A stretch of DNA of 64,000 nt, from assembly GCF_006381105.1 (NCBI RefSeq), contig NZ_VDET01000014.1:1-64000 (forward strand), read 5' to 3'. The notes below the pieces were generated by a model. It was not told where the DNA came from. It saw only the letters and a program-made list of their open reading frames with translations, and did not search any database. The stretch comes from Flavicella sediminum. Its GTDB lineage: Bacteria > Bacteroidota > Bacteroidia > Flavobacteriales > Flavobacteriaceae. The position numbers and the translations under genes are program-made. Below, in pieces: positions 1 to 64,000 of the stretch (its first letter is position 1; each line of letters begins with the position of its first letter).

Positions 1-80
1 GAGCTGAGGGGACGAAATCTGTGCATAATAAGCTATATAAAGATACAACGGAAAGCCCGACCCAGTGAGGAACGCCCAAA
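1..80. other. Unassigned GC-richer segment at window edge
   Basis: The first 80 bases hold about 47 % G+C by my count, clearly more than the very AT-rich 110 bases that follow before porQ. Short open frames cross it on both strands, but none has a recognisable sequence and it is cut by the window edge. It could be the end of a structured RNA or of a gene lying outside the window. I could not match it to RNase P RNA, tmRNA, SRP RNA or a tRNA. Confidence 0.3.
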
Positions 81-190
81 AAAATAGAATATCTTAAAAA
101 TTGGAAATATCTAGAAAAATATTCAAGGGGTTTTATAAAATATTATAGTATTTTTACGTTCTTAATGCTATCAAACAAACCAGTGCTTTA

Positions 191-1207
191 ATGAAGAACT
201 TCTTTCTTATTCCCTTATTATTTTCGGTCTTAATTGCTAGATCGCAAACAGGAGGAGAGGCTGTTTATAGTTTTTTGAATTTACCAACTTCTGCAAGACA
301 AATTGCATTGGGTGGATCGGCATTAACTATTAGTGGAGATATCAATCAGCCTATGTGGAATCCTGCAACGATTGATTCTGATTTGAATAATTTGGCGGCT
401 TTGAATTATACAAATTTTTTAGCAGGAATTAAATTAGGGTCGTTTATGTACGCGACTAGATTCCATAAAAAATTAGGTGTTTTTCATTCTTCAGTTAAGT
501 ATTTAGATTATGGAACTTTGACAAGGGCTGACGAGTCTGGTAATATTACGGGTTCATTTAAAGCTTATGACCTGGCCGTTTCATTAGGGTATGCACATCA
601 TATAAAATCGTTGAATTTAGATGTTGGTGCCAATGTGAAAATTATAAATAGTTTGATAGATACTTTTTCGTCGGTGGGTATGGCTATGGATTTGGCTTTT
701 ATGTATAAAGATATTTATAGTCCGTTTAAAATTTCATTGGTATTTAGAAATATTGGTACGCAATTAAAAACATTTAACGGTACCAATGAGAAAATTCCAT
801 TGCAAATTTCGTTAGGTGCTTCTTCTCAATTAGAACATGTTCCTATTAAGTGGTTTGTCTCAATTGATAATTTGCAACAGTGGGATATTTCTACAGCGAA
901 TCCTTCAAATGCTACTTATGATATTGAGAGTGATAGTTTTGAGGAAGAAGAAATTTCATTTGGAAACAATGCTATGCGTCATTTTGTATTTGGTGTTGAA
1001 TTATTTCCGGATAGTAAATTGACTTTTCGTTTAGGGTACAATCATAGAAAAGCAAAGGAATTAAGTATCATAGACAAAAGAACTTCCAGTGGATTGTCAT
1101 ACGGTTTTGGATTGAAAATTCCGCATGGACAGCTTAATTATGCTTTGAGTAAATTTCATCCAAGTGCTAATTCCAATACATTTAGTCTGATTTTAGATTT
1201 GAATTAA
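191..1207 (+). CDS. porQ: Type IX secretion system protein PorQ
   Basis: A 338-aa predicted outer-membrane beta-barrel of the PorQ/PorV type. PorQ is a component of the Bacteroidetes type IX secretion system that exports proteins carrying C-terminal sorting domains. Residues 1-18 form a signal peptide ending before QTGG. The mature N-terminus (GGEAVYSFLNLPTSARQIALGG, with WNPA near residue 56) is the characteristic conserved start of this family. Alternating polar and hydrophobic strands and a terminal strand ending in LDLN fit a barrel. cmk begins one base after the stop, so the two are probably co-transcribed, an order I recall from other flavobacteria. Several T9SS substrates lie in this window. 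The family call is strong; the exact role is inferred from the family. Confidence 0.88.
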   Translation: MKNFFLIPLLFSVLIARSQTGGEAVYSFLNLPTSARQIALGGSALTISGDINQPMWNPATIDSDLNNLAALNYTNFLAGIKLGSFMYATRFHKKLGVFHSSVKYLDYGTLTRADESGNITGSFKAYDLAVSLGYAHHIKSLNLDVGANVKIINSLIDTFSSVGMAMDLAFMYKDIYSPFKISLVFRNIGTQLKTFNGTNEKIPLQISLGASSQLEHVPIKWFVSIDNLQQWDISTANPSNATYDIESDSFEEEEISFGNNAMRHFVFGVELFPDSKLTFRLGYNHRKAKELSIIDKRTSSGLSYGFGLKIPHGQLNYALSKFHPSANSNTFSLILDLN

Positions 1208-1208
1208 A

Positions 1209-1898
1209 ATGAAGAAAATAACAATTGCCATAGATGGATATTCCTCTACAGGAAAAAGTACCATAGCCAAAGAATTGGCGAATAAATTAGGTTATGTATA
1301 TGTTGATACAGGGGCTATGTACCGTATGGTTTCTCTGTTTGCTATGCAGAATGGATTTATTACATCTGATCAATTTGATGAAAAACAATTGATTTCACAC
1401 TTGGAAACTATTGATTTAGGTTTTGTATTTAATGCTGAAGTTGGTTTTGCGGAAGCTTATTTGAACGAGGAAAATGTGGAACGAGAGATAAGAACTTTAG
1501 ATGTTTCTAATTACGTTAGTAAAGTAGCTGCCGTTTCTGAGGTTCGACAAAAACTGGTTAAAATTCAAAAAAAAATTGGCCAAGATAAAGGAGTTGTGAT
1601 GGATGGTCGAGATATTGGAACTGTTGTTTTTCCTGACGCTGAACTAAAATTATTTATGACTGCATCTGCTAATACACGTGCGCAAAGAAGGTTTGATGAA
1701 TTGATAGCGAAAGGAGAGCAGGTTAGTTTTGAAGCTATTTTGGAAAATGTAGTCAATCGAGATCATGAAGATACTACAAGAGAAGATTCTCCTTTGGTAA
1801 AGGCAGAAGATGCCATTGAAGTAGACAATTCAAATTTAACCAAAGAAGAACAATTTCAATTGATTTATGACTTGGCTATAAAAGCTATTGAATTATAA
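1209..1898 (+). CDS. cmk: (d)CMP kinase
   Basis: Cytidylate kinase, 229 aa. It phosphorylates CMP and dCMP with ATP in cytosolic pyrimidine nucleotide salvage and recycling. The P-loop GYSSTGKS lies at residues 10-17. The nucleotide-monophosphate site DTGAMYR follows, and VMDGRDIGTVVFPDAE is the typical cmk signature. Length is normal for the family. It starts one base after porQ, suggesting one transcript. Its last six bases overlap the end of the convergent YbaB/EbfC gene, so there is no room for a terminator between them. Confidence 0.96.
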   Translation: MKKITIAIDGYSSTGKSTIAKELANKLGYVYVDTGAMYRMVSLFAMQNGFITSDQFDEKQLISHLETIDLGFVFNAEVGFAEAYLNEENVEREIRTLDVSNYVSKVAAVSEVRQKLVKIQKKIGQDKGVVMDGRDIGTVVFPDAELKLFMTASANTRAQRRFDELIAKGEQVSFEAILENVVNRDHEDTTREDSPLVKAEDAIEVDNSNLTKEEQFQLIYDLAIKAIEL

Positions 1899-2210
1899 AT
1901 TCAAGCCAGGTATATTTGGCATTCCATCTTTTGCGGCAGCAGCCATTTCTCGATCATTTAAAGCCGATGCTTTTGCGATAGCATTGTTAAGTGCAATAAT
2001 TAAATGATCTTCTAATTCTTCTTTATCGGATAGTATAGAATTATCAATAGCAATATTTTTAATTTCTCTATTTGCTGTAACGGTTGCTACTACAAGTCCG
2101 TCACCAGATTCGCCATCAACAAAAACAGTGTTAAGTCGTTGTTTTGTTTCTTCAATTTTTTTTTGAGCTTCTTGTAATTTGCCCATCATATCTGACATGT
2201 TTCCAAACAT
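1893..2210 (-). CDS. YbaB/EbfC family nucleoid-associated protein
   Basis: A 105-aa homologue of YbaB/EbfC, small dimeric proteins that bind DNA and are associated with the nucleoid. The N-terminal helix (FGNMSDMMGKLQEAQKKIEE) and the later 'VDGESGDGLVVATVTAN' strand pair are typical, as is the acidic-basic C-terminal helix. An upstream in-frame ATG at 2255 would add 15 residues unlike the family, so I place the start at the ATG ending at 2210. The gene is convergent with cmk (6-base overlap of the 3' ends) and divergent from the S9 peptidase, sharing a 61-base spacer. Confidence 0.9.
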   Translation of the reverse strand: MFGNMSDMMGKLQEAQKKIEETKQRLNTVFVDGESGDGLVVATVTANREIKNIAIDNSILSDKEELEDHLIIALNNAIAKASALNDREMAAAAKDGMPNIPGLNL

Positions 2211-2271
2211 AATATTATCGTTTTTGTTTACAAATTTAGTAAATTGTAGGTTCACTTAAACGATTTTATAA

Positions 2272-4437
2272 ATGTTTAAAAAAAATCTAGAATTCGCGAT
2301 TATTACTCTTATTTTTGTAGCTTCTTGTAAACCAAATAAAATGATTGACACTAAGATTTCTGCACCGATTGCAGATAAAATTCCAACTACTTTTGAAATT
2401 CATAATGATGTGCGTATTGATGATTATCATTGGATGCGATTGACGGATGAGCAGAAAAATGCAGAGCATCCAGATGAGCAGACTTCTAAAGTATTGAATT
2501 ATTTGAAGGAAGAAAATAGTTATTTAGAGGCTTATTTAAAACATACTGAAGATTTTCAAAAAGATGTTTTTGAGGAGATGAAAGGACGAATTAAAGAAGA
2601 TGATTCTTCTGTTCCTTATAAAAAGAATGGCTATTATTATATAACTAAATATGAAATTGGAAGTCAGTACCCTATTTACACTCGAAAAAAAGGGGATTTA
2701 GAGGCGGATGAAGAAATTTTATTTGATGTGAATGAAATGGCAGAAGGTCATGATTATTATTCTTTAGGTGGTCTTTCAGTGAGTAAGGATAATTCGAAAG
2801 CAATTTTTGGAGTAGATACGGTTAGTAGAAGACAGTATACCTTGTATGTAAAGGATTTGGAGAAGAATACAATTTATGAAGAAGCTATTGAAAATACTAC
2901 CGGTGGCGGTGTTTGGGCAAATGATAATAAAACGTTTTTTTATACGAAAAAAGATCCTGTTACATTAAGAAGTAATAAAATTTACAAGCATGTTTTAGGA
3001 ACTTCAGTAACAGAAGACGTGGTTGTTTTTGAAGAAAAAGATGAAACTTTTAGTGTTTATGTGAGTAAATCTAAATCTAGTAAGTATTTAGTGATTGGTT
3101 CATATAGTACACTTTCAACTGAATATAGAATTTTAGAAGCTGATAGTCCGAATGGTGATTTTCGTGTATTTCAAGTACGCGAGCGTGATTTGGAATATAG
3201 CATTGCCCATTTTGAAGACCACTTTTATATTTTGACCAATAAGGATGGCGCGACCAATTTTAAATTGATGAAAACTTCGATTGAAAAAACGGCTAAAGAA
3301 AATTGGGAGGAAGTTATTGCTCATAGAGAGGATGTTTTATTAGAAGATTTATCAATTTTTAAAAATTATTTAGTTTTAGAAGAGCGAACAAATGGTTTGA
3401 ATTTAATTCGAATCAAACGTTGGGATGGTACTAAAGACTATTATTTGCCTTTTCAAGAAGAAACGTATTCGGCGGGTGTATTTGCAAACCCTGAATTTGA
3501 TACTGAAATTATTAGGTATGGCTATAATTCTATGACCACGCCTAGTTCGGTGATCGATTTTAATATGAACGATCAGTCGAAAGAAATTCAAAAAGAACAA
3601 GAAGTTTTAGGAGGGAAATTTGATAAACAAAATTACAAATCGGAAAGAATTTGGGTGAATGCAAGAGATGGTCAAAAAGTAGCTGTTTCATTGGTGTATA
3701 GAAAGGATACTCAATTAAATGAGGAAACGCCACTTTTATTGTATGCATACGGGTCTTACGGCCATACTATTGACGCCAGTTTTAGTACGACTAGATTGAC
3801 TTTATTAGATAGAGGATTTGTGTATGCAATTGCACATATTAGAGGAAGTGAATATTTAGGAAGACCTTGGTATGAAGATGGAAAACTATTGAAAAAGAAA
3901 AATACATTTACTGATTTTATTGATTGTAGTAAGCAATTAATAGCGATGAATTATACTTCTGAAAAACATTTGTATGCCATGGGCGGATCTGCAGGTGGAC
4001 TGTTGATGGGAGCTATTATAAATATGAATCCAGAATTGTACAATGGGGTTGTGGCTGCAGTGCCATTTGTAGATGTAGTTTCTACCATGTTGGACGAAAC
4101 AATTCCGTTAACCACAGGTGAGTTTGATGAATGGGGAAATCCAAAAGACAAAGAATACTACCAGTATATAAAAGAATATTCGCCTTATGATAATGTAAAA
4201 GCACAGGCATATCCCAATTTATTAATTACTACAGGCTTGCATGATTCGCAAGTGCAATATTGGGAACCTGCAAAATGGATTGCAAAATTAAGAGTTCACC
4301 ATACAGGATCGCAAAAATTATTGATGCACACTGATATGGAAACAGGACATGGAGGTGCTTCTGGTAGGTTTGATGCCTTGAAGGAAACGGCAAGAGATTA
4401 TGTTTTTCTTTTAGATTTAGAAAGAATTACGAAATAA
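2272..4437 (+). CDS. S9A family oligopeptidase (oligopeptidase B-like), lipoprotein
   Basis: A 721-aa serine oligopeptidase of the prolyl oligopeptidase family S9, most like oligopeptidase B (PtrB), which cleaves short peptides after basic residues. Residues 1-19 form a lipoprotein signal with the lipobox VASC, so the enzyme should be anchored in the cell envelope. A beta-propeller domain fills roughly residues 90-430. The alpha/beta hydrolase domain follows, with catalytic Ser573 in GGSAGG, Asp658 in LHDSQV and His693 in ETGHGG. All three residues are present and in order. A strong terminator follows directly. Substrate preference is inferred from the family. Confidence 0.9.
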   Translation: MFKKNLEFAIITLIFVASCKPNKMIDTKISAPIADKIPTTFEIHNDVRIDDYHWMRLTDEQKNAEHPDEQTSKVLNYLKEENSYLEAYLKHTEDFQKDVFEEMKGRIKEDDSSVPYKKNGYYYITKYEIGSQYPIYTRKKGDLEADEEILFDVNEMAEGHDYYSLGGLSVSKDNSKAIFGVDTVSRRQYTLYVKDLEKNTIYEEAIENTTGGGVWANDNKTFFYTKKDPVTLRSNKIYKHVLGTSVTEDVVVFEEKDETFSVYVSKSKSSKYLVIGSYSTLSTEYRILEADSPNGDFRVFQVRERDLEYSIAHFEDHFYILTNKDGATNFKLMKTSIEKTAKENWEEVIAHREDVLLEDLSIFKNYLVLEERTNGLNLIRIKRWDGTKDYYLPFQEETYSAGVFANPEFDTEIIRYGYNSMTTPSSVIDFNMNDQSKEIQKEQEVLGGKFDKQNYKSERIWVNARDGQKVAVSLVYRKDTQLNEETPLLLYAYGSYGHTIDASFSTTRLTLLDRGFVYAIAHIRGSEYLGRPWYEDGKLLKKKNTFTDFIDCSKQLIAMNYTSEKHLYAMGGSAGGLLMGAIINMNPELYNGVVAAVPFVDVVSTMLDETIPLTTGEFDEWGNPKDKEYYQYIKEYSPYDNVKAQAYPNLLITTGLHDSQVQYWEPAKWIAKLRVHHTGSQKLLMHTDMETGHGGASGRFDALKETARDYVFLLDLERITK

Positions 4438-4458
4438 TAAATACATGACAATTGGAAA

Positions 4459-4496
4459 CAAAAGCGAGACTTATAAAAGTCTCGCTTTTGTTTTTT
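4459..4496 (+). terminator. Intrinsic terminator after the S9 peptidase
   Basis: A perfect 14-bp inverted repeat (4459-4472 with 4477-4490) with a 4-base loop is followed by six T residues. It lies 21 bases after the peptidase stop codon and before the sigma-factor operon. Confidence 0.9.
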
Positions 4497-4585
4497 AAAT
4501 TCGTTTTATAAAAAAATATACTTTTTTGCAACGTTCCATAATTTAGGTCGTCTTTAAAGTGAATAGCAATAATAAATAGGGCGTA

Positions 4586-5128
4586 TTGACACAAACAGAA
4601 CTCATAATAAACTGCAAAAACAACGATCGTAAGTCGCAGTTAAAACTGTACAATACTTATTGTGAAGGTATGTTTTTGGTGGCAAAGCGATATTTAAAGG
4701 ATATGGATGAAGCCGAAGAGGCGATGCAAGATGGATTTGTAAAAGCTTTTAAAAATTTGCATCAATTTAAAGCAGAAGTTTCCTTTGGAGCTTGGTTAAA
4801 AAGAATTGTGATCAATCAATGTTTTGATGTTTTGAAAAAAAGAGAATTACAAACAGAAAGTATGGATGATGCTTTATTAGAAAATGTAATTGAAGAATCA
4901 TGGGAAGTTTCAGATGCAGTTTCAGTAGAAGAAATTAAAGTTGCTATTGAAAATTTACCTTTAAAATATAGCAGCGTATTGCAACTTTATTTAATGGATG
5001 GTTTTGATCATACAGAGATTTCAAATATTATGGAAGTGGCCGAAAGTACTTCAAGATCGTTATTGCATAGAGGAAAAAAAATGATAAAAGAACAATTAAA
5101 ACATTTGAATTATGGGACAAGACCTTAG
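4586..5128 (+). CDS. ECF-type RNA polymerase sigma factor
   Basis: A 180-aa sigma-70 family factor of the extracytoplasmic-function type. Region 2 covers about residues 15-85 (AEEAMQDGFVKAFKNL is the core-binding and -10 part). Region 4 covers about 115-170, with the helix-turn-helix around 'HTEISNIMEVAESTSRSLLHRG'. The start must be TTG at 4586 because an in-frame TAG lies three codons upstream and the next ATG would cut off region 2.1. It overlaps the next gene by 17 bases, and that gene overlaps the third by 14, so the three form one operon. The second product is a likely membrane partner controlling this factor. Confidence 0.92.
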   Translation: MTQTELIINCKNNDRKSQLKLYNTYCEGMFLVAKRYLKDMDEAEEAMQDGFVKAFKNLHQFKAEVSFGAWLKRIVINQCFDVLKKRELQTESMDDALLENVIEESWEVSDAVSVEEIKVAIENLPLKYSSVLQLYLMDGFDHTEISNIMEVAESTSRSLLHRGKKMIKEQLKHLNYGTRP

Positions 5129-5684
5129 AAAAATATGCAATATTAGGGAAGATGTTGAAGGTTCTTCATTAAGAGAGGGACATCAGTTTCGTTTTTTAGA
5201 CAAACTAAACCAAGAGTTTCCAACCCCAAAAAAAACAGGTAAACTTCATATGCTTTGGAAGGTTGCTGCTATGTTGACGATTGGTATTGGAATGGGCTAT
5301 TTAACGTTTAGTATTTTAAGTGATTCTGCAGCGAATATCGCAAAAGAAGCAAGTCATATTTCAGCTAAAAAGAAGGACTTTACGATTGGAAGTTTGTCGC
5401 CAGCTCTAAATAAAATTGAAACGTATTATATCGCAAATATCAATTTACAGCTTACAACTTTAAAGTTTTCAGAAGAAAACAAAGATTTATTGGATGGCTA
5501 TATGCTTCGTTTAGATGAATTGGCGATTGCTTATAAAACATTGACTTTGGAACTTAATAATGAAGGACCCAATGAGCATACAATTGCAGCCTTGATCGAA
5601 AATTTAAAATTGCGTTTGGAGTTGCTATTCGAACTAAAAAACAAGTTAAACGAATTAAAAAATAATACAAATGGAACGATATAA
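5112..5684 (+). CDS. Single-pass membrane protein, putative anti-sigma partner
   Basis: A 190-aa protein with no domain I can name. It has a basic cytoplasmic N-terminus of about 45 residues, one membrane span at about 46-68 (MLWKVAAMLTIGIGMGYLTF) and an outside part made almost entirely of charged helices (residues 80-190), probably a coiled coil. It overlaps the ECF sigma gene upstream and the DUF4097-like gene downstream. This topology and position match anti-sigma factors, but no zinc-binding HxxxCxxC motif is present. The anti-sigma role is an inference from context. Confidence 0.65.
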   Translation: MGQDLRKICNIREDVEGSSLREGHQFRFLDKLNQEFPTPKKTGKLHMLWKVAAMLTIGIGMGYLTFSILSDSAANIAKEASHISAKKKDFTIGSLSPALNKIETYYIANINLQLTTLKFSEENKDLLDGYMLRLDELAIAYKTLTLELNNEGPNEHTIAALIENLKLRLELLFELKNKLNELKNNTNGTI

Positions 5685-7239
5685 ATACCAAGTAGGTCTA
5701 TTTATGGTCTTTTTTTGCATGCATATGTTTGGGCAGGGTAAGTACGAAGAGTCTTTTTTAGTAAAAAGGGATGTGCATTTAAAAGTAGATGCGGCTTATA
5801 CCAATATAGTATTGGAAACATGGACTAAAAATAAAGTATCTGTAGAAGGAATTATTGAAGGTTCTGGTTTGTCAACTAATGAAATTGAGCGTTTGTATAA
5901 AGACTGGGATATTGAAGCAATAGGGAATTCAAGCGCTATAGAAATTGTTGCAAATTCAAATTCGAATGGGGCAGAAGTAGGAGAGAATCAAGAATTATCT
6001 TTTATTGAGCCTTTGGTAGAAAGCATTGTAGGTCCAATGATTAAAAACCTAGCCAATTCGCCTTTATCTGACGATTTCACGTCTAATATGAGTCATTTAA
6101 ATTTTGATTATGAAGCGTATAAAAAGGATCCAAAAGGCTATATGAAAGAATGGGAAATGGAAGTAGAAAAGGCCTATGAGAAAAAAGAAGGAAAGCATGT
6201 GATAAAACAAAAAGTAAAAGTGACAAATGAAAACGAGAAGGCCAAAAGGAGCTTGCTATTTGGTTTTCCAAACAGTCCCTTTCCTGTAGATTTGGACGAC
6301 CTTAATTTTGATGATAAAGAATACAAAGAGAATAAAAGTGCCTATGTATCAAAATTGAATAAGAAGCATAAAAGTAGAGTAACGACCAAAGAGGTAGATT
6401 TATGGTTAGAGGAAATTGCCTTATGGGAAAAGGATTTTGAAGAAAAAATGGAGCAGTGGGGAGAAAAATTGGAAGAATCTATGGAAGATTGGGGAGAGAA
6501 TTTTGAAAGAAAAATGGAAGAATGGGGAGCAAAGCTAGAACGCTGGGCAGATAATTTTGCTGAAGACTTCGAGGAAAATGAAAAAAATCAGAAAAAATAT
6601 GTTCATGTCGAAAAATTCGAAAATGCTTCCTTAAAAAAAACACCTAGAACCCTGTATATAAAAGTCCCTGAAAATGCAGTCCTAAATATTGCGTTGTTGT
6701 ATGGGAATTTGAAAGCAGAAAATTTAGAAAACAAAGCAAATATTTCCTTAAAATACGGCTCCTTAAAAGCAGGAAGTATAGCGAATAGCTCAACGAGAAT
6801 TACAGCAGCATATTCTTCAATAAATGTTAGAAATTGGGTAGCCGGAAGTTTGGAGTTGAAATATGCTAAAAACAATTATATTGACAATGCCAAAACCTTA
6901 AATTTGGTTTCAAGTGGTTCAGATGTTTCCATTCAAAAATTGTCTGGGGATGCTATTATTAATGGATCATTTGGTGATTTGTCTATAGAACAAATTGACA
7001 GTAATTTCGAGAATTTAGATATTGTATTGGAAAATACAGATGCTAGAGTGAAATTACCTAAGGGAAGTTATAATTTGTACTATAATGGAAATAAATCAAA
7101 ATTAAAATACCCAAAAATGGAGGATGTTTCTGAAATAAGTAATGGAAGCACAAAAATTATCAAAGGCTATAAAGGAACTAGTAGCAGTAAAAAGAATATT
7201 CATATTTCTGCTAAATACAGTGATGTGCTTTTAGAATAA
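5671..7239 (+). CDS. Secreted DUF4097-like protein with 11-residue Trp repeat helix
   Basis: A 522-aa exported protein of unknown function. Residues 1-22 look like a signal peptide. The N-terminal part (to about 120) and the C-terminal 200 residues form short repeating beta strands like the DUF4097 adhesin-like fold (VPENAVLNIALLYGNL, then 'KANISLKYGSLKAG'). Between them is a long charged helical region. Within it W252, W263, W274 and W285 are spaced exactly 11 residues apart, each with a hydrophobic residue at +4 and, except for the last, Met at +8. It is the last gene of the overlapping sigma-factor operon, so it may be a sensor or effector of that regulon. No enzyme motif is visible. Confidence 0.7.
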   Translation: MERYKYQVGLFMVFFCMHMFGQGKYEESFLVKRDVHLKVDAAYTNIVLETWTKNKVSVEGIIEGSGLSTNEIERLYKDWDIEAIGNSSAIEIVANSNSNGAEVGENQELSFIEPLVESIVGPMIKNLANSPLSDDFTSNMSHLNFDYEAYKKDPKGYMKEWEMEVEKAYEKKEGKHVIKQKVKVTNENEKAKRSLLFGFPNSPFPVDLDDLNFDDKEYKENKSAYVSKLNKKHKSRVTTKEVDLWLEEIALWEKDFEEKMEQWGEKLEESMEDWGENFERKMEEWGAKLERWADNFAEDFEENEKNQKKYVHVEKFENASLKKTPRTLYIKVPENAVLNIALLYGNLKAENLENKANISLKYGSLKAGSIANSSTRITAAYSSINVRNWVAGSLELKYAKNNYIDNAKTLNLVSSGSDVSIQKLSGDAIINGSFGDLSIEQIDSNFENLDIVLENTDARVKLPKGSYNLYYNGNKSKLKYPKMEDVSEISNGSTKIIKGYKGTSSSKKNIHISAKYSDVLLE

Positions 7240-7295
7240 AATTGTGTTTGCTATTGTCCAATTTGAATTAGTTAATTTTTGGTCTTAACAAACAA

Positions 7296-7325
7296 AAAAG
7301 GTGTCTGAGAAATCAGACACCTTTT
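7296..7325. terminator. Bidirectional terminator between the sigma operon and fumC
   Basis: A 13-bp inverted repeat (7296-7308 with 7313-7325) with loop GAAA sits between convergent genes. A-rich and T-rich flanks give a U-tract on both strands, so it can end both transcripts. Confidence 0.88.
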
Positions 7326-7345
7326 GTTTTATAAAAAAGAGACGT

Positions 7346-8743
7346 TTATTTTAAACTCCCAATCATTTCTTCAGGTTTTACCCATTCGTCATATTCAGCT
7401 TCTGTAACATAGCCCAAACGAACAGCTTCTACTTTTAAGGTAGTTCCGTTTGCATGTGCTGTATTGGCAATTTCAGCCGCTTTGTAATATCCAATTTTAG
7501 TATTTAATGCAGTTACTAGCATTAATGAATTGTTTAATAATTCTTTAATAACAGGATAGTTTGGTTCAATTCCAACCGCACAATTTACATCAAAAGAAAC
7601 ACAAGCATCACCAATTAAGCGTGCAGATTGTAATAGGTTTGCTGCCATTACAGGTTTGAATACATTCAATTCGTAATGCCCTTGCATTCCACCAACACCA
7701 ATAGCAACATCATTCCCCATTACTTGTGCGGCTACCATAGTAATAGCTTCACATTGCGTTGGGTTAACTTTACCAGGCATAATAGAAGATCCTGGCTCGT
7801 TTGCAGGAATAATCAATTCGCCAATACCTGAACGTGGCCCAGAAGCCATCATACGGATATCGTTTGCTATTTTATTTAAAGAGACCGCAACTTGTTTTAA
7901 AGCTCCGTGAGATTCTACAATGGCATCGTGTGCCGCCAAAGCTTCAAATTTATTTTCGGCAGTAATAAATGGCAATCCAGTAAATTCTGCTATTTTTTTA
8001 GCGACCAACACATCATATCCAGCAGGCGTATTTAATCCGGTACCAACAGCGGTACCACCAAGTGCCAATTCAGCCAAATGTGCCAAAGTGTTTTTAATCG
8101 CTTTTAATCCGTGGTTTAATTGAGAAACATAACCAGAAAATTCTTGTCCGATCGTAAGAGGAGTCGCATCCATTAAGTGTGTACGACCAATTTTTACAAC
8201 ATCTTTAAATTCTAACGCTTTCGCTTGTAAAGTATCACGTAATTGCTCAATACCAGGAATTGTTGTTTCAACAATCATTTTGTAACAAGCAATGTGCATT
8301 CCTGTAGGAAAGGTATCATTTGATGATTGAGATTTGTTTACATCATCATTGGGTTGAATAGCTTTTTCACCTTCACCGATAACTCGCCCTGCTAATTCTT
8401 GAGCACGATTGGCAATGACTTCATTACAATTCATATTACTTTGCGTACCAGAACCTGTTTGCCAAATAACCAAAGGAAATTGGTCATCGTGCTTTCCTGC
8501 TAATATTTCGTCACAAGCACCAGAGATTAAATCTCTTTTTTCTGCACTTAATACACCTAAATCACAATTGGCATGTGCAGCTGCTTTTTTTAAGTAAGCA
8601 AAACCGTAAACAATTTCCAAAGGCATTGATGCGCTTGGTCCAATTTTAAAGTTGTTTCTAGATCTTTCTGTTTGAGCACCCCAATATTTATTGGCAGGAA
8701 CTTTAACCTCTCCCATGGTGTCTTTTTCAATTCTGTAATCCAT
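7346..8743 (-). CDS. fumC: Class II fumarate hydratase
   Basis: Fumarase C, 465 aa, interconverts fumarate and malate in the citric acid cycle without an iron-sulfur cluster. The N-terminus ([20 protein letters not shown]) is typical. The superfamily signature [10 protein letters not shown] is at residues 318-327, on the flexible loop carrying the catalytic serine. The [10 protein letters not shown] and '[14 protein letters not shown]' substrate-binding segments are also intact. Length is normal. It is a single gene, convergent with the sigma operon, with a bidirectional terminator after it. Confidence 0.97.
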
Positions 8744-9063
8744 AATTTATGTAAAATTTGTTTTCTTATTTTAGTAAGTTTAGTCGTTAGAAAAGGTGAT
8801 TCTAATCTTAAAAACTTGTACAACAAATATAAGGAATCAGTCTGTTTTGTTAGATGTAATGAACGTTTTTTTTAAGACTTTAAGGTCTTTTTTATTAAAT
8901 GTAATTATTACAATAAAAATGATTTAATTTGCAAATAAAAATTGTAAACCACAGACAGTTAATTTCTTGTCGGTTAACCTTACATATGAAGCTAAAACAA
9001 TTATGTAGCTATTTTAGTTAACGATTTAGAAAGTATAATTTACTGGGTTTTTTAAAAAAAACT
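8744..9063. other. Divergent intergenic region, fumC / LRR-like gene
   Basis: This 320-base spacer must hold the promoters of fumC (minus) and of the LRR-like surface protein (plus). A TAnnTTTG-type -7 element for fumC is present at 8824-8831 on the minus strand, with no clear -33 TTG at the right distance. I see no convincing -7 element for the plus-strand gene, no tRNA and no credible small gene. Confidence 0.5.
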
Positions 9064-12000
9064 ATGAAAAATAAAATAGGATTAATTATTTGTTTATTTG
9101 TAACACTTATTTCTAACAGAGTTGAAGCGCAACTATATATAGGTGATGTATTAATTACAAATCAAAGTGAGGTTGATGCGTTTAATTACACTTCAATATT
9201 TGGGAGTTTGGAAGTGAGGGAAAGTACGCCTGGTTCCATTACAAATTTAAACGGACTAAATAAGTTAGCAAGAGTTTATAAAAGTTTTAAAATTATAGGT
9301 AATTCGGCCTTAGAAGATTTAGTTGGTTTGGAGAAACTTTTAGAAATTAAACAAGATTTTGAAATTTCTAATAATAGTCAATTTATTTCTTTTACAGGAC
9401 TTGAAGCATTAGAAAAAATAGGAGGGAATTTTTATATCACTGATAATGAATTGCTAACAAATTTAAATGCTTTAGAGCAATTAGCTACTGTTACTGTTGA
9501 TGTTCAAATTGTAAATAATTCTAATTTGGTCAGTTTTTGTGGCATTAAGGAATTAGTACTTACAAACGGAATCACAGGGGAACTTTTAATTTCAGAAAAT
9601 TCTAGTAATCCAACAGAAGGAATTATAGAAAATGATCCTTGTAATACTTATTATGGGAATTTGAGTTTTAGGTCACAAGCGGAAATAGATGCATTTAAAT
9701 ATGTACATATTGTTGGTGATTTAGAAGTTAAAGAAACACAAGAAAATGCAATTGTCAATTTAGATTCTTTGTCCGTTTTACAGTCCGTATCGGGAAACTT
9801 AAGTATTAAGGATAATAAAAAATTGGATAATTTTTGTGGAATAAAAACCTTGTTAGCGGATGAAAATGTGTTAGGTGCTATTTCTATTGAGGGAAATAAT
9901 TACAACCCGACAGTAGAGGAGTTGTTTATTAATTGTGCAAATCCTATTTATAATGGTAATTTAATAATAACGGAACAAAAAGATATTGATACCTTTTCTT
10001 ATACACGTATAAATGGTAATCTACATATAGGAACAGGCCTTACAGGAGATAGAATTTTTAATTTATCTGGTTTGAGTAGTTTAACATTTGTTGAAGGAAA
10101 TTTATTGATTGGTCAATATGCAAATTTCAATAGCATGCAAACCTTAGCGGGGTTGCATAATTTAACAGAAGTTGGAGGTGATTTAAATATTGCTGTAAAT
10201 GATGAGTTGCTGAACCTTGATGAATTGTCTAGCTTAGTTTCTATAGGTGGAAATCTGTTAATTTCAGGAAATCCAAAGCTAATTTCTGTGGAAGGGTTAA
10301 GTAAACTAAAAGCGGTTGGAAATTCTATTATGATTGGATATGCAAGTGCTGGTGGAAACCCTGAATTAACCTCGTTGAAAGGTTTGGAAAATATAACTTC
10401 TCTAAAAGGAAATTTGGTGCTAACCGAATGTGATAAAATTAGTTCATTAGAAGGTCTTAATAGTTTAGAAAGGATTGAAGGAAGTTTTTCTATTGGAAAT
10501 TTTTCAGTCGATAAAGTAACAAATCTAACATCTTTAGACGGTCTTGAAAATTTAAATAGTATAGGAGGAAATATATCGATTAAAAACAATAATTTACTGA
10601 GCTCTATAGTTGGGTTAACGAGTTTAACGGAAGTTGGAGGGAATATAAATTTCGAGAATAACCCTGCTTTAGAATCTTTTGAAGGATTGGAAAAATTAGC
10701 ATCAGTTAATGGGTTTTTATCTATTAAAAATAACTCAAGCTTGACATCCATTGCACAATTAAATAAACTTTCAACTATTCCTGGGGATCTTACTATTACA
10801 GAAAACCCGAAATTAACTTCTTTAAATGGTTTAGAAAATGTGACAAATATTAGTGGATATTTGACTGTCTTAAAAAACGAGAGTCTGTCTAATTTAGACG
10901 GATTGAACAATGTCCTAACTATTGGCGATTATGTATTGATTGCAGAAAATGAACAATTAAATGATTTATGTGGTATCAAAAATAGTATTCAAAATAAAGA
11001 AGTTGAAAAAAATGAATACACGGTAATCTCAAATGGTTTCAATCCTGAATTTGAAGATTTGAGAGATGATTTAACTTGTTCTATTGTTCCAGGCGCAAAT
11101 GCTGATGTTTTTAATGGTAGTCTTCTATTATCTACACAAAATCAAGTAGATGCTTTTCCGTATAAAAAAGTTACGGGAAACCTTAGCATTTCTGAAGCTG
11201 TAGAGAATGAGATTGTGAACCTAGACGGACTTTCGTCGTTAACGGAAATTGGTGGAGCTTTACTTTTAAAAAATAATAAAAGTCTAAATTCTATTACAGG
11301 ATTAAGAAACTTGACCACAATAATCAGTAATTTAACTATAGAAAATAATTCAAGTTTAACTTCTTTAAATGGCTTAGAACAAGTAACTAAAGTAAAAGGT
11401 GTTAGTGTTATAAATAATAGTATTTTAGTTGGTTTTTCAGGCTTTTTAAATATAAGTTCACTGGATCATTTATCGATTCAAGGAAACGCTTCTTTAAAAA
11501 GTTTTGAAGGATTGGAAAGACTAACCGAAATAGGGCTGTTACAAATAATGGATAATCTAAATTTAATTTCTTTTAGTGGCCTAAGTAATTTGAAAACGAT
11601 TACGAAAGGGATGTTAGTCAGCGGGAATTCTAACTTAATTAATTTTGATGGACTCGAAAAAGTTTCTTCAATTTATTCATTAACCATATCGAAGAATGAG
11701 AAGTTAATTTCTTTAGATGGATTGGAGAATTTAGTCATTATTCATGCCTATTTAAATATCGGAAATTATTTAAACGGAAACCCTGTGCTGGCTTCTTTGA
11801 AAGGATTACAAAATTTAAAAACGATAGGTAAAGATTGTTACATTTGGAATAATAATTCACTTAAAACCTTAGATGGTTTGAATAAATTAACGAGTGTTGG
11901 TGGTTTATTACGTATATCTAATAATAAGGGCTTAACCTCTTTAAGTGGACTTGGAAGTTTGACCAAAGTTGATAGACTAGAAATATCTTCGAACTCTGTA

Positions 12001-13812
12001 TTGGAAAATTTTTGTTCTCTTACAAAATTGGCTAATTACAATAGTACATCTGATATATATTATTCTGTGAAATTTAATGGCATAAACCCCACATTTGAAA
12101 ATTTAAAATACAACAATATATGTGGAGCCATTATTCACGAAGGAGATTTGGTTTTAACAACTCAAGACGAAATAGATAATTTTGAATATTCTCAAATTAA
12201 TGGAAATTTAATAATAGAAGAGGAGCTAACAAATTCTATTATTGATTTAGAAGGACTTGCAAGTTTAAATACGGTAAATGGATCTGTGTTGATTAAAAAC
12301 AATGCTTCTTTAGAAAACTATTGCGGATTGAGTTATTTGATTTTATACGAGGCCATATCGGGAACGTTTACAACAACAAATAACAAATACAATCCGCAAA
12401 TTAATAATTTTCTTTCCAATCAATGTAATCCTAATAATTATATAGGTAGCATCACTTTAACAACTCAAAGTGCTGTTGATGCATTTGCATACAGTGAAAT
12501 TTCTGGTGATTTATTTATAAAGAATAATAGCGAAGATCCTATAGTTAATTTAGCTGCCTTAAATAAGTTAACGACTATTGGTGGTTCTTTATATGTAGAT
12601 AAAACAAAGAGCTTAGCCTCATTAGAAGGGTTGAATAATTTAAATTTTATTGGTGAAAATATATTTATTTTTGGAAACAAATTAAGTTCGCTGAAAGGAT
12701 TTGACAAACTAACGTTTATACCAGGAGTTTTATTAATAACTAATAATCAAGAGTTACTGACTTTAGAAGGCTTAGATTGCCTTACAAAGGTAGCTGGCAA
12801 TGTGACCCTAATTGAAAATGGTTTGCAGTCTTTAGCCGGTTTTGGGGCAATAGAATATTTGGAAGGAAGTTTATCCATTATAGGGAATAATAATTTGACT
12901 AGTTTTTGCGAAATTGGAAGTCTGTTGAGAGAGAATCGTATTTCAAAATCAGAATTTGAACTTTATAGCAATGGATACAATCCTACTTATGAGGAAATTC
13001 AACAAAATGATCTATGTTCTATAAGTTCAGGAAATCAAGGAAACGGACAGTTTAATGGAACTATGATCTTAACAAATCAAGCTGAAATTGAGAATTTCGA
13101 CTTTTCTAAAATTACAGGAAATTTAATTATTCGCGAAGAGGAAGCTGGCGCAATTGTAAACCTCGAGAAATTACAATCCTTATCGAGTATAGAAGGGAAA
13201 CTTGTTATAGAGAATACTAGCAATTTAGATGCTTTAACAGGCTTAGAAGGAGTTTCTTCTGTTAGTCAGTTGTTTATTATAACAAACGAAGCTTTAACAA
13301 CTTTAAAAGGTTTGGACAATTTGGAAACTATTTCATACGGTTTGGATGTTGGTGGACTTTACAAAGGGAACAATTCTTTGATTTCTTTGGACGGATTGGA
13401 AAATTTAAAAGAAATAGGTAATTACTATCGAATTGCTAGTAATATAAAGTTAGAAAACTTTTGTGGAATAAAGCCAGTTACTGTGCTGCAAGGTTTACCA
13501 GGTGCTCGTGAGGTTTGGGGAAATGCAGTTAATCCTTCGTTTTATGATTTATGGAATCTTGACTGTCCGAATTTAGCGGTAGATACTTTTAATACTATGG
13601 GTTTACATATTTATCCAAACCCAATCAAAGATGCTGTTTTTGTGGATGTTGAATCTTTTAAGCAAGCAAAAATTTACAATTTAGCAGGGAATGAGATTGG
13701 CGTTTATAATACACAAACAATACATTTTGAAAACTGTACTCCGGGAATCTATTTATTAGAAGTTACTACACATAACCATCAGGTTTTTAGAAAGAAAATA
13801 ATAAAAGAATAA
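9064..13812 (+). CDS. Giant leucine-rich-repeat-like surface protein with T9SS sorting domain
   Basis: A 1582-aa secreted protein. Residues 1-23 are a signal peptide ending in EAQ. The body consists of leucine-rich repeats of about 22-24 residues of the form L-x-S-L-x-G-L-x-x-L-x-x-I-x-G-x-L-x-I-x-N-N. It resembles receptor-L-domain or LRR beta-helical solenoids, which usually bind proteins or glycans. The repeats are grouped in seven supermodules, each starting with 'GxLxLTTQxEIDxF' and ending with an 'FCGIK ... NPTFEDL ... C' cap. The last 70 residues (LHIYPNPIKDAVFVDVE to RKKIIKE) are a T9SS type A sorting domain, so the protein should be exported by the T9SS and attached to the cell surface. 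No enzyme domain is seen. The ligand is unknown. Confidence 0.88.
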   Translation: MKNKIGLIICLFVTLISNRVEAQLYIGDVLITNQSEVDAFNYTSIFGSLEVRESTPGSITNLNGLNKLARVYKSFKIIGNSALEDLVGLEKLLEIKQDFEISNNSQFISFTGLEALEKIGGNFYITDNELLTNLNALEQLATVTVDVQIVNNSNLVSFCGIKELVLTNGITGELLISENSSNPTEGIIENDPCNTYYGNLSFRSQAEIDAFKYVHIVGDLEVKETQENAIVNLDSLSVLQSVSGNLSIKDNKKLDNFCGIKTLLADENVLGAISIEGNNYNPTVEELFINCANPIYNGNLIITEQKDIDTFSYTRINGNLHIGTGLTGDRIFNLSGLSSLTFVEGNLLIGQYANFNSMQTLAGLHNLTEVGGDLNIAVNDELLNLDELSSLVSIGGNLLISGNPKLISVEGLSKLKAVGNSIMIGYASAGGNPELTSLKGLENITSLKGNLVLTECDKISSLEGLNSLERIEGSFSIGNFSVDKVTNLTSLDGLENLNSIGGNISIKNNNLLSSIVGLTSLTEVGGNINFENNPALESFEGLEKLASVNGFLSIKNNSSLTSIAQLNKLSTIPGDLTITENPKLTSLNGLENVTNISGYLTVLKNESLSNLDGLNNVLTIGDYVLIAENEQLNDLCGIKNSIQNKEVEKNEYTVISNGFNPEFEDLRDDLTCSIVPGANADVFNGSLLLSTQNQVDAFPYKKVTGNLSISEAVENEIVNLDGLSSLTEIGGALLLKNNKSLNSITGLRNLTTIISNLTIENNSSLTSLNGLEQVTKVKGVSVINNSILVGFSGFLNISSLDHLSIQGNASLKSFEGLERLTEIGLLQIMDNLNLISFSGLSNLKTITKGMLVSGNSNLINFDGLEKVSSIYSLTISKNEKLISLDGLENLVIIHAYLNIGNYLNGNPVLASLKGLQNLKTIGKDCYIWNNNSLKTLDGLNKLTSVGGLLRISNNKGLTSLSGLGSLTKVDRLEISSNSVLENFCSLTKLANYNSTSDIYYSVKFNGINPTFENLKYNNICGAIIHEGDLVLTTQDEIDNFEYSQINGNLIIEEELTNSIIDLEGLASLNTVNGSVLIKNNASLENYCGLSYLILYEAISGTFTTTNNKYNPQINNFLSNQCNPNNYIGSITLTTQSAVDAFAYSEISGDLFIKNNSEDPIVNLAALNKLTTIGGSLYVDKTKSLASLEGLNNLNFIGENIFIFGNKLSSLKGFDKLTFIPGVLLITNNQELLTLEGLDCLTKVAGNVTLIENGLQSLAGFGAIEYLEGSLSIIGNNNLTSFCEIGSLLRENRISKSEFELYSNGYNPTYEEIQQNDLCSISSGNQGNGQFNGTMILTNQAEIENFDFSKITGNLIIREEEAGAIVNLEKLQSLSSIEGKLVIENTSNLDALTGLEGVSSVSQLFIITNEALTTLKGLDNLETISYGLDVGGLYKGNNSLISLDGLENLKEIGNYYRIASNIKLENFCGIKPVTVLQGLPGAREVWGNAVNPSFYDLWNLDCPNLAVDTFNTMGLHIYPNPIKDAVFVDVESFKQAKIYNLAGNEIGVYNTQTIHFENCTPGIYLLEVTTHNHQVFRKKIIKE
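9133..13563 (+). repeat. Seven tandem LRR supermodules within one gene
   Basis: Module starts (a Y/F/H-x-G strand before the TTQ-type motif) lie near 9133, 9648, 9948, 11109, 12136, 12439 and 13051. Each module carries the same entry (TTQxEIDAFxYxxIxGxL) and a cysteine-containing exit cap. Module lengths differ widely because the number of internal LRRs varies. Modules 2 and 5 have hardly any, while modules 3 and 4 have many. Confidence 0.8.
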
Positions 13813-13860
13813 TTACTCGAAATTAAGTTTGAAAAAATAGTGTTAATTTGAAAAAAACAT

Positions 13861-13868
13861 TATTTTTG
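13861..13868 (+). promoter_or_regulatory. Putative -7 element of the 53-aa membrane protein gene
   Basis: TATTTTTG matches the Bacteroidetes -7 consensus TAnnTTTG and would start a transcript about 25 bases before the ATG at 13900. There is no good TTG at the -33 spacing. Confidence 0.4.
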
Positions 13869-13899
13869 CCAAGTATTTATTATAACACGCAATTTAATT

Positions 13900-14061
13900 A
13901 TGGACGTTTCTCAATATTTAGGATTTTTATTATTTCTTTTTATATTCACAGCTGGATTTTGGTTGTTGATATTTTTATTAACTTTTGTTGTTCCTTACTG
14001 GATAGGTGGAACTTTATTAGAAAATTTACAATTAAAGAAAGAAGCGAAAGCTAAAAAGTAA
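13900..14061 (+). CDS. Small membrane protein, 53 aa
   Basis: A short gene in a different frame from the longer open frame that overlaps it. It encodes 53 residues starting MDVSQYLGFLLFLF, with one or two membrane helices over about residues 7-35 and a strongly basic tail ending KKEAKAKK, which should stay in the cytoplasm. It has an ATG start, a TAnnTTTG promoter element 32 bases upstream and a strong terminator 23 bases after its stop. Together these suggest a complete one-gene unit. Function unknown. The overlapping frame at 13848-14054 needs a TTG start and lacks these supports. Confidence 0.7.
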   Translation: MDVSQYLGFLLFLFIFTAGFWLLIFLLTFVVPYWIGGTLLENLQLKKEAKAKK

Positions 14062-14083
14062 GTTCGTCTTGAAACTTATATAT

Positions 14084-14117
14084 AAAAAGGATTGCACATT
14101 GGGCAATCCTTTTTTTT
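14084..14117 (+). terminator. Intrinsic terminator after the 53-aa gene
   Basis: A 12-bp inverted repeat (14084-14095 with 14103-14114) with a 7-base loop is followed by further T residues. It ends the small membrane protein transcript. Confidence 0.88.
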
Positions 14118-14156
14118 GTGTCCATTATTTTTTTTCGTTCCACTTAAATTCAATGT

Positions 14157-14633
14157 ATGAAAGCAGCTTCCTTAAGAGAAATTAAATCAGAGTTATCACA
14201 TAGTACAAAAGAAGAATTATTAGCCTTGTGTTTGCACTTGTCTAAATTTAAAAAAGAAAACAAAGAACTAATGACTTATTTGCTTTTTGAAGCGAATAAC
14301 GAAGAAGGTTTTGTAGAGACTGTAAAAGCTGAAGTAGATGAATTATTTATCCACATCAATACACAGAGTTATTTTTACATGAAAAAGACCATTAGAAAGG
14401 TTTTAAGAGTGATAAAAACAAATATTCGCTATTCTAAAAATAAAGAAACAGAGGTGGAGTTGCTCTTGTATTTTTGTGAATGTTTAAAAGAATTAAGACC
14501 TTCTATAAAATACAACATGTTGCTAAAAAATTTATTTAAAAGAGAGTTGGTATCCATAGAAAAAAAAGTAGCACTGCTACATGAAGATTTGCAATATGAC
14601 TATCAGCAAGCTATAGACGATTTAAAACTTTAA
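14157..14633 (+). CDS. Conserved helical cytosolic protein, unknown function
   Basis: A 158-aa protein that is almost all alpha-helix, with no signal peptide or membrane span. The start MKAASLREIKSELSHSTKEE and the following 'LLALCLHLSKFKKENKELM' look like a helical-repeat or SAP-like start, but I cannot name a family. The rest is rich in Lys, Glu and Leu. I recall similar proteins in flavobacteria annotated as hypothetical. It stands alone between a terminator and the convergent giant gene. Confidence 0.7.
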   Translation: MKAASLREIKSELSHSTKEELLALCLHLSKFKKENKELMTYLLFEANNEEGFVETVKAEVDELFIHINTQSYFYMKKTIRKVLRVIKTNIRYSKNKETEVELLLYFCECLKELRPSIKYNMLLKNLFKRELVSIEKKVALLHEDLQYDYQQAIDDLKL

Positions 14634-14737
14634 GGTATAAATTCATCAAATTTATTTTTGAAATCAGTGAACGCTCAAAAACAAATTTAAAGTACCTTTC
14701 TTAAAAAAGGATTCTTAAAAAATACTATTTTAAATAA

Positions 14738-14778
14738 AAAAAGTAGCCAGTAACGATCAAGCACACTGACCACTTTTT
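14738..14778 (-). terminator. Probable terminator of the 2451-aa protein gene
   Basis: An imperfect 14-bp stem (14738-14751 with 14765-14778, two mismatches) is followed on the minus strand by seven U residues. It lies 26 bases after the stop codon of the minus-strand giant gene. Confidence 0.6.
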
Positions 14779-14803
14779 AGGGAATGACTTTTTTACTATT
14801 TGC

Positions 14804-17800
14804 TTAGTAAATAATTATTTTTTGAGAAACGGTTCCTTTGTTCGTTTGCAACTTTAGTACATAAATACCATAAGCCATATGTTTGACTGAAATACGATTG
14901 TTTTCCGAATTTATTGGAGCAGTATTAAAACGAATTCCTGACATATTTATAAGTGTAGAAGCACTGATTTGTAAGTTTTCAGGATTTATTATTTTTAATA
15001 CCTGTAGTTTTTTGTCATAATGTACTTTTATTCCTTCGCGAGTTTCTACTGTCGGGTTAATCGTTTCCAAAGTTTGTCCTTCTTGAAAAACAATTGAAAA
15101 ACGATTTTCATAGGTGCCTTCTTCTAAGAAAAATTCATAAGCCGTTCCTGTAATTGCTTGATAAGTACCAAGAATATTGTCTTTTAAATAAACCGTTCTT
15201 TCTAAATTGTTTGCTTCGTCTAGAATTAATTTTACATTTTGGTCAGAATTTGTGCTAATGCCCAAAGGAATTTCCATAGCGTCGTTTATTTGTGGAACCG
15301 CTGCAATGGAGTATTTATTTGTATCATCTGTAAAATGAATGTAGGCATCTGTTTCTTGTAAATCATACATGGCACTGTCATAACCTTCATCATATGCAAA
15401 AGTGAAATCTTTGTCAAACCCAATACCTAATTGTCTGTGTATGGCAACATTGTTTTCATTGGTGTATTCAAACCCTAATTTCATGGATGCTTGTGCATTT
15501 GTACTACTTTCTGAAGTTGGTTTAATTTTATTTTTCTTCCCTTTAAAAAATACGGAATTGCTATTATCCTGTGCTTGATAATTTCTATGGGCATTTTCAA
15601 AAGTAATCGTTCCATTGGCTTTTGCACCAGCAAAGAAACTTTGTCCAACGGCAATGTATCTACCAGGAACATCGTAGGTGTTTCCTGAGCCTAAACCATC
15701 TGTTCCTGCAACAATACTTTGTGCGGCAACTGACATCATTAAGTTTGTTGTAGCGTAACCACCTTGATAGCCTTCTTTATGGTGACCAGCAATTACATTA
15801 CTTGTACTAGCTTCACCTTTGTGTTGCCAAAAATATAAAGTTCCTTCTAAGACTTCAGAATTTTCATTTAAAAAATCGATGGCATCTAGTGCACAAGGAT
15901 AAGGATTTCCTATTAAATTATTCGTGTCTACATCAACAGGAATAGTAATGGTTCCATCGTTTGGTTTTCCAACAAAAGTATAATTTTGATTGGCGATTCC
16001 AGTACTTTTCATGGTGTATCCGGCAGCTCTTTGTATGCTCACGTTGTCTCTTTTTTGAACCCAATCATCACGACTAACACCATTTGTATAGGTCCATATC
16101 CAATAGTTGGAAAGGGTAATAGGTGAGGTTGAAAAGTCGCCATCAAAACCTGTTGTGAAATTAATGTCTAACGGTTGAGAATTTTCAGATGTTGGAACAG
16201 TCCCGTCTTTCATGACAGCACCTACAGAGAAAGTAGATTTTCCTACTTCAACAACAGGAGACGACCAGTAATGGTATCTATATACATTTGGAACACTAGC
16301 TTGTTGGTCAATATATATTTTACCAGTTCCTTCAACATTTGTAGCTAACAAATGTGTTTGAATTAATTGTGCATCACCAATCATACGAATTTCACCATCT
16401 AAAATAAAATCTTCGTCAAATTCTAAATAATGGTTGTCGGTTATAGTTAATTTTGAGTTTTCTTTGACCCATACACATTCTACAACAGCATTTTCGTCTA
16501 AAGTGGCATGGTTAGAAGTTCCTTGTGAATCAACGACCACAACTTTATCAACATCATCCGCTTGCGTACTTGCAGAGTTTGCAGTTCCTGCACCACCCGT
16601 CCATGAATTTGAGTCACCGTTCCAAAAAATTCCGTTTACTTCGGTGTAGGTGAAATATTTGGTACCATCAAAATTGTAATTTGCTACATATTGTGTACTT
16701 CCATTAACAGTTGTGCTTGTAATAGGTATGTATTGTACATTGCTTGAAAATATGGCATCATCTGCAACTTTCAATAATTTGGTTGTAAAAGGGGTGTTTA
16801 ACAAACCGTTTATGGTGGCTGCATCAAAAGCAACTTGTACTGAACCTACTGTTCCTGTTTCTTTCACCTTCCAAACTCTAGTCAATGTTTTTTCAGGAGC
16901 ACAAACTAAAACAGATGAAGTTGTTGTAGTTAAACTACTATTATTATTCCCCCAAACTAAGAAATCTTTGTTATTTGCAAAGGTTCCTGAATTGTTGTTA
17001 TTTGTATCCACGATGTTTCCTAACCCGATAGTCACATGTACTTCAGCATCTTGGTTTTGTGACTTGGATTGTTTTTGAAGCAATACCATACCATCATCTC
17101 TACCAATTCCAGCTACATCGTAATGGTAAGCACTATTGTTTGTGTAATTCCATACTTTTGTAGTTAAATCAGATAATATATAATCTCCTTCAATTATAGA
17201 TCCTTCGTTGTCAGTTTTGTCTAAAGTAAAACCATATTTAATAGCTAAATAAGATTCAACTTGTTGTTTTTTCGCGAAACTATGCTGGGTACTAAATAAC
17301 ATCACTTCGGCAACACTACCCTCAATCGTACTTGAAGCTTGCGTTCTATCTTTTCCTACATAATAGGTATGACTAGCATTTGAAATTTCTCCTGTAAAAA
17401 TGTTGGTAATTAATTCAAAATTATCAGGTCTAGGATGTGCCGTTAAAGTTGTAGACAAACCGTTGACAAATTGATTTCCACCAGTTACTATAGCAGGTGT
17501 ATTTGTTAGGTCATACACATTTGTTGAATTATCCCCATAACCAATTCCATTTCCATCATTGTTTGTGAATGCACTGGTTCTATTTGCCGTAGAAACATCG
17601 TTGTATACAATGTACATGGAAACAGGGTTTAAGTTTCCTGTATACGTTAATACATCATTGTTAGCAGGTGTAAAAGTAATAACAGGGTTGAAATTTAAAG
17701 TATTTGCTGTGCTGCTCGGTTCATTGCCACCCGATCCTATAAAATCGACCGTAGAAGCAGGTTGTTCCTCTGTTTGATCTTCCCATAAAGTAACAGCAGA

Positions 17801-20800
17801 TCCACCGGTAACTCCTTTATCAGCACGTAGCCACAATGTATTTCCAACAACATTGGGTTCTACGTCATCAATAACAGCATCTCTATAATCTACATCACCT
17901 GTTGTGGTAACATCTGAATCTACATCTGGTAAATCTGTAGCAGGATCATTAATCTCATCATTGGAAATAAAACCATCATTGGTATTGCTTCCTTCAAAAT
18001 TGTCATCTAAGCCATCTCCATCTGTATCAATACCGCTAGCCACATTGTCTGCATCTCCATTTTCTTGAATATCCGGAGTTGTATCATTGTCTGAATCTAG
18101 GTCTAAATAATCAGGATTATCCACACCATCTGTGTTTTCAATAGAAAAACTTGTCGCACTTGAAGTATCGTTATTCTCATAAACATTGTACAAGCCATTG
18201 GCACCAACAGAACCGGTAGGTATAACAAATGCAGTAGTTGATTGACCTTCTACATTATCAGGAATTCCATCATTATCAGAATCAATATCTAAATGATTAG
18301 GAATTCCATCTCCATCGGTATCACAATTGGGCGTACTGTATAATTCTCCAATATCTGTTGAATTTAAGGCTGTTGGATAATGCAAGAATTCATCCATTAA
18401 TCCGGTAAAATAATCTGCACCAGAAGTTCCATAGGCATTTGAGGAGTTAGAACCACCAAATCCACTATTATTCACGTGCGTATTTAGCGAACCAAAGCCG
18501 GTAGCCAATTCTGGAGTTGCCGTTCCGTTTAAGTACAAGGTTGCATTTCCATTGCTGTAAACAAAAGCAATATGATACCAATTTCCTATTTCAATTAAAT
18601 CCAATGAAGCTGTGTTTAAACTAACTTCTGTACCATTTCCTTCTTTAACCTGTGCTTCCAATACATCTCCATTTAGTCTTATGGAGATACCATTTGTAGA
18701 ACCACCCTCATCCACTAAAAATTGTATACCAGTTACTGAACTTGGGTTGATCCAAAATGAATAAGTGAAATTAGCAATGGTTTGTTCTAAGAAAGTAGAT
18801 GACTGACTGTAGTGTAAAAAATAAGTTCCATCAAAAAGAACAGAATTAGCTCCGGAAATACTATTGGTAGAGTAGGCTAATCCTGCAGGTGAATTTTGCA
18901 GGTCATTTGAATTTCCTGAAATATCATCCGTAGAATTTTCATAAGTCCAATAAGCATCATAGCCACCAACGCTGTTAGATAAACAGTTGTTATTTTCATC
19001 CGTATCAAGAATTCCGTCATTGTCATCATCAATATCTACATCGTTAGGAATACCATCATTATCAGTATCGTTTCCAACAACAGCATCACGATAGTCTAAA
19101 TCTCCACCCGAAGCGTTTACATCGCCATCGGAATCGTTAAGAACACTTGTGAAATTTTCGTCAAATATTCCATTTATATCTGCAAAAGTGTCTCCATTGT
19201 CAAGCGTGTTATCCAATCCATTTGTACCAACATTTCCGTCAGTTTTACCATCTGCACCACCAGAGGTGTCTGTTAGTCCACTTCCAGATTCTACAATGTC
19301 ATAAATTCCGTCGTTGTCAGAATCTAAATCTAAATAATCGGTGTTATCGGTTTCATCTGTATTGACAGGGGTATTTCCTCCACTATAAGCAAGGTCGATC
19401 CCAAAAATATCAAAACTTCCAGACGGAGCGATATATCCTTGGGTAGTTTGGGATTCTATATTATCAGGAATTCCATCGTTATCGGCATCTAAATCTAAGT
19501 AATTATCAATTCCATCATTGTCAAAATCGTTAGGACTTAATCCAGTACCGTAAGCAGTATCAATACCTGTGGCACTATATTCATTGTTTGGAGCTATATA
19601 CCCACTTGTTGTTTGCGCTTCAATATTGTCTAAAATCCCATCATTGTCAGAGTCTAAATCCCGGAAATTGAAAACGCCATCACCATCTGTATCTGCTGGT
19701 AAACAAAAAGAAATATCTCCAATAGCCATATCATGTGTTCCGGAGGGGTCAGTTGTATCGGTATTTGTAAAAATAATTTTGAACTTAGAAATCCAAATTG
19801 GAAGTCCGTTTATTGTAATATTTCCACTTGTTGCACCTGCAATTGCTGCGTCAGTTCCTTCAAAAACATTGGTACTAGGTGTTACTACTTTTACATTATC
19901 TGTACCTACAGTGTAATCTGCTCCGGACATAGTATACAAGTCACCTTTGAAGTCTATAAAAACCAGTTCTACATTGTCTTTTGAATTTGTATTTAAATCG
20001 ATATCATGTAGCGTAAATGATAGATTGTGAATTGGAGTATCGAAAGAAAAAGTATGTGTAGAAGATCCATTTTGAGCAGCAGCTTGTGATAAATTATAAG
20101 AACTATCGCTGGTCAGATTATCATTTATATTGTAATTCGTACTTGTTGTGATAGGGGTAAACCTAGACAAAGTTACTTGTATATTGTTTATTGTTACTAT
20201 TTCACTGCTAAGTACGGGGTCATCTCCAGAAGAAACGCTTGTTGTTCCGTTAGTGTATAAGGTAGTCCAATCAATACTCGAGTCATATGTAGAACAAGTT
20301 CCTAATTCTTCCAAATCTGTAATTCCATCATTGTCATCATCTAAATCTGTTTCATCATTTACATTGTCATCATCATTATCGTTATTGATGGTATCATCTC
20401 TATAATCTACATCTCCTTGAGTTAAAACATCTTCATCTTCATCCGGAAAATTATCCGTTTGTGTATTGTCAAAACTTCCGTTTACATCTGTGTAGGTGTC
20501 TCCATTATCATAAGAATTATCCAATCCGTTGGTTCCTTGGGTACCAGAAAGTGTCAATCCTGCTTCGAGGGTGTCTGATAAGCCATCATTGTCAGAATCC
20601 AAATCTAAATAATCGACTTCATCGGCAGCACCATCTGAATTCACAGGAGTTAATCCTCCAGAGTACGCTGTATCTACACCAGAGCCATCATAGACATTGT
20701 TTGGAGCAATATAGCCTGCGGTAGATTGTGCTTCAATATTGTCTGGAATACCATCATTATCAGAATCTAAATCTTGGTAATTTGGAATTCCGTCACCATC

Positions 20801-22159
20801 TGTATCAATATGACCAATATAGGCATCTGTATAAAAAGAATTACACGTAAAGTCTAAGGCAGTTTCTCTATTTCCGGTATTTACGGTACCAGAGATATTT
20901 GAAATAAAACCAAAACGGACTTTGTATTCTGTATTACTAGCGTGTATGGTGGTAAAGTTTACTTGCGGGTTTTCATTACTAACGCCTCCGTATTCTGTAT
21001 TTCCAGAAGTTCCTATAAACCAATTTCCATCTCTAGAAAAAGTCAATTCGGTATCACCATTATAGGTATATACAGAAGGACTTAGAGACCAAGATTGTTC
21101 GCTAAAATTATTATTTCCATCAATGTCATTAAAACTGGCATTAAAATCGGAAACTTGGTATGGAGTTGTTGTACCTGAAGTTACAAAATTAAAGGTATAT
21201 TCCACATAAGCTTGAGTTCCCACTCCTGAAATGCTAGGGTTGGTTCTTGCAATAATAGAGGAAGCATAACTCCCATCATCATCGATATTTAATAAAGTAA
21301 TATTATTTAAAGCAGAAATTGTGACCAATACATCTACACCAGATAAAACATTAGGAAAACGATAGACTTCATTCAATTCAAAATTACTATCACCATCGCC
21401 GGTTTCTTCAATGCTGTTTTCAAAAACTAACTGATCAACACCATCACATGATAAAATTGTATTTGTTGTGTAATTTTGTTCAACGCTATCAAGAATTCCG
21501 TCATTATCATCATCTAAGTCAATTGCGTCATCAATTCCATCACCGTCATTATCGCCAGTACTTACAAAAGCATCAATAATTTCTATATTGTCAATTCGAA
21601 ATAATTCATCGTCATAACTAATTGTACTTCTAAAACGAATAAAAGTATTGGCTCCTCCAGAAGAGGGAAGAACTTCTTCATAACTTCCAGAATTTCCACC
21701 TGAAGGGCACATTAACAAATTTCCTCCAGAAGCTGATTCTCCTTGGAAAGTATCCAAAGTTGTCCAAGAGCTCCCATTATCTGTGGAATATTCAACCCAA
21801 ACAAAATCATTTGTTTCCATGGCTCCAGAACAGCTAAACGTAAAGTTTAATGTTGGAGTAGAATAGCCCGTTAAATTAACTTTTCTTCTTAGGTTAGCAC
21901 TATCATTTGAAGAACTTGCATCCCCAGTCATTAATAAACTTCCAGCATTGATACTAATTAAACCAGTACCTGAATTATTGTCATCATCCGTTTCTATCCA
22001 ATCACCTGTCCATCCACTACCACTACTGTAGTTGGCTGTAGACCAATCTTCTGAAGCTATTGTAGTTTGTGAAATGGCTGAATATTGAATAATATAGGCT
22101 GCCAAAAAGATAGAAGCTTTTATTATTTTATTAAAAATACTGTGTTTTGTGAAAATCAT
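14804..22159 (-). CDS. Giant T9SS surface protein with TSP3-like repeats, LamG and DUF8202-like domains
   Basis: A 2451-aa secreted protein. A signal peptide covers residues 1-31. A beta-sandwich ectodomain follows to about 195. A long array of acidic thrombospondin type 3-like repeats (DTDGDGIPNYQDLDSDNDGI and variants) then runs to about residue 1440. The array is interrupted by three guest domains, each between two cysteines. One of these, at about 1065-1275, is a LamG/concanavalin-like domain. After about 1440 comes a 200-residue region starting LWLRADKG that I match to DUF8202, then beta-rich domains, and a T9SS sorting domain from about 2370 ending in SQKIIIY. The Asp-rich repeats should bind calcium and stiffen the molecule, giving a long adhesin-like rod. 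It is a close paralogue of the 2694-aa protein upstream, nearly collinear from LWLRADKG to the end. Adhesion is inferred. Confidence 0.88.
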   Translation of the reverse strand: MIFTKHSIFNKIIKASIFLAAYIIQYSAISQTTIASEDWSTANYSSGSGWTGDWIETDDDNNSGTGLISINAGSLLMTGDASSSNDSANLRRKVNLTGYSTPTLNFTFSCSGAMETNDFVWVEYSTDNGSSWTTLDTFQGESASGGNLLMCPSGGNSGSYEEVLPSSGGANTFIRFRSTISYDDELFRIDNIEIIDAFVSTGDNDGDGIDDAIDLDDDNDGILDSVEQNYTTNTILSCDGVDQLVFENSIEETGDGDSNFELNEVYRFPNVLSGVDVLVTISALNNITLLNIDDDGSYASSIIARTNPSISGVGTQAYVEYTFNFVTSGTTTPYQVSDFNASFNDIDGNNNFSEQSWSLSPSVYTYNGDTELTFSRDGNWFIGTSGNTEYGGVSNENPQVNFTTIHASNTEYKVRFGFISNISGTVNTGNRETALDFTCNSFYTDAYIGHIDTDGDGIPNYQDLDSDNDGIPDNIEAQSTAGYIAPNNVYDGSGVDTAYSGGLTPVNSDGAADEVDYLDLDSDNDGLSDTLEAGLTLSGTQGTNGLDNSYDNGDTYTDVNGSFDNTQTDNFPDEDEDVLTQGDVDYRDDTINNDNDDDNVNDETDLDDDNDGITDLEELGTCSTYDSSIDWTTLYTNGTTSVSSGDDPVLSSEIVTINNIQVTLSRFTPITTSTNYNINDNLTSDSSYNLSQAAAQNGSSTHTFSFDTPIHNLSFTLHDIDLNTNSKDNVELVFIDFKGDLYTMSGADYTVGTDNVKVVTPSTNVFEGTDAAIAGATSGNITINGLPIWISKFKIIFTNTDTTDPSGTHDMAIGDISFCLPADTDGDGVFNFRDLDSDNDGILDNIEAQTTSGYIAPNNEYSATGIDTAYGTGLSPNDFDNDGIDNYLDLDADNDGIPDNIESQTTQGYIAPSGSFDIFGIDLAYSGGNTPVNTDETDNTDYLDLDSDNDGIYDIVESGSGLTDTSGGADGKTDGNVGTNGLDNTLDNGDTFADINGIFDENFTSVLNDSDGDVNASGGDLDYRDAVVGNDTDNDGIPNDVDIDDDNDGILDTDENNNCLSNSVGGYDAYWTYENSTDDISGNSNDLQNSPAGLAYSTNSISGANSVLFDGTYFLHYSQSSTFLEQTIANFTYSFWINPSSVTGIQFLVDEGGSTNGISIRLNGDVLEAQVKEGNGTEVSLNTASLDLIEIGNWYHIAFVYSNGNATLYLNGTATPELATGFGSLNTHVNNSGFGGSNSSNAYGTSGADYFTGLMDEFLHYPTALNSTDIGELYSTPNCDTDGDGIPNHLDIDSDNDGIPDNVEGQSTTAFVIPTGSVGANGLYNVYENNDTSSATSFSIENTDGVDNPDYLDLDSDNDTTPDIQENGDADNVASGIDTDGDGLDDNFEGSNTNDGFISNDEINDPATDLPDVDSDVTTTGDVDYRDAVIDDVEPNVVGNTLWLRADKGVTGGSAVTLWEDQTEEQPASTVDFIGSGGNEPSSTANTLNFNPVITFTPANNDVLTYTGNLNPVSMYIVYNDVSTANRTSAFTNNDGNGIGYGDNSTNVYDLTNTPAIVTGGNQFVNGLSTTLTAHPRPDNFELITNIFTGEISNASHTYYVGKDRTQASSTIEGSVAEVMLFSTQHSFAKKQQVESYLAIKYGFTLDKTDNEGSIIEGDYILSDLTTKVWNYTNNSAYHYDVAGIGRDDGMVLLQKQSKSQNQDAEVHVTIGLGNIVDTNNNNSGTFANNKDFLVWGNNNSSLTTTTSSVLVCAPEKTLTRVWKVKETGTVGSVQVAFDAATINGLLNTPFTTKLLKVADDAIFSSNVQYIPITSTTVNGSTQYVANYNFDGTKYFTYTEVNGIFWNGDSNSWTGGAGTANSASTQADDVDKVVVVDSQGTSNHATLDENAVVECVWVKENSKLTITDNHYLEFDEDFILDGEIRMIGDAQLIQTHLLATNVEGTGKIYIDQQASVPNVYRYHYWSSPVVEVGKSTFSVGAVMKDGTVPTSENSQPLDINFTTGFDGDFSTSPITLSNYWIWTYTNGVSRDDWVQKRDNVSIQRAAGYTMKSTGIANQNYTFVGKPNDGTITIPVDVDTNNLIGNPYPCALDAIDFLNENSEVLEGTLYFWQHKGEASTSNVIAGHHKEGYQGGYATTNLMMSVAAQSIVAGTDGLGSGNTYDVPGRYIAVGQSFFAGAKANGTITFENAHRNYQAQDNSNSVFFKGKKNKIKPTSESSTNAQASMKLGFEYTNENNVAIHRQLGIGFDKDFTFAYDEGYDSAMYDLQETDAYIHFTDDTNKYSIAAVPQINDAMEIPLGISTNSDQNVKLILDEANNLERTVYLKDNILGTYQAITGTAYEFFLEEGTYENRFSIVFQEGQTLETINPTVETREGIKVHYDKKLQVLKIINPENLQISASTLINMSGIRFNTAPINSENNRISVKHMAYGIYVLKLQTNKGTVSQKIIIY

Positions 22160-22517
22160 CCCTTTTTAATTAATTTCATCTAAAACACTTCTTATAGCAA
22201 AGTATAAGTCGCATTAATAATGAAAAATTACAATTATGGTTACTTTTTAATCTACCTATAATTAGGGATGTATAGGAATGCTTGCAAATTTAGACTAAAT
22301 AAAGTGAATTTTTATTAACAAAGGTTGATAATTATATTAGGGAGATTTGTAGAATATTGATAAGAAGTGTGAAAACCTAGGAGGGCAATAGGTTTGTGGT
22401 TTCTATAATAGAGTGTTTTTTTGTAAACTATTTTAGTTTGGATGCTTAATGGTATAATTGGCCGTGATAAAATTGGTGTTTAGGCCGATTTAAGTTTTTA
22501 GAAAAGAATAGCGTGCT
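22160..22517. other. Intergenic region upstream of the 2451-aa protein gene
   Basis: The region holds a -7-type element TAAATTTG on the minus strand (22285-22292), about 125 bases before the ATG. A possible -33 TTG (complement of CAA at 22319-22321) is 26 bases away, slightly too far. No gene was recognised here. Confidence 0.4.
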
Positions 22518-22556
22518 AAAAAAAATCCTTTGCTATAGTTGCAAAGGACTTTTTTT
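22518..22556 (-). terminator. Terminator of the giant gene / PID-CTERM operon
   Basis: An 8-bp GC-containing stem (22526-22533 with 22541-22548) extended by A/T pairs gives an eight-base U-tract on the minus strand, 38 bases after the PID-CTERM gene. Confidence 0.85.
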
Positions 22557-22594
22557 GTTTTTGAATGAACATAAAATGTTCACTGCTTGTACTT

Positions 22595-22780
22595 TTATTT
22601 TGAATAGATTTTTTTACTGGCATAACCAATTGCTAAAAGAAGCAATCCGATGATACCTCCATCAATAGGTAAACCTGGTGGAGGTGGAGGAGGTGGTGGG
22701 CCTTGAGCAAATGTTGTGTTCATTCCTATGAATACCAGTACTAGTACAAGCATTGGATAGTTTGTTTTTAGTGTTTTCAT
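22595..22780 (-). CDS. PID-CTERM sorting-domain mini-protein
   Basis: A 61-aa protein with a signal peptide (residues 1-25, ending TFAQ), a run of eight prolines after GP, the motif PIDGG, one membrane helix (IIGLLLLAIGYA) and a basic tail SKKIYSK. This matches the PID-CTERM class of putative C-terminal sorting signals in Bacteroidetes. Almost nothing remains of the mature protein apart from the polyproline linker and the signal itself. Its ATG shares the A of the TAA stop of the 2694-aa gene (TAATG), so translation is probably coupled and the two products made together. It may assist anchoring or processing of the giant protein. That role is inference. Confidence 0.82.
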   Translation of the reverse strand: MKTLKTNYPMLVLVLVFIGMNTTFAQGPPPPPPPPGLPIDGGIIGLLLLAIGYASKKIYSK

Positions 22781-25700
22781 TAATAGATTGCTATTTTTTT
22801 ACTAACGATTCCATTAGAGGTTTTTAATTTTACGATGTATATTCCGTCTGAAATACCTTCAACGGAAATCCCGTTGGTCGGTGTTTTAAATTCAACTTCT
22901 TTTAATACCTGACCAGCCATATTGATCAATTTTAAACTTGACACAATCTCAGTATCTTCTTTAATTATTTTTATCTCATTGCTTAGTTTGTCGAAGTATA
23001 CATTTATTGCTAATGGATGCTCATTGCTTTCTTCTTCAACAACTTCTAAAGTTGCGTCTTCTTTGAAAGTAATGTAAAAACGATCTTCATAAGTTCCAAT
23101 TGGTAAAGTTAGGTCTACTGTTTCTGAGTTGGACAATTTTCTTGAAATTCCAGTTACATTGTCTTTTAAATAAATATCATTATTCACAAAGTTCAAATTG
23201 TCAATCATCAGTTTGACTTCTTTTTCTGAGTCAACTTGTAAACTTATAGGAATTTCAGTATTACCGGTTGGCATTCCAATTCCTGCTATTACGTATTTAT
23301 TATCTGAACCATTGAACTTCCAATAGCTGTCATTTGGCTGTAAGTCGTAAATAAAACTATCATAACCTTCTTCATACGCTTCGGTTAAACCATTTTTAAA
23401 ACTAACGGCAATTTGTCTATGAATTTCAACATTATTATCATTTAAATATTCAAAACCTATTTTAAGTGTTGGTACATCTAAGTTTTCTTCTTTTTCAGTA
23501 CTTACTTTTTTGGATGTTTTGTTTTTTCCTGATTTTAAGAAAATAGAATTTGAACCATCTATTTTTTTGTAGTTTCTTTGACTATTTTTAAAGACAATAT
23601 TTCCGGTTGATATGGCTCCTACAAAGAAACTTTGTCCAACAGCAATATATCTACCTGGAGCGTCGTATAGGTTACCTATACCAAGTCCCCCAGTTATTTC
23701 TCCACTTACAGCTTGTGCAGCAACTGAGGTGATTAAATTACGAGTGGCGTATCCACCTTGATATCCCGCAGTGAAGTGTCCTTCTAGAAGAGAGCTTGTG
23801 CTGGCTTCTCCTTTGTGTTGCCAAAAATAGATAGTTCCATTAAAAACGCCCAAATTTTCGTAAATAAAGTCAACTGCATCCACGGCACTCGGATAAGGGT
23901 TTCCAATCAAACTATTAGTGTTGGCTGTAACTGGAATTGTAATTAAACCATCATTTGGTGTTCCAACAAAGGTGAAATTTTGTCCATTTGAATTTCCTGT
24001 ACTTTTCATAGTGTAACCTTCACCACGATTTAGATTCCCCGAATTTTTTTTCTGAACCCAATCTTCACGAGTAGTACCATTACGGTAAGAATATATCCAT
24101 GTATTTGCTATGGTAATTGGAGAAGTTGTGTAATCGCCATCGAAACTAACATTGGATTCTACAAAATTAATATCCTTAGGAGTTTGAGCTGTTGAAGTTA
24201 AAGAAGTAGGAGTGGTTCCGTCTTTCATAACACCGCCAACAGTAAACGTAGATTTTCCAACTTCAACCACAGGTGAAGTCCAGTAATGGTAACGATATTG
24301 ATTTGGAACTGTTGCTTTTTGATCTAAATAGACTTTACCTGTTCCTTGAACGTTGGTTTGTCCTACATGTGTTTGAACAAGTTGCGCATTACCGATTAAT
24401 TTTAAATTTCCATCAAGAATAAAGTCTTCATCAAATTCAAGATAATGATTATCGGCAACTGATAATACAGAATTATTTTTAATCCATACACACTCAACCC
24501 TAGCATCTTGATTTAGAACAGCATGGTTTAAAGAAGTTTCAGAGTCAATCACCATAACTTTATTCAAATCATTTCCGTTTGTGCTTGCTGAGTTATCCCC
24601 AGCTGAACCACCAGTCCAAGCACCTGCACCAGAATTAGCATCACCATTCCAAAAGATTCCATTAACTTCAGCATAGGTAAAATATTTGGTTCCATTAAAA
24701 TCATAATTCGTTACATATTGTGTGCTACCATTTACTGTAGTACTTGTAATAGGTGAATATTTTACATTGGTTGTAAAATTAACATCATCGGCAACTTTTA
24801 AAACTTTTAATGAAGCTGAGGTGTTTAATGCCGCGTTTATTGTTGCTGCATCAAAAGCAATTTGTACAGATCCAACACTTCCACGTTCAACAATTTTCCA
24901 TGTTCTGTTCATTGTTTTTTCAGGTGCACAGATAATAGTATTGGTTGTTGTAGTAGAAAGACTACCATTGTTATTACCCCACATTAAGAAGTTTTTATTA
25001 CTGTTGAAAGAGTTTCCGTTAGCAGCATTTGATGAAGCAATACTTCCTAAGCCAATGGTAAGATGCACTTCAGAATCTTGATTTTGTGATTTCGATTGTT
25101 TTTGAATAAACGCCATTCCATCATCTCTACCTATACCAGCAACATCATTATGAAAACTACTATTATTGGTGTAATTCCATACTTTTGTCGTTAAATCTGA
25201 TAAAATATAATCTCCTTCAATGATACTTCCACTAGAATTTGTACTGCTTAAGGTAAAGCCGTATTTAATAGCTAAGTAAGATTCTATTTGTTGTTTTTTA
25301 GCAAGACTATGTGCTTCGCTAAACAACATCACTTCGGCAACACTACCATTTATGGTACGACCAGTTTGTGTTCGATCTCTTCCTACATAATAGGTATGAC
25401 TAGCATTTGAAATTTCTCCTGAAAAAAGATTACTTATCAATTCAAAGTTATCAGGTCTAGCATGTGACGTTAAAGTAGTGGTTAGTCCATTTACAAATTG
25501 TTGGCCACCACGAACTACAGCTGGAGTATAGGTTGCGTCATATACGTTGGTAGGGTCATCACCATGTCCAATACCGTTTGAGTCGTTGTTGGTGAATGGT
25601 GTTGTCCAGTTTGCCGTTGATAGATCATTGTATACAATATATAATGATCTAGGATTTAAGTTTCCTGTGTAGGTGAGTACATCATTATTTCCAGGTGTAA

Positions 25701-28700
25701 ATGTTACTACCGGATTAAAGTTTAATGTAGTTGAAGTACTACTTGGTTTTTGTGTGCCTGAACCAATAAAGTCGATAGTGGAAGCTGGTTGTGCTTGCGT
25801 TTGGTCTTCCCAAAGTGAAACATCCGACCCACCAGTAATTCCTTTGTCAGCACGTAACCATAATGTTTGTCCTATTGGACTCGGTTCTATTTCATTGACA
25901 ATAGCATCTCTGTAATCAACATCTTGAGTTGCAACATCTGAATCTACATCAGGTAAATCTGTTTGAGGAGTATCAATTTCATCATTAACATCATACCCGT
26001 CTGAGACATTGTTTCCTTCAAAATTATCATCTAAACCATCGCCATCAGTATCTGTACCACTTATTACATTATCGGAATCTCCGTTTTCTTCAATATCAGG
26101 AGTGCCATCGTTGTCTGAATCGGAATCTAAATAATCAGGAATTGTATCATTGCCACTGTCTGTATTAACAAGGTTCGCAAGTGTAATGTCTGTTCCTCCT
26201 TGAGCAGTTTCATAATTATCATCTAAACCGTTATTGTTATTGTCAGTAATTCCGTTTCCTATACCACTTGGTGAAATATAATTCGCTGTTAAAGTTGATT
26301 GAGCTTCCACATTATCAGGAATACCATCATTGTCAGAATCGATGTCTAGATAATTTAAAATACCATCTCCATCAGTATCTAATACAGTTCCTTCTATGGA
26401 ATCAGGAATTCCATCATTGTCATCATCTAAATCTGTACTATCATCTATTCCATCATTATCCGTGTCGATACCGGTAACGCTATCTCGATAATCTAAATCA
26501 CCACCAGGAGAATTAACATCACCATCGGAGTCTGTAAAATTATCGGTTATTGTATTGTCTCCAGCTCCATTGATATCAGCAGTGTCATAAGCATCTGAAG
26601 CTTCATAATTACTATCTAGTCCATTATTACCAACTGTTCCTGAAGGAGCTGCCAATCCAGACTCAGCGAAATCAGTTCCTCCTTCATTATCAGAGTTTAA
26701 ATCTAAATAATCGGGTTCATTATCTCCATCTGTATCTACCGGTGTAAATCCAGTACCAAAAGCCAAATCTATACCTGTTATTGTATAATTTCCAGTAGGA
26801 GCAATATAATTTTTTGTTGTTTGTGATTCAATATTATCAGGAATACCATCACCATCAGAATCTAAATCTCTAAAATCAAAAATACCATCAGAATCAGAGT
26901 CGATAGGCGTGCAGAAAGAAAGATTTCCAATCGCAATTTGTTGATTGCCATCAAGTGATCCTGAACCTGTATTCTTATAAGTAATTCTCATTCTAATGAT
27001 CCATTGTGGAATGGCATTAATAGTAACATTTCCATTACCACTTTGGGTATTTCCTTTAAAAGTATTTACAGCGCTAAGGAAATTAGAACCAGCCGATATT
27101 GCATAATCGGAAGCCGTTAAGGTGTAATTTGTACCATTTTGTTTTGTCAATATAATTTCAACTTGGTCTGTAGCTGTGCTAGAATCCATATCAACATCAT
27201 AGAGAATGAATTTTAAGCCATATATTGGTGTATCAAAATTGAATATATGTCCCGACTCTGCATTTGTTCTTGCTTTTTGAGAAAATGTATACGAACTACT
27301 TGTGGTTACTAGATCATTAATCCTATAATTACTATCACTATTTACGTTTGAAGTTCGACCTAAAGAAATACCAACATTATTGACCGTTAAAGAAGAGTTT
27401 GTTGTAATAGGATCTTCTCCATTAGTTCTAGATGTGCCTCCCTCTACATAACTATTGTCCCAATTAAGTACGGCACTATTAGGAGTGCATGTTCCGTATT
27501 CAACGCTGTCTAAAATTCCATCATTGTCATCATCTAAGTCAATTTCATCGTTCACATTGTCGTTATCATTGTCATAGGTAAATGTATCATCTCTATAATC
27601 TACATCTCCACCAGAACTTACGTCGCTGTCAGCATCAGGGAAATTATTAATTTGAGAGTTGTCAAAGCTACCGTTGACATCTGAGTAATTATCTCCATTG
27701 TCATAATTGTTGTCTAATCCATTGTTTCCAACATTTCCAGATAGTGTTAAGCCCGCTTCTGTTTGATCTAAAATACCATCATTATCTGCATCTAAATCTA
27801 AATAATCATAGATGCCATCACCATCAGTATCCTCTGGTATTAATCCAGTACCATACGCCGTGTCTAAACCATTGGCTGTAGTGTTGGCATCTCCAGAAGG
27901 AGCATTGTAGCCAGTAGTGGTTTGTGCTTCAATATTGTCAGGAATTCCATCATTGTCAGAATCTAAATCTAATGAATTTACAATTCCATCTCCATCCGCA
28001 TCGGCTTCTTGCGAACAAGAATACGTTGTTGTGGTTTGTGATGTACTATTAGAAATTCTTGTATAACCTGATTCAAGTGTGCTGGTAGTCGTTCCAAAAT
28101 CAAATCGGGCAATGATTGTATTTTGATAATCTTTGATAATAATTTTTGTTACGGACATATCGGTACCAAGCATGGTAATATCGTATGAGGTAGCTGCGCT
28201 AGGAGTATGTGTTACTGTTTGAAAATTACCTGCACTTGTGCTAATAGATTTGGACGTACCATCAACGGTTACTGTTCCAGATCTACTGATGTTATTATCT
28301 CCGATGGTCGTTTCTATGGAAATAGTTGTCGCTGTATCAAAGCTAATTCGGAAGCTGTAATTGTCTCCAAAGATAAAATCTTTATTTAAGTTATCAGGTG
28401 CGCCACGATCTCTAGCCCCGTCTATTGTTCCTACTAATCGATAGGTTAAATTACAAGTTCCAACAGAGCCGCCTGCATCTTCAACGGTATCTAAAATTCC
28501 GTCATTATCATCATCCACATCCACATTATCAGGAATACCATCCCCGTCATTATCACTAAAAGAAGAAGAAACGTCTCGATAATCTACGTCTCCGCTTCCT
28601 GTAGAATTAGGGAAGTTGTCTTCTTGGGTGTTGTCGAAGGTACCATTCGTATCAGCATAATTGTCGGCACTTTCATAATTAGCATCCAATCCATTAACAC

Positions 28701-30864
28701 CATAAGAGCCTGAAAGTGATAAATTAGCTTCAATTCTATCAGAAACCCCATCGTTATCAGAATCTTTGTCTTTATAATCCGGTTGAGAATCTGAGGCACT
28801 ATCCGTATTTACAGGACTCAATGTTGTTCCTCCTTGCCCCGTTTCATAATTGTCATCTAATCCATTGTTATTATTATCTGTAATTCCAGATCCAGAACCA
28901 CTTGGAGAAATAAAAGTAGAATTGCTTGTGGCTTGAGCTTCGATATTGTCAGGAATACCATCATTATCTGAATCTAAATCTAAATGATTGGGAACACCGT
29001 CATTGTCAAAATCCAAGCTAGACCAAACTCCATTAGAGTTTAGAGAATCACCATTGACACCTGTATCATAATCAGCATCACTGTAATTTATAATTCCATC
29101 AGCATCATCATCAGCTCCAGGGTCGGTGCTAAAGCAAGGAAAAGAAGAACCAAAGCTAGAAATGGTGAAATTAACGACTGCCGCTGAGGCACCATTTCCA
29201 AAAGTAGGCAAATTACCACTTTGAAATTGCACGGCATTGTTTACGGAGATTCTATAAGAAGAAGTACCATTGGAATTACTTCCACCAGAGCCGTCTAAAC
29301 CATCACCATAGGTGTCACTTAAAGTGAAAACATAGGCACCAGTTGCTGTAGCATTAAAGTTTAAATTGATCACATCATCAGTACTACTATAAGGCCCTCC
29401 ACTTTGAGAAAAACCACCAGGTCCTGTTAAGGTCCATGAATTTTCAGATTCATAGTCGCCTAAATCCACGTATACATTAATGGTTGCCCCCGTTGTAAAA
29501 TCAGCATTACACAATTCTTGAGCATCCGTTATACCATCATTGTCATCATCTAAATCGTCTACATTACTTATTCCATCTAAATCCGTATCTAAGCCATTAC
29601 CCGTTTGATCGCTATCTCTATAATCTACATCACCACCAGAGTTTACATCGTTGTCTGCATCTATAAAATTATCGGCTTGAGTATTGTCAAATATACCATT
29701 GACATCATTATAGTTATCTCCGTTATCTAATGTATTGTACAAACCATTTGCTCCCACTGAACCACCAATAGAGAGGTTTGCTTCAATGCTATCAAGTGCT
29801 CCATCGTTATCAGAATCAGTATCTAAATAATCAGGAATAGCATCAGCTGGGCTATCTGTATTTGGAGGAGTTAAATTTGTACCACCTTGTGAGGTTTCAT
29901 AATTATCATCCAATCCGTTGTTATTATTGTCTGTTATACCAGAACCCGCTCCACTAGGAGCAATATAACTTAATGTTGGCTGAGCTTCAATATTATCGGG
30001 AATACCATCACCATCTGAATCTAAATCAATATGATTTGAAATTCCGTCATTATCGGTGTCATAATTGTAACTAGAATCTGGATCTAAATAATTGGGCAAT
30101 TTATCACCATCACTATCTCCATTCGGATCGTTACCTCCGCTTTCGTCTACATCTAATATACCATCATTGTCATCATCTATATCTATATTGTCATCAATAC
30201 CATCTCCGTCGGTATCAAGTAATTCTAGAGCATTTAATTCAACAGCAATATTAATCGCCTCAATTTTTTGAGTACTACCGTTAGTAACTGCGTTGTCAAG
30301 GGGATAAAAAGCAACATCCATATGACCACTACCGTCAGGGGCACCGATAAAAAATATTTCATTTTTAGCCCATTTATTCTGACTTAAAGAACCGATTGTT
30401 TGTCGAGTGCCTTGTATTTCATAATCAAAACTATCCGCATAAGCTCCTGCAAAATAACTTCCATCAACACTGTTGTCTGTAATAGCAGTCATAGAATAAA
30501 TGGTCAATCGGTAAATTTTACCAGCAACAATGCCAGACATGGTTGTTTTTACAGATTCTTCTGCTTGAGAGTTGTAATCACCAACATCCCTCATGGTAAT
30601 CCATGTATTATTTCCGATAGGAGGAAGAGGAAGAGGAGCATTTACCCAAGGAGAGCCACCACCAACAGAACCGTTTCCTCCTGAAATATTTTGATTTGAA
30701 ATATCGGGTGTTCCACCGTTGTCTGTCCAACCAGTAGGAGTACAGTCACCACATGTAGCAAAACCAGAACCAGTACTAGGTATTGTTTGAGAAGAAAGAT
30801 TGAATTGGATAAGGAAAACTCCGAGAACTATCGAAGGTTTTATTAAGTCTTTAATTTTTTTCAT
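22780..30864 (-). CDS. Giant T9SS surface protein with TSP3-like repeats and DUF8202-like domain
   Basis: A 2694-aa secreted protein with a signal peptide at residues 1-26. An N-terminal beta-rich domain (27-215) contains GFATCGDCTPTGW. From about 220 to 1660 it is a rod of thrombospondin type 3-like repeats (DxDGDGIxD, DLDSDNDGIPDNIEA) in large supermodules with YIAPSG and 'GNNGLDNNYDNGDNYSDVNG' spacers. Three guest domains are inserted, each between two cysteines. The third resembles the second guest of the 2451-aa paralogue. A DUF8202-like domain (from about 1668, LWLRADKG) and beta-rich domains follow. A T9SS sorting domain starts near 2620 and ends SKKIAIY. It should be exported by the T9SS and surface-bound. 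Translation is coupled to the PID-CTERM gene. An adhesive role is inferred. Confidence 0.88.
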   Translation of the reverse strand: MKKIKDLIKPSIVLGVFLIQFNLSSQTIPSTGSGFATCGDCTPTGWTDNGGTPDISNQNISGGNGSVGGGSPWVNAPLPLPPIGNNTWITMRDVGDYNSQAEESVKTTMSGIVAGKIYRLTIYSMTAITDNSVDGSYFAGAYADSFDYEIQGTRQTIGSLSQNKWAKNEIFFIGAPDGSGHMDVAFYPLDNAVTNGSTQKIEAINIAVELNALELLDTDGDGIDDNIDIDDDNDGILDVDESGGNDPNGDSDGDKLPNYLDPDSSYNYDTDNDGISNHIDLDSDGDGIPDNIEAQPTLSYIAPSGAGSGITDNNNNGLDDNYETSQGGTNLTPPNTDSPADAIPDYLDTDSDNDGALDSIEANLSIGGSVGANGLYNTLDNGDNYNDVNGIFDNTQADNFIDADNDVNSGGDVDYRDSDQTGNGLDTDLDGISNVDDLDDDNDGITDAQELCNADFTTGATINVYVDLGDYESENSWTLTGPGGFSQSGGPYSSTDDVINLNFNATATGAYVFTLSDTYGDGLDGSGGSNSNGTSSYRISVNNAVQFQSGNLPTFGNGASAAVVNFTISSFGSSFPCFSTDPGADDDADGIINYSDADYDTGVNGDSLNSNGVWSSLDFDNDGVPNHLDLDSDNDGIPDNIEAQATSNSTFISPSGSGSGITDNNNNGLDDNYETGQGGTTLSPVNTDSASDSQPDYKDKDSDNDGVSDRIEANLSLSGSYGVNGLDANYESADNYADTNGTFDNTQEDNFPNSTGSGDVDYRDVSSSFSDNDGDGIPDNVDVDDDNDGILDTVEDAGGSVGTCNLTYRLVGTIDGARDRGAPDNLNKDFIFGDNYSFRISFDTATTISIETTIGDNNISRSGTVTVDGTSKSISTSAGNFQTVTHTPSAATSYDITMLGTDMSVTKIIIKDYQNTIIARFDFGTTTSTLESGYTRISNSTSQTTTTYSCSQEADADGDGIVNSLDLDSDNDGIPDNIEAQTTTGYNAPSGDANTTANGLDTAYGTGLIPEDTDGDGIYDYLDLDADNDGILDQTEAGLTLSGNVGNNGLDNNYDNGDNYSDVNGSFDNSQINNFPDADSDVSSGGDVDYRDDTFTYDNDNDNVNDEIDLDDDNDGILDSVEYGTCTPNSAVLNWDNSYVEGGTSRTNGEDPITTNSSLTVNNVGISLGRTSNVNSDSNYRINDLVTTSSSYTFSQKARTNAESGHIFNFDTPIYGLKFILYDVDMDSSTATDQVEIILTKQNGTNYTLTASDYAISAGSNFLSAVNTFKGNTQSGNGNVTINAIPQWIIRMRITYKNTGSGSLDGNQQIAIGNLSFCTPIDSDSDGIFDFRDLDSDGDGIPDNIESQTTKNYIAPTGNYTITGIDLAFGTGFTPVDTDGDNEPDYLDLNSDNEGGTDFAESGLAAPSGTVGNNGLDSNYEASDAYDTADINGAGDNTITDNFTDSDGDVNSPGGDLDYRDSVTGIDTDNDGIDDSTDLDDDNDGIPDSIEGTVLDTDGDGILNYLDIDSDNDGIPDNVEAQSTLTANYISPSGIGNGITDNNNNGLDDNYETAQGGTDITLANLVNTDSGNDTIPDYLDSDSDNDGTPDIEENGDSDNVISGTDTDGDGLDDNFEGNNVSDGYDVNDEIDTPQTDLPDVDSDVATQDVDYRDAIVNEIEPSPIGQTLWLRADKGITGGSDVSLWEDQTQAQPASTIDFIGSGTQKPSSTSTTLNFNPVVTFTPGNNDVLTYTGNLNPRSLYIVYNDLSTANWTTPFTNNDSNGIGHGDDPTNVYDATYTPAVVRGGQQFVNGLTTTLTSHARPDNFELISNLFSGEISNASHTYYVGRDRTQTGRTINGSVAEVMLFSEAHSLAKKQQIESYLAIKYGFTLSSTNSSGSIIEGDYILSDLTTKVWNYTNNSSFHNDVAGIGRDDGMAFIQKQSKSQNQDSEVHLTIGLGSIASSNAANGNSFNSNKNFLMWGNNNGSLSTTTTNTIICAPEKTMNRTWKIVERGSVGSVQIAFDAATINAALNTSASLKVLKVADDVNFTTNVKYSPITSTTVNGSTQYVTNYDFNGTKYFTYAEVNGIFWNGDANSGAGAWTGGSAGDNSASTNGNDLNKVMVIDSETSLNHAVLNQDARVECVWIKNNSVLSVADNHYLEFDEDFILDGNLKLIGNAQLVQTHVGQTNVQGTGKVYLDQKATVPNQYRYHYWTSPVVEVGKSTFTVGGVMKDGTTPTSLTSTAQTPKDINFVESNVSFDGDYTTSPITIANTWIYSYRNGTTREDWVQKKNSGNLNRGEGYTMKSTGNSNGQNFTFVGTPNDGLITIPVTANTNSLIGNPYPSAVDAVDFIYENLGVFNGTIYFWQHKGEASTSSLLEGHFTAGYQGGYATRNLITSVAAQAVSGEITGGLGIGNLYDAPGRYIAVGQSFFVGAISTGNIVFKNSQRNYKKIDGSNSIFLKSGKNKTSKKVSTEKEENLDVPTLKIGFEYLNDNNVEIHRQIAVSFKNGLTEAYEEGYDSFIYDLQPNDSYWKFNGSDNKYVIAGIGMPTGNTEIPISLQVDSEKEVKLMIDNLNFVNNDIYLKDNVTGISRKLSNSETVDLTLPIGTYEDRFYITFKEDATLEVVEEESNEHPLAINVYFDKLSNEIKIIKEDTEIVSSLKLINMAGQVLKEVEFKTPTNGISVEGISDGIYIVKLKTSNGIVSKKIAIY

Positions 30865-30865
30865 A

Positions 30866-30922
30866 AGAGCTACGTTATGACTAACAAATAGTCATAATTA
30901 TTTATATGGTTACATAAGCTCT
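30866..30922 (-). promoter_or_regulatory. Nested hairpin in the leader of the 2694-aa gene
   Basis: A perfect 9-bp inverted repeat (30875-30883 with 30889-30897, loop of 5) lies inside an outer 6-bp pair AGAGCT/AGCTCT (30866-30871 with 30917-30922). The outer stem ends one base before the ATG, so the fold could hide or expose the ribosome-binding region. A regulatory role is inference from the position. Confidence 0.4.
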
Positions 30923-31279
30923 AGGGGTAGCTTGTTTTTGCTAGGTTTTCACATAAATAGTTGATTTTTAATCAATCAATTTATTGCAAAAAAAACTTCA
31001 AACAAATTTATTGATAATTCATTGTATTCCATATAAACATTTGTTAATTTATAAGCTGTTTTATTTATATTCAATTTCTCTCATGTTTATGTTTATTATC
31101 AGATAGATTTACAAGCCAAAATACCTGATGCTATTGAAGGTTTTGAACTTGTTATACGAGAGGGCTAGGCAAAGTTTTTTTACAAGTTTTTGATTGTTTT
31201 TTTACTGATAAAAAACAGAGGAACATAAAAAATATAAATAATAGTTGCCAAAGGGTTTCGTTAAACCTAATAAAGTGCT
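30923..31279. other. Divergent intergenic region, giant gene / helicase
   Basis: An AT-rich region without a recognisable gene. On the minus strand a -7-type element TAAATTTG occurs at 31003-31010, about 145 bases upstream of the giant gene. A similar element lies about 125 bases upstream of the paralogue. No tRNA or hairpin terminator was seen. Confidence 0.4.
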
Positions 31280-31287
31280 TATTTTTG
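31280..31287 (+). promoter_or_regulatory. Putative -7 element of the helicase gene
   Basis: TATTTTTG matches TAnnTTTG and lies 37 bases before the ATG at 31325. The -33 position has TCG rather than TTG. Confidence 0.4.
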
Positions 31288-31324
31288 CAGGGTTTCTAAA
31301 AAATAAAGTTTGACACATACGAAC

Positions 31325-32827
31325 ATGATTTCCGAGCAAAAATCTAGTACCAAAGAATTATACGATTATCAAAAAGAAGCCTTACGTCAAGTATTTGAAA
31401 GGCTAGAAAATAAGCCTGACAAATTTAACTTGGTTTATCAACTTCCAACAGGAGGGGGTAAGACCGTTATTTTTTCAGAGCTAGCAAGAAGATACATCGC
31501 TTCAACAAATAAAAAAGTATTGATTCTAACGCACAGAATTGAGTTGTGTAACCAGACATCAAGAATGTTGTCTGAATTTGATGTAAAGAATAAAATCATC
31601 AACAGTAACGTAAAAGAATTGTACGATCAAGATGAGTACATGTGTTTCGTTGCGATGGTGGAGACTTTAAAAAATCGTTTGAATGATGATAAATTAGAGT
31701 TGGATCAAATTGGAATGGTTATTATTGATGAAGCCCATTACAATTCATTTAGAAAATTATTTAAGTATTTCGATAATTGTTTCATTTTAGGAGTAACGGC
31801 AACACCGTTGAGTTCTAATATGAAGTTGCCGATGAATGAAATTTATGACGAATTATTGGTTGGAGAACCAATTACCTCGTTAGTAGATCGAGGCTTTTTA
31901 GCAAAAGCCACTACTTATACATATGATGTAGCCTTGGGTACTTTAAAAATTGGTATCAATGGTGATTATACGGTAAAATCTTCTGAAGAATTGTATTCTA
32001 ACAATTTGATGCAAGAAAAGTTATTGTACGCCTATGAAGAAAAATCAAAAGGAAAGAAAACGCTGATTTTTAATAATGGTATTAATACGTCTTTACAAGT
32101 ATACGAAACCTTTAGAGCAGAAGGATATGATGTAAGACATTTGGATAATACCAATTCTAAAACAGAAAGAGCGGAAATTTTACGATGGTTCAAAAATACG
32201 CCAGATGCCATTTTATCTTCTGTAGGTATTCTTACCACAGGATTTGATGAGCCGTCTGTAGAAACGATTATTTTAAACAGAGCCACAAAATCAATTACCT
32301 TGTATTATCAAATGATTGGTAGGGGATCACGTGTGTTTAAAAATAAGAAAAATTTTACGGTTTTAGATTTAGGAAACAATGCCGCTCGTTTTGGTTTGTG
32401 GGGAACACCATTGAATTGGCAAAAGATTTTTAATTCGCCAATGTATTATTTGGACAATTTGATAACTGATGAAGATATAGAACGTCAGTTTTCTTATCAA
32501 TTGCCTCCAGAAGTTCGTGCAGAATTTCCAAATTCAACAAATTTTTCATTTGACGTGAAGGCTGAATATGACAAAGCAATTAAACAAAATATCAAGTCTA
32601 AAATTGTATTGGACAAATCTATAGAACAACACTGTCAGTTATGTGTTGAAAATAGTGAAGATGTATTCGATGCAAGAATTTTATCTAGATTGTTGCAGGA
32701 CGATATTTCTGATAGAATAAAAAAATACTCTTATTGTATAATTAAGAGTACGAAAAATTATATTCAATGGTTAGAAGAAGATTATAAACGTAGATTGAGC
32801 ACCATGATTAACCAAAGTTTTTCGTAA
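31325..32827 (+). CDS. DEAD/DEAH box helicase (superfamily 2)
   Basis: A 500-aa ATP-dependent helicase of the SSL2/RadD-like superfamily 2 group. The Q-like motif YDYQKEAL is at 13-20, Walker A PTGGGKT at 41-47, Walker B DEAH at 135-138, and motif III is in GVTATP. The C-terminal RecA domain carries 'TTGFDEPSVETIILNRAT' (motif V) and QMIGRGSR (motif VI). Cysteines in 'QHCQLCVEN' sit in the C-terminal extension but do not form a full zinc site. I choose ATG 31325. A TTG at 31310 would add five residues. Likely role is nucleic acid remodelling or repair. The substrate is not visible. Confidence 0.9.
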   Translation: MISEQKSSTKELYDYQKEALRQVFERLENKPDKFNLVYQLPTGGGKTVIFSELARRYIASTNKKVLILTHRIELCNQTSRMLSEFDVKNKIINSNVKELYDQDEYMCFVAMVETLKNRLNDDKLELDQIGMVIIDEAHYNSFRKLFKYFDNCFILGVTATPLSSNMKLPMNEIYDELLVGEPITSLVDRGFLAKATTYTYDVALGTLKIGINGDYTVKSSEELYSNNLMQEKLLYAYEEKSKGKKTLIFNNGINTSLQVYETFRAEGYDVRHLDNTNSKTERAEILRWFKNTPDAILSSVGILTTGFDEPSVETIILNRATKSITLYYQMIGRGSRVFKNKKNFTVLDLGNNAARFGLWGTPLNWQKIFNSPMYYLDNLITDEDIERQFSYQLPPEVRAEFPNSTNFSFDVKAEYDKAIKQNIKSKIVLDKSIEQHCQLCVENSEDVFDARILSRLLQDDISDRIKKYSYCIIKSTKNYIQWLEEDYKRRLSTMINQSFS

Positions 32828-32855
32828 ATAATAATTAGGACAGGTCAATTGTGGT

Positions 32856-32883
32856 AAAAACACTTAAAAGAAGCTGTTTTTTT
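32856..32883 (+). terminator. Probable terminator after the helicase gene
   Basis: A ten-base arm (32856-32865) pairs with 32871-32881 with one bulged C, around a 5-base loop, followed by T residues. It lies 28 bases after the helicase stop. Confidence 0.5.
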
Positions 32884-32934
32884 AACAATAGACAAAAAGT
32901 TAAACCGGAGTATATTTTTCTAGAATAATATGTA

Positions 32935-32942
32935 TACTTTTG
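32935..32942 (+). promoter_or_regulatory. Putative -7 element of sucD
   Basis: TACTTTTG fits TAnnTTTG, 42 bases before the sucD ATG. The -33 element is not clear. Confidence 0.4.
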
Positions 32943-32984
32943 TTTTTTCCAAAAAAATAATAACAAGTTAATTACATTGATAAG

Positions 32985-33857
32985 ATGAGCGTTTTAGTAA
33001 ACAAAGATTCAAAGATTATTGTACAAGGTTTTACTGGTAAGGAAGGTACTTTCCATGCAGGTCAAATGATTGATTATGGAACCAATGTTGTTGGTGGTGT
33101 TACTCCAGGAAAAGGAGGACAAGAGCATTTAGGAAAACCTGTATTTAATACAGTAGCCGATGCCGTTGCAAAAGCAGGAGCTGACACGACATTAATTTTT
33201 GTACCACCTGCGTTTGGTGCAGATGCCATTATGGAAGCTGCTGAAGCTGGAATCAAAGTAATTATTTGTATCACAGAAGGAATTCCTACTGCGGATATGG
33301 TAAAAGTAAAAGCGTATTTAGAAGGAAAAGAATCTCGTTTGATTGGACCTAATTGTCCAGGAGTTATTACTCCAGGTGAAGCTAAAGTTGGTATTATGCC
33401 AGGGTTTATCTTCAAAAAAGGAAAAGTAGGTATTGTTTCTAAATCAGGTACGTTAACCTATGAAGCAGCTGATCAAGTTGTAAAACAAGGATTTGGTATT
33501 ACTACTGCTATTGGTATTGGAGGAGATCCTATTATTGGAACTTCAACAAAAGAGGCTGTTGAATTATTAATGAATGATCCTGAAACTGAAGCAATTGTGA
33601 TGATTGGTGAAATTGGAGGTCAGTTAGAAGCGGATGCTGCAAAATGGATCAAAGCTGATGGAAACAGAAAGCCAGTTATTGGTTTTATTGCAGGGCAAAC
33701 TGCGCCTGCTGGTAGAACTATGGGACATGCTGGTGCTATTGTTGGTGGAGCAGATGATACTGCACAAGCTAAAATGGCAATTTTAAGAGAAAATGGTATT
33801 CACGTTGTTGACTCTCCTGCTAAAATTGGAGAAATGGTTGCCAGCGTATTGAAATAA
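32985..33857 (+). CDS. sucD: Succinate-CoA ligase, alpha subunit
   Basis: A 290-aa alpha subunit of succinyl-CoA synthetase, which makes ATP or GTP from succinyl-CoA in the citric acid cycle with the beta subunit SucC. The CoA-binding Rossmann domain starts [19 protein letters not shown]. The phosphorylated catalytic histidine is His248 in [13 protein letters not shown]. Length and sequence are typical. sucC is not adjacent, so the two subunit genes are separated here. A perfect terminator follows. Confidence 0.97.
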
Positions 33858-33874
33858 AAAATAAGTATTTTTAT

Positions 33875-33909
33875 AAAAAGCTTCCTTAATTCTATTAAGG
33901 AAGCTTTTT
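33875..33909 (+). terminator. Intrinsic terminator after sucD
   Basis: A perfect 16-bp inverted repeat (33875-33890 with 33894-33909) with a 3-base loop and T-rich 3' arm lies 17 bases after sucD. Confidence 0.92.
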
Positions 33910-33958
33910 GTGTAAAAAAAAACATAAATTAGAATTTTAAAAATTAAAAAATTATAGA

Positions 33959-34708
33959 ATGGGACTTTTAGACAATAAAACAGCATTAATTACTGGAGCA
34001 ACAAGAGGAATTGGAAAAGGAATTGCGGAAGTTTTTGCAAAACAAGGTGCAAATGTGGCATTTACCTACAGTTCATCTGTAGAAGCTGCTGAGGCTTTAG
34101 AAAAAGAATTGGCTGCTTTTGGAGTAAAAGCAAAAGGGTACCAATCAAATGCCGCAAATTTTGATGCTGCTCAAGATTTAGCTGCTGCTGTTTTAAAAGA
34201 ATTTGGATCTATTGATGTGTTGATTAACAATGCAGGAATTACAAAGGATAATTTGTTAATGAGAATTAGCGAACAAGATTTTGATAGTGTTATTGAAGTA
34301 AATTTAAAATCTGTTTTTAATTTAACCAAAGCTGTAATTCGTCCAATGATGAAACAACGTTCAGGTTCTATTATCAATATGAGTTCTGTTGTTGGTGTTC
34401 AAGGAAATGCAGGTCAAACAAACTATGCCGCTTCTAAAGCAGGTATGTTAGGATTTACAAAATCAGTAGCCTTGGAATTAGGATCAAGAAATATTCGTTG
34501 CAATGCAATTGCTCCTGGGTTTATTGAAACTGAAATGACAGCCAAATTAGACGAAAAAGTAGTGGATGGATGGAGACAAGCTATTCCTTTAAAAAGAGGA
34601 GGACAGCCAGAAGATATTGCAAATGCTTGTGTGTTTTTAGCTTCTGATATGTCTGCTTATATTACCGGACAAACGTTAAACGTTGATGGAGGAATGATTA
34701 CGGCTTAA
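33959..34708 (+). CDS. fabG: 3-oxoacyl-[ACP] reductase FabG
   Basis: A 249-aa short-chain dehydrogenase that reduces 3-oxoacyl-ACP with NADPH in fatty acid elongation. The nucleotide-binding loop TGATRGIGKG is near residues 12-21 and NNAG near 90. Catalytic Ser143, Tyr156 and Lys160 lie in MSSVVG and YAASKAG. The end 'NVDGGMITA' is typical of FabG rather than a generic SDR. It stands between the sucD terminator and the mannose-6-phosphate isomerase gene, with a 56-base gap to the latter. Confidence 0.95.
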   Translation: MGLLDNKTALITGATRGIGKGIAEVFAKQGANVAFTYSSSVEAAEALEKELAAFGVKAKGYQSNAANFDAAQDLAAAVLKEFGSIDVLINNAGITKDNLLMRISEQDFDSVIEVNLKSVFNLTKAVIRPMMKQRSGSIINMSSVVGVQGNAGQTNYAASKAGMLGFTKSVALELGSRNIRCNAIAPGFIETEMTAKLDEKVVDGWRQAIPLKRGGQPEDIANACVFLASDMSAYITGQTLNVDGGMITA

Positions 34709-34764
34709 TAGTGTTACTTTTTTTGAATGAACCAAGTTTCGTATTTCTTAAAGATTAAATAGTG

Positions 34765-35745
34765 ATGAAAAACAACATAGGTATTTTAAAATTCAATCCC
34801 ATATTTCAGTATAGAATTTGGGGTGGCGAAAAATTGAAAACTGTATTAGAGAAATCGTATACTGAAAATAGTATTGGTGAAAGCTGGGAAATTTCTGGAG
34901 TAAAAGGAAATGAAACAGTGGTCTCTGAAGGAAGTCTTCAAGGTGAAACTTTGCCAACCCTTATCAGTCGTTTTGGAAAAGAATTGGTGGGAAGTACTTG
35001 TTTTGAGGAATATGGAAATGAATTTCCAATTTTGATCAAATTTATCGATGCCAAAACGCCATTGTCTGTTCAGGTACATCCAGATGATGGACTGGCAAAA
35101 GAACGCCATAACAGTCTTGGAAAAAATGAAATGTGGTATATTATGGATGCTGATGAGGAAGCCGATTTATTGATTGGTTTTAAGGAGCAGCTAGATAAAA
35201 AATCCTATATGTCGCATGTTGACAAAGGCGATTTAATGTCGGTGTTAAATACATTTACTGTAAACAAAGGAGAATTGTATTATTTACCTGCAGGAAGAGT
35301 GCATGCTATTGGACAAGGAGTTTTATTGGCGGAGATTCAACAAACATCTGATGTTACTTACCGAGTTTATGATTACGATAGAGTGGATAGTAAAACAGGA
35401 GAAAAAAGAGAATTGCATGTAGAAGAATCTATTGATGCTATCGATTTTTCTTTGGTTGAAGATTATCAAACTACTTATAAGAAAGAAGAAAATCAATCGA
35501 ATTTAATGATTGATACTCCTTATTTCAAAACAAATTATATCAGCGCTAATAAAGAGTTGCAATTGGATTACGAATTGAATAAATCGTTTAAAATATTTAT
35601 TTGTACTTCAGGAAAAGGAACTTTAAAAACGACTTCTCAAGAAATTTCGTTGAAACGAGGAGAAACAGTTTTATTGGCAGCAAATGAAGAAAAATTAACA
35701 ATTTCTCCGGAAGGGACATTTGAACTTCTTGAGGCATCTTATTAA
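34765..35745 (+). CDS. manA: Mannose-6-phosphate isomerase, class I
   Basis: A 326-aa zinc-dependent isomerase converting mannose 6-phosphate and fructose 6-phosphate. The N-terminus NPIFQYRIWGGEKL and the metal-binding QVHPDD and later 'LPAGRVHAIGQGVLLAEIQQ' (Glu and His ligands) are characteristic. The C-terminal cupin half is short, as in the bacterial short form. A GTG directly before the ATG would add one residue. ATG at 34765 is preferred. It provides mannose precursors for glycans or feeds mannose to glycolysis. MaoC follows 10 bases later, so co-transcription is likely. Confidence 0.93.
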   Translation: MKNNIGILKFNPIFQYRIWGGEKLKTVLEKSYTENSIGESWEISGVKGNETVVSEGSLQGETLPTLISRFGKELVGSTCFEEYGNEFPILIKFIDAKTPLSVQVHPDDGLAKERHNSLGKNEMWYIMDADEEADLLIGFKEQLDKKSYMSHVDKGDLMSVLNTFTVNKGELYYLPAGRVHAIGQGVLLAEIQQTSDVTYRVYDYDRVDSKTGEKRELHVEESIDAIDFSLVEDYQTTYKKEENQSNLMIDTPYFKTNYISANKELQLDYELNKSFKIFICTSGKGTLKTTSQEISLKRGETVLLAANEEKLTISPEGTFELLEASY

Positions 35746-35755
35746 ATAAAAATAT

Positions 35756-36223
35756 ATGGCGGCAGTTATTATCAATAGTTTTGACGAATACAAAACCTAT
35801 GAAGGAAAAGAATTAGGTGTTTCTGAGTATTTGCAAATTACCCAAGAACAAATTAATAAATTTGCAGATGCTACTTTAGATCATCAGTGGATTCATTTAG
35901 ATCAAGAAAAAGCAGAAAAAGAAAGTCCGTATAAAACAACCATTGCTCATGGTTATTTAACTTTGTCTATTTTACCTTATTTATGGGGACAAATAGTTGA
36001 GGTAAGAAATAACAAAATGATGGTGAATTATGGGATTGAAAACTTGAAATTTATTTCACCTGTATTGGTAGATAGTAAGTTGCGATTGAAAGCTTCTTTA
36101 AAATCTATTGTTGATTTAAGAGGAACTTCTAAAGCAGTATTAGACATTACCATTGAAATTGAAGGCCAAAGAAAAGCTGCAGTGAAAGCAGATATTATCT
36201 TTTTATACCACTTTATTAAGTAA
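35756..36223 (+). CDS. MaoC family dehydratase
   Basis: A 155-aa hot-dog fold hydratase of the MaoC family, related to R-specific enoyl-CoA hydratases. The catalytic segment is 'FADATLDHQWIHLD' followed by 'TTIAHGYLTLSILPYL', giving the Asp and His pair of the hydratase-2 motif. The N-terminal SEYLQITQEQINKFAD is typical. It probably hydrates an enoyl thioester; the exact substrate is unknown. Its TAA stop overlaps the ATG of the next gene (TAATG), so the two are translationally coupled. Confidence 0.92.
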   Translation: MAAVIINSFDEYKTYEGKELGVSEYLQITQEQINKFADATLDHQWIHLDQEKAEKESPYKTTIAHGYLTLSILPYLWGQIVEVRNNKMMVNYGIENLKFISPVLVDSKLRLKASLKSIVDLRGTSKAVLDITIEIEGQRKAAVKADIIFLYHFIK

Positions 36224-36498
36224 TGGAAACGGCTGTTCTAAAGCAACGTATTTTAGAAAATATCAAAGCCTTTAAGGTTTCTGATTTTTGTCCAGATGGA
36301 GGTTGGCCTAAATTCGATAATTTAGAGTTAATTGTGTATTCTCAGAAAGAGGAAGCTGGTTTTTTCATTTTTAATGTGGAATTAATTTACGACTGTGAAA
36401 AAGCAGGTTGCTGTTTTATTCCTGGAGCAGATAATCATACCCGTCTTCAAAAAAAGATAAAATTATCCGAAACTTCCTTTGAGGTTCTCAGTGAATAA
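36223..36498 (+). CDS. Small Cys-containing protein coupled to MaoC, unknown function
   Basis: A 91-aa soluble protein without signal peptide or membrane span that I cannot assign. Cys23 lies in 'SDFCPDGGWPKFDNLEL', and Cys58, Cys63 and Cys64 lie in 'YDCEKAGCCFIPG' next to His72. This could be a metal or disulfide site. It overlaps the MaoC stop by one base, so a function linked to that enzyme is possible. Confidence 0.7.
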   Translation: METAVLKQRILENIKAFKVSDFCPDGGWPKFDNLELIVYSQKEEAGFFIFNVELIYDCEKAGCCFIPGADNHTRLQKKIKLSETSFEVLSE

Positions 36499-36511
36499 GC
36501 TAACTAATGTG

Positions 36512-36519
36512 TACATTTG
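36512..36519 (+). promoter_or_regulatory. Putative -7 element of the SPFH protein gene
   Basis: TACATTTG fits TAnnTTTG, 23 bases before the ATG of the prohibitin-family gene. No TTG is seen at the -33 distance. Confidence 0.4.
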
Positions 36520-36542
36520 AGTAATTTTAAAAAATAGATACA

Positions 36543-37376
36543 ATGAGTAATGGACAAATAGATTTTAAATTTCCAAAAGGTGGCGCAATGTTAATTATAA
36601 TAGCCGTTGTGGGTGTTATTTTTTTCTCTAAAGCCACAGTAACAATAGGTTCTGGTGAAGCAGGGGTATTGTACAAAACTTTTGATGGAGGAGTTGTAAC
36701 AGATGAACCTGCCTTAGGGGAAGGTTTTCATTTAGTAGCACCTTGGAATAAAGTAATAGTATATGAAGTTCGTCAACAAGAATTATTAGAAAAAATGAAA
36801 GTTTTGTCTTCTAATGGTTTGGATATTATTTTGGAAGTAACGGCATGGTACCAACCTGATGCTAGTCAAATTGGATTGTTACACCAGAAAAAAGGACAAA
36901 ATTATTTAGACAGAGTAATAAAACCTTCTATTAGATCTGCTGCCAGAAGTGTTGTTGGACGTTATACTCCAGAACAAATTTATTCTAGTAAAAGAGATGC
37001 TATTCAAGATGAAATTTACGTAGAGACAAAAAGTATCTTAGACAAACAATTTGTTCAGTTAAATGAAGTTTTGGTTAGAGATGTAACTTTGCCTCCCACT
37101 ATTAAAACGGCTATTGAAAAGAAATTGAAACAAGAACAAGAGTTTTTGGAGTATGAATTTACCATTCAAAAAGCACAAAAAGAAGCAGAGCGTCAAAGAA
37201 TTGATGCAGAAGGAAAAGCAGCTGCCAACAGAATCTTAAATGCTTCTTTGACAGAAAATATTTTAAAAGAGAAAGGGATTCAAGCGACTGTAGAATTGTC
37301 GAAATCGGCAAATTCTAAAGTAATTGTAATCGGTTCTGGTAAAGGTGGAATGCCTATTATTTTAGGAAATAACTAG
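36543..37376 (+). CDS. Prohibitin family (SPFH/band 7) membrane protein
   Basis: A 277-aa protein with one N-terminal membrane helix at about 14-31 (GGAMLIIIAVVGVIFF) and a prohibitin-type SPFH domain to about 195 (SGEAGVLYKTF, then 'RPSIRSAARSVVGRYTPEQIYSSKRD'-like core). A charged coiled-coil helix follows (KKLKQEQEFLEYEFTIQKAQ). Such proteins form large membrane rings and often regulate membrane proteases. The C-terminus ends in a Gly-rich tail. It is convergent with the flavoprotein gene across a 25-base gap. Confidence 0.93.
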   Translation: MSNGQIDFKFPKGGAMLIIIAVVGVIFFSKATVTIGSGEAGVLYKTFDGGVVTDEPALGEGFHLVAPWNKVIVYEVRQQELLEKMKVLSSNGLDIILEVTAWYQPDASQIGLLHQKKGQNYLDRVIKPSIRSAARSVVGRYTPEQIYSSKRDAIQDEIYVETKSILDKQFVQLNEVLVRDVTLPPTIKTAIEKKLKQEQEFLEYEFTIQKAQKEAERQRIDAEGKAAANRILNASLTENILKEKGIQATVELSKSANSKVIVIGSGKGGMPIILGNN

Positions 37377-37401
37377 ACTTTTATAAGTTTGGTTAAGGCG
37401 T

Positions 37402-38631
37402 TTAGAAATTTTTTGTGGAACGCGCTAAAATATTTTGAGCCACATGATAACCGGTAGCAAAACAAGCTTGTAACAAATAACCACCCGTTTGGGTGTCCCA
37501 ATCAAACATTTCCCCAGCAATATATATGTTGGGGATTTTTTTTAGCGATAAATCCAAGTTTAATTCTTCTAGGGCAATTCCGCCAACTGTAGAAATTGCT
37601 TCTTCCATAGGTCGCAATCCACTGATTGGAATTTCCAACTTTTTTAACAATTCTACAAAACTAGTTGGATTCATATAATGTTCCTTCGAACTGAAATTTT
37701 TGATCAAGGCCAATTGTACTTTGTTCAAATTGAAAAGATACTTGTAATTTTTAGGCTTGGTGGTTGCCGTAATTTTTTGCTGTAATTCTTCTGCACTATT
37801 GAAAGGTTTTAAATCGATAAAAACAGAAGTACTAGAATTTTTATGTAAATTTTTTCTAACTTCTGCTGAAATAGGATATATCGCATTTCCTTCCAATCCA
37901 TAGGTGCTTATAAGGGCTTCTCCTTTTACGAGTTTGTTATTGCATGTTATCGTAATGTTTTTCAAAGGAAATCCTTCAAACTGCTCTAAAAACTCTTTTT
38001 GTAAGGAAGTACAAATAATTCCACAGTTAGAAGCTTCAAAAGGAATTGTTTGAATGGCATTCTTTTCAAAGGAAGTCAACCAATCTCCTTTAGAACCTGT
38101 TACCGACCAAGAAGCTCCGCCCAATGCAAAAATGCATGTTTCAAAAGGAATACTCATTTTTTTTTGCTGATGAATAAAATGAATTTGCTCTTTGTTGAAA
38201 TCGATAAATTCGTGTTCAAAATGTAGTTGGACTTTTTGTGCCAACATTTTATTTTTTAAGGCATTTAAAACCTCAATAGGTTTGATTCCTTTCTCTGGGA
38301 AAATTCTTCCACTAGAGCCAACATACGTAGGGATGCCTAAATATTTCAACCATTTTACGGTGGCAGTGCTGTCAAATTTTTTCAGTATCGGTTCTAAGAA
38401 ATTTTGCGGACTGTATTTTTCGAATAAGCTTTTTTCTGTGGCACTATTGCTTAAATTGAAACCTCCTTTTCCGGCCACTAAAAATTTTCTTCCTAAGGTT
38501 TTTCCTTTTTCAAATACATGGACTTCATGGGTCTTGCTTAACTCAATGGCAGCCATCATTCCTGCAGGACCTCCGCCTATGATGAGAATTTTTTTTAGGG
38601 AAGAAGTGGAATGAGTTTTATTTTGTAGCAT
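37402..38631 (-). CDS. FAD-dependent flavoprotein (HI0933 / TIGR03862 type)
   Basis: A 409-aa NAD(P)/FAD-dependent oxidoreductase of the HI0933 superfamily, most like TIGR03862. The dinucleotide-binding motif IIGGGPAGMMAA is at about 17-28. 'GRKFLVAGKGGFNLSN' follows, and the C-terminal 'YIAGEMFDWDTQTGGYLLQACFATG' is diagnostic of the subgroup. The physiological substrate is not known. Convergent with the SPFH gene. Confidence 0.9.
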   Translation of the reverse strand: MLQNKTHSTSSLKKILIIGGGPAGMMAAIELSKTHEVHVFEKGKTLGRKFLVAGKGGFNLSNSATEKSLFEKYSPQNFLEPILKKFDSTATVKWLKYLGIPTYVGSSGRIFPEKGIKPIEVLNALKNKMLAQKVQLHFEHEFIDFNKEQIHFIHQQKKMSIPFETCIFALGGASWSVTGSKGDWLTSFEKNAIQTIPFEASNCGIICTSLQKEFLEQFEGFPLKNITITCNNKLVKGEALISTYGLEGNAIYPISAEVRKNLHKNSSTSVFIDLKPFNSAEELQQKITATTKPKNYKYLFNLNKVQLALIKNFSSKEHYMNPTSFVELLKKLEIPISGLRPMEEAISTVGGIALEELNLDLSLKKIPNIYIAGEMFDWDTQTGGYLLQACFATGYHVAQNILARSTKNF

Positions 38632-38650
38632 GAATTGTATTTAGATAAAA

Positions 38651-38658
38651 CAAAAATA
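38651..38658 (-). promoter_or_regulatory. Putative -7 element of the flavoprotein gene
   Basis: On the minus strand the site reads TATTTTTG (TAnnTTTG), 19 bases before the ATG. The -33 element is not clear. Confidence 0.35.
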
Positions 38659-38720
38659 GAAATATTTATGCTTGTTCTAACTTTGAAAAGACACTATGTT
38701 GAAATAAAACAAAGACTTAA

Positions 38721-39080
38721 TTAAGCAATTCTTGTTCCGTTGGCGACTTTTCTTTCGGGTGAAATGATGGTGATTTCTTGTTCCGCTTCTACAGCACCTA
38801 AAACAAGACATTCGCTCATCATATTCGCAATTTGTTTTGGAGGAAAATTGACCACTGCCAGTACTTGTTGACCAATTAAATCTTCGGGGGTATAGCGTTT
38901 GGTAATTTGTGCTGAGGTTTTGCGTTTTCCTAAAGGTCCAAAATCGAGTAGCATTTTATAAGCAGGATTTTTGACTTCTAAAAATTCTTCAGCTGAAATG
39001 ATGGTTCCTACTCTTAATTCAACTTTCATAAAATCATTCCAATTTAGGATTTCATTTGTAGTTGGCTCTTGATTTTTCAT
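38721..39080 (-). CDS. tRNA-binding domain protein (CsaA-like)
   Basis: A 119-aa stand-alone EMAP/OB-fold tRNA-binding protein. 'MKVELRVGTIISAEEFLEVKNPAYKMLLDFG' and 'SAQITKRYTPEDLIGQQVLAVVNFPPKQI' match CsaA, a dimeric protein proposed to act as a chaperone or RNA binder. The ending 'GTRIA' is typical. It follows the MepB-family gene by 11 bases on the same strand, so the two may share a transcript. Confidence 0.92.
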   Translation of the reverse strand: MKNQEPTTNEILNWNDFMKVELRVGTIISAEEFLEVKNPAYKMLLDFGPLGKRKTSAQITKRYTPEDLIGQQVLAVVNFPPKQIANMMSECLVLGAVEAEQEITIISPERKVANGTRIA

Positions 39081-39091
39081 TTATTTCGTTT

Positions 39092-39583
39092 TTATTGAGC
39101 GTATAATTTTTTGATTGCAGACAAGTTTAAAGAAGTGTTTATTTCATAAAAGTAATGCAACTGCCAAGCTTGTGTTTTTTGTGCTTGTTTATTGTTGGTT
39201 ATATTCCAACCAGGATAAACTCGAAAGGCTCTTTTTCCTTCTTTTTTGGAAGTCGAAATAATTCCATGCTTTATGAGAATTGCCTTTGGAAAAACAAACT
39301 GTCCTACTTGTGTTGCTGTTTGAACATTTACAACATAAAAATCTAGAGAGTCTGTTTCATTATATGGAGCAATAACTCCGCTTTTATCTCGTTTCCAAAA
39401 AGTAACAAACTGACCCGTTTTTGTTGGAGTAATTTTTGCATTTCTACAAATAACGGAGCGCCCGCTAAGTTGAAATTGACATGCAGCATATGCTTTACTT
39501 TCAATTTCGGTGGTAAAATTGGTCAAGACGAGTCCACAATTATTGTAAACTTTTTCTTGGATCTGACTTAGTATTTTATTCAT
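39092..39583 (-). CDS. MepB family protein
   Basis: A 163-aa protein of the MepB family, named after the third gene of the Staphylococcus mepRAB efflux operon; its own function is unknown. 'ESKAYAACQFQL' and 'ITPTKTGQFVTFWKRDKSGVIAPY' are the conserved core, followed by 'FPKAILIKHGIIS' and 'GKRAFRVYPGW'. No MATE pump or MarR gene is adjacent. Family-level call only. Confidence 0.88.
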   Translation of the reverse strand: MNKILSQIQEKVYNNCGLVLTNFTTEIESKAYAACQFQLSGRSVICRNAKITPTKTGQFVTFWKRDKSGVIAPYNETDSLDFYVVNVQTATQVGQFVFPKAILIKHGIISTSKKEGKRAFRVYPGWNITNNKQAQKTQAWQLHYFYEINTSLNLSAIKKLYAQ

Positions 39584-39679
39584 ACAATAACGAATCTCAT
39601 TTTTTTATGCGAGCAACTTTTAGTTTGATAATGGAAGCAACGAATGTACTAATAAAAAAGAAATTCCAAAAAGTAATAA

Positions 39680-39702
39680 AGCCGACCTTAAAAGGGTCGG
39701 CT
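39680..39702 (-). terminator. Hairpin after the lipoprotein gene
   Basis: An 8-bp GC-rich stem (39680-39687 with 39695-39702) with a 7-base loop is followed on the minus strand by a broken U-rich tail. It lies 34 bases beyond the lipoprotein stop and probably ends the TetR-SDR-lipoprotein transcript. Confidence 0.7.
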
Positions 39703-39736
39703 ATAATTAGTGAAATCTGATGTATGAGGTATAATA

Positions 39737-40552
39737 TTATTTTTTAAAATCTTCTCGTTTTAAACCATTGTTGAATTTAATATTTGTCCAATTTACATAA
39801 ATCCATGGACTGTCACTGACTTCTGCACTCCAAGTAGATTTTTTGTACTGACGTTTTGTAGGTATTAAAAGATTTTCAATTTTTTCATATTCTAGTTGCA
39901 TCAAAAAAGGTGTTTCTATAACTCCAAAATCGGCAACAGTAAATAAAAATTGATCGATTAACTGTGTTTCTTTATTGATGTACAATTGGTAAATGTCCGT
40001 AGGTTTGTCATCAGTTGATGTAAAGCTTATTTTAACAATATTGTAAGCTTTCTCATCAATTGTTTTTTCTCCTAAAAATTCATAATTCACTCCTGGATCT
40101 AATAATTTTTGAAGCATCGTAAACCAATAAAAATTGGTAGGTCTGCTAAATTGAGCTCTTTTTAAACTTTTAGGGTCTGTTTGTAGTTCGTTGTTGTTTT
40201 TTACCCAAAATTCTTTTCCATCGTAACTTTGTTCAATAGCTCCTTCTAATTCAGGTAAAGTTCTTTGGTGTTGGTGATACTTAGCGTACGATAATTCCCC
40301 ATCAAAAATATATTTTTCTGTAGAAATATCTGTTTTACCATCGGGAGTAGTGTAGGTATAGGTGTACACCACGTCTTTGTGTTTTAATAGTGCCGCATAA
40401 TTCCCTGCTTTTTCTACCATTTTATACACCAATTCGTGTCCTTTATTGGTGAAAACAGGGGCTGTTTTTTTTGCTGTATTTGATTGGTTTTTGTTGCCGC
40501 AAGACAAAAATAAGATGCTTAAGGAAAGCGCTGCAATTTGAGTTAATTTCAT
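39737..40552 (-). CDS. Envelope lipoprotein, DUF6503-like
   Basis: A 271-aa lipoprotein with lipobox LFLSC (Cys at about 18) and a mature part of alternating beta strands. It begins 'GHELVYKMVEKAGNYAALLKHKDVVYTYTY' and ends 'WSAEVSDSPWIYVNWTNIKFN'. The fold resembles LolA/LolB or outer-membrane lipoprotein sorting proteins. I tentatively match it to DUF6503. It starts 18 bases after the SDR gene and probably belongs to that operon. A lipid or hydrophobic ligand is possible but unproven. Confidence 0.75.
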   Translation of the reverse strand: MKLTQIAALSLSILFLSCGNKNQSNTAKKTAPVFTNKGHELVYKMVEKAGNYAALLKHKDVVYTYTYTTPDGKTDISTEKYIFDGELSYAKYHQHQRTLPELEGAIEQSYDGKEFWVKNNNELQTDPKSLKRAQFSRPTNFYWFTMLQKLLDPGVNYEFLGEKTIDEKAYNIVKISFTSTDDKPTDIYQLYINKETQLIDQFLFTVADFGVIETPFLMQLEYEKIENLLIPTKRQYKKSTWSAEVSDSPWIYVNWTNIKFNNGLKREDFKK

Positions 40553-40570
40553 GAGGGATATTTTATTAAT

Positions 40571-41305
40571 TTATATAAGGGCACCATTGGCACCAATTAC
40601 TTGTCCGGAAATCCATTTTGATTCTTCGCTAGCTAAAAATAACACTACATTGGCAATGTCAATAGGTTTGGCCAATCTGTTAAAGGCATTCATAGCACTT
40701 AATTTGTTAATCGTTTCTTCCGATTTTCCTTTTAAAAACAAATCTGTTTCTGTGGCACCAGGAGCCAAGGCGTTGACCGAAATTCCTCTTCCAATTTCTT
40801 TAGAAAATACACGTGTCATTTGCTCTACGGCAGCTTTTGTAGCAGAATACAAAGCATAAGTTGGAAACATTAATTTGACCGTACTAGATGAAATGTTTAT
40901 GATATTTCCATGGTCTGCTAATTTAGCATCGGCTTCTTGTAAAGTGTTAAAAACCCCTTTTACGTTTACGTCAAACTGACTTGAAAAATCTTCTTCTGTA
41001 TTGTCTTTTAATTTTTTTGAAATCATGATACCAGCATTGTTGACCAATACATGTACCTTGCCATAAGCAGCAATAGTTTTGTCAAATAAAGCGGTTACTT
41101 CTTCTCGCTTGCTAACATCGGCTTTGATGGCTAAAGCTTTTCCTCCATTTTCACGAATACTTGCGACAACCTCTCGTGCTTCCGTTTCACTATTGGAATA
41201 ATTAACGACCACAGTTGCACCATTTTTAGCCAAAAGTTGGGCAATTTCTTTGCCTATTCCTTTGGAAGCACCGGTGACAATAATGACTTTGTTTTCTAAC
41301 TTCAT
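40571..41305 (-). CDS. SDR family oxidoreductase
   Basis: A 244-aa classical short-chain dehydrogenase. The cofactor loop TGASKGIGKE is at 11-20, NNAG at 89-92, and Ser140, Tyr153 and Lys157 form the catalytic set (NISSS, YSATKAA). The ending 'WISGQVIGANGALI' is normal. Its gene lies 17 bases after a TetR regulator and 18 bases before a lipoprotein gene, all on the minus strand. The regulator probably controls it. Substrate unknown. Confidence 0.92.
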   Translation of the reverse strand: MKLENKVIIVTGASKGIGKEIAQLLAKNGATVVVNYSNSETEAREVVASIRENGGKALAIKADVSKREEVTALFDKTIAAYGKVHVLVNNAGIMISKKLKDNTEEDFSSQFDVNVKGVFNTLQEADAKLADHGNIINISSSTVKLMFPTYALYSATKAAVEQMTRVFSKEIGRGISVNALAPGATETDLFLKGKSEETINKLSAMNAFNRLAKPIDIANVVLFLASEESKWISGQVIGANGALI

Positions 41306-41322
41306 GAAGTGTTTTATATAAA

Positions 41323-41928
41323 TTATTGTTTTTTTAATTGTTGTAAGAACAGCTTGAGTCCTAAAAGATAATCCTCAAGTATACCATCGTCAGTGTACAC
41401 TTTTCGAATTCCTCTAATCCCCTCAAAAGCACTTATTAAATAGATTGCGACTGCGCTACTTGAAATGTTTTTTTGAATAGAATTTTCCAGTTTACCTCTT
41501 TCAATTAAAGTTATCAAAGCTGATTTCCAAGTTTCTATTATGTCTTTTAATGCAGTTTGATAGGAAGGCTCGTAATCGCCAATTTCATTGATAAAATTAT
41601 TTAACGGACAGCCATGAAGTTTCGAGTAGGTAGGAAAAGATTTGATACGATTTAAAAAAGTATTTTCTAATATTTCAAGAGCATCTCCTTTATTAGATAA
41701 GGGTAAAATCATCGCATCGGTAACTCTCTTTTTTAATTTTTGAGAGATAATTTCTAGGCCTAATTCTTTTTTTGTTTTGTAATGGTAATAGAAAGCGCCT
41801 TTGGTAAGACTGGTCGTTTCCATGATATTATTGATGCTGGTGGCTTTAAAACCATTTTCGTAAAATAGTTTAAAAGCGCTCTCTAGAATTTGTTGTTTGG
41901 AGAGTTCCGATTTTACTTCTTGTTGCAT
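41323..41928 (-). CDS. TetR/AcrR family transcriptional regulator
   Basis: A 201-aa repressor with an N-terminal helix-turn-helix (residues about 10-55: 'ILESAFKLFYENGFKATSINNIMETTSLTKGAFYYHYKTK'). A ligand-binding helical domain follows, of the type with 'FPTYSKLHGCPLNNFINEIG'. First gene of a presumed operon with an SDR enzyme and a lipoprotein. A minus-strand TAAGTTTG at 41933-41940 directly before the ATG may be the -7 element, leaving almost no leader. It probably represses its own operon and responds to a small molecule. Confidence 0.92.
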   Translation of the reverse strand: MQQEVKSELSKQQILESAFKLFYENGFKATSINNIMETTSLTKGAFYYHYKTKKELGLEIISQKLKKRVTDAMILPLSNKGDALEILENTFLNRIKSFPTYSKLHGCPLNNFINEIGDYEPSYQTALKDIIETWKSALITLIERGKLENSIQKNISSSAVAIYLISAFEGIRGIRKVYTDDGILEDYLLGLKLFLQQLKKQ

Positions 41929-42099
41929 GTAGCAAACTTATAAAAAAATACCACCCTGAATGTTTTTAAAATGTTAACATCATCATAAAAAAGAAATGAA
42001 ATTTTGTGAGTGCTAACACGATTATAAAATGATTGATTAGTTGATGTTGTAGTAAGGAAGCAGCGATTTTATGAGTTCAAAAAAATAGGATTCTTGGTG

Positions 42100-42735
42100 T
42101 TATTTGTAATTGTGAGATCCATCACAATTTGGCATTTTTTTAGAGAGACCGCAGGTACAGTCGTTTATACCTTTTCCAGACATAATTCTTTCCGTGTATT
42201 TTTCAATTCTTGCTGTTCGTGTTTTAGCTTGTTTTGCTCCTGTAAAGTGTAAAATATAGCCTCTTCTTCTTCCGGGAGTTAATTTTTCAAACGCCGATTC
42301 AAATTTTTGGTTTGTAGAGAATTTTGTGAGTAATTCTTTAGGATATTCAAGTGGCTCATTTGCTTCAATAATTAGTTTAGCATCCGATTTCTCCAAGGCT
42401 ATGGCTTCTAAAATGTATTTTTTGATAAGCGCTTGCCTTTTTATGATTTGATGGATATTTCTGAAAGAAATTTTTCTAGGGATTTTGGTGTTAGAACCAA
42501 TTTTTTCAAGAATTTTCCCCGAATCTTTTAAAAAAGCGCCTTTAAAAAATGTAAGTGTACAGTGCTTTTTTAAACGGCCTAGCAATACAATGTTTTTGTT
42601 GTTTAGGCTGTAACAAGGATTTCGCCATTTGATTTGTTCTGTCAAACCACAGCTAAGAATGATTTTCCGTAGTGCCGTTAATTCTTCTTGCCATTGGTCG
42701 GTTTTTTCTAAATACTCATCTACGTTTATGTCCAT
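42100..42735 (-). CDS. DUF1801 / YdeI-like protein with C-terminal CDGSH motif
   Basis: A 211-aa cytosolic protein. Residues 1-110 match the DUF1801 fold (VDEYLEKTDQWQEELTALRK, 'QIKWRNPCYSL'). About 130-185 match the YdeI/OmpD-associated helical part ('FEKLTPGRRRGYILHFTGAKQAKTRTARIEKY'). The last 20 residues contain C-x-C-x2-S-x3-P-x-C-D-G-S-H with Cys193, Cys195, Cys204 and His208, exactly the CDGSH [2Fe-2S] ligand pattern. Function is unknown; the CDGSH motif suggests a redox or iron-related role. Confidence 0.87.
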   Translation of the reverse strand: MDINVDEYLEKTDQWQEELTALRKIILSCGLTEQIKWRNPCYSLNNKNIVLLGRLKKHCTLTFFKGAFLKDSGKILEKIGSNTKIPRKISFRNIHQIIKRQALIKKYILEAIALEKSDAKLIIEANEPLEYPKELLTKFSTNQKFESAFEKLTPGRRRGYILHFTGAKQAKTRTARIEKYTERIMSGKGINDCTCGLSKKMPNCDGSHNYK

Positions 42736-42766
42736 TTTGGTTAAATTTATAGGTTAGTTTTTACTT

Positions 42767-43900
42767 TTAAAATCCGATATTAAAATCAACACGTATTCTA
42801 TTCCCGGTTTCTTGTGTGGTTCCAAGTGTTTTTATTTGTGAGACATTGAAGCATCTCATTTTTATATTTGTGTTTTTACTAAGTGCATAACCTGTCATGA
42901 TTTCTAAACCTTTAAAATTGGTCAATCTTCCATCTGGTGACGCATCTGAAGAGTAATCCCAGCGAGCCCAGTCATTTTGAGCAAAGAAATCAACAGCTGC
43001 AAAGCGTTCTAAATAACTATGTGTAAATTGTAGTTTCCAATCTCCCTTCTTTTTTAATTGCCCCAAGCCAATACTAGAAACATACCCTTTCTTTTGGTTT
43101 TTATAGACAGATTCAATGGCATTGTTACTGTCTAGATCCTCTAAGTTATGGTAAAAATCAAAACCAGCGACTATTTTAGGAGATTGATTTAATAGTAATT
43201 GGGTTCCTAAGTGCAGGATTTTATAATCCATTACAAAGGTTTCGCTTCCATCAGGAATGTTTGGCATATTTTTAAAATAATAGAAGGAAGGGAAAAATTT
43301 GAGTCTGTTTTGCCAATGTGTACTTACAAGCTGAAAAGCTTCAAAATAGCGATCCTTAGCTAAGGATGTACCTTGACTAGCTACGATAAAATGCCCTGTG
43401 TTAATTTGTAAAGATTGCAAGAACTTCGAATCAAAATTAAATTTTCCTTTTAATGAAACTCCTTCAGGAAAAACATTATCACTCCAAAACAGTTCATTTT
43501 GTTTTTCAAAAGGAAATGTATTTTTACCTACCCAAGCAGAGAACCAATGATACTTGAAATTTGCAAAGGCCTTTTCAAAAGAAATAGGCAAAGTTCCAAA
43601 TTCTTTAGATCCATCACCGAGTGTTAATTGCGGATCTTGTTGCTTGTTAACGGCTCCGGTTCGTAATCTCATTCCAAAATTAACCCAATTTGTATGTGTA
43701 TAAGTAAACCCGAATCGCGCGCGGTATCGCAGCCTAGTTCTGTCTTCTCGATAGCTTCCGTCTGTTTTTTTTGAATCCCAGTCTTGTTCTACTCGAAACC
43801 TGAAATCGCCAGTAAAGGAAAGTTTTTTTGTTGTATTGGTGTTTTGTGCTGTTAGGTATAAAGGGAAAAGAATGAGCAGCAGGATGTGTACTTTTTTCAA
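42767..43900 (-). CDS. Putative outer-membrane porin
   Basis: A 377-aa beta-barrel protein. Residues 1-18 are a signal peptide ending LTAQ. The mature protein is a series of amphipathic strands (SFTGDFRFRVEQDWD, 'EDRTRLRYRARFGFTYTHTNWVNFGMRLRTG') ending in 'RIRVDFNIGF' with a terminal Phe, typical of outer-membrane barrels. It matches the Bacteroidetes putative porin family. The transported solute is unknown. It stands alone, 31 bases after the DUF1801 gene's start on the same strand. Confidence 0.82.
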   Translation of the reverse strand: MKKVHILLLILFPLYLTAQNTNTTKKLSFTGDFRFRVEQDWDSKKTDGSYREDRTRLRYRARFGFTYTHTNWVNFGMRLRTGAVNKQQDPQLTLGDGSKEFGTLPISFEKAFANFKYHWFSAWVGKNTFPFEKQNELFWSDNVFPEGVSLKGKFNFDSKFLQSLQINTGHFIVASQGTSLAKDRYFEAFQLVSTHWQNRLKFFPSFYYFKNMPNIPDGSETFVMDYKILHLGTQLLLNQSPKIVAGFDFYHNLEDLDSNNAIESVYKNQKKGYVSSIGLGQLKKKGDWKLQFTHSYLERFAAVDFFAQNDWARWDYSSDASPDGRLTNFKGLEIMTGYALSKNTNIKMRCFNVSQIKTLGTTQETGNRIRVDFNIGF

Positions 43901-44092
43901 ATTGTTAAGCAGTTTTTAGTTTTTGATAATTAAGGAGATAGACAGGTGTTTTCGTGGTTAATGAAAACAACAGTTTTTTAATTAAAAACTAAAGTTAGCA
44001 ATTTTATTTTAAAGTGCAATTTGAAGCTCGGTGAATTCTTTAGTGCTAAGAATTTCTAAGAAATGTAAGTGATACAATTAGATCACCTTTGC

Positions 44093-44704
44093 TTAGGTAT
44101 TTTTAAAAAAATGTACCAATCCAGTTAGTATACTTTGAACCGCATAGGAAGCTAATATAAGTCCCATTATTTTACTAATTACCGTTATTCCATAACTTCC
44201 TATTCTTTTTTGCAAATGGCTTGCGCCAAGTAAAATAAGACAAGTGATACCAATTATGAGCAAAACCAAAATAGTGGTTATTGTTTGTTGCTGAATGCTG
44301 TAAAGGTGATTGTCGGTCATTAATACCACCGCCATAATTGCTCCAGGAGAAGCTATTGAAGGAATGGCAATTGGAAAAATAGTAACATGCTTATAATCAG
44401 AAATATTATTTTTTTCATGTTCGGGTTTTCCATCACCAAAAATCATAGTTAAAGCAAATAGAAAAAGAATTACACCACCAGAAATTTGAAAAGCGTCTAA
44501 TGAAACGGCCATTCCTTCTAAAATTAATTGTCCGATAACAATAAAAAATAAGAGGATCATAAAGGCAATAATGGAAGCACGAATGGCAATTTTCTTTTTA
44601 TGAAGACTGTCAAATTCTTTGGTAGCTTCCAAATAAACAGGAATAGAACCTATGGGATCAATTACTGCGAAAATAAAAAAAAGGGTGGTTATAAATTCAG
44701 CCAT
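44093..44704 (-). CDS. MarC family integral membrane protein
   Basis: A 203-aa polytopic inner-membrane protein with about six membrane spans, of the MarC/NAAT family. 'FFIFAVIDPIGSIPVYLEATKEF' at the N-terminus and 'IPSIASPGAIMAVVLMTDN' are the conserved segments. The ending 'ILASYAVQSILTGLVHFF' is typical. Transport activity is not established for most members. The gene starts one base after the DUF3124 lipoprotein gene ends, so they are one operon. Confidence 0.93.
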   Translation of the reverse strand: MAEFITTLFFIFAVIDPIGSIPVYLEATKEFDSLHKKKIAIRASIIAFMILLFFIVIGQLILEGMAVSLDAFQISGGVILFLFALTMIFGDGKPEHEKNNISDYKHVTIFPIAIPSIASPGAIMAVVLMTDNHLYSIQQQTITTILVLLIIGITCLILLGASHLQKRIGSYGITVISKIMGLILASYAVQSILTGLVHFFKNT

Positions 44705-44705
44705 A

Positions 44706-45215
44706 TTATTTGATGCGCACTGCTTGTGTTGTAAATGAAAGTCCTTGTTGTCCCATGGTAGAATTCATAATTCCTTCAAATAAAGGTTGCGGACAGTTTT
44801 TCGGAATTTTCCATTCAAAAATAAAATTAGATCCTGTTCCTCCAGAAACATCAATTTCATTGATAATGATTTCTGTTGTTTCCATGGGTTTTAAAAAGAT
44901 AGGCTGTTCAAAATATTTTCTTATTGAAGTACCATGTGTGTCAAAATACTCGGCTTTTAAAATATAAATAGTATCAACATCACTCGTGTTTCTTAGGCTA
45001 ATCATGGCAGTTAAGTTGTGAGTTTTGTGTTCCGTAGTACTATATATTTGTGAATAAATAGATAAGTAAGATTTTCCATATTCTAGAGAATCTTTATCAT
45101 TAATATGTGCAATCCGTTTTGACCAGTTTTCAGGATTGATAGAACTTTCTTCTCTTTTAACATTACAACTGAACACAAGTAACAAAAGAAATAATGAAAT
45201 AGAACTTAATTTCAT
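44706..45215 (-). CDS. DUF3124 lipoprotein
   Basis: A 169-aa predicted lipoprotein of the DUF3124 family, function unknown. With the ATG at 45215 the lipobox LVFSC puts the cysteine at residue 17. An upstream ATG at 45251 would add 12 residues (MNKKLSSILSSQ) and is possible. The mature part 'YLSIYSQIYSTTEHKTHNLTAMISLRNTS' and 'EYFDTHGTSIRKYFEQPIFLKPMETTEII' are the conserved segments. First gene of a two-gene operon with marC. Confidence 0.85.
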   Translation of the reverse strand: MKLSSISLFLLLLVFSCNVKREESSINPENWSKRIAHINDKDSLEYGKSYLSIYSQIYSTTEHKTHNLTAMISLRNTSDVDTIYILKAEYFDTHGTSIRKYFEQPIFLKPMETTEIIINEIDVSGGTGSNFIFEWKIPKNCPQPLFEGIMNSTMGQQGLSFTTQAVRIK

Positions 45216-45576
45216 TTGGCTAGAAAGTATTGAGCTTAATTTTTTGTTCATGTTTTCATTCAGATTTTAGTCAACTTAAAAGTTGCGTTGTTTGAATAGG
45301 GTAGTACCGTTATTAAATTTCTTAGCGCAAAGATACTAATTCTACAATTTTAGTAGCTATTTATGTCATTTGCTTCCAAATAAATAGTGTCAACTAATTT
45401 TAGCAGTATTTTTATTTTTTTAAAGAAATGCACTTTGTCTTAAATGAAAAAATCAACTTGTTTTGATGGATCGCATAAAAGAAAATAATCTAAAGGCAAG
45501 ATACCTTTTTTGAAGGAAAGCTTAGAAATATTCTTGTTAAAGTATTTTTTTTGACTTTTAAACGAGATTGACTTAC
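45216..45576. other. Intergenic region upstream of the DUF3124-marC operon
   Basis: The only recognisable site is the -7-type element at 45328-45335. The remainder up to the end of the 2OG-Fe oxygenase gene is AT-rich, with no gene, tRNA or clear terminator seen. Confidence 0.4.
45328..45335 (-). promoter_or_regulatory. Putative -7 element of the DUF3124-marC operon
   Basis: On the minus strand the site reads TATCTTTG, matching TAnnTTTG. It gives a leader of about 70-105 bases depending on which ATG is used. The -33 element is not clear. Confidence 0.4.
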
Positions 45577-46194
45577 TTAGTTTTTCAACCAAGTTGCAAT
45601 ACTTCTTCGTTCTCTCGTTAAGGAGGCGTGAACCTCATGTTCCATTTGATCGCTTCTAAATAAAACAATTTTTCCTCCTAAAGGAAGGATGTTAATACTG
45701 TCCTTGTTTTTAGGATATAGAGATAAAATTCCTCCATCTTTTTCTTCCCAGTTATTGTTTAAATATAAAACAATAGAAAATTGTCGGCCTTTTTCATTTT
45801 TAAATTGATCTATATGGCGTTTGTAAAAACTATTTTTTTCATAATTGGCATAGTGACTTTCAAAATTGCGAATAGCTGTAAAGCAAGTTTTGTTTAAGTA
45901 TAGAATGAAATTTTCTAATTTCTTTAAATAAAGGATTTCAAAAGGATTGGTGCTTTTTTCTGCAATCCAATTAATTTTATCACCTCTAATTTTTTTGTTT
46001 TTTTTATACGTGATACTCGTACCAATTCCTGAAGGTTTCATTTTTCCAACACTGTTTAAACGATCAATATTTTGGCTTAAACCTTTTATTGTACTTGGTA
46101 ATATAAAATTATTGCAAATACCATAATCGTTGGCAATAAGTCCTTGAATAAGTTCTTCAAATTGAAGTTGTTCTTGAATTTCCTCAGCATTCAT
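45577..46194 (-). CDS. 2-oxoglutarate/Fe(II)-dependent oxygenase, prolyl-hydroxylase type
   Basis: A 205-aa dioxygenase of the P4H/SM-20-like family. The iron ligands are His127 and Asp129 in KRHIDQF and His186 in 'DQMEHEVHAS'. Arg197 in 'RRSIATWL' is the expected 2-oxoglutarate anchor. 'FSIVLYLNNNWEEKDGGILSLY' is the typical central strand segment. It probably hydroxylates a protein or small molecule; the substrate cannot be told. It stands alone on the minus strand. Confidence 0.87.
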   Translation of the reverse strand: MNAEEIQEQLQFEELIQGLIANDYGICNNFILPSTIKGLSQNIDRLNSVGKMKPSGIGTSITYKKNKKIRGDKINWIAEKSTNPFEILYLKKLENFILYLNKTCFTAIRNFESHYANYEKNSFYKRHIDQFKNEKGRQFSIVLYLNNNWEEKDGGILSLYPKNKDSINILPLGGKIVLFRSDQMEHEVHASLTRERRSIATWLKN

Positions 46195-46266
46195 ATGTAA
46201 ATCGTTTAGTGTTTATCCTAAACGTATTATGTATACAAAGAGGGCCGCCAAAGAACGATTAATTTT

Positions 46267-46356
46267 ATGAGATTTCACTACTTTTTAAAGGGAATGATTT
46301 CTTTGCTTTTTTGTCTGATTTTAGCTGGTTTTTTGTGCTTTTTAGGAGTTTATTAG
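46267..46356 (+). CDS. Possible 29-aa membrane peptide
   Basis: A short ATG-started frame encodes 29 residues, starting MRFHYFLKGM and continuing as one hydrophobic helix (ISLLFCLILAGFLCFLGVY). It lies alone on the plus strand between two minus-strand genes and is followed at once by a hairpin. No promoter or homologue is recognised, so it may be chance. Confidence 0.3.
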   Translation: MRFHYFLKGMISLLFCLILAGFLCFLGVY

Positions 46357-46359
46357 AAA

Positions 46360-46392
46360 AAAAAGAGCAAAAGAATTCATCTTTTGCTCTTT
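46360..46392 (-). terminator. Terminator of the 861-aa T9SS protein gene
   Basis: A 12-bp inverted repeat (46362-46373 with 46381-46392) and a long U-tract on the minus strand lie 24 bases after the gene's stop. Confidence 0.88.
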
Positions 46393-46416
46393 GATAATAG
46401 TTGGGTTATAGCTTTT

Positions 46417-49002
46417 TTATTCAATAAGTAATTTGATAGCCTTATAAGGTGTGACAGAACTTTTAATTTTACAGAAATACAATCCTGAAGCTAAAGATGC
46501 TTTGTTAAATTGAATTTCATTTTTACCAGAAGTAGCCTTAAATTCTTGTTGATTGACAAGGGCTCCTAATTGATTGTAAACTTCTAATAGAACAGTTTCT
46601 GATTGTGCAGCTGTAAATTGAATTTGAGTACTTAGAGCCATTGGATTAGGAACGGCAATTGGTTGATTCACTCCATTTTCACCATTAATAGCTGCGACAG
46701 ACAACTCCGTATTTGTTGAAAAACGCAACTGCTGTAAATCCATTTGTTTAATTTCTTCAACACCTTCTTCTGAAAGCATGGTAAATACAATAGAAGTTAC
46801 ATCGTTTACTTCAATGCTTTCCCCTGTAATCGATTCAAAATCGGATAACAATATACTATAGCCCTTCAAATTTTCTGTTAAGTCGATTGTTGTTTTATAT
46901 TGAGATTCCCAATCGCTAACGCTCTCTTTGACCAATCTAATAATTAAACTTCCTGTTCCTTTTGCTTTTAATTGCAGGCTGTTGTAGCTAGAAAAATCTA
47001 AGGGAATAAATTTAGGTGTTAAGGCTCTAAAGGCAGCAATATAGTCACTTGTTGTAGCGGTTAATGAAATGTTTCTTTCCACTGGGTATTCTCCGTCTTT
47101 AAATTCTTCTTCACTAATATTTACTTCATATTTAGTGACAGTAGTACTTGCAGCGGCATCATCATAACCCCAAGGTCCATCTGACATAAATAAATCATCT
47201 GGTGTTTCAATTCCATCACCAATTCTAAAACCAATATCAAATAAACTACCAGCATCTACTTCAATATTAGAAATATAATTTCCTTCTAAATCAATACTTG
47301 TATTCACATTTTCTACAATAGCTGTTTCTGTAGCGCGCACACCTCCGTCAAAAACAACGGTATTGCTTCTATTCGTATTTACAATTTGCAAATCTAATTT
47401 ACCATTGTGGTAGTTTCCTTTTCTTACAAATACAGTTGGTGGTGTAGAATTTGTATAGCTTGTTACTGGCTTTTTCGCATCTAACAAATTCACAACTTCT
47501 TCTCCTAAATTTAATAAATCATCTAAAGAATTAGACCATATTTGAAAATTGTAGTATGGAATATTCTGTTCGTATTTGTCCAAGTTCCAGTGACTTTCAA
47601 TTCCAAAATTAGCATTGTCGTTAATTGACTTTGCAGACAAGCTTAAAATAAATTCTAAAGAACCATCTATATTACGGATCAATGTTTTTATGAATTTTTG
47701 TTCTCTTATTTCTATAGTAGAAACTGAAATAAGTTGTGCGCCTAATAATCGATCGCAAATATATTTTGTATGCTCGTACACCCCATCTTCAGTTTTTAGT
47801 AATAATACCGAAGCAACGGCTTTGTTATTTCGAATATAATCTACCGAATATAAATCGGTAGCATTGGTAATGTCTAATAAATCTCTAGGAGATGATTCAA
47901 TTACAGAATCTTCGTTGATAACTTCCAAAGGTATAAAATCAGACAATTGAATTTCTTCATTGGCGGAAGATGATTTTCCGTAACGTGAAGATTTTAAGAA
48001 TTTTTTTGCTGATTTTTTATCGAATTTATAATTGTTTTTAGCGCGCTTAAAATTTCGTTGACTGATAAGTTGAGACAATCTATTGTTACTTTCTAATCCA
48101 CCAGAATTGGCAGTAGAAGTAGGTGCTTCAATTACAGGACAAGCAGCATAGCCAGAACAAGAAGGATCTTCACAATCAATCAATCCATCACCGTCATCGT
48201 CAATTCCATTGGTACAGTCTTCTTGTGGTACAGGTGCGGTTGGACAGCGAGCTCCGTCATTACTTGAACTTGAAGGACCGAAAGCAAATAAATTTGATTC
48301 CATTTCATTAGCTCCAGTTAAGTCTTGTACATTTTGAATTACATAAATAGTCCCTGATTGGTTAGCAGATACATAAAAACGACCCGATGCATCAAAATAA
48401 ACAGCACCATAGGTATATTTTAGTCCTGCTAAAATTGGAACTACTCCTAAAGATTGTACATTTCCATTACTTGGATCAATACGATATAAAATATTAGTCG
48501 ATTTTTCGACAGTATACAACTGACCGTCTACCGCATTAAAAGCCCAATCATGAACGTTTATAGATGTAGACAAAGTTTCTGTAGACATGTATTTGGCATA
48601 GTTTTCAGACTCAGGATCTAGGTTTATTTTGTAATAAGTAGCTCCACCAGATTTTAGGTAGTAAATTCCTTCAGCACTTACATCACCCACATAACGACTT
48701 CCTGTAGGTAACTCTTCAATATAATAAGTGGTGGTTTTAAAATCTTTACCAATTCTTACAATGGTTTTATCTGGAGATTTTAAATAACCCCAAATAAATC
48801 CATCTGCAGGATTGTATCCTGTTGCGTTTATACTTCCTGGAGTTACATCCGTAGCAACGGTGTAGGCATTTCCTGAAGCTAGGTCAATAGCGTATACATC
48901 GTTGTATTGGAATAAGTAGGCGTTGTAGTCGCAATTAAATGGAGTGTCTTGTGCTTGAACACTCAAGCTAAATAAAACTAAAAGTTGTAAGAATCTTTTC
49001 AT
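46417..49002 (-). CDS. T9SS type A sorting domain protein with beta-propeller-like N-terminus
   Basis: An 861-aa secreted protein. With the ATG at 49002 the signal peptide is MKRFLQLLVLFSLSVQAQ. An earlier ATG at 49023 lies inside a likely promoter element, so it is not used here. Residues to about 270 form repeated strands like a beta-propeller (DUF6923-like: 'GFIWGYLKSPDKTIVRIG'). A metal-binding style motif NGIDDDGDGLIDCEDPSC follows, then a charged linker. A larger beta-rich part contains 'FIPLDFSSYNSLQLKAKG', like a carbohydrate-binding module. The last 80 residues (PNPMALSTQIQF to KAIKLLIE) are a T9SS sorting domain. Ligand unknown. Confidence 0.85.
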   Translation of the reverse strand: MKRFLQLLVLFSLSVQAQDTPFNCDYNAYLFQYNDVYAIDLASGNAYTVATDVTPGSINATGYNPADGFIWGYLKSPDKTIVRIGKDFKTTTYYIEELPTGSRYVGDVSAEGIYYLKSGGATYYKINLDPESENYAKYMSTETLSTSINVHDWAFNAVDGQLYTVEKSTNILYRIDPSNGNVQSLGVVPILAGLKYTYGAVYFDASGRFYVSANQSGTIYVIQNVQDLTGANEMESNLFAFGPSSSSNDGARCPTAPVPQEDCTNGIDDDGDGLIDCEDPSCSGYAACPVIEAPTSTANSGGLESNNRLSQLISQRNFKRAKNNYKFDKKSAKKFLKSSRYGKSSSANEEIQLSDFIPLEVINEDSVIESSPRDLLDITNATDLYSVDYIRNNKAVASVLLLKTEDGVYEHTKYICDRLLGAQLISVSTIEIREQKFIKTLIRNIDGSLEFILSLSAKSINDNANFGIESHWNLDKYEQNIPYYNFQIWSNSLDDLLNLGEEVVNLLDAKKPVTSYTNSTPPTVFVRKGNYHNGKLDLQIVNTNRSNTVVFDGGVRATETAIVENVNTSIDLEGNYISNIEVDAGSLFDIGFRIGDGIETPDDLFMSDGPWGYDDAAASTTVTKYEVNISEEEFKDGEYPVERNISLTATTSDYIAAFRALTPKFIPLDFSSYNSLQLKAKGTGSLIIRLVKESVSDWESQYKTTIDLTENLKGYSILLSDFESITGESIEVNDVTSIVFTMLSEEGVEEIKQMDLQQLRFSTNTELSVAAINGENGVNQPIAVPNPMALSTQIQFTAAQSETVLLEVYNQLGALVNQQEFKATSGKNEIQFNKASLASGLYFCKIKSSVTPYKAIKLLIE

Positions 49003-49020
49003 AATAAATATTTTATGTAA

Positions 49021-49028
49021 CAAAAGTA
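49021..49028 (-). promoter_or_regulatory. Putative -7 element of the 861-aa T9SS protein gene
   Basis: On the minus strand the site reads TACTTTTG, a TAnnTTTG match, giving a leader of about 12 bases to the ATG at 49002. This supports the shorter start. Confidence 0.45.
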
Positions 49029-49284
49029 GGGGCTAAGCAGGTGTTTTATTTTAATTATTCGCTAAATAAATGCTAAGTGTAGACTAATGGTACAAATTGA
49101 TAGTTAACTGTTTTAGGCAATTTTTACAATACTGCTTTTTTATTTCAGAATTGGTCTTACTAAGATAATATGTTTTTAGTAGAGTGCAATTAGAGTAGAT
49201 GTTTTTATTTTAGTCTTAAAATATTGCTGTTCTAGGTGTTGTAGTCCGTTTTTACCCCTAGGTTATTAGATAAAATGAGGGCAT
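49029..49284. other. Intergenic region between the T9SS gene and the yidC terminator
   Basis: AT-rich sequence with no recognised gene or RNA. Confidence 0.4.
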
Positions 49285-49323
49285 AAAAAAAGCGAAATTC
49301 AATAAGTTGAATTTCGCTTTTTT
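49285..49323 (-). terminator. Intrinsic terminator after yidC
   Basis: A long perfect inverted repeat (12 bp GC-containing core at 49291-49302 with 49307-49318, extended by A/T pairs) with a 4-base loop lies 16 bases after the yidC stop. U-tracts occur on both strands. Confidence 0.92.
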
Positions 49324-49339
49324 AAATATGAAAAGAAAT

Positions 49340-51223
49340 TTATTTTTTCTTTTGTGTTTTTTGTTGCTCTTGAGCTTGTTTCATTGCTTCGTCCATACGA
49401 GCTCTGAATTTACTTTTTTTCTTTTCAGGGCGTTTTTTGTTTTCCTGAATTTGAGCATGAATTTTATCTTCATCAATAATGAAATTTTTAATCACTAACA
49501 TAATAGTAATTGTCAATAAGTTAGAGATAAAATAGTACAAACTCAATCCTGCTCCATAAGAGTTAAAGAAAACCAACATCATGATAGGAGATAAGTACAT
49601 CATCATTTTCATCATCTTTTGCATGTCAGGCATACCTTCTTGTGCTGGTTGCTGCATGTTCATTTGTTGACTTTGACTCATACGCATGTAAAAGAAGATA
49701 GCTACAGATGCCAAGATTGGAAACAAACTGATATGATCTCCATACATTGGAATGTTAAAAGGCAATTTGTAAATAGAATCATAAGAAGACAAATCGTCTG
49801 CCCATAAAAATCCTTGTTGACGTAAATCTATAGCACTTGGGAAAAAACGGAACAAGGCAAAGAATACGGGCATTTGTAACAATGCAGGAATACATCCGGC
49901 CATCATACTTACCCCAGCTTTACGTTGTAAGGCCATCGTTTCTTGTTGACGCTTCATTGCGTTTTCTTTTCCTGGAAGTCTGTCATTGATCTCTTGCATT
50001 TCCGGTTTTAACACCTTCATTTTAGCACTAGATAAATAAGATTTGTAGACCAATGGAGACATAAATATACGAACTACAACAGTCATTAAAATAATGATCA
50101 AACCATAGTTAGACATAAAACCTCCTAAGAAATTAAACAAAGGAATAAAAGCATGTTGATTGATCCAACCAAAAATACCCCAACCCAATTCAATTACATT
50201 TTCAATTCCTTTATCGTACGCTGCTAAAGCAGAATAATCATTAGGACCTAAGTACAAGTTAAAGTTGTAATTCAACTCGCCACCATTTAAAGCTAAAGGA
50301 GCTTGTACAGTGAAGGCTTTTGTTTGTAAAGAATCCGTAGCTTCGTCTTGAAATAAGGTTTCAGAACTTAATTTAGCTGTTTTAAAAGGCGTGTCTGATA
50401 ATAATATTACAGAAAAGAAATGTTGTTTAAAGGCAAACCAATCTACATTCGATTCTTCTTCTAAGTCTTCACCTGCAATAGACAAGTCGTCCATCTTCCC
50501 ATCTTCTTTTTCATAGTACAAAGCCGTGTTTTGGTTTTCGTACTTGATACTTTTTTCATGACGGAAAGCTGTTAGATTGAAATCTAAAGTCACAGGATTG
50601 GCACTGTTAATAACAGAACTTAATCCACTAGAACGAACGGTAAAACCAACCATAGGATCGTTTGGTTTCAATTCATAACGGTATTCTAAAAACTCATTTT
50701 CAGAAACTTTTAATTTCAAAGATAAAATATCGTTGGCTCCATTTTTAGATAGAGAAGGTTGAAAAACTAAATCTTTGGTATTAAAAATTCTATTACTTGT
50801 TGTACCAAAACTGATATTAAAGGAAGCATTGGCTTCTTTAATTAAATACAATGGCAATTTGTTATGTGTTTCAAAGTTTTTTACCAAAGCCTCTGTAATT
50901 TGAGCACCCTTGTTGGCAAAAGTTAATTTTAAAACTTCATTTTCTAAAACCGTAGTTCCATTTTCTTCAACAGCTAAAGAAGCAGAATAGGCAAAATTAC
51001 CTAAACGTTGTTGTGCTTGTGCAAAAGCCAAAGAGTCTGAAGCAATGGCATTTGAATTAATTGTATTAGAAATAGGGGCTTCTTCGGATGCTTTTACAGC
51101 TTCCGTAGTTTGTGCAGGAGTTTCTTCAGGTTCTGGTTGGTTTGTATACATAAACCAAAGCATGATTGCTCCTAGTAGTAAAAATCCAATTATGGAATTG
51201 GCGTCAAATTTTTTTTCTTCCAT
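49340..51223 (-). CDS. yidC: Membrane protein insertase YidC
   Basis: A 627-aa insertase that places proteins in the inner membrane, alone or with SecYEG. One N-terminal membrane helix (residues about 12-27) is followed by a large periplasmic beta-sandwich domain to about 360. The conserved five-helix core follows ('MSPLVYKSYLSSAKMKVLKPEMQEIN', 'GCIPALLQMPVFFALFRFF'). The C-terminal tail is basic and Gln-rich, possibly ribosome-binding. It lies downstream of pyrG on the same strand with a 92-base gap. Confidence 0.97.
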   Translation of the reverse strand: MEEKKFDANSIIGFLLLGAIMLWFMYTNQPEPEETPAQTTEAVKASEEAPISNTINSNAIASDSLAFAQAQQRLGNFAYSASLAVEENGTTVLENEVLKLTFANKGAQITEALVKNFETHNKLPLYLIKEANASFNISFGTTSNRIFNTKDLVFQPSLSKNGANDILSLKLKVSENEFLEYRYELKPNDPMVGFTVRSSGLSSVINSANPVTLDFNLTAFRHEKSIKYENQNTALYYEKEDGKMDDLSIAGEDLEEESNVDWFAFKQHFFSVILLSDTPFKTAKLSSETLFQDEATDSLQTKAFTVQAPLALNGGELNYNFNLYLGPNDYSALAAYDKGIENVIELGWGIFGWINQHAFIPLFNFLGGFMSNYGLIIILMTVVVRIFMSPLVYKSYLSSAKMKVLKPEMQEINDRLPGKENAMKRQQETMALQRKAGVSMMAGCIPALLQMPVFFALFRFFPSAIDLRQQGFLWADDLSSYDSIYKLPFNIPMYGDHISLFPILASVAIFFYMRMSQSQQMNMQQPAQEGMPDMQKMMKMMMYLSPIMMLVFFNSYGAGLSLYYFISNLLTITIMLVIKNFIIDEDKIHAQIQENKKRPEKKKSKFRARMDEAMKQAQEQQKTQKKK

Positions 51224-51315
51224 TGTAGTTATTTCAAGATTTCTCTTTTTTTTCTTTTGAAATTAAGCTTTCAAAGCTAGTTAAAATCTCTTTATTTAAT
51301 TGTGTTTCAGTGAAT

Positions 51316-52981
<1,666 letters not shown>

Positions 52982-53066
52982 ACCAAAAGATTGTAAATTT
53001 TAGAGAATTTATGAGACCTTTAAAAAGAAGTGAATTTTAAAAGTATTCTATAGCTTAAAACACAGT

Positions 53067-53444
53067 TTATTTTGTGTTTTTTAGTTGCGCTAATAATTTT
53101 TCATATTCTTTATAGGACATTTCATATATGGGAAGCGATTTTTCGAACAAAGCAGAAATAGTTTCTATTTTTTCATGGGTTCTAGCCATTGTTTCAATTT
53201 CACTAAATTCTTGATGAAGCCGAACGCCCATAGTTGAAAAAGTAGATTTTAAAAAATGCGTTGCTTCTTTAATCTGTAGGTGGTTAGCTTCACTAATTGC
53301 ACTTTTAATAAGGGCTATTTTTTCTGGAGTTTGTTCTAAAAAAACAGCAATTAATTGTATCTGTAAATCGGTTTCTCCTTGAAAACCTTCATTTAAAAGA
53401 TTTAAATCTACAATTGTACTGTGTAGTATTTGACTTTTATGCAT
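53067..53444 (-). CDS. Hpt domain histidine phosphotransfer protein
   Basis: A 125-aa stand-alone phosphotransfer protein with a four-helix Hpt fold. The phosphorylated residue should be His63 in 'IKEATHFLKSTFSTMGV', which matches the Hpt pattern (A)H-x-L-K. 'IQLIAVFLEQTPEKIALIKSAI' is the typical first helix pair. It passes phosphate between a hybrid kinase and a response regulator. It is divergent from a one-domain response regulator across a 142-base spacer, which suggests these two are partners. No histidine kinase is nearby. Confidence 0.88.
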   Translation of the reverse strand: MHKSQILHSTIVDLNLLNEGFQGETDLQIQLIAVFLEQTPEKIALIKSAISEANHLQIKEATHFLKSTFSTMGVRLHQEFSEIETMARTHEKIETISALFEKSLPIYEMSYKEYEKLLAQLKNTK

Positions 53445-53586
53445 AAATTTGTTCTATTAATGGGATAAAGTTAAACAAAAATTTCAGCTAAAATTAATTT
53501 TAAAAGGAGTTGTTGCTAATTTTATCGAGAATAAAAGGTAATGCATTATATTACCAAAAAAATAATCAAATTTAAAGTATTTGATA

Positions 53587-53952
53587 ATGAGTAAAAAAAA
53601 AATTGTTTTAGCAGAAGATAATTCTGTTTTAGCCTTATTGTTGAAGTTTAAGTTAGAAAAATCAGGATATGATTTGCAGATTGCTGAAGACGGAAAACAA
53701 GCCATAGAATTAATTGAATCGCATCAGCCAGATTTAATATTAACAGATATAATGATGCCTTATTTGAGTGGTTTGGAATTGATTAGTCATGTCCGAAATA
53801 AATTAAATTTAGAAACGCCAATTATCGTTTTTTCTGCTGCTGGGCAAGAAGAAAATGTATTGTCTGCCTTTGATTTAGGGGCTACAGATTTTATGGCAAA
53901 ACCTATCAGTCCTAATGAATTGGTAATTCGAATAAAAAGACTGATCCGATAA
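53587..53952 (+). CDS. Single-domain response regulator
   Basis: A 121-aa CheY-like receiver without output domain. The acidic pair is in VLAEDN, the phosphorylated Asp54 in ILTDIMMP, and Lys105 in MAKPIS. I use ATG 53587; a TTG six bases upstream is less likely. It is the first gene of a tight operon with a HEAT protein (7-base gap), a GT2 synthase, an LtaS-like transferase and a YaiO-like barrel. It probably controls that machinery by protein contact, since it cannot bind DNA. The divergent Hpt protein is its likely phosphodonor. Confidence 0.92.
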   Translation: MSKKKIVLAEDNSVLALLLKFKLEKSGYDLQIAEDGKQAIELIESHQPDLILTDIMMPYLSGLELISHVRNKLNLETPIIVFSAAGQEENVLSAFDLGATDFMAKPISPNELVIRIKRLIR

Positions 53953-53959
53953 ATCGACT

Positions 53960-55045
53960 ATGAATTATATACATGCTTTAGAAAATTATATCAACAACAG
54001 TCCTTTGTTTATTCAGGTGTTGTGGTCTTTCTGTTTTGTATTATTGTTCATTTTTATATTGCTTGTTTTTTTGCATAGTTCCTTAAGGGGTAGTTTGCGA
54101 AAGAAAGAAGCCATAAAGAAGAAGTATTCTGAAAAATACGAGACCTTATTAATTCAATATTTATATTCTGAAGAAGTAAGTGAACAACAAAAAATTGTTC
54201 GGCTTTTAAATAGAGATTCGGGGAATAACTTTAAAAGAAATAGTATTGTAAATACGTTGATCAAATTAAAAGATGAAATTTCAGGAGAGTTAGAGGTGGC
54301 CATTCTTAAATTGTATGACGATTTGAACTTGGATACTTTTGCTATTTCAAAATTAAAGTCTAAAAATCCTTTCCGAATGATCAATGGAATTCGTCAACTA
54401 AATATTTTTCACGTAAAATCTGTACATGCAAAAATATTGGAACATGTAAACCATGAAGATAGATTGGTGCGTAAAGAGGTTCAGTTGTATTTGGTAAAGT
54501 TGTTCCAATTTGAAGGATTGTTTTTTTTAGATAAATTGGAAGCGCCACTTTCTGAATGGAATCAAATTCAGTTACTTGAAATTTTGAAAAAATTTGATAA
54601 CCAGGATATTCCAGATGTAACGGCTTGGTTAAAATCTACAAATAAATTTGTGGTTTTATTTGCCCTTAAATTGGTAAGGGTCTATAATTTATACGAAAAA
54701 GAAAAAAGTTTGATTGACTTATTAAGTCATGAAGATCAAAAAGTTCGATTAGAGACGATTATTACGGCTACACATTTACAACAATTGAGTATAAAAAGTG
54801 TCATAATTTCCAAATTTGAAGACATTAGTTTAGAGGAACAAATAGCTTTTTTAAATTTTTTGAAAATAGCCTATGAGCCTGCTGAAGTCGATTTTATACA
54901 TACACATATTTACCATACTGATTTTGATATAAAGCGTATTGCTTTAGATCTATTAAAATCAAATCACAAAGAATTGTATGACAGTTTGGATTGTAATAGC
55001 GAGGACAAAGATTTTATGAAAATACTAAACTTTATGAATGCTTAA
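53960..55045 (+). CDS. Membrane-anchored HEAT-repeat protein
   Basis: A 361-aa protein with one membrane span at about 17-40 (IQVLWSFCFVLLFIFILLVFL), a basic stretch, and a cytosolic helical-repeat domain. Repeats such as 'HEDRLVRKEVQLYLVKLF' and 'HEDQKVRLETIITATHL' look like HEAT repeats, a protein-interaction scaffold. It sits between the response regulator (7 bases) and the GT2 synthase (3 bases). I infer that it links the phosphorylated regulator to the synthase at the membrane. No enzyme motif. Confidence 0.78.
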   Translation: MNYIHALENYINNSPLFIQVLWSFCFVLLFIFILLVFLHSSLRGSLRKKEAIKKKYSEKYETLLIQYLYSEEVSEQQKIVRLLNRDSGNNFKRNSIVNTLIKLKDEISGELEVAILKLYDDLNLDTFAISKLKSKNPFRMINGIRQLNIFHVKSVHAKILEHVNHEDRLVRKEVQLYLVKLFQFEGLFFLDKLEAPLSEWNQIQLLEILKKFDNQDIPDVTAWLKSTNKFVVLFALKLVRVYNLYEKEKSLIDLLSHEDQKVRLETIITATHLQQLSIKSVIISKFEDISLEEQIAFLNFLKIAYEPAEVDFIHTHIYHTDFDIKRIALDLLKSNHKELYDSLDCNSEDKDFMKILNFMNA

Positions 55046-55048
55046 GTT

Positions 55049-56482
55049 ATGGAAGTAATACTGCTTAAAATATTAGATATTTTCCTCTTTATATTTGTCA
55101 TGTATACCTTTTCAGTGGTTTCCTCTTACATCATTTTAGGTATTATTTCAACCAAAGAAACGGTGTCTTATTTTAAGAAAAATAGTTTTGTCAACTATAA
55201 GAACATCATGTCATCAGAAGATTCTCCATCCATTTCTATTATAGCACCAGCCTATAATGAAAGTTTAAATGTGGTAGAAAATGTACGCTCCTTGTTGTCC
55301 AATCATTATGTAAATTATGATGTAATTATTGTCAATGATGGTAGTAAAGATGATAGTTTGGAAAAGCTAATTGCAGCTTACGACCTAGAAAAAATTGATT
55401 ATTTGTTAAATGAACAAATTCCAACACAGCCTTTAAGAGAAGGTGTTTTCAAATCTAAAAACCCGGCCTTTGCTAAATTAATTGTAGTTGATAAAGAAAA
55501 CGGAGGGAAGTCGGATGCCCTAAACGTAGGTTTAAATATAAGTACAAGTAAATATGTAGCCTGTATTGATGTGGATTGTTTGCTGTTGGAAGATGCGTTA
55601 CAAAAATTAGTGAAGCCATTTTTAGAAGTAACAGATAGCAAGGTCATAGCAACAGGAGGGGTGATTCGAATAGCCAATTCTTGCGTGATTAAAAATGGGA
55701 AAATGTTAGAAATAAATTTCCCTAAAAAAATGATTGTCCGTACACAGATATTAGAATATTTAAGAGCTTTTTTGTTAGGACGTATGGCTTGGAGTAGATT
55801 GAATGGTTTGCTGGTTATATCTGGTGCCTTTGGTATGTTTGACAGAAAAATAGCGGTGGATGTTGGTGGCTACGATGTAAAAACTGTGGGAGAGGATATG
55901 GAAATTATTGTACGTATGCGTAGGGTAATGGAAGAAAAGAAAATTAAATACAGAGTGTTTTTTATTCCAGATCCACTGTGTTGGACAGAAGCGCCTGAAA
56001 GTTATAAAATATTGATCTCTCAAAGAAATAGATGGACTAGAGGTACGATTGAAACCTTGAAGAAACATCGAAAAATGGGACTCAATCCTAAATACGGAAA
56101 ATTGGGAATGATCAGTTTGCCGTATTGGTTTATTTACGAAAGAATGGCACCCCTTATTGAAGTAGTTGGGCTTATTTATTTTATTGTATTAATTTATATG
56201 GGAGGTGTTCATTGGGAATATGCAATAACGTTTTTCTTTTTGGCTTATTTATTTACTGTTTTGTTTTCGTTGTTGGCTATTTTTACAGAAGAAATGACCT
56301 ACAATGAATATAAGAAAAAAGGTGTTGGTTTTAAAATGATATTGACCATTTTATTAGAACCTTTTTTACTGCATCCAGTTATATTGTATGCGGCTGTAAG
56401 AGGAAATTTCGATTACTATTTCAATAAAAATAAAAAATGGGGAGTGATGGTGAGGACTGGATTAAAAAAAGAAGATTCATGA
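55049..56482 (+). CDS. Processive GT2 glycosyltransferase, polysaccharide synthase type
   Basis: A 477-aa membrane glycosyltransferase of family 2, like the poly-GlcNAc synthase PgaC/IcaA and related synthases. An N-terminal membrane helix (6-33) precedes the GT-A domain with Asp97 in VNDGS, Asp174/Asp176 in the DVD metal site, the GED motif (VGEDMEII) and SQRNRWTRG (QxxRW). About three C-terminal membrane spans follow (VGLIYFIVLIYMGG, 'YAITFFFLAYLFTVLFSLLAIF'). It should polymerise a nucleotide sugar and pass the chain through the membrane. The sugar is unknown. The next gene overlaps by four bases (ATGA). No PgaD or PilZ protein is present. Confidence 0.9.
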   Translation: MEVILLKILDIFLFIFVMYTFSVVSSYIILGIISTKETVSYFKKNSFVNYKNIMSSEDSPSISIIAPAYNESLNVVENVRSLLSNHYVNYDVIIVNDGSKDDSLEKLIAAYDLEKIDYLLNEQIPTQPLREGVFKSKNPAFAKLIVVDKENGGKSDALNVGLNISTSKYVACIDVDCLLLEDALQKLVKPFLEVTDSKVIATGGVIRIANSCVIKNGKMLEINFPKKMIVRTQILEYLRAFLLGRMAWSRLNGLLVISGAFGMFDRKIAVDVGGYDVKTVGEDMEIIVRMRRVMEEKKIKYRVFFIPDPLCWTEAPESYKILISQRNRWTRGTIETLKKHRKMGLNPKYGKLGMISLPYWFIYERMAPLIEVVGLIYFIVLIYMGGVHWEYAITFFFLAYLFTVLFSLLAIFTEEMTYNEYKKKGVGFKMILTILLEPFLLHPVILYAAVRGNFDYYFNKNKKWGVMVRTGLKKEDS

Positions 56483-58893
56483 AACAAATTGTTGAGCATT
56501 TAAAAAAGTACCTTTATTTTATTCTTCCACTATTTATTGCTTTTGGAATATTGACCTGCTTTGAAGTATTATTTTCAAATGCAAACAATACTTCTGGAAT
56601 CATTTCTATTTTATACAAACTAAGTAATGATTTTTGGACGGTTGCAGTTATTCTTTGCCTACTATCACCAATATATTTGTTGTTGTGTTTGTTTTCAGAA
56701 AAAATAAGAACCGTTGTTCTTTTACTGTTGCTAAGTTTGTTTGTGGTAGGTCAGTTTGCTTTGGTGAAATATTTTATGACGACCCTAATTAATTTAGGTG
56801 CCGATATTTTAGGCTATTCTTTTGATGATATTTTTTTAACCGTCTCTGCTTCTGAAGGAATTAGTTTTGTTTACTTTTTACCTTTTTTAATTTTTCCTAT
56901 TATTTTTATCGCCTCGTTTTTGTTGGTGAAAAAATACCTGGCTAGTAAAACAAATAGTTATATAGCAGTAGCTTTGGTAGTTGTTTTTGGTGCAATTTCG
57001 CTTGTTTCTCAGCAAACAAAAGAACAAGAAAATCAAAATAAACTCTACTTCTTTGTATCTGATATTGTGAAATTAAAAATAGAGAAGAAGCAACTAGGCG
57101 CTTTGAACTTTTCAGACAGAAAAGATTATCCGTTGTTAAAACCTTCTGAAGAAATAGCGGATGTTTTATCTCCTTTTTTTCATATTAATACGAGTAAAAA
57201 ACCCAATATTGTTATTTTAATGGTAGAAGGTCTAGGAACAGAATTTGTAGGAGATCATTCCTATGCTGGTTTTACACCTTATTTAGATTCCATGATTTCA
57301 AAATCTTTGTTTTGGGAGAATTTTGTAAGTAATACAGGACGTACTTTTGGTATAGCTCCTTCTTTATTAGCTTCTTTGCCTTTAGGGGAAAAAGGTTTTT
57401 TAGAAGAAGAAAAAACAGCATCACATATTTCTTTGCTAAGTGTTTTAAAAAATAATGGGTATACCACTTCCTATTATTCGGGTGATGCTGCTAGTTTTGA
57501 TAAAAAAATTAATTTTTTAGAATACAATGGTGTAGATTATTTAGTAGATCAGGATTCTTATGGAGCAGATTATCAGAAAACAGCTTCGAACGAAGGTGGT
57601 TTTTCATGGGGATATCCAGATGCTGAGATTTATAGAAAAATGCTGAATACCCTAGGTGCTAAAAAAGAACCGCGTTTGGATGTGTTAATGACACTTTCCA
57701 ATCATGAGCCATTTGCATTTCCTAATAAAGAAAACTACCTAAGTAAGGTGGATAGTATTTTGTCGAACAATTCTAATCTGAAAATATCCAGTGAAGCTGT
57801 ATTGGAAAACAAGGATATTTATGCCACTTTGCTGTATACCGATACCTCTCTTAAAAACTTTATGAAGGCTTATGAAAAACGTCCAGATTTTCAAAATACG
57901 ATATTTTTAATTACCGGTGATCATCGTCTAATTCCAATCAATCAAAAAGATAAATTATGTAGATTTCATGTACCGTTGTATATCTATAGTCCGATGTTAA
58001 AAAAAACAGCCAAATTTAAGTCCGTTTCCTCGCATTGGGATGTAACACCTAGCTTGCTATCTTTTTTAATGAATAATTACAATTTAAATAAAATAGAAGC
58101 GGTGCCGTGGATGAGTACAGGATTAGATACGGTTCGAGCATTTAGAAATACGCACCAAATTCCGATGATGCGTTACAAAGGAAGTATCAATGATTTTTTA
58201 TACAAAGATTATTTACTTTCAGATGGAGCCTTGTATCAGGTAAAAGAGAATTTTGGGATCTACAAAATAAAAAATGATTCTATAGTAAAAGAGGCGAAAG
58301 CTGCTTTAACGAAATTTAAAATTTTGAATAGATATGTAACACAAGAAGATCGAATATTTCCTGAGTCTTTAAATATTTACAGGGTTTTAAAAGAAGAAAT
58401 TCCGAAAGAAAAATTAGCCATCATAAAAAAAGAAGTAGGTAATATGACTTATGATGCTATCTTTTTTGTAGCTAGAGATAGTGCTTTTGCCAAACGTTAT
58501 GAAAAAGCAAGATTGCTTTGTGACTATATTTTAAATGAATTTCCTAATTATGCAGATGTTCGTACTTTAAAAGGAAGAACCTATGCTTGGGAAGGTTTAT
58601 ATGATGAAGCGGAAGAATCTTTTTTGACAGTAATCAAAAGAACGCCTTTTTATGAAGATTCCTATGGTGCTTTGGTCGATTTGTATTGGTGGTCCAATCA
58701 AGATGAAAAATCCATACCTTTATTTCAAACAGCAATTCAACGTAAATTAAAAAATCCTGAGTTGGTTGTTAAAATGGCTAAAGTATACCAACGATTGAAA
58801 AAAGTAGACAAGTCAATTTCCTTATTAGATAGTATCATACAAATATACCCAGATTCTACGGCGTATAAAACATTAAAAAATACATTGAAATGA
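56479..58893 (+). CDS. LtaS-like sulfatase-fold transferase with C-terminal TPRs
   Basis: An 804-aa inner-membrane enzyme. Five N-terminal membrane spans (about 11-180) match the topology of lipoteichoic acid synthase. The extracytoplasmic sulfatase-fold domain has Glu250 (LMVEGLG), Thr286 or Thr289 (SNTGRTFG), His409 (LSNHEPF), and Asp481 and His482 (ITGDHR), equivalent to the LtaS metal and nucleophile residues. TPR-type helices fill about 670-804 ('GLYDEAEESFLTVIKRTP'). LtaS and OpgB relatives transfer phosphoglycerol or similar groups to glycans. Here the target is probably the polymer made by the GT2 upstream. The start at ATG 56479 forms a 4-base overlap with GT2. The TPR tail is unusual for this family. 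Confidence 0.85.
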   Translation: MKQIVEHLKKYLYFILPLFIAFGILTCFEVLFSNANNTSGIISILYKLSNDFWTVAVILCLLSPIYLLLCLFSEKIRTVVLLLLLSLFVVGQFALVKYFMTTLINLGADILGYSFDDIFLTVSASEGISFVYFLPFLIFPIIFIASFLLVKKYLASKTNSYIAVALVVVFGAISLVSQQTKEQENQNKLYFFVSDIVKLKIEKKQLGALNFSDRKDYPLLKPSEEIADVLSPFFHINTSKKPNIVILMVEGLGTEFVGDHSYAGFTPYLDSMISKSLFWENFVSNTGRTFGIAPSLLASLPLGEKGFLEEEKTASHISLLSVLKNNGYTTSYYSGDAASFDKKINFLEYNGVDYLVDQDSYGADYQKTASNEGGFSWGYPDAEIYRKMLNTLGAKKEPRLDVLMTLSNHEPFAFPNKENYLSKVDSILSNNSNLKISSEAVLENKDIYATLLYTDTSLKNFMKAYEKRPDFQNTIFLITGDHRLIPINQKDKLCRFHVPLYIYSPMLKKTAKFKSVSSHWDVTPSLLSFLMNNYNLNKIEAVPWMSTGLDTVRAFRNTHQIPMMRYKGSINDFLYKDYLLSDGALYQVKENFGIYKIKNDSIVKEAKAALTKFKILNRYVTQEDRIFPESLNIYRVLKEEIPKEKLAIIKKEVGNMTYDAIFFVARDSAFAKRYEKARLLCDYILNEFPNYADVRTLKGRTYAWEGLYDEAEESFLTVIKRTPFYEDSYGALVDLYWWSNQDEKSIPLFQTAIQRKLKNPELVVKMAKVYQRLKKVDKSISLLDSIIQIYPDSTAYKTLKNTLK

Positions 58894-60164
58894 TTGTATC
58901 AAGAAAAAAGTTGAGATTTTTCGGAATCTTAGTCCTAATGAACTTTACTGTTGCTTTTTCGCAACAAAAAGAATTTTCTGGAGATCCCGATGTGGCCTTT
59001 GAAAAAGCAAGAAACCTGGCCTTTAATAGTCAGCGTAAAGCGGCGCAAGATTCCTTACGTTTTATTTTAACAAAATATCCAAATTATTTAGATATACGTT
59101 CTTTTTTAGCAACGACCTATTCTTGGGATGGATCCTATAAATTAGCAAGAAAGGAATTTGCCGCCATCTTAAAAAAAGATCCTGAAAGAAAATCAGACTG
59201 GATTGCCTCTATAAAAAATGAACTTTGGGGAGAATATCCGTACAATGCTTTAGACTTGTCGAATAGTGCTTTAAAAGTATTTAAGGAAGAACCAGCTATA
59301 ATGCTTTTAAAAGCAAGTGCAGAAGAAAGAACAAAAGACCCTGAAAAAGCCTTAGAAACTTTAGAAGAAATTTTAGCCAAACACCCAGAACATAAAGAAG
59401 CACTTTCTGACAAGGAAAGTTTGGTAGATCGTTTAAGTAATAATTCTATTGGAGTGACCACATCTGTCGATATCTTTCACGATAACGACAGACCTATAAT
59501 GGAGTATTATACGGTAGATTATAGCCGTCAAACAAAATACGGAAGTATCATTGCAAAAGTAAATATCAACAGAAGGTTTGAAACTACAGGAGTGCAGTAC
59601 GAAGTTGATATGTACCCAAAAATTAGAAAAGGTTTGTATGCTTATACTAGTTTTGGTTATTCTAACACGGGCTTGTTTCCTGAAATCCGATATGGAGGAG
59701 AATTGCACCAAAGTCTGCCAAAAAGTTTCGAAGCCTCTTTAGGATTTAGAGCTTTAAAATTTTCTGAAACAACAATTATTTATACTGGGTCCGTAGGCTG
59801 GTATACTGGTAATAGTTATTGGGCTTTTAGAACGTATATGACTCCTGGAGGTGCAGGTTTAAGTAAGTCAGGAACGCTTACCTATAGAAAATACAGAAGT
59901 GATGCAGCCAACTATTTTGGAGTTGCCGTTGGAATTGGGTTTTCTCCAGAGTTTGATCCATTCCCTATAAATGATGTAGTAGATGTTCCTAAGTTCGATT
60001 TAAAATCACAAAAAATCGATTTCACTTATAATTTCACTTCCAAAAACAAAAAGAATATTTGGGGAACTACCGCAGGGATTTCTCATGAAGAACAAATAAA
60101 TGCTCCGGGAACGTATTTTTTAATTTATACCTTGGGGCTTAGTTATAGTATAAAATTCAAATAA
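58890..60164 (+). CDS. YaiO-like TPR plus outer-membrane beta-barrel protein
   Basis: A 424-aa exported protein. The signal peptide ends near residue 25 (AFSQQ). TPR-like helices occupy about 30-180 ('RSFLATTYSWDGSYKLARKEFAAILKK', 'PEKALETLEEILAKHPEHKEA'). The C-terminal 230 residues form a beta-barrel of the YaiO type (VTTSVDIFHDND, 'YTVDYSRQTKYGSIIAKVNINRR', ending YTLGLSYSIKFK). In its operon it follows the GT2 and LtaS-like genes with a 4-base overlap, so it is the likely outer-membrane exit or anchor of the polymer. The TPRs resemble those of PgaA-type exporters. Confidence 0.87.
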   Translation: MIVSRKKLRFFGILVLMNFTVAFSQQKEFSGDPDVAFEKARNLAFNSQRKAAQDSLRFILTKYPNYLDIRSFLATTYSWDGSYKLARKEFAAILKKDPERKSDWIASIKNELWGEYPYNALDLSNSALKVFKEEPAIMLLKASAEERTKDPEKALETLEEILAKHPEHKEALSDKESLVDRLSNNSIGVTTSVDIFHDNDRPIMEYYTVDYSRQTKYGSIIAKVNINRRFETTGVQYEVDMYPKIRKGLYAYTSFGYSNTGLFPEIRYGGELHQSLPKSFEASLGFRALKFSETTIIYTGSVGWYTGNSYWAFRTYMTPGGAGLSKSGTLTYRKYRSDAANYFGVAVGIGFSPEFDPFPINDVVDVPKFDLKSQKIDFTYNFTSKNKKNIWGTTAGISHEEQINAPGTYFLIYTLGLSYSIKFK

Positions 60165-60271
60165 TATTTTTTAGAAATTTAGACGCTTACAGCTAAATTC
60201 TTTTTGAAAATGCTAGTCTCTTTAAAAAGGTATCGCGATATTTAGGTTCTAAATAATAAAAGTACAAGTAA

Positions 60272-61003
60272 ATGGAGGTATTGGGTATTGATATTGGAGG
60301 AACAGGAATTAAAGGGGCAATTGTAGATACGGTAAAAGGGGAATTGATTTCTGAAAGATTTCGAATACCCACACCCAAAGGAGCCAAACCCAAAGATGTT
60401 GCTTCAGCAGTTTCAGAATTGGTCACTCATTTTAATTGGAAAGGTAAAGTAGGTTGTGGTTTTCCAACGATTATTTCACAAGGAGTTGCTAAATCTACAG
60501 GTAATATCCATAAAAGCTGGAAGGAAACAGATGTTGTACAACTATTCTCTCAAAAGACAGGTCTTCAATTTTTCGTAGCCAATGATGCTGATGTGGCGGG
60601 CTTGGCCGAAATGAGTTTTGGTGCTGGTAAAAATAAAAAAGGGGTGGTGCTTGTCATTACCATAGGTACAGGCTTGGGCTCTAGTGTTTTTATAAATGGT
60701 GTTTTGGTTCCCAATGTAGAATTAGGAAGTGTTCCTTATAAAAAATATGAACGTTTTGAATACTATGCCGCAGATTCAGTCAGAAAAAAAGAAGCACTGA
60801 AATATAAGGAATGGGGAGAGCGTTTTAATAAGTTCCTAAAATTTGTAGAACAAACTTTTACGCCAAGCTTAGTGATATTAGGAGGAGGAGCAAGTAAGAA
60901 AATTCATAAGTTTGAAAATGAAATTACAATAGCAGCACCTGTAGTAGCCGCCCAGTTTGAAAATAATGCAGGAATTATTGGAGCCGCCATGCTGGCAAAT
61001 TAA
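60272..61003 (+). CDS. ppgK: ROK family kinase, polyphosphate glucokinase-like
   Basis: A 243-aa sugar kinase of the ROK family, most like polyphosphate glucokinase, which phosphorylates glucose with polyphosphate or ATP. The phosphate-binding start LGIDIGGTGIKGAIVD is at 4-19, NDADVAGLAE in the sugar site, ITIGTGLGSSVF in the second phosphate loop, and 'VPNVELGSV' replaces the NxELGH of the family. The zinc-binding Cys motif of other ROK proteins is absent, as in polyphosphate glucokinases. The missing His after ELG is a deviation. It is the first gene after the glycan operon and not coupled to it. Confidence 0.82.
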   Translation: MEVLGIDIGGTGIKGAIVDTVKGELISERFRIPTPKGAKPKDVASAVSELVTHFNWKGKVGCGFPTIISQGVAKSTGNIHKSWKETDVVQLFSQKTGLQFFVANDADVAGLAEMSFGAGKNKKGVVLVITIGTGLGSSVFINGVLVPNVELGSVPYKKYERFEYYAADSVRKKEALKYKEWGERFNKFLKFVEQTFTPSLVILGGGASKKIHKFENEITIAAPVVAAQFENNAGIIGAAMLAN

Positions 61004-61185
61004 TTTAAAACTCTTCTTATTTTCTTTATTGCGTAAGCAAAAATATTTAGTTACTTTGCACACTAGAATAAAGTAATTGATTTTATGAGCACAATACTGC
61101 TAACTTTTGAATCTTACTTTAGAAATTACTACACAAAAAAAGAAACAGAATTTTCTGTAAAAAATACTTAGTTGAAATATAAATA

Positions 61186-61869
61186 ATGGAATTTGATTTA
61201 GAATACAATTCGGATAGATCCCAAATGATCATTCCTGAATATGGACGACATATTCAGAAATTGGTGGATCATTGCGTGGCCTTAGAAAGTGAAGAGGAAA
61301 GAAAGAAAATGGCAAACGCTATTGTAGATGTGATGGGAAATCTTCAACCACATTTACGTGATGTTCCGGATTTTAAACACAAGCTTTGGGATCAAATTTT
61401 CATCATGTCTGATTTTAAACTGAACGTTGAGTCTCCATATGGTACGCCTAGTCAGGTAGAATTACAGGCGAAGCCAGAACCTTTGGCGTATCCTAAATTG
61501 GCGTCAAAATATCGTTTTTACGGAAACAATATTCAAACCATGATCAAGGTTGCCTTGTCTTGGGATGAAGGTGAATTGAAAACGGCATTGATTTTCAATA
61601 TAGCCAATCATATGAAAAAATGTTATTTGAATTGGAACAAAGACACTGTAGATGATGCGGTTATTTTTAAGCATTTATTAGACTTGTCTAATGGAGCCTT
61701 TGACTTAACAAATTCTGATGAAGTCTTGTCAGACTCAACTTTGTTGTTGAAAAAATCGGCAAATGCAAGAAGTTCTACTCCGAAGACACATAATAACAAC
61801 AACAGAAATAAAAATCATCAAAAAAATAACAACCATAGGAATCAAAAAGGACACCATAGAAAAAATTAG
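61186..61869 (+). CDS. DUF4290 domain protein
   Basis: A 227-aa cytosolic protein of the Bacteroidetes DUF4290 family, function unknown. The domain covers residues 1-175 ('NSDRSQMIIPEYGRHIQKLVD', 'PHLRDVPDFKHKLWDQIFIMS', 'IANHMKKCYLNWNKDTV'). The last 35 residues are a low-complexity tail of Asn, His and Lys that may bind nucleic acid. It lies 47 bases before murA on the same strand, an arrangement I recall from other flavobacteria, which hints at a link with envelope growth. Confidence 0.9.
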   Translation: MEFDLEYNSDRSQMIIPEYGRHIQKLVDHCVALESEEERKKMANAIVDVMGNLQPHLRDVPDFKHKLWDQIFIMSDFKLNVESPYGTPSQVELQAKPEPLAYPKLASKYRFYGNNIQTMIKVALSWDEGELKTALIFNIANHMKKCYLNWNKDTVDDAVIFKHLLDLSNGAFDLTNSDEVLSDSTLLLKKSANARSSTPKTHNNNNRNKNHQKNNNHRNQKGHHRKN

Positions 61870-61916
61870 GTCGACTTTTAAAAATTTTCCAACCACACAA
61901 AATCGTATTATACTAA

Positions 61917-63227
61917 ATGGCTACATTTAAAATAGAAGGAGGACATAAGTTAAATGGTACAATAAATCCTCAAGGAGCTAAAAATGAAGCATTGCAAATT
62001 CTATGTGCTGTGCTTTTGACTCCTGAAAAAGTTAGAATTGAAAATATTCCCAATATAATTGATGTCAACAAACTTATTTTTATTCTTGGTGAACTAGGAG
62101 TTAAAATAGAAAAACATGACGTAAACACCTATACATTTCAAGCAGATGAGGTAAACTTAGCCTATTTAGAGTCTGCCGAATTTAAAAGAGATGGAAGTTC
62201 TTTAAGAGGTTCTATTATGATTGTTGGTCCCTTGTTGGCTCGTTTCGGAAAAGGATACATTCCTAGACCGGGAGGAGATAAAATAGGTCGTAGACGTTTG
62301 GATACGCATTTTGAAGGTTTTATCAACTTGGGGGCTACTTTTCGATACAACAAAGAAGAGCATTTTTACGGTGTTGAAGCCAAAGAATTGTTTGGTGCCG
62401 ATATGTTGTTAGACGAGGCTTCGGTAACAGGTACGGCTAATATTTTAATGGCAGCAGTCTTAGCAACAGGAAGAACTACTATTTACAATGCGGCATGTGA
62501 ACCGTATATTCAACAATTGTCGAAAATGTTGAATAGCATGGGGGCTAATATTACAGGTATTGGCTCTAATTTATTAACCATTGATGGTGTTAAAGAATTA
62601 AAGGGATGTACGCACAGAGTATTGCCCGATATGATTGAAATTGGTAGCTGGATAGGAATGGCGGCCATGACCAAATCGGAATTGACGATTAAAAATGTTA
62701 GTTGGAAAGATTTGGGAGTTATTCCACGTGTGTTCCGAAAACTTGGAATTCAATTGGAAAAAGTCAATGACGATATTTATATTCCTGCACAAGAATCTTA
62801 CGAAATACAAAATTATATTGATGGGTCTATCTTAACGATTTCTGATGCTCCTTGGCCAGGATTTACACCAGATTTATTGAGTATTGTTTTGGTAATCGCA
62901 ACACAGGCAAAAGGAAGTGTTTTGATTCATCAGAAAATGTTTGAGAGCCGTTTGTTCTTTGTCGATAAATTAATTGACATGGGCGCAAAAGTTATTTTAT
63001 GTGATCCACATAGAGCAACCATTATAGGAATGAATCATGAGTCGTCTTTAAAAGCAACCACCATGACCTCGCCAGATATTAGAGCAGGAATTTCTTTGTT
63101 AATAGCCGCCTTATCAGCCAAAGGAACAAGTACCATTCATAATATAGATCAGATTGATAGAGGTTACGAGGATATTGAAGGAAGATTAAAATCGATTGGT
63201 GCAAAAATTGAGCGTATAAACGATTAA
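61917..63227 (+). CDS. murA: UDP-GlcNAc 1-carboxyvinyltransferase
   Basis: A 436-aa MurA, first step of peptidoglycan precursor synthesis, joining enolpyruvate from PEP to UDP-GlcNAc. The start 'EGGHKLNGTINPQGAKNEAL' and the repeated EPSP-like halves are typical. In the catalytic loop the sequence is RPGGDKIGRRRLDTH, so Asp121 stands where most MurA have the catalytic Cys (Cys115 in E. coli). This change is known in naturally fosfomycin-insensitive MurA of some bacteria. The rest is complete. A terminator-like hairpin follows, before grpE. Confidence 0.97.
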   Translation: MATFKIEGGHKLNGTINPQGAKNEALQILCAVLLTPEKVRIENIPNIIDVNKLIFILGELGVKIEKHDVNTYTFQADEVNLAYLESAEFKRDGSSLRGSIMIVGPLLARFGKGYIPRPGGDKIGRRRLDTHFEGFINLGATFRYNKEEHFYGVEAKELFGADMLLDEASVTGTANILMAAVLATGRTTIYNAACEPYIQQLSKMLNSMGANITGIGSNLLTIDGVKELKGCTHRVLPDMIEIGSWIGMAAMTKSELTIKNVSWKDLGVIPRVFRKLGIQLEKVNDDIYIPAQESYEIQNYIDGSILTISDAPWPGFTPDLLSIVLVIATQAKGSVLIHQKMFESRLFFVDKLIDMGAKVILCDPHRATIIGMNHESSLKATTMTSPDIRAGISLLIAALSAKGTSTIHNIDQIDRGYEDIEGRLKSIGAKIERIND

Positions 63228-63261
63228 TTACAAAATTATAGAATTAAAGAGATTGCTTTAG

Positions 63262-63299
63262 AAAATGCTAGAAATAGTTTTTTTTAAAGCATTTTTTTT
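63262..63299 (+). terminator. Probable terminator after murA
   Basis: An 8-bp stem (63262-63269 with 63288-63295) with a longer loop is followed by further T residues, 34 bases after murA. Confidence 0.65.
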
Positions 63300-63349
63300 G
63301 TGCAATAAATGCCAATAGTTTCTGTTTATACGAAATGTTCTGTGACATT

Positions 63350-63381
63350 TTGACACAAAATTCAAATTGGCAATATTGTTG
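63350..63381 (+). promoter_or_regulatory. Putative promoter of grpE
   Basis: TTG (63350-63352) is followed after 21 bases by TATTGTTG (63374-63381), one mismatch to TAnnTTTG. It lies 36 bases before the grpE ATG. No CIRCE-type inverted repeat was seen. Confidence 0.4.
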
Positions 63382-63417
63382 TCTTAGAGAACTTGTATTT
63401 TAAAAGAATTACATACA

Positions 63418-63966
63418 ATGAGTACTGAAGAAAAAATTAAAGACGAAGCAGAGCAAACAATTGACACAAACGCTACTACTGAAGAAAATACAGAGAATGT
63501 AAAGGAAGAATCAACGGTTGAGCCAACTGCTGAAGAAATTTTACAAAAAGAAAAAGACAAATATTTACGTCTTTTTGCTGAATTTGAAAACTATAAAAAA
63601 CGTACAACAAAAGAAAGAATTGAGTTGTACAGAACGGCAGGACAAGACATCATGGTGTCATTATTACCTGTTTTAGACGATTTTGACAGAGGATTGGCAG
63701 AAATTAAAAAAGTAAAAGACAAACAACTTTTAAAAGGAATGACTTTGATCAATGATAAATTGACAAATACATTAACTCAAAAAGGTTTGGAAGTAGCTGA
63801 AGCAAAAGCAGGTGATGTTTTTGATGCAGATTTACACGAAGCAATTACGCAAATTCCTGCACCATCTGATGATATGAAAGGAAAAATTATTGATGTGATT
63901 GAAAAAGGATACAAATTAGGAGATAAAGTAATTCGTTATCCTAAAGTTGTTATCGGTCAATCATAA
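63418..63966 (+). CDS. grpE: Nucleotide exchange factor GrpE
   Basis: A 182-aa GrpE, releasing ADP from DnaK in protein folding. An acidic disordered N-terminus (1-45, rich in Glu and Thr) is followed by the long coiled-coil helix 'EKDKYLRLFAEFENYKKRTTKERIE' and the beta-domain ending 'GYKLGDKVIRYPKVVIG'. An ATG at 63997, four bases before the window ends, could start the next gene. dnaJ would be expected there, but this cannot be seen. Confidence 0.95.
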   Translation: MSTEEKIKDEAEQTIDTNATTEENTENVKEESTVEPTAEEILQKEKDKYLRLFAEFENYKKRTTKERIELYRTAGQDIMVSLLPVLDDFDRGLAEIKKVKDKQLLKGMTLINDKLTNTLTQKGLEVAEAKAGDVFDADLHEAITQIPAPSDDMKGKIIDVIEKGYKLGDKVIRYPKVVIGQS

Positions 63967-64000
63967 ATTAGAATCATTAACAATATTCAATTAACAATGG

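Follow-up and report, generated by a model that had tools for sequence, protein, structure and literature searches.

Control by c-di-GMP is typical of Pga, Nfr and other well-studied synthase-dependent exopolysaccharide systems, and Bcs is likewise under c-di-GMP control. For pEtN-cellulose, the excerpts of PMC11379886 that we drew on describe BcsG adding phosphoethanolamine (pEtN) to cellulose beside its synthase, and the TPRs of BcsC guiding the chain. Flavobacteriaceae are largely without GGDEF (profile matches in 4 of 120 family genomes, over the cut-off in 2 of the 120), which raises the question of how such synthases would be switched in this family.

An operon in the window (the whole 64,000-nucleotide stretch of Flavicella sediminum DNA analysed here) points to an answer that can be tested, in which the actuator is unusual: a receiver working through a HEAT scaffold. 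It also suggests a phosphate-bearing surface polymer. Taken whole, we regard it as likely that the operon is a c-di-GMP-free synthase-dependent polysaccharide secretion system in which the receiver acts through the HEAT protein on the synthase. That it serves a secreted polymer is very probable, and control running from receiver to HEAT protein to synthase is moderately likely.

Architecture of the operon

The five genes occupy positions 53587-60164 of the plus strand, and a minus-strand Hpt gene diverges from them (Table 1). The receiver gene starts at the ATG at 53587, with a TTG present at 53581. Gaps of 7 and 3 bases separate receiver from HEAT and HEAT from GT2, and ATGA overlaps join GT2 to the LtaS-like gene (56479-56482) and the latter to YaiO (58890-58893). 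An earlier note, made from the letters and their open reading frames, had listed this gene set with its coordinates, both gaps and both overlaps, all of which were confirmed on the sequence, and its naming of the GT2, receiver, Hpt and YaiO proteins agrees with their Pfam matches. By gene content, the operon holds no sugar-nucleotide gene.

Table 1. Features of the locus, in positions of the window
Feature	Coordinates	Strand	Description
Hpt gene	53067..53444	-	125 aa, stand-alone phosphotransfer protein, Pfam Hpt 1.1e-6
Divergent intergenic region, Hpt / receiver genes	53445..53586	.	142 bases
Receiver-only response regulator	53587..53952	+	121 aa, without output domain, Pfam Response_reg 7e-28
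HEAT solenoid protein	53960..55045	+	361 aa, one N-terminal TM helix (20-38)
Processive-type family 2 glycosyltransferase (GT2)	55049..56482	+	477 aa, ~4 TM helices, Pfam 1.2e-20
LtaS-like membrane phosphotransferase-type enzyme	56479..58893	+	804 aa, C-terminal TPR domain, Pfam Sulfatase 1.3e-27 + TPR_19
YaiO outer-membrane exporter	58890..60164	+	424 aa, PF19413 3.3e-59, TIGR04390 174.9 bits

The GT2 carries the motifs D97, D174xD176, GE282D283 and Q325xxR328W329, and the residues D97, D174, D176, E282, D283, Q325, R328 and W329 are present in all 33 of 33 aligned sequences. GT2 synthases with these motifs polymerise sugar and extrude it into the periplasm. The best NCBIfam match is PgaC/IcaA (E 4.4e-37), at 128 bits against an equivalog cut-off of 422.3, and an assignment as the PNAG synthase PgaC/IcaA was rejected on that score.

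Both exporter profiles are passed by a wide margin (PF19413, 200.2 bits against a cut-off of 23.9; TIGR04390, cut-off 32 bits). The YaiO model comprises a signal-like helix, nine TPR helices and 14 strands (pLDDT 91.0), and its first three PDB fold matches are BcsC (twice) and PelBC, so that the barrel with TPRs proposed earlier stands. E-values are 8.9e-10 for BcsC, 1.3e-7 for PelBC and 2.0e-5 for the polysaccharide secretin 4y25, presumably PgaA, which comes at rank 30 behind ordinary porins and TPR proteins with similar E-values. Since the E-values of ordinary porins fall between the PelBC and 4y25 values, a barrel match taken by itself lacks specificity, and BcsC owes its first place to the combination of TPRs and barrel. 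The model aligns to BcsC, PelBC and 4y25 with modest TM-scores (0.38-0.45 by query). Two features of synthase-dependent secretion are thus present at the same locus: a processive GT2 with its motifs and TM helices, and a TPR-plus-barrel exporter.

The HEAT protein of the window scores 19.2 bits for HEAT_2, below the Pfam cut-off of 27.7, and the proteins at the same position in relatives exceed that cut-off. AlphaFold2, given 32 aligned sequences, models it as an all-helical solenoid (mean pLDDT 91.8), and a fold search with the model returned generic solenoids only. Around TM helix 20-38 there is no K/R in the 15 residues before and there are five in the 15 after, a charge pattern that predicts a cytoplasmic solenoid. 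The solenoid model, the TM helix and the scores of relatives bear out the membrane HEAT protein that had been recognised from the sequence.

In the LtaS-like protein the metal and nucleophile residues E250, T289, D481 and H482 are present, and the active site is thus intact, as had been claimed. A sulfatase role was ruled out: the formylglycine motif of the sulfatase family (PF00884), which we take to be C/S-x-P-x-R, is absent, and NTGRTFG stands in its place. Pfam places TPRs at residues ~690-800, which the earlier note had overlooked.

Conservation of the gene set

Scanning genome contigs with the window GT2 gave 36 loci in named genomes, mostly Flavobacterium, Lutibacter and Polaribacter. 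The order receiver, HEAT, GT2, LtaS, YaiO is present in the layouts of 31 of them, so the order is not unique to this genome; such uniqueness had been named as fatal to the interpretation. Within those 31, three loci (L004, L022 and L027) have at least one extra gene between LtaS and YaiO, one has the receiver split over two frames (L015) and one has YaiO cut by the contig end (L003). The other five comprise a cassette without LtaS and YaiO (L010), two without LtaS (L023 and L032), one cut by the contig end (L036) and one with broken frames (L037). Identity to the window proteins in the named loci is 66-81% for the receiver, 69-76% for GT2 (83% in the partial L036), 47-59% for both LtaS and YaiO, and 29-44% for HEAT.

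We further used two samples not chosen by these genes, 120 family genomes (the window's own included) and 247 phylum genomes, taken as Flavobacteriaceae and Bacteroidota, respectively, by inference from named relatives. YaiO is present in 32 of the family genomes and the HEAT protein in 30. Precisely these 30 have a YaiO frame of 408-470 aa; the remaining two YaiO genomes have frames of 942 and 958 aa and no HEAT protein. HEAT and YaiO lie no more than 10 kb apart in 27 of the 30 and are separated in G031, G100 and G111. A second genome of the window's genus (G002) has neither.

Across the phylum sample, YaiO is present in 64 of 247 genomes, and a HEAT profile match in 58, counting weak matches that probably include unrelated solenoids. 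Strong matches (E up to 1.3e-15) number 42 in 37 genomes, all 37 of which also have YaiO, and for 37 of these 42 matches YaiO is no more than 10 kb away. Fisher p-values for this co-occurrence are descriptive, as they ignore shared ancestry. No strong HEAT match is present in 27 of the 64 YaiO genomes, and among the 45 phylum YaiO frames of 380-520 aa a HEAT match lies within 10 kb in 37 and none does in 8. In all four distant relatives scanned (L096, L097, L100 and L105), HEAT proteins missed by the profile were seen by Pfam.

A larger set of 108 loci, found through GT2, YaiO or HEAT and thus not an unbiased sample, was compiled after excluding L037 (Flavobacterium sp. NK2020, with matches in several frames) and L044 (a duplicate of L034) from the locus counts and the GT2 tree. 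GT2 is present in 100 of them; among these, all five parts are close by in 62, all but LtaS in 13, no LtaS was seen in the vicinity of GT2 in 34, and the receiver is near GT2 in 86. Five loci without LtaS (L065, L069, L076, L083 and L109) have a shuffled order, yet receiver, HEAT, GT2 and YaiO stay together, which argues for a working link and not mere inherited order.

Ten genes near cassettes, scanned for clues to the substrate, included no sugar-nucleotide enzyme; they encode a helicase, a methyltransferase, a sigma factor, a tRNA methyltransferase, an aminotransferase, ROK, CYTH and unknown proteins. DUF4838 genes adjoin YaiO in all five cases scanned, and a glycosidase-associated domain is weakly matched by one of them.

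Decoration and control of the chain

GT2 and LtaS form a single open frame of 1134-1260 aa at six loci, which belong to five genomes (L072, L073, L074, L111, and L080 with L108 in one genome). Five of these loci form one set in a GT2 tree built by a quick method and L111 stands elsewhere, with two label changes needed; the label 'ltas_active' in that tree was given by distance and is wrong for second cassettes such as that of L006. At the level of sequence, the fusions are the strongest evidence that both proteins act on one product.

We propose that the GT2 would polymerise sugar and extrude the chain into the periplasm, where the LtaS-like enzyme, beside or fused to the synthase, would decorate the chain, as it emerges, with a head group taken from a phospholipid, most likely phosphoglycerol. 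The TPR tail of the LtaS-like protein and the TPR domain of the exporter would then lead the chain on to the YaiO barrel with its 14 strands; judging by its likeness to BcsC, PelBC and secretin 4y25, the barrel would take the chain across the outer membrane. For the window's own system, phospholipid head-group transfer is slightly favoured, and phosphoglycerol in particular is a tentative assignment.

At the positions of the LtaS phosphoglycerol pocket, which we take to be W354 and R356, different residues are aligned in the window protein. The altered pocket, along with the precedent of BcsG and its pEtN transfer beside a synthase (PMC11379886, excerpts), would suit transfer of phosphoethanolamine or another head group in place of phosphoglycerol, which we consider somewhat unlikely. 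In the PDB, the profile of the LtaS-like protein finds VP1736, LtaS2, LtaP and LtaS first and otherwise sulfatases, and nothing named as a pEtN transferase is among the 12 matches at E up to 0.001. The best NCBIfam matches also speak against it, being LtaS (47.7 bits against 970) and phosphoglycerol transferase I (34.9 against 572), both far below cut-off.

Whether the LtaS-like protein acts mainly as an enzyme can be weighed on 70 homologues. The catalytic residues tested are kept in 62 and the active site is degenerate in 8 (L049, L052, L053, L054, L057, L058, L062 and L106), where S, T or N stands at the position of the metal-binding D and, in most cases, other ligands are lost too. The degenerate frames are full length (793-807 aa), still in the operon, and all within one 16-row clade of the GT2 tree, in which active forms occur as well, so that this clade can do without catalysis and yet retains the protein. 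The C-terminal TPR tail may explain this retention: in the window protein it aligns with the TPR of YaiO over 145 aa and scores 63.5 bits, where an NfrA-like TPR, the one control, scores 23.5 bits, and 58 of the 70 proteins (57 separate, one fused) are long enough to carry it, tails in the locus set being judged by protein length. The membrane-plus-TPR body of a dead enzyme would probably still serve as a periplasmic bridge.

These dead forms and the exporter-like tail raise the alternative that a polymer is made and exported, with the LtaS-like protein mainly a structural TPR bridge in the periplasm and decoration secondary or absent. We judge this unlikely for the system as a whole, since the active site is kept in the great majority of homologues, and all 12 proteins without a tail by length (7 separate, 5 fused) are among the intact ones, so that catalysis is retained where the bridge is missing. 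The earlier interpretation, in which the operon makes a polymer, decorates it and passes it through the outer membrane, is supported in part: the conserved gene set, the BcsC/PelBC-like exporter, the GT2-LtaS fusions and the c-di-GMP parts not found in this genome favour it, and the degenerate LtaS of 8 of 70 proteins and the 34 of 100 loci with no LtaS seen near GT2 speak against universal decoration. The natural series of separate gene, fused gene, dead enzyme and no enzyme could separate decoration from export.

On the regulatory side, the window's genome (99.99% complete) gave no profile match to GGDEF or PilZ, and control genomes did, in keeping with the regulation without c-di-GMP parts proposed earlier. 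Among the four family genomes with GGDEF, two carry the cassette; the GGDEF match exceeds the cut-off in G093 and falls short of it in G104.

Phosphorelay features are recognisable in the protein sequences: an Hpt with a putative phospho-His, likely H63 in THFLKS by histidine positions, and a receiver with D, D and K, namely D11, D54 and K105, which are kept in 36 of 36 aligned sequences. At E up to 0.001 its genome gives no Hpt match besides the one in the window, and no hybrid kinase gene adjoins the operon. We checked the gene 5' of the receiver in 83 loci, counting genes on the same strand within 60 bases. Such a gene is present in 37 loci and absent in 46, so that the receiver looks orphan in many, above all in Flavobacterium, where many loci have no upstream gene near it. 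At E up to 0.001, the 37 genes encode Hpt in 29, receiver in 22 and HisKA in 21 cases, two of the 37 being truncated where the retrieved sequence stops and some Hpt matches lying below the Pfam cut-off. The frequency of Hpt directly upstream sustains the phosphorelay link that had been drawn from the window. Exceptions include an aldehyde dehydrogenase, a short-chain dehydrogenase and a GGDEF-EAL protein, the last directly upstream in L096. Some relatives have the genes for kinase, Hpt and receiver next to one another, and a divergent Hpt as in the window recurs in three Polaribacter loci (L005, L007 and L026). Hpt is present in 68 of 120 family genomes; in the 30 with the cassette it lies within 5 kb of HEAT in 20 and was not seen within 5 kb in 10, a comparison for which 31 Hpt places (cassette genomes only) were entered and the rest compared by eye.

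In the window's genome, phosphate would be transferred from a hybrid kinase to Hpt and on to the receiver, which most likely docks on the inner-membrane-anchored, cytoplasmic HEAT solenoid, and the solenoid would gate the GT2 synthase. Since an output-less receiver stands beside a cytoplasmic solenoid and a synthase, and most of these genomes show no c-di-GMP parts, contact control through HEAT is the simplest reading.

Receiver and Hpt might instead act elsewhere, for example in gliding or as a phosphate sink for other kinases, and have no more than the operon in common with the other genes. What a single-domain receiver would act on is not obvious, Hpt is not within 5 kb of HEAT in a third of the family cassette genomes (10 of 30), and the receiver sits at the other end of the cassette in L069 and L109. 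This reading is nevertheless quite improbable, as the receiver is near GT2 in 86 of 100 loci, shuffled orders included, and the genome's sole Hpt match adjoins this operon. Some GT2 and LtaS-like enzymes act on lipids, but modification of lipid or lipopolysaccharide by the GT2-LtaS pair, in place of a secreted polymer, is very improbable given the PgaC/IcaA best match of the GT2, the BcsC/PelBC-type TPR-barrel exporter and the DUF4838 genes beside YaiO, one weakly matching a glycosidase-associated domain; nor was any grouping of GT2 and LtaS with unrelated pathways, which had been offered as a way for the interpretation to fail, seen in the family searches made.

Extending control through HEAT beyond this locus, we give about an even chance to a Bacteroidota-wide class of synthase-dependent polysaccharide secretion that has, instead of c-di-GMP/PilZ, a relay of kinase, Hpt and receiver docking on a HEAT solenoid in the membrane, and where an LtaS-type enzyme with a copy of the exporter TPR decorates and guides the chain, retained as a pseudoenzyme in one clade.

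Comparison with described systems

The E. coli yaiS-yaiP-yaiX-yaiO cluster resembles the window operon in placing YaiO beside a GT2 and tailoring genes, but no receiver, HEAT or LtaS gene is annotated in the 14 kb inspected. E. coli YaiO is 257 aa long and its barrel model covers residues 22-257, leaving no room for TPRs. Both YaiO proteins pass TIGR04390; BLASTP between them aligned short pieces only (best E 0.046), and the window GT2 is 28% alike to YaiP over part of its length. With LtaS and phosphoglycerol transferase I, the LtaS-like protein shares the domain family and catalytic residues, and differs from them in its TPR tail, operon context, non-conserved pocket and sub-cut-off scores.

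E. coli Nfr (NfrB, NfrA and YbcH) likewise pairs a GT2 with an outer-membrane TPR barrel (PMC8669469, excerpts), and NfrA-sized exporters with a YaiO barrel stand alongside HEAT and GT2 in L071, L081 and L107. However, NfrB has an MshEN c-di-GMP domain, and neither an LtaS-like enzyme nor a phosphorelay is described for Nfr in the excerpts of PMC8669469. The window GT2 has no MshEN match in Pfam at E up to 1, and membership in Nfr was rejected on that ground. Pga/Ica is similar in that PgaC_IcaA is the best match of the GT2 and the exporter model matches secretin 4y25, but the GT2 reaches 128 of 422.3 bits and the window operon has no match to a PgaB-type deacetylase or PgaD. With its inner-membrane GT2, tailoring enzyme and TPR-barrel exporter, the window system would operate in the manner of Bcs, Pga and Nfr. 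On the features tested, it falls outside Pga, Nfr and LtaS.

By analogy, the closest mechanistic parallel is pEtN-cellulose. As far as the excerpts of PMC11379886 describe it, E. coli Bcs with BcsG also combines a GT2 synthase, a synthase-associated, membrane-anchored periplasmic phosphotransferase and a TPR-plus-barrel exporter. Bcs has BcsB and BcsZ, whereas the window operon has a receiver, a HEAT protein and an LtaS-type enzyme, with an exporter of 424 aa and 14 predicted strands in a genome without a PilZ or GGDEF match. No account of this gene set was found among the titles and abstract openings listed by searches of open PMC papers. What appears to be new here, relative to all of these systems, is the phosphorelay-HEAT control and a tailoring enzyme of LtaS type whose TPR tail resembles that of the exporter, together with its fusions and its dead forms.

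A ~390-aa family and TPR-less LtaS-like enzymes

We identified a protein family of ~390 aa in nine loci from relatives' genomes, eight of which encode an LtaS-like enzyme lacking the C-terminal TPR tail (judged by length); conversely, the family is present in 8 of the 12 loci with a TPR-less enzyme. The six N-termini inspected each include a hydrophobic stretch, and searches returned no match in Pfam (four members scanned) or NCBIfam (three members scanned). The family may substitute for the LtaS TPR tail. A second, separate and uncharacterised family of ~370 aa, sharing 33–43% identity with its L079 member as reference, lies close to some cassettes.

Features in relatives' loci (L handles; locus-internal coordinates)
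Feature	Locus	Position
~390-aa family	L061	8845-9999
~390-aa family	L064	6691-7869
~390-aa family	L077	9655-10827
~390-aa family	L079	10224-11375
~390-aa family	L080	7843-9030
~390-aa family	L084	13770-14960
~390-aa family	L088	9048-10217
~390-aa family	L089	7578-8747
~390-aa family	L108	10865-12049
~370-aa family	L079	9122-10243
~370-aa family	L088	11637-12761
~370-aa family	L089	5030-6154
~370-aa family	L027	13563-14675
NfrA-sized exporter	L071	3369-6236
DUF4838 neighbour	L071	1259-3364
PAS-GGDEF-EAL protein	L096	683-4039
Second GT2-YaiO cassette	L006, L010, L011, L013, L016, L025	about 14-18.5 kb

Variation in cassette composition

HEAT proteins are lengthened to 694–985 aa in one clade (L046-L059, L062, L106), where 14 of the 16 carry an extra HEAT stretch. 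Several Flavobacterium genomes harbor, downstream of the first cassette, a second GT2-YaiO cassette without LtaS, most of these including a HEAT-like gene detected by similarity. In L096, a receiver-HEAT-GT2-YaiO set directly downstream of a PAS-GGDEF-EAL gene represents a possible c-di-GMP-linked relative.

NfrA-sized exporters

A DUF4838 gene adjoins YaiO in all five scanned cases (L071, L075, L107, L109, and L111); L070, L081, and L110 have neighbours of like size. The YaiO-barrel exporters of L071, L081, and L107, which adjoin HEAT and GT2 genes, are of the size of NfrA (937–955 aa), the outer-membrane TPR barrel protein of the E. coli Nfr system.
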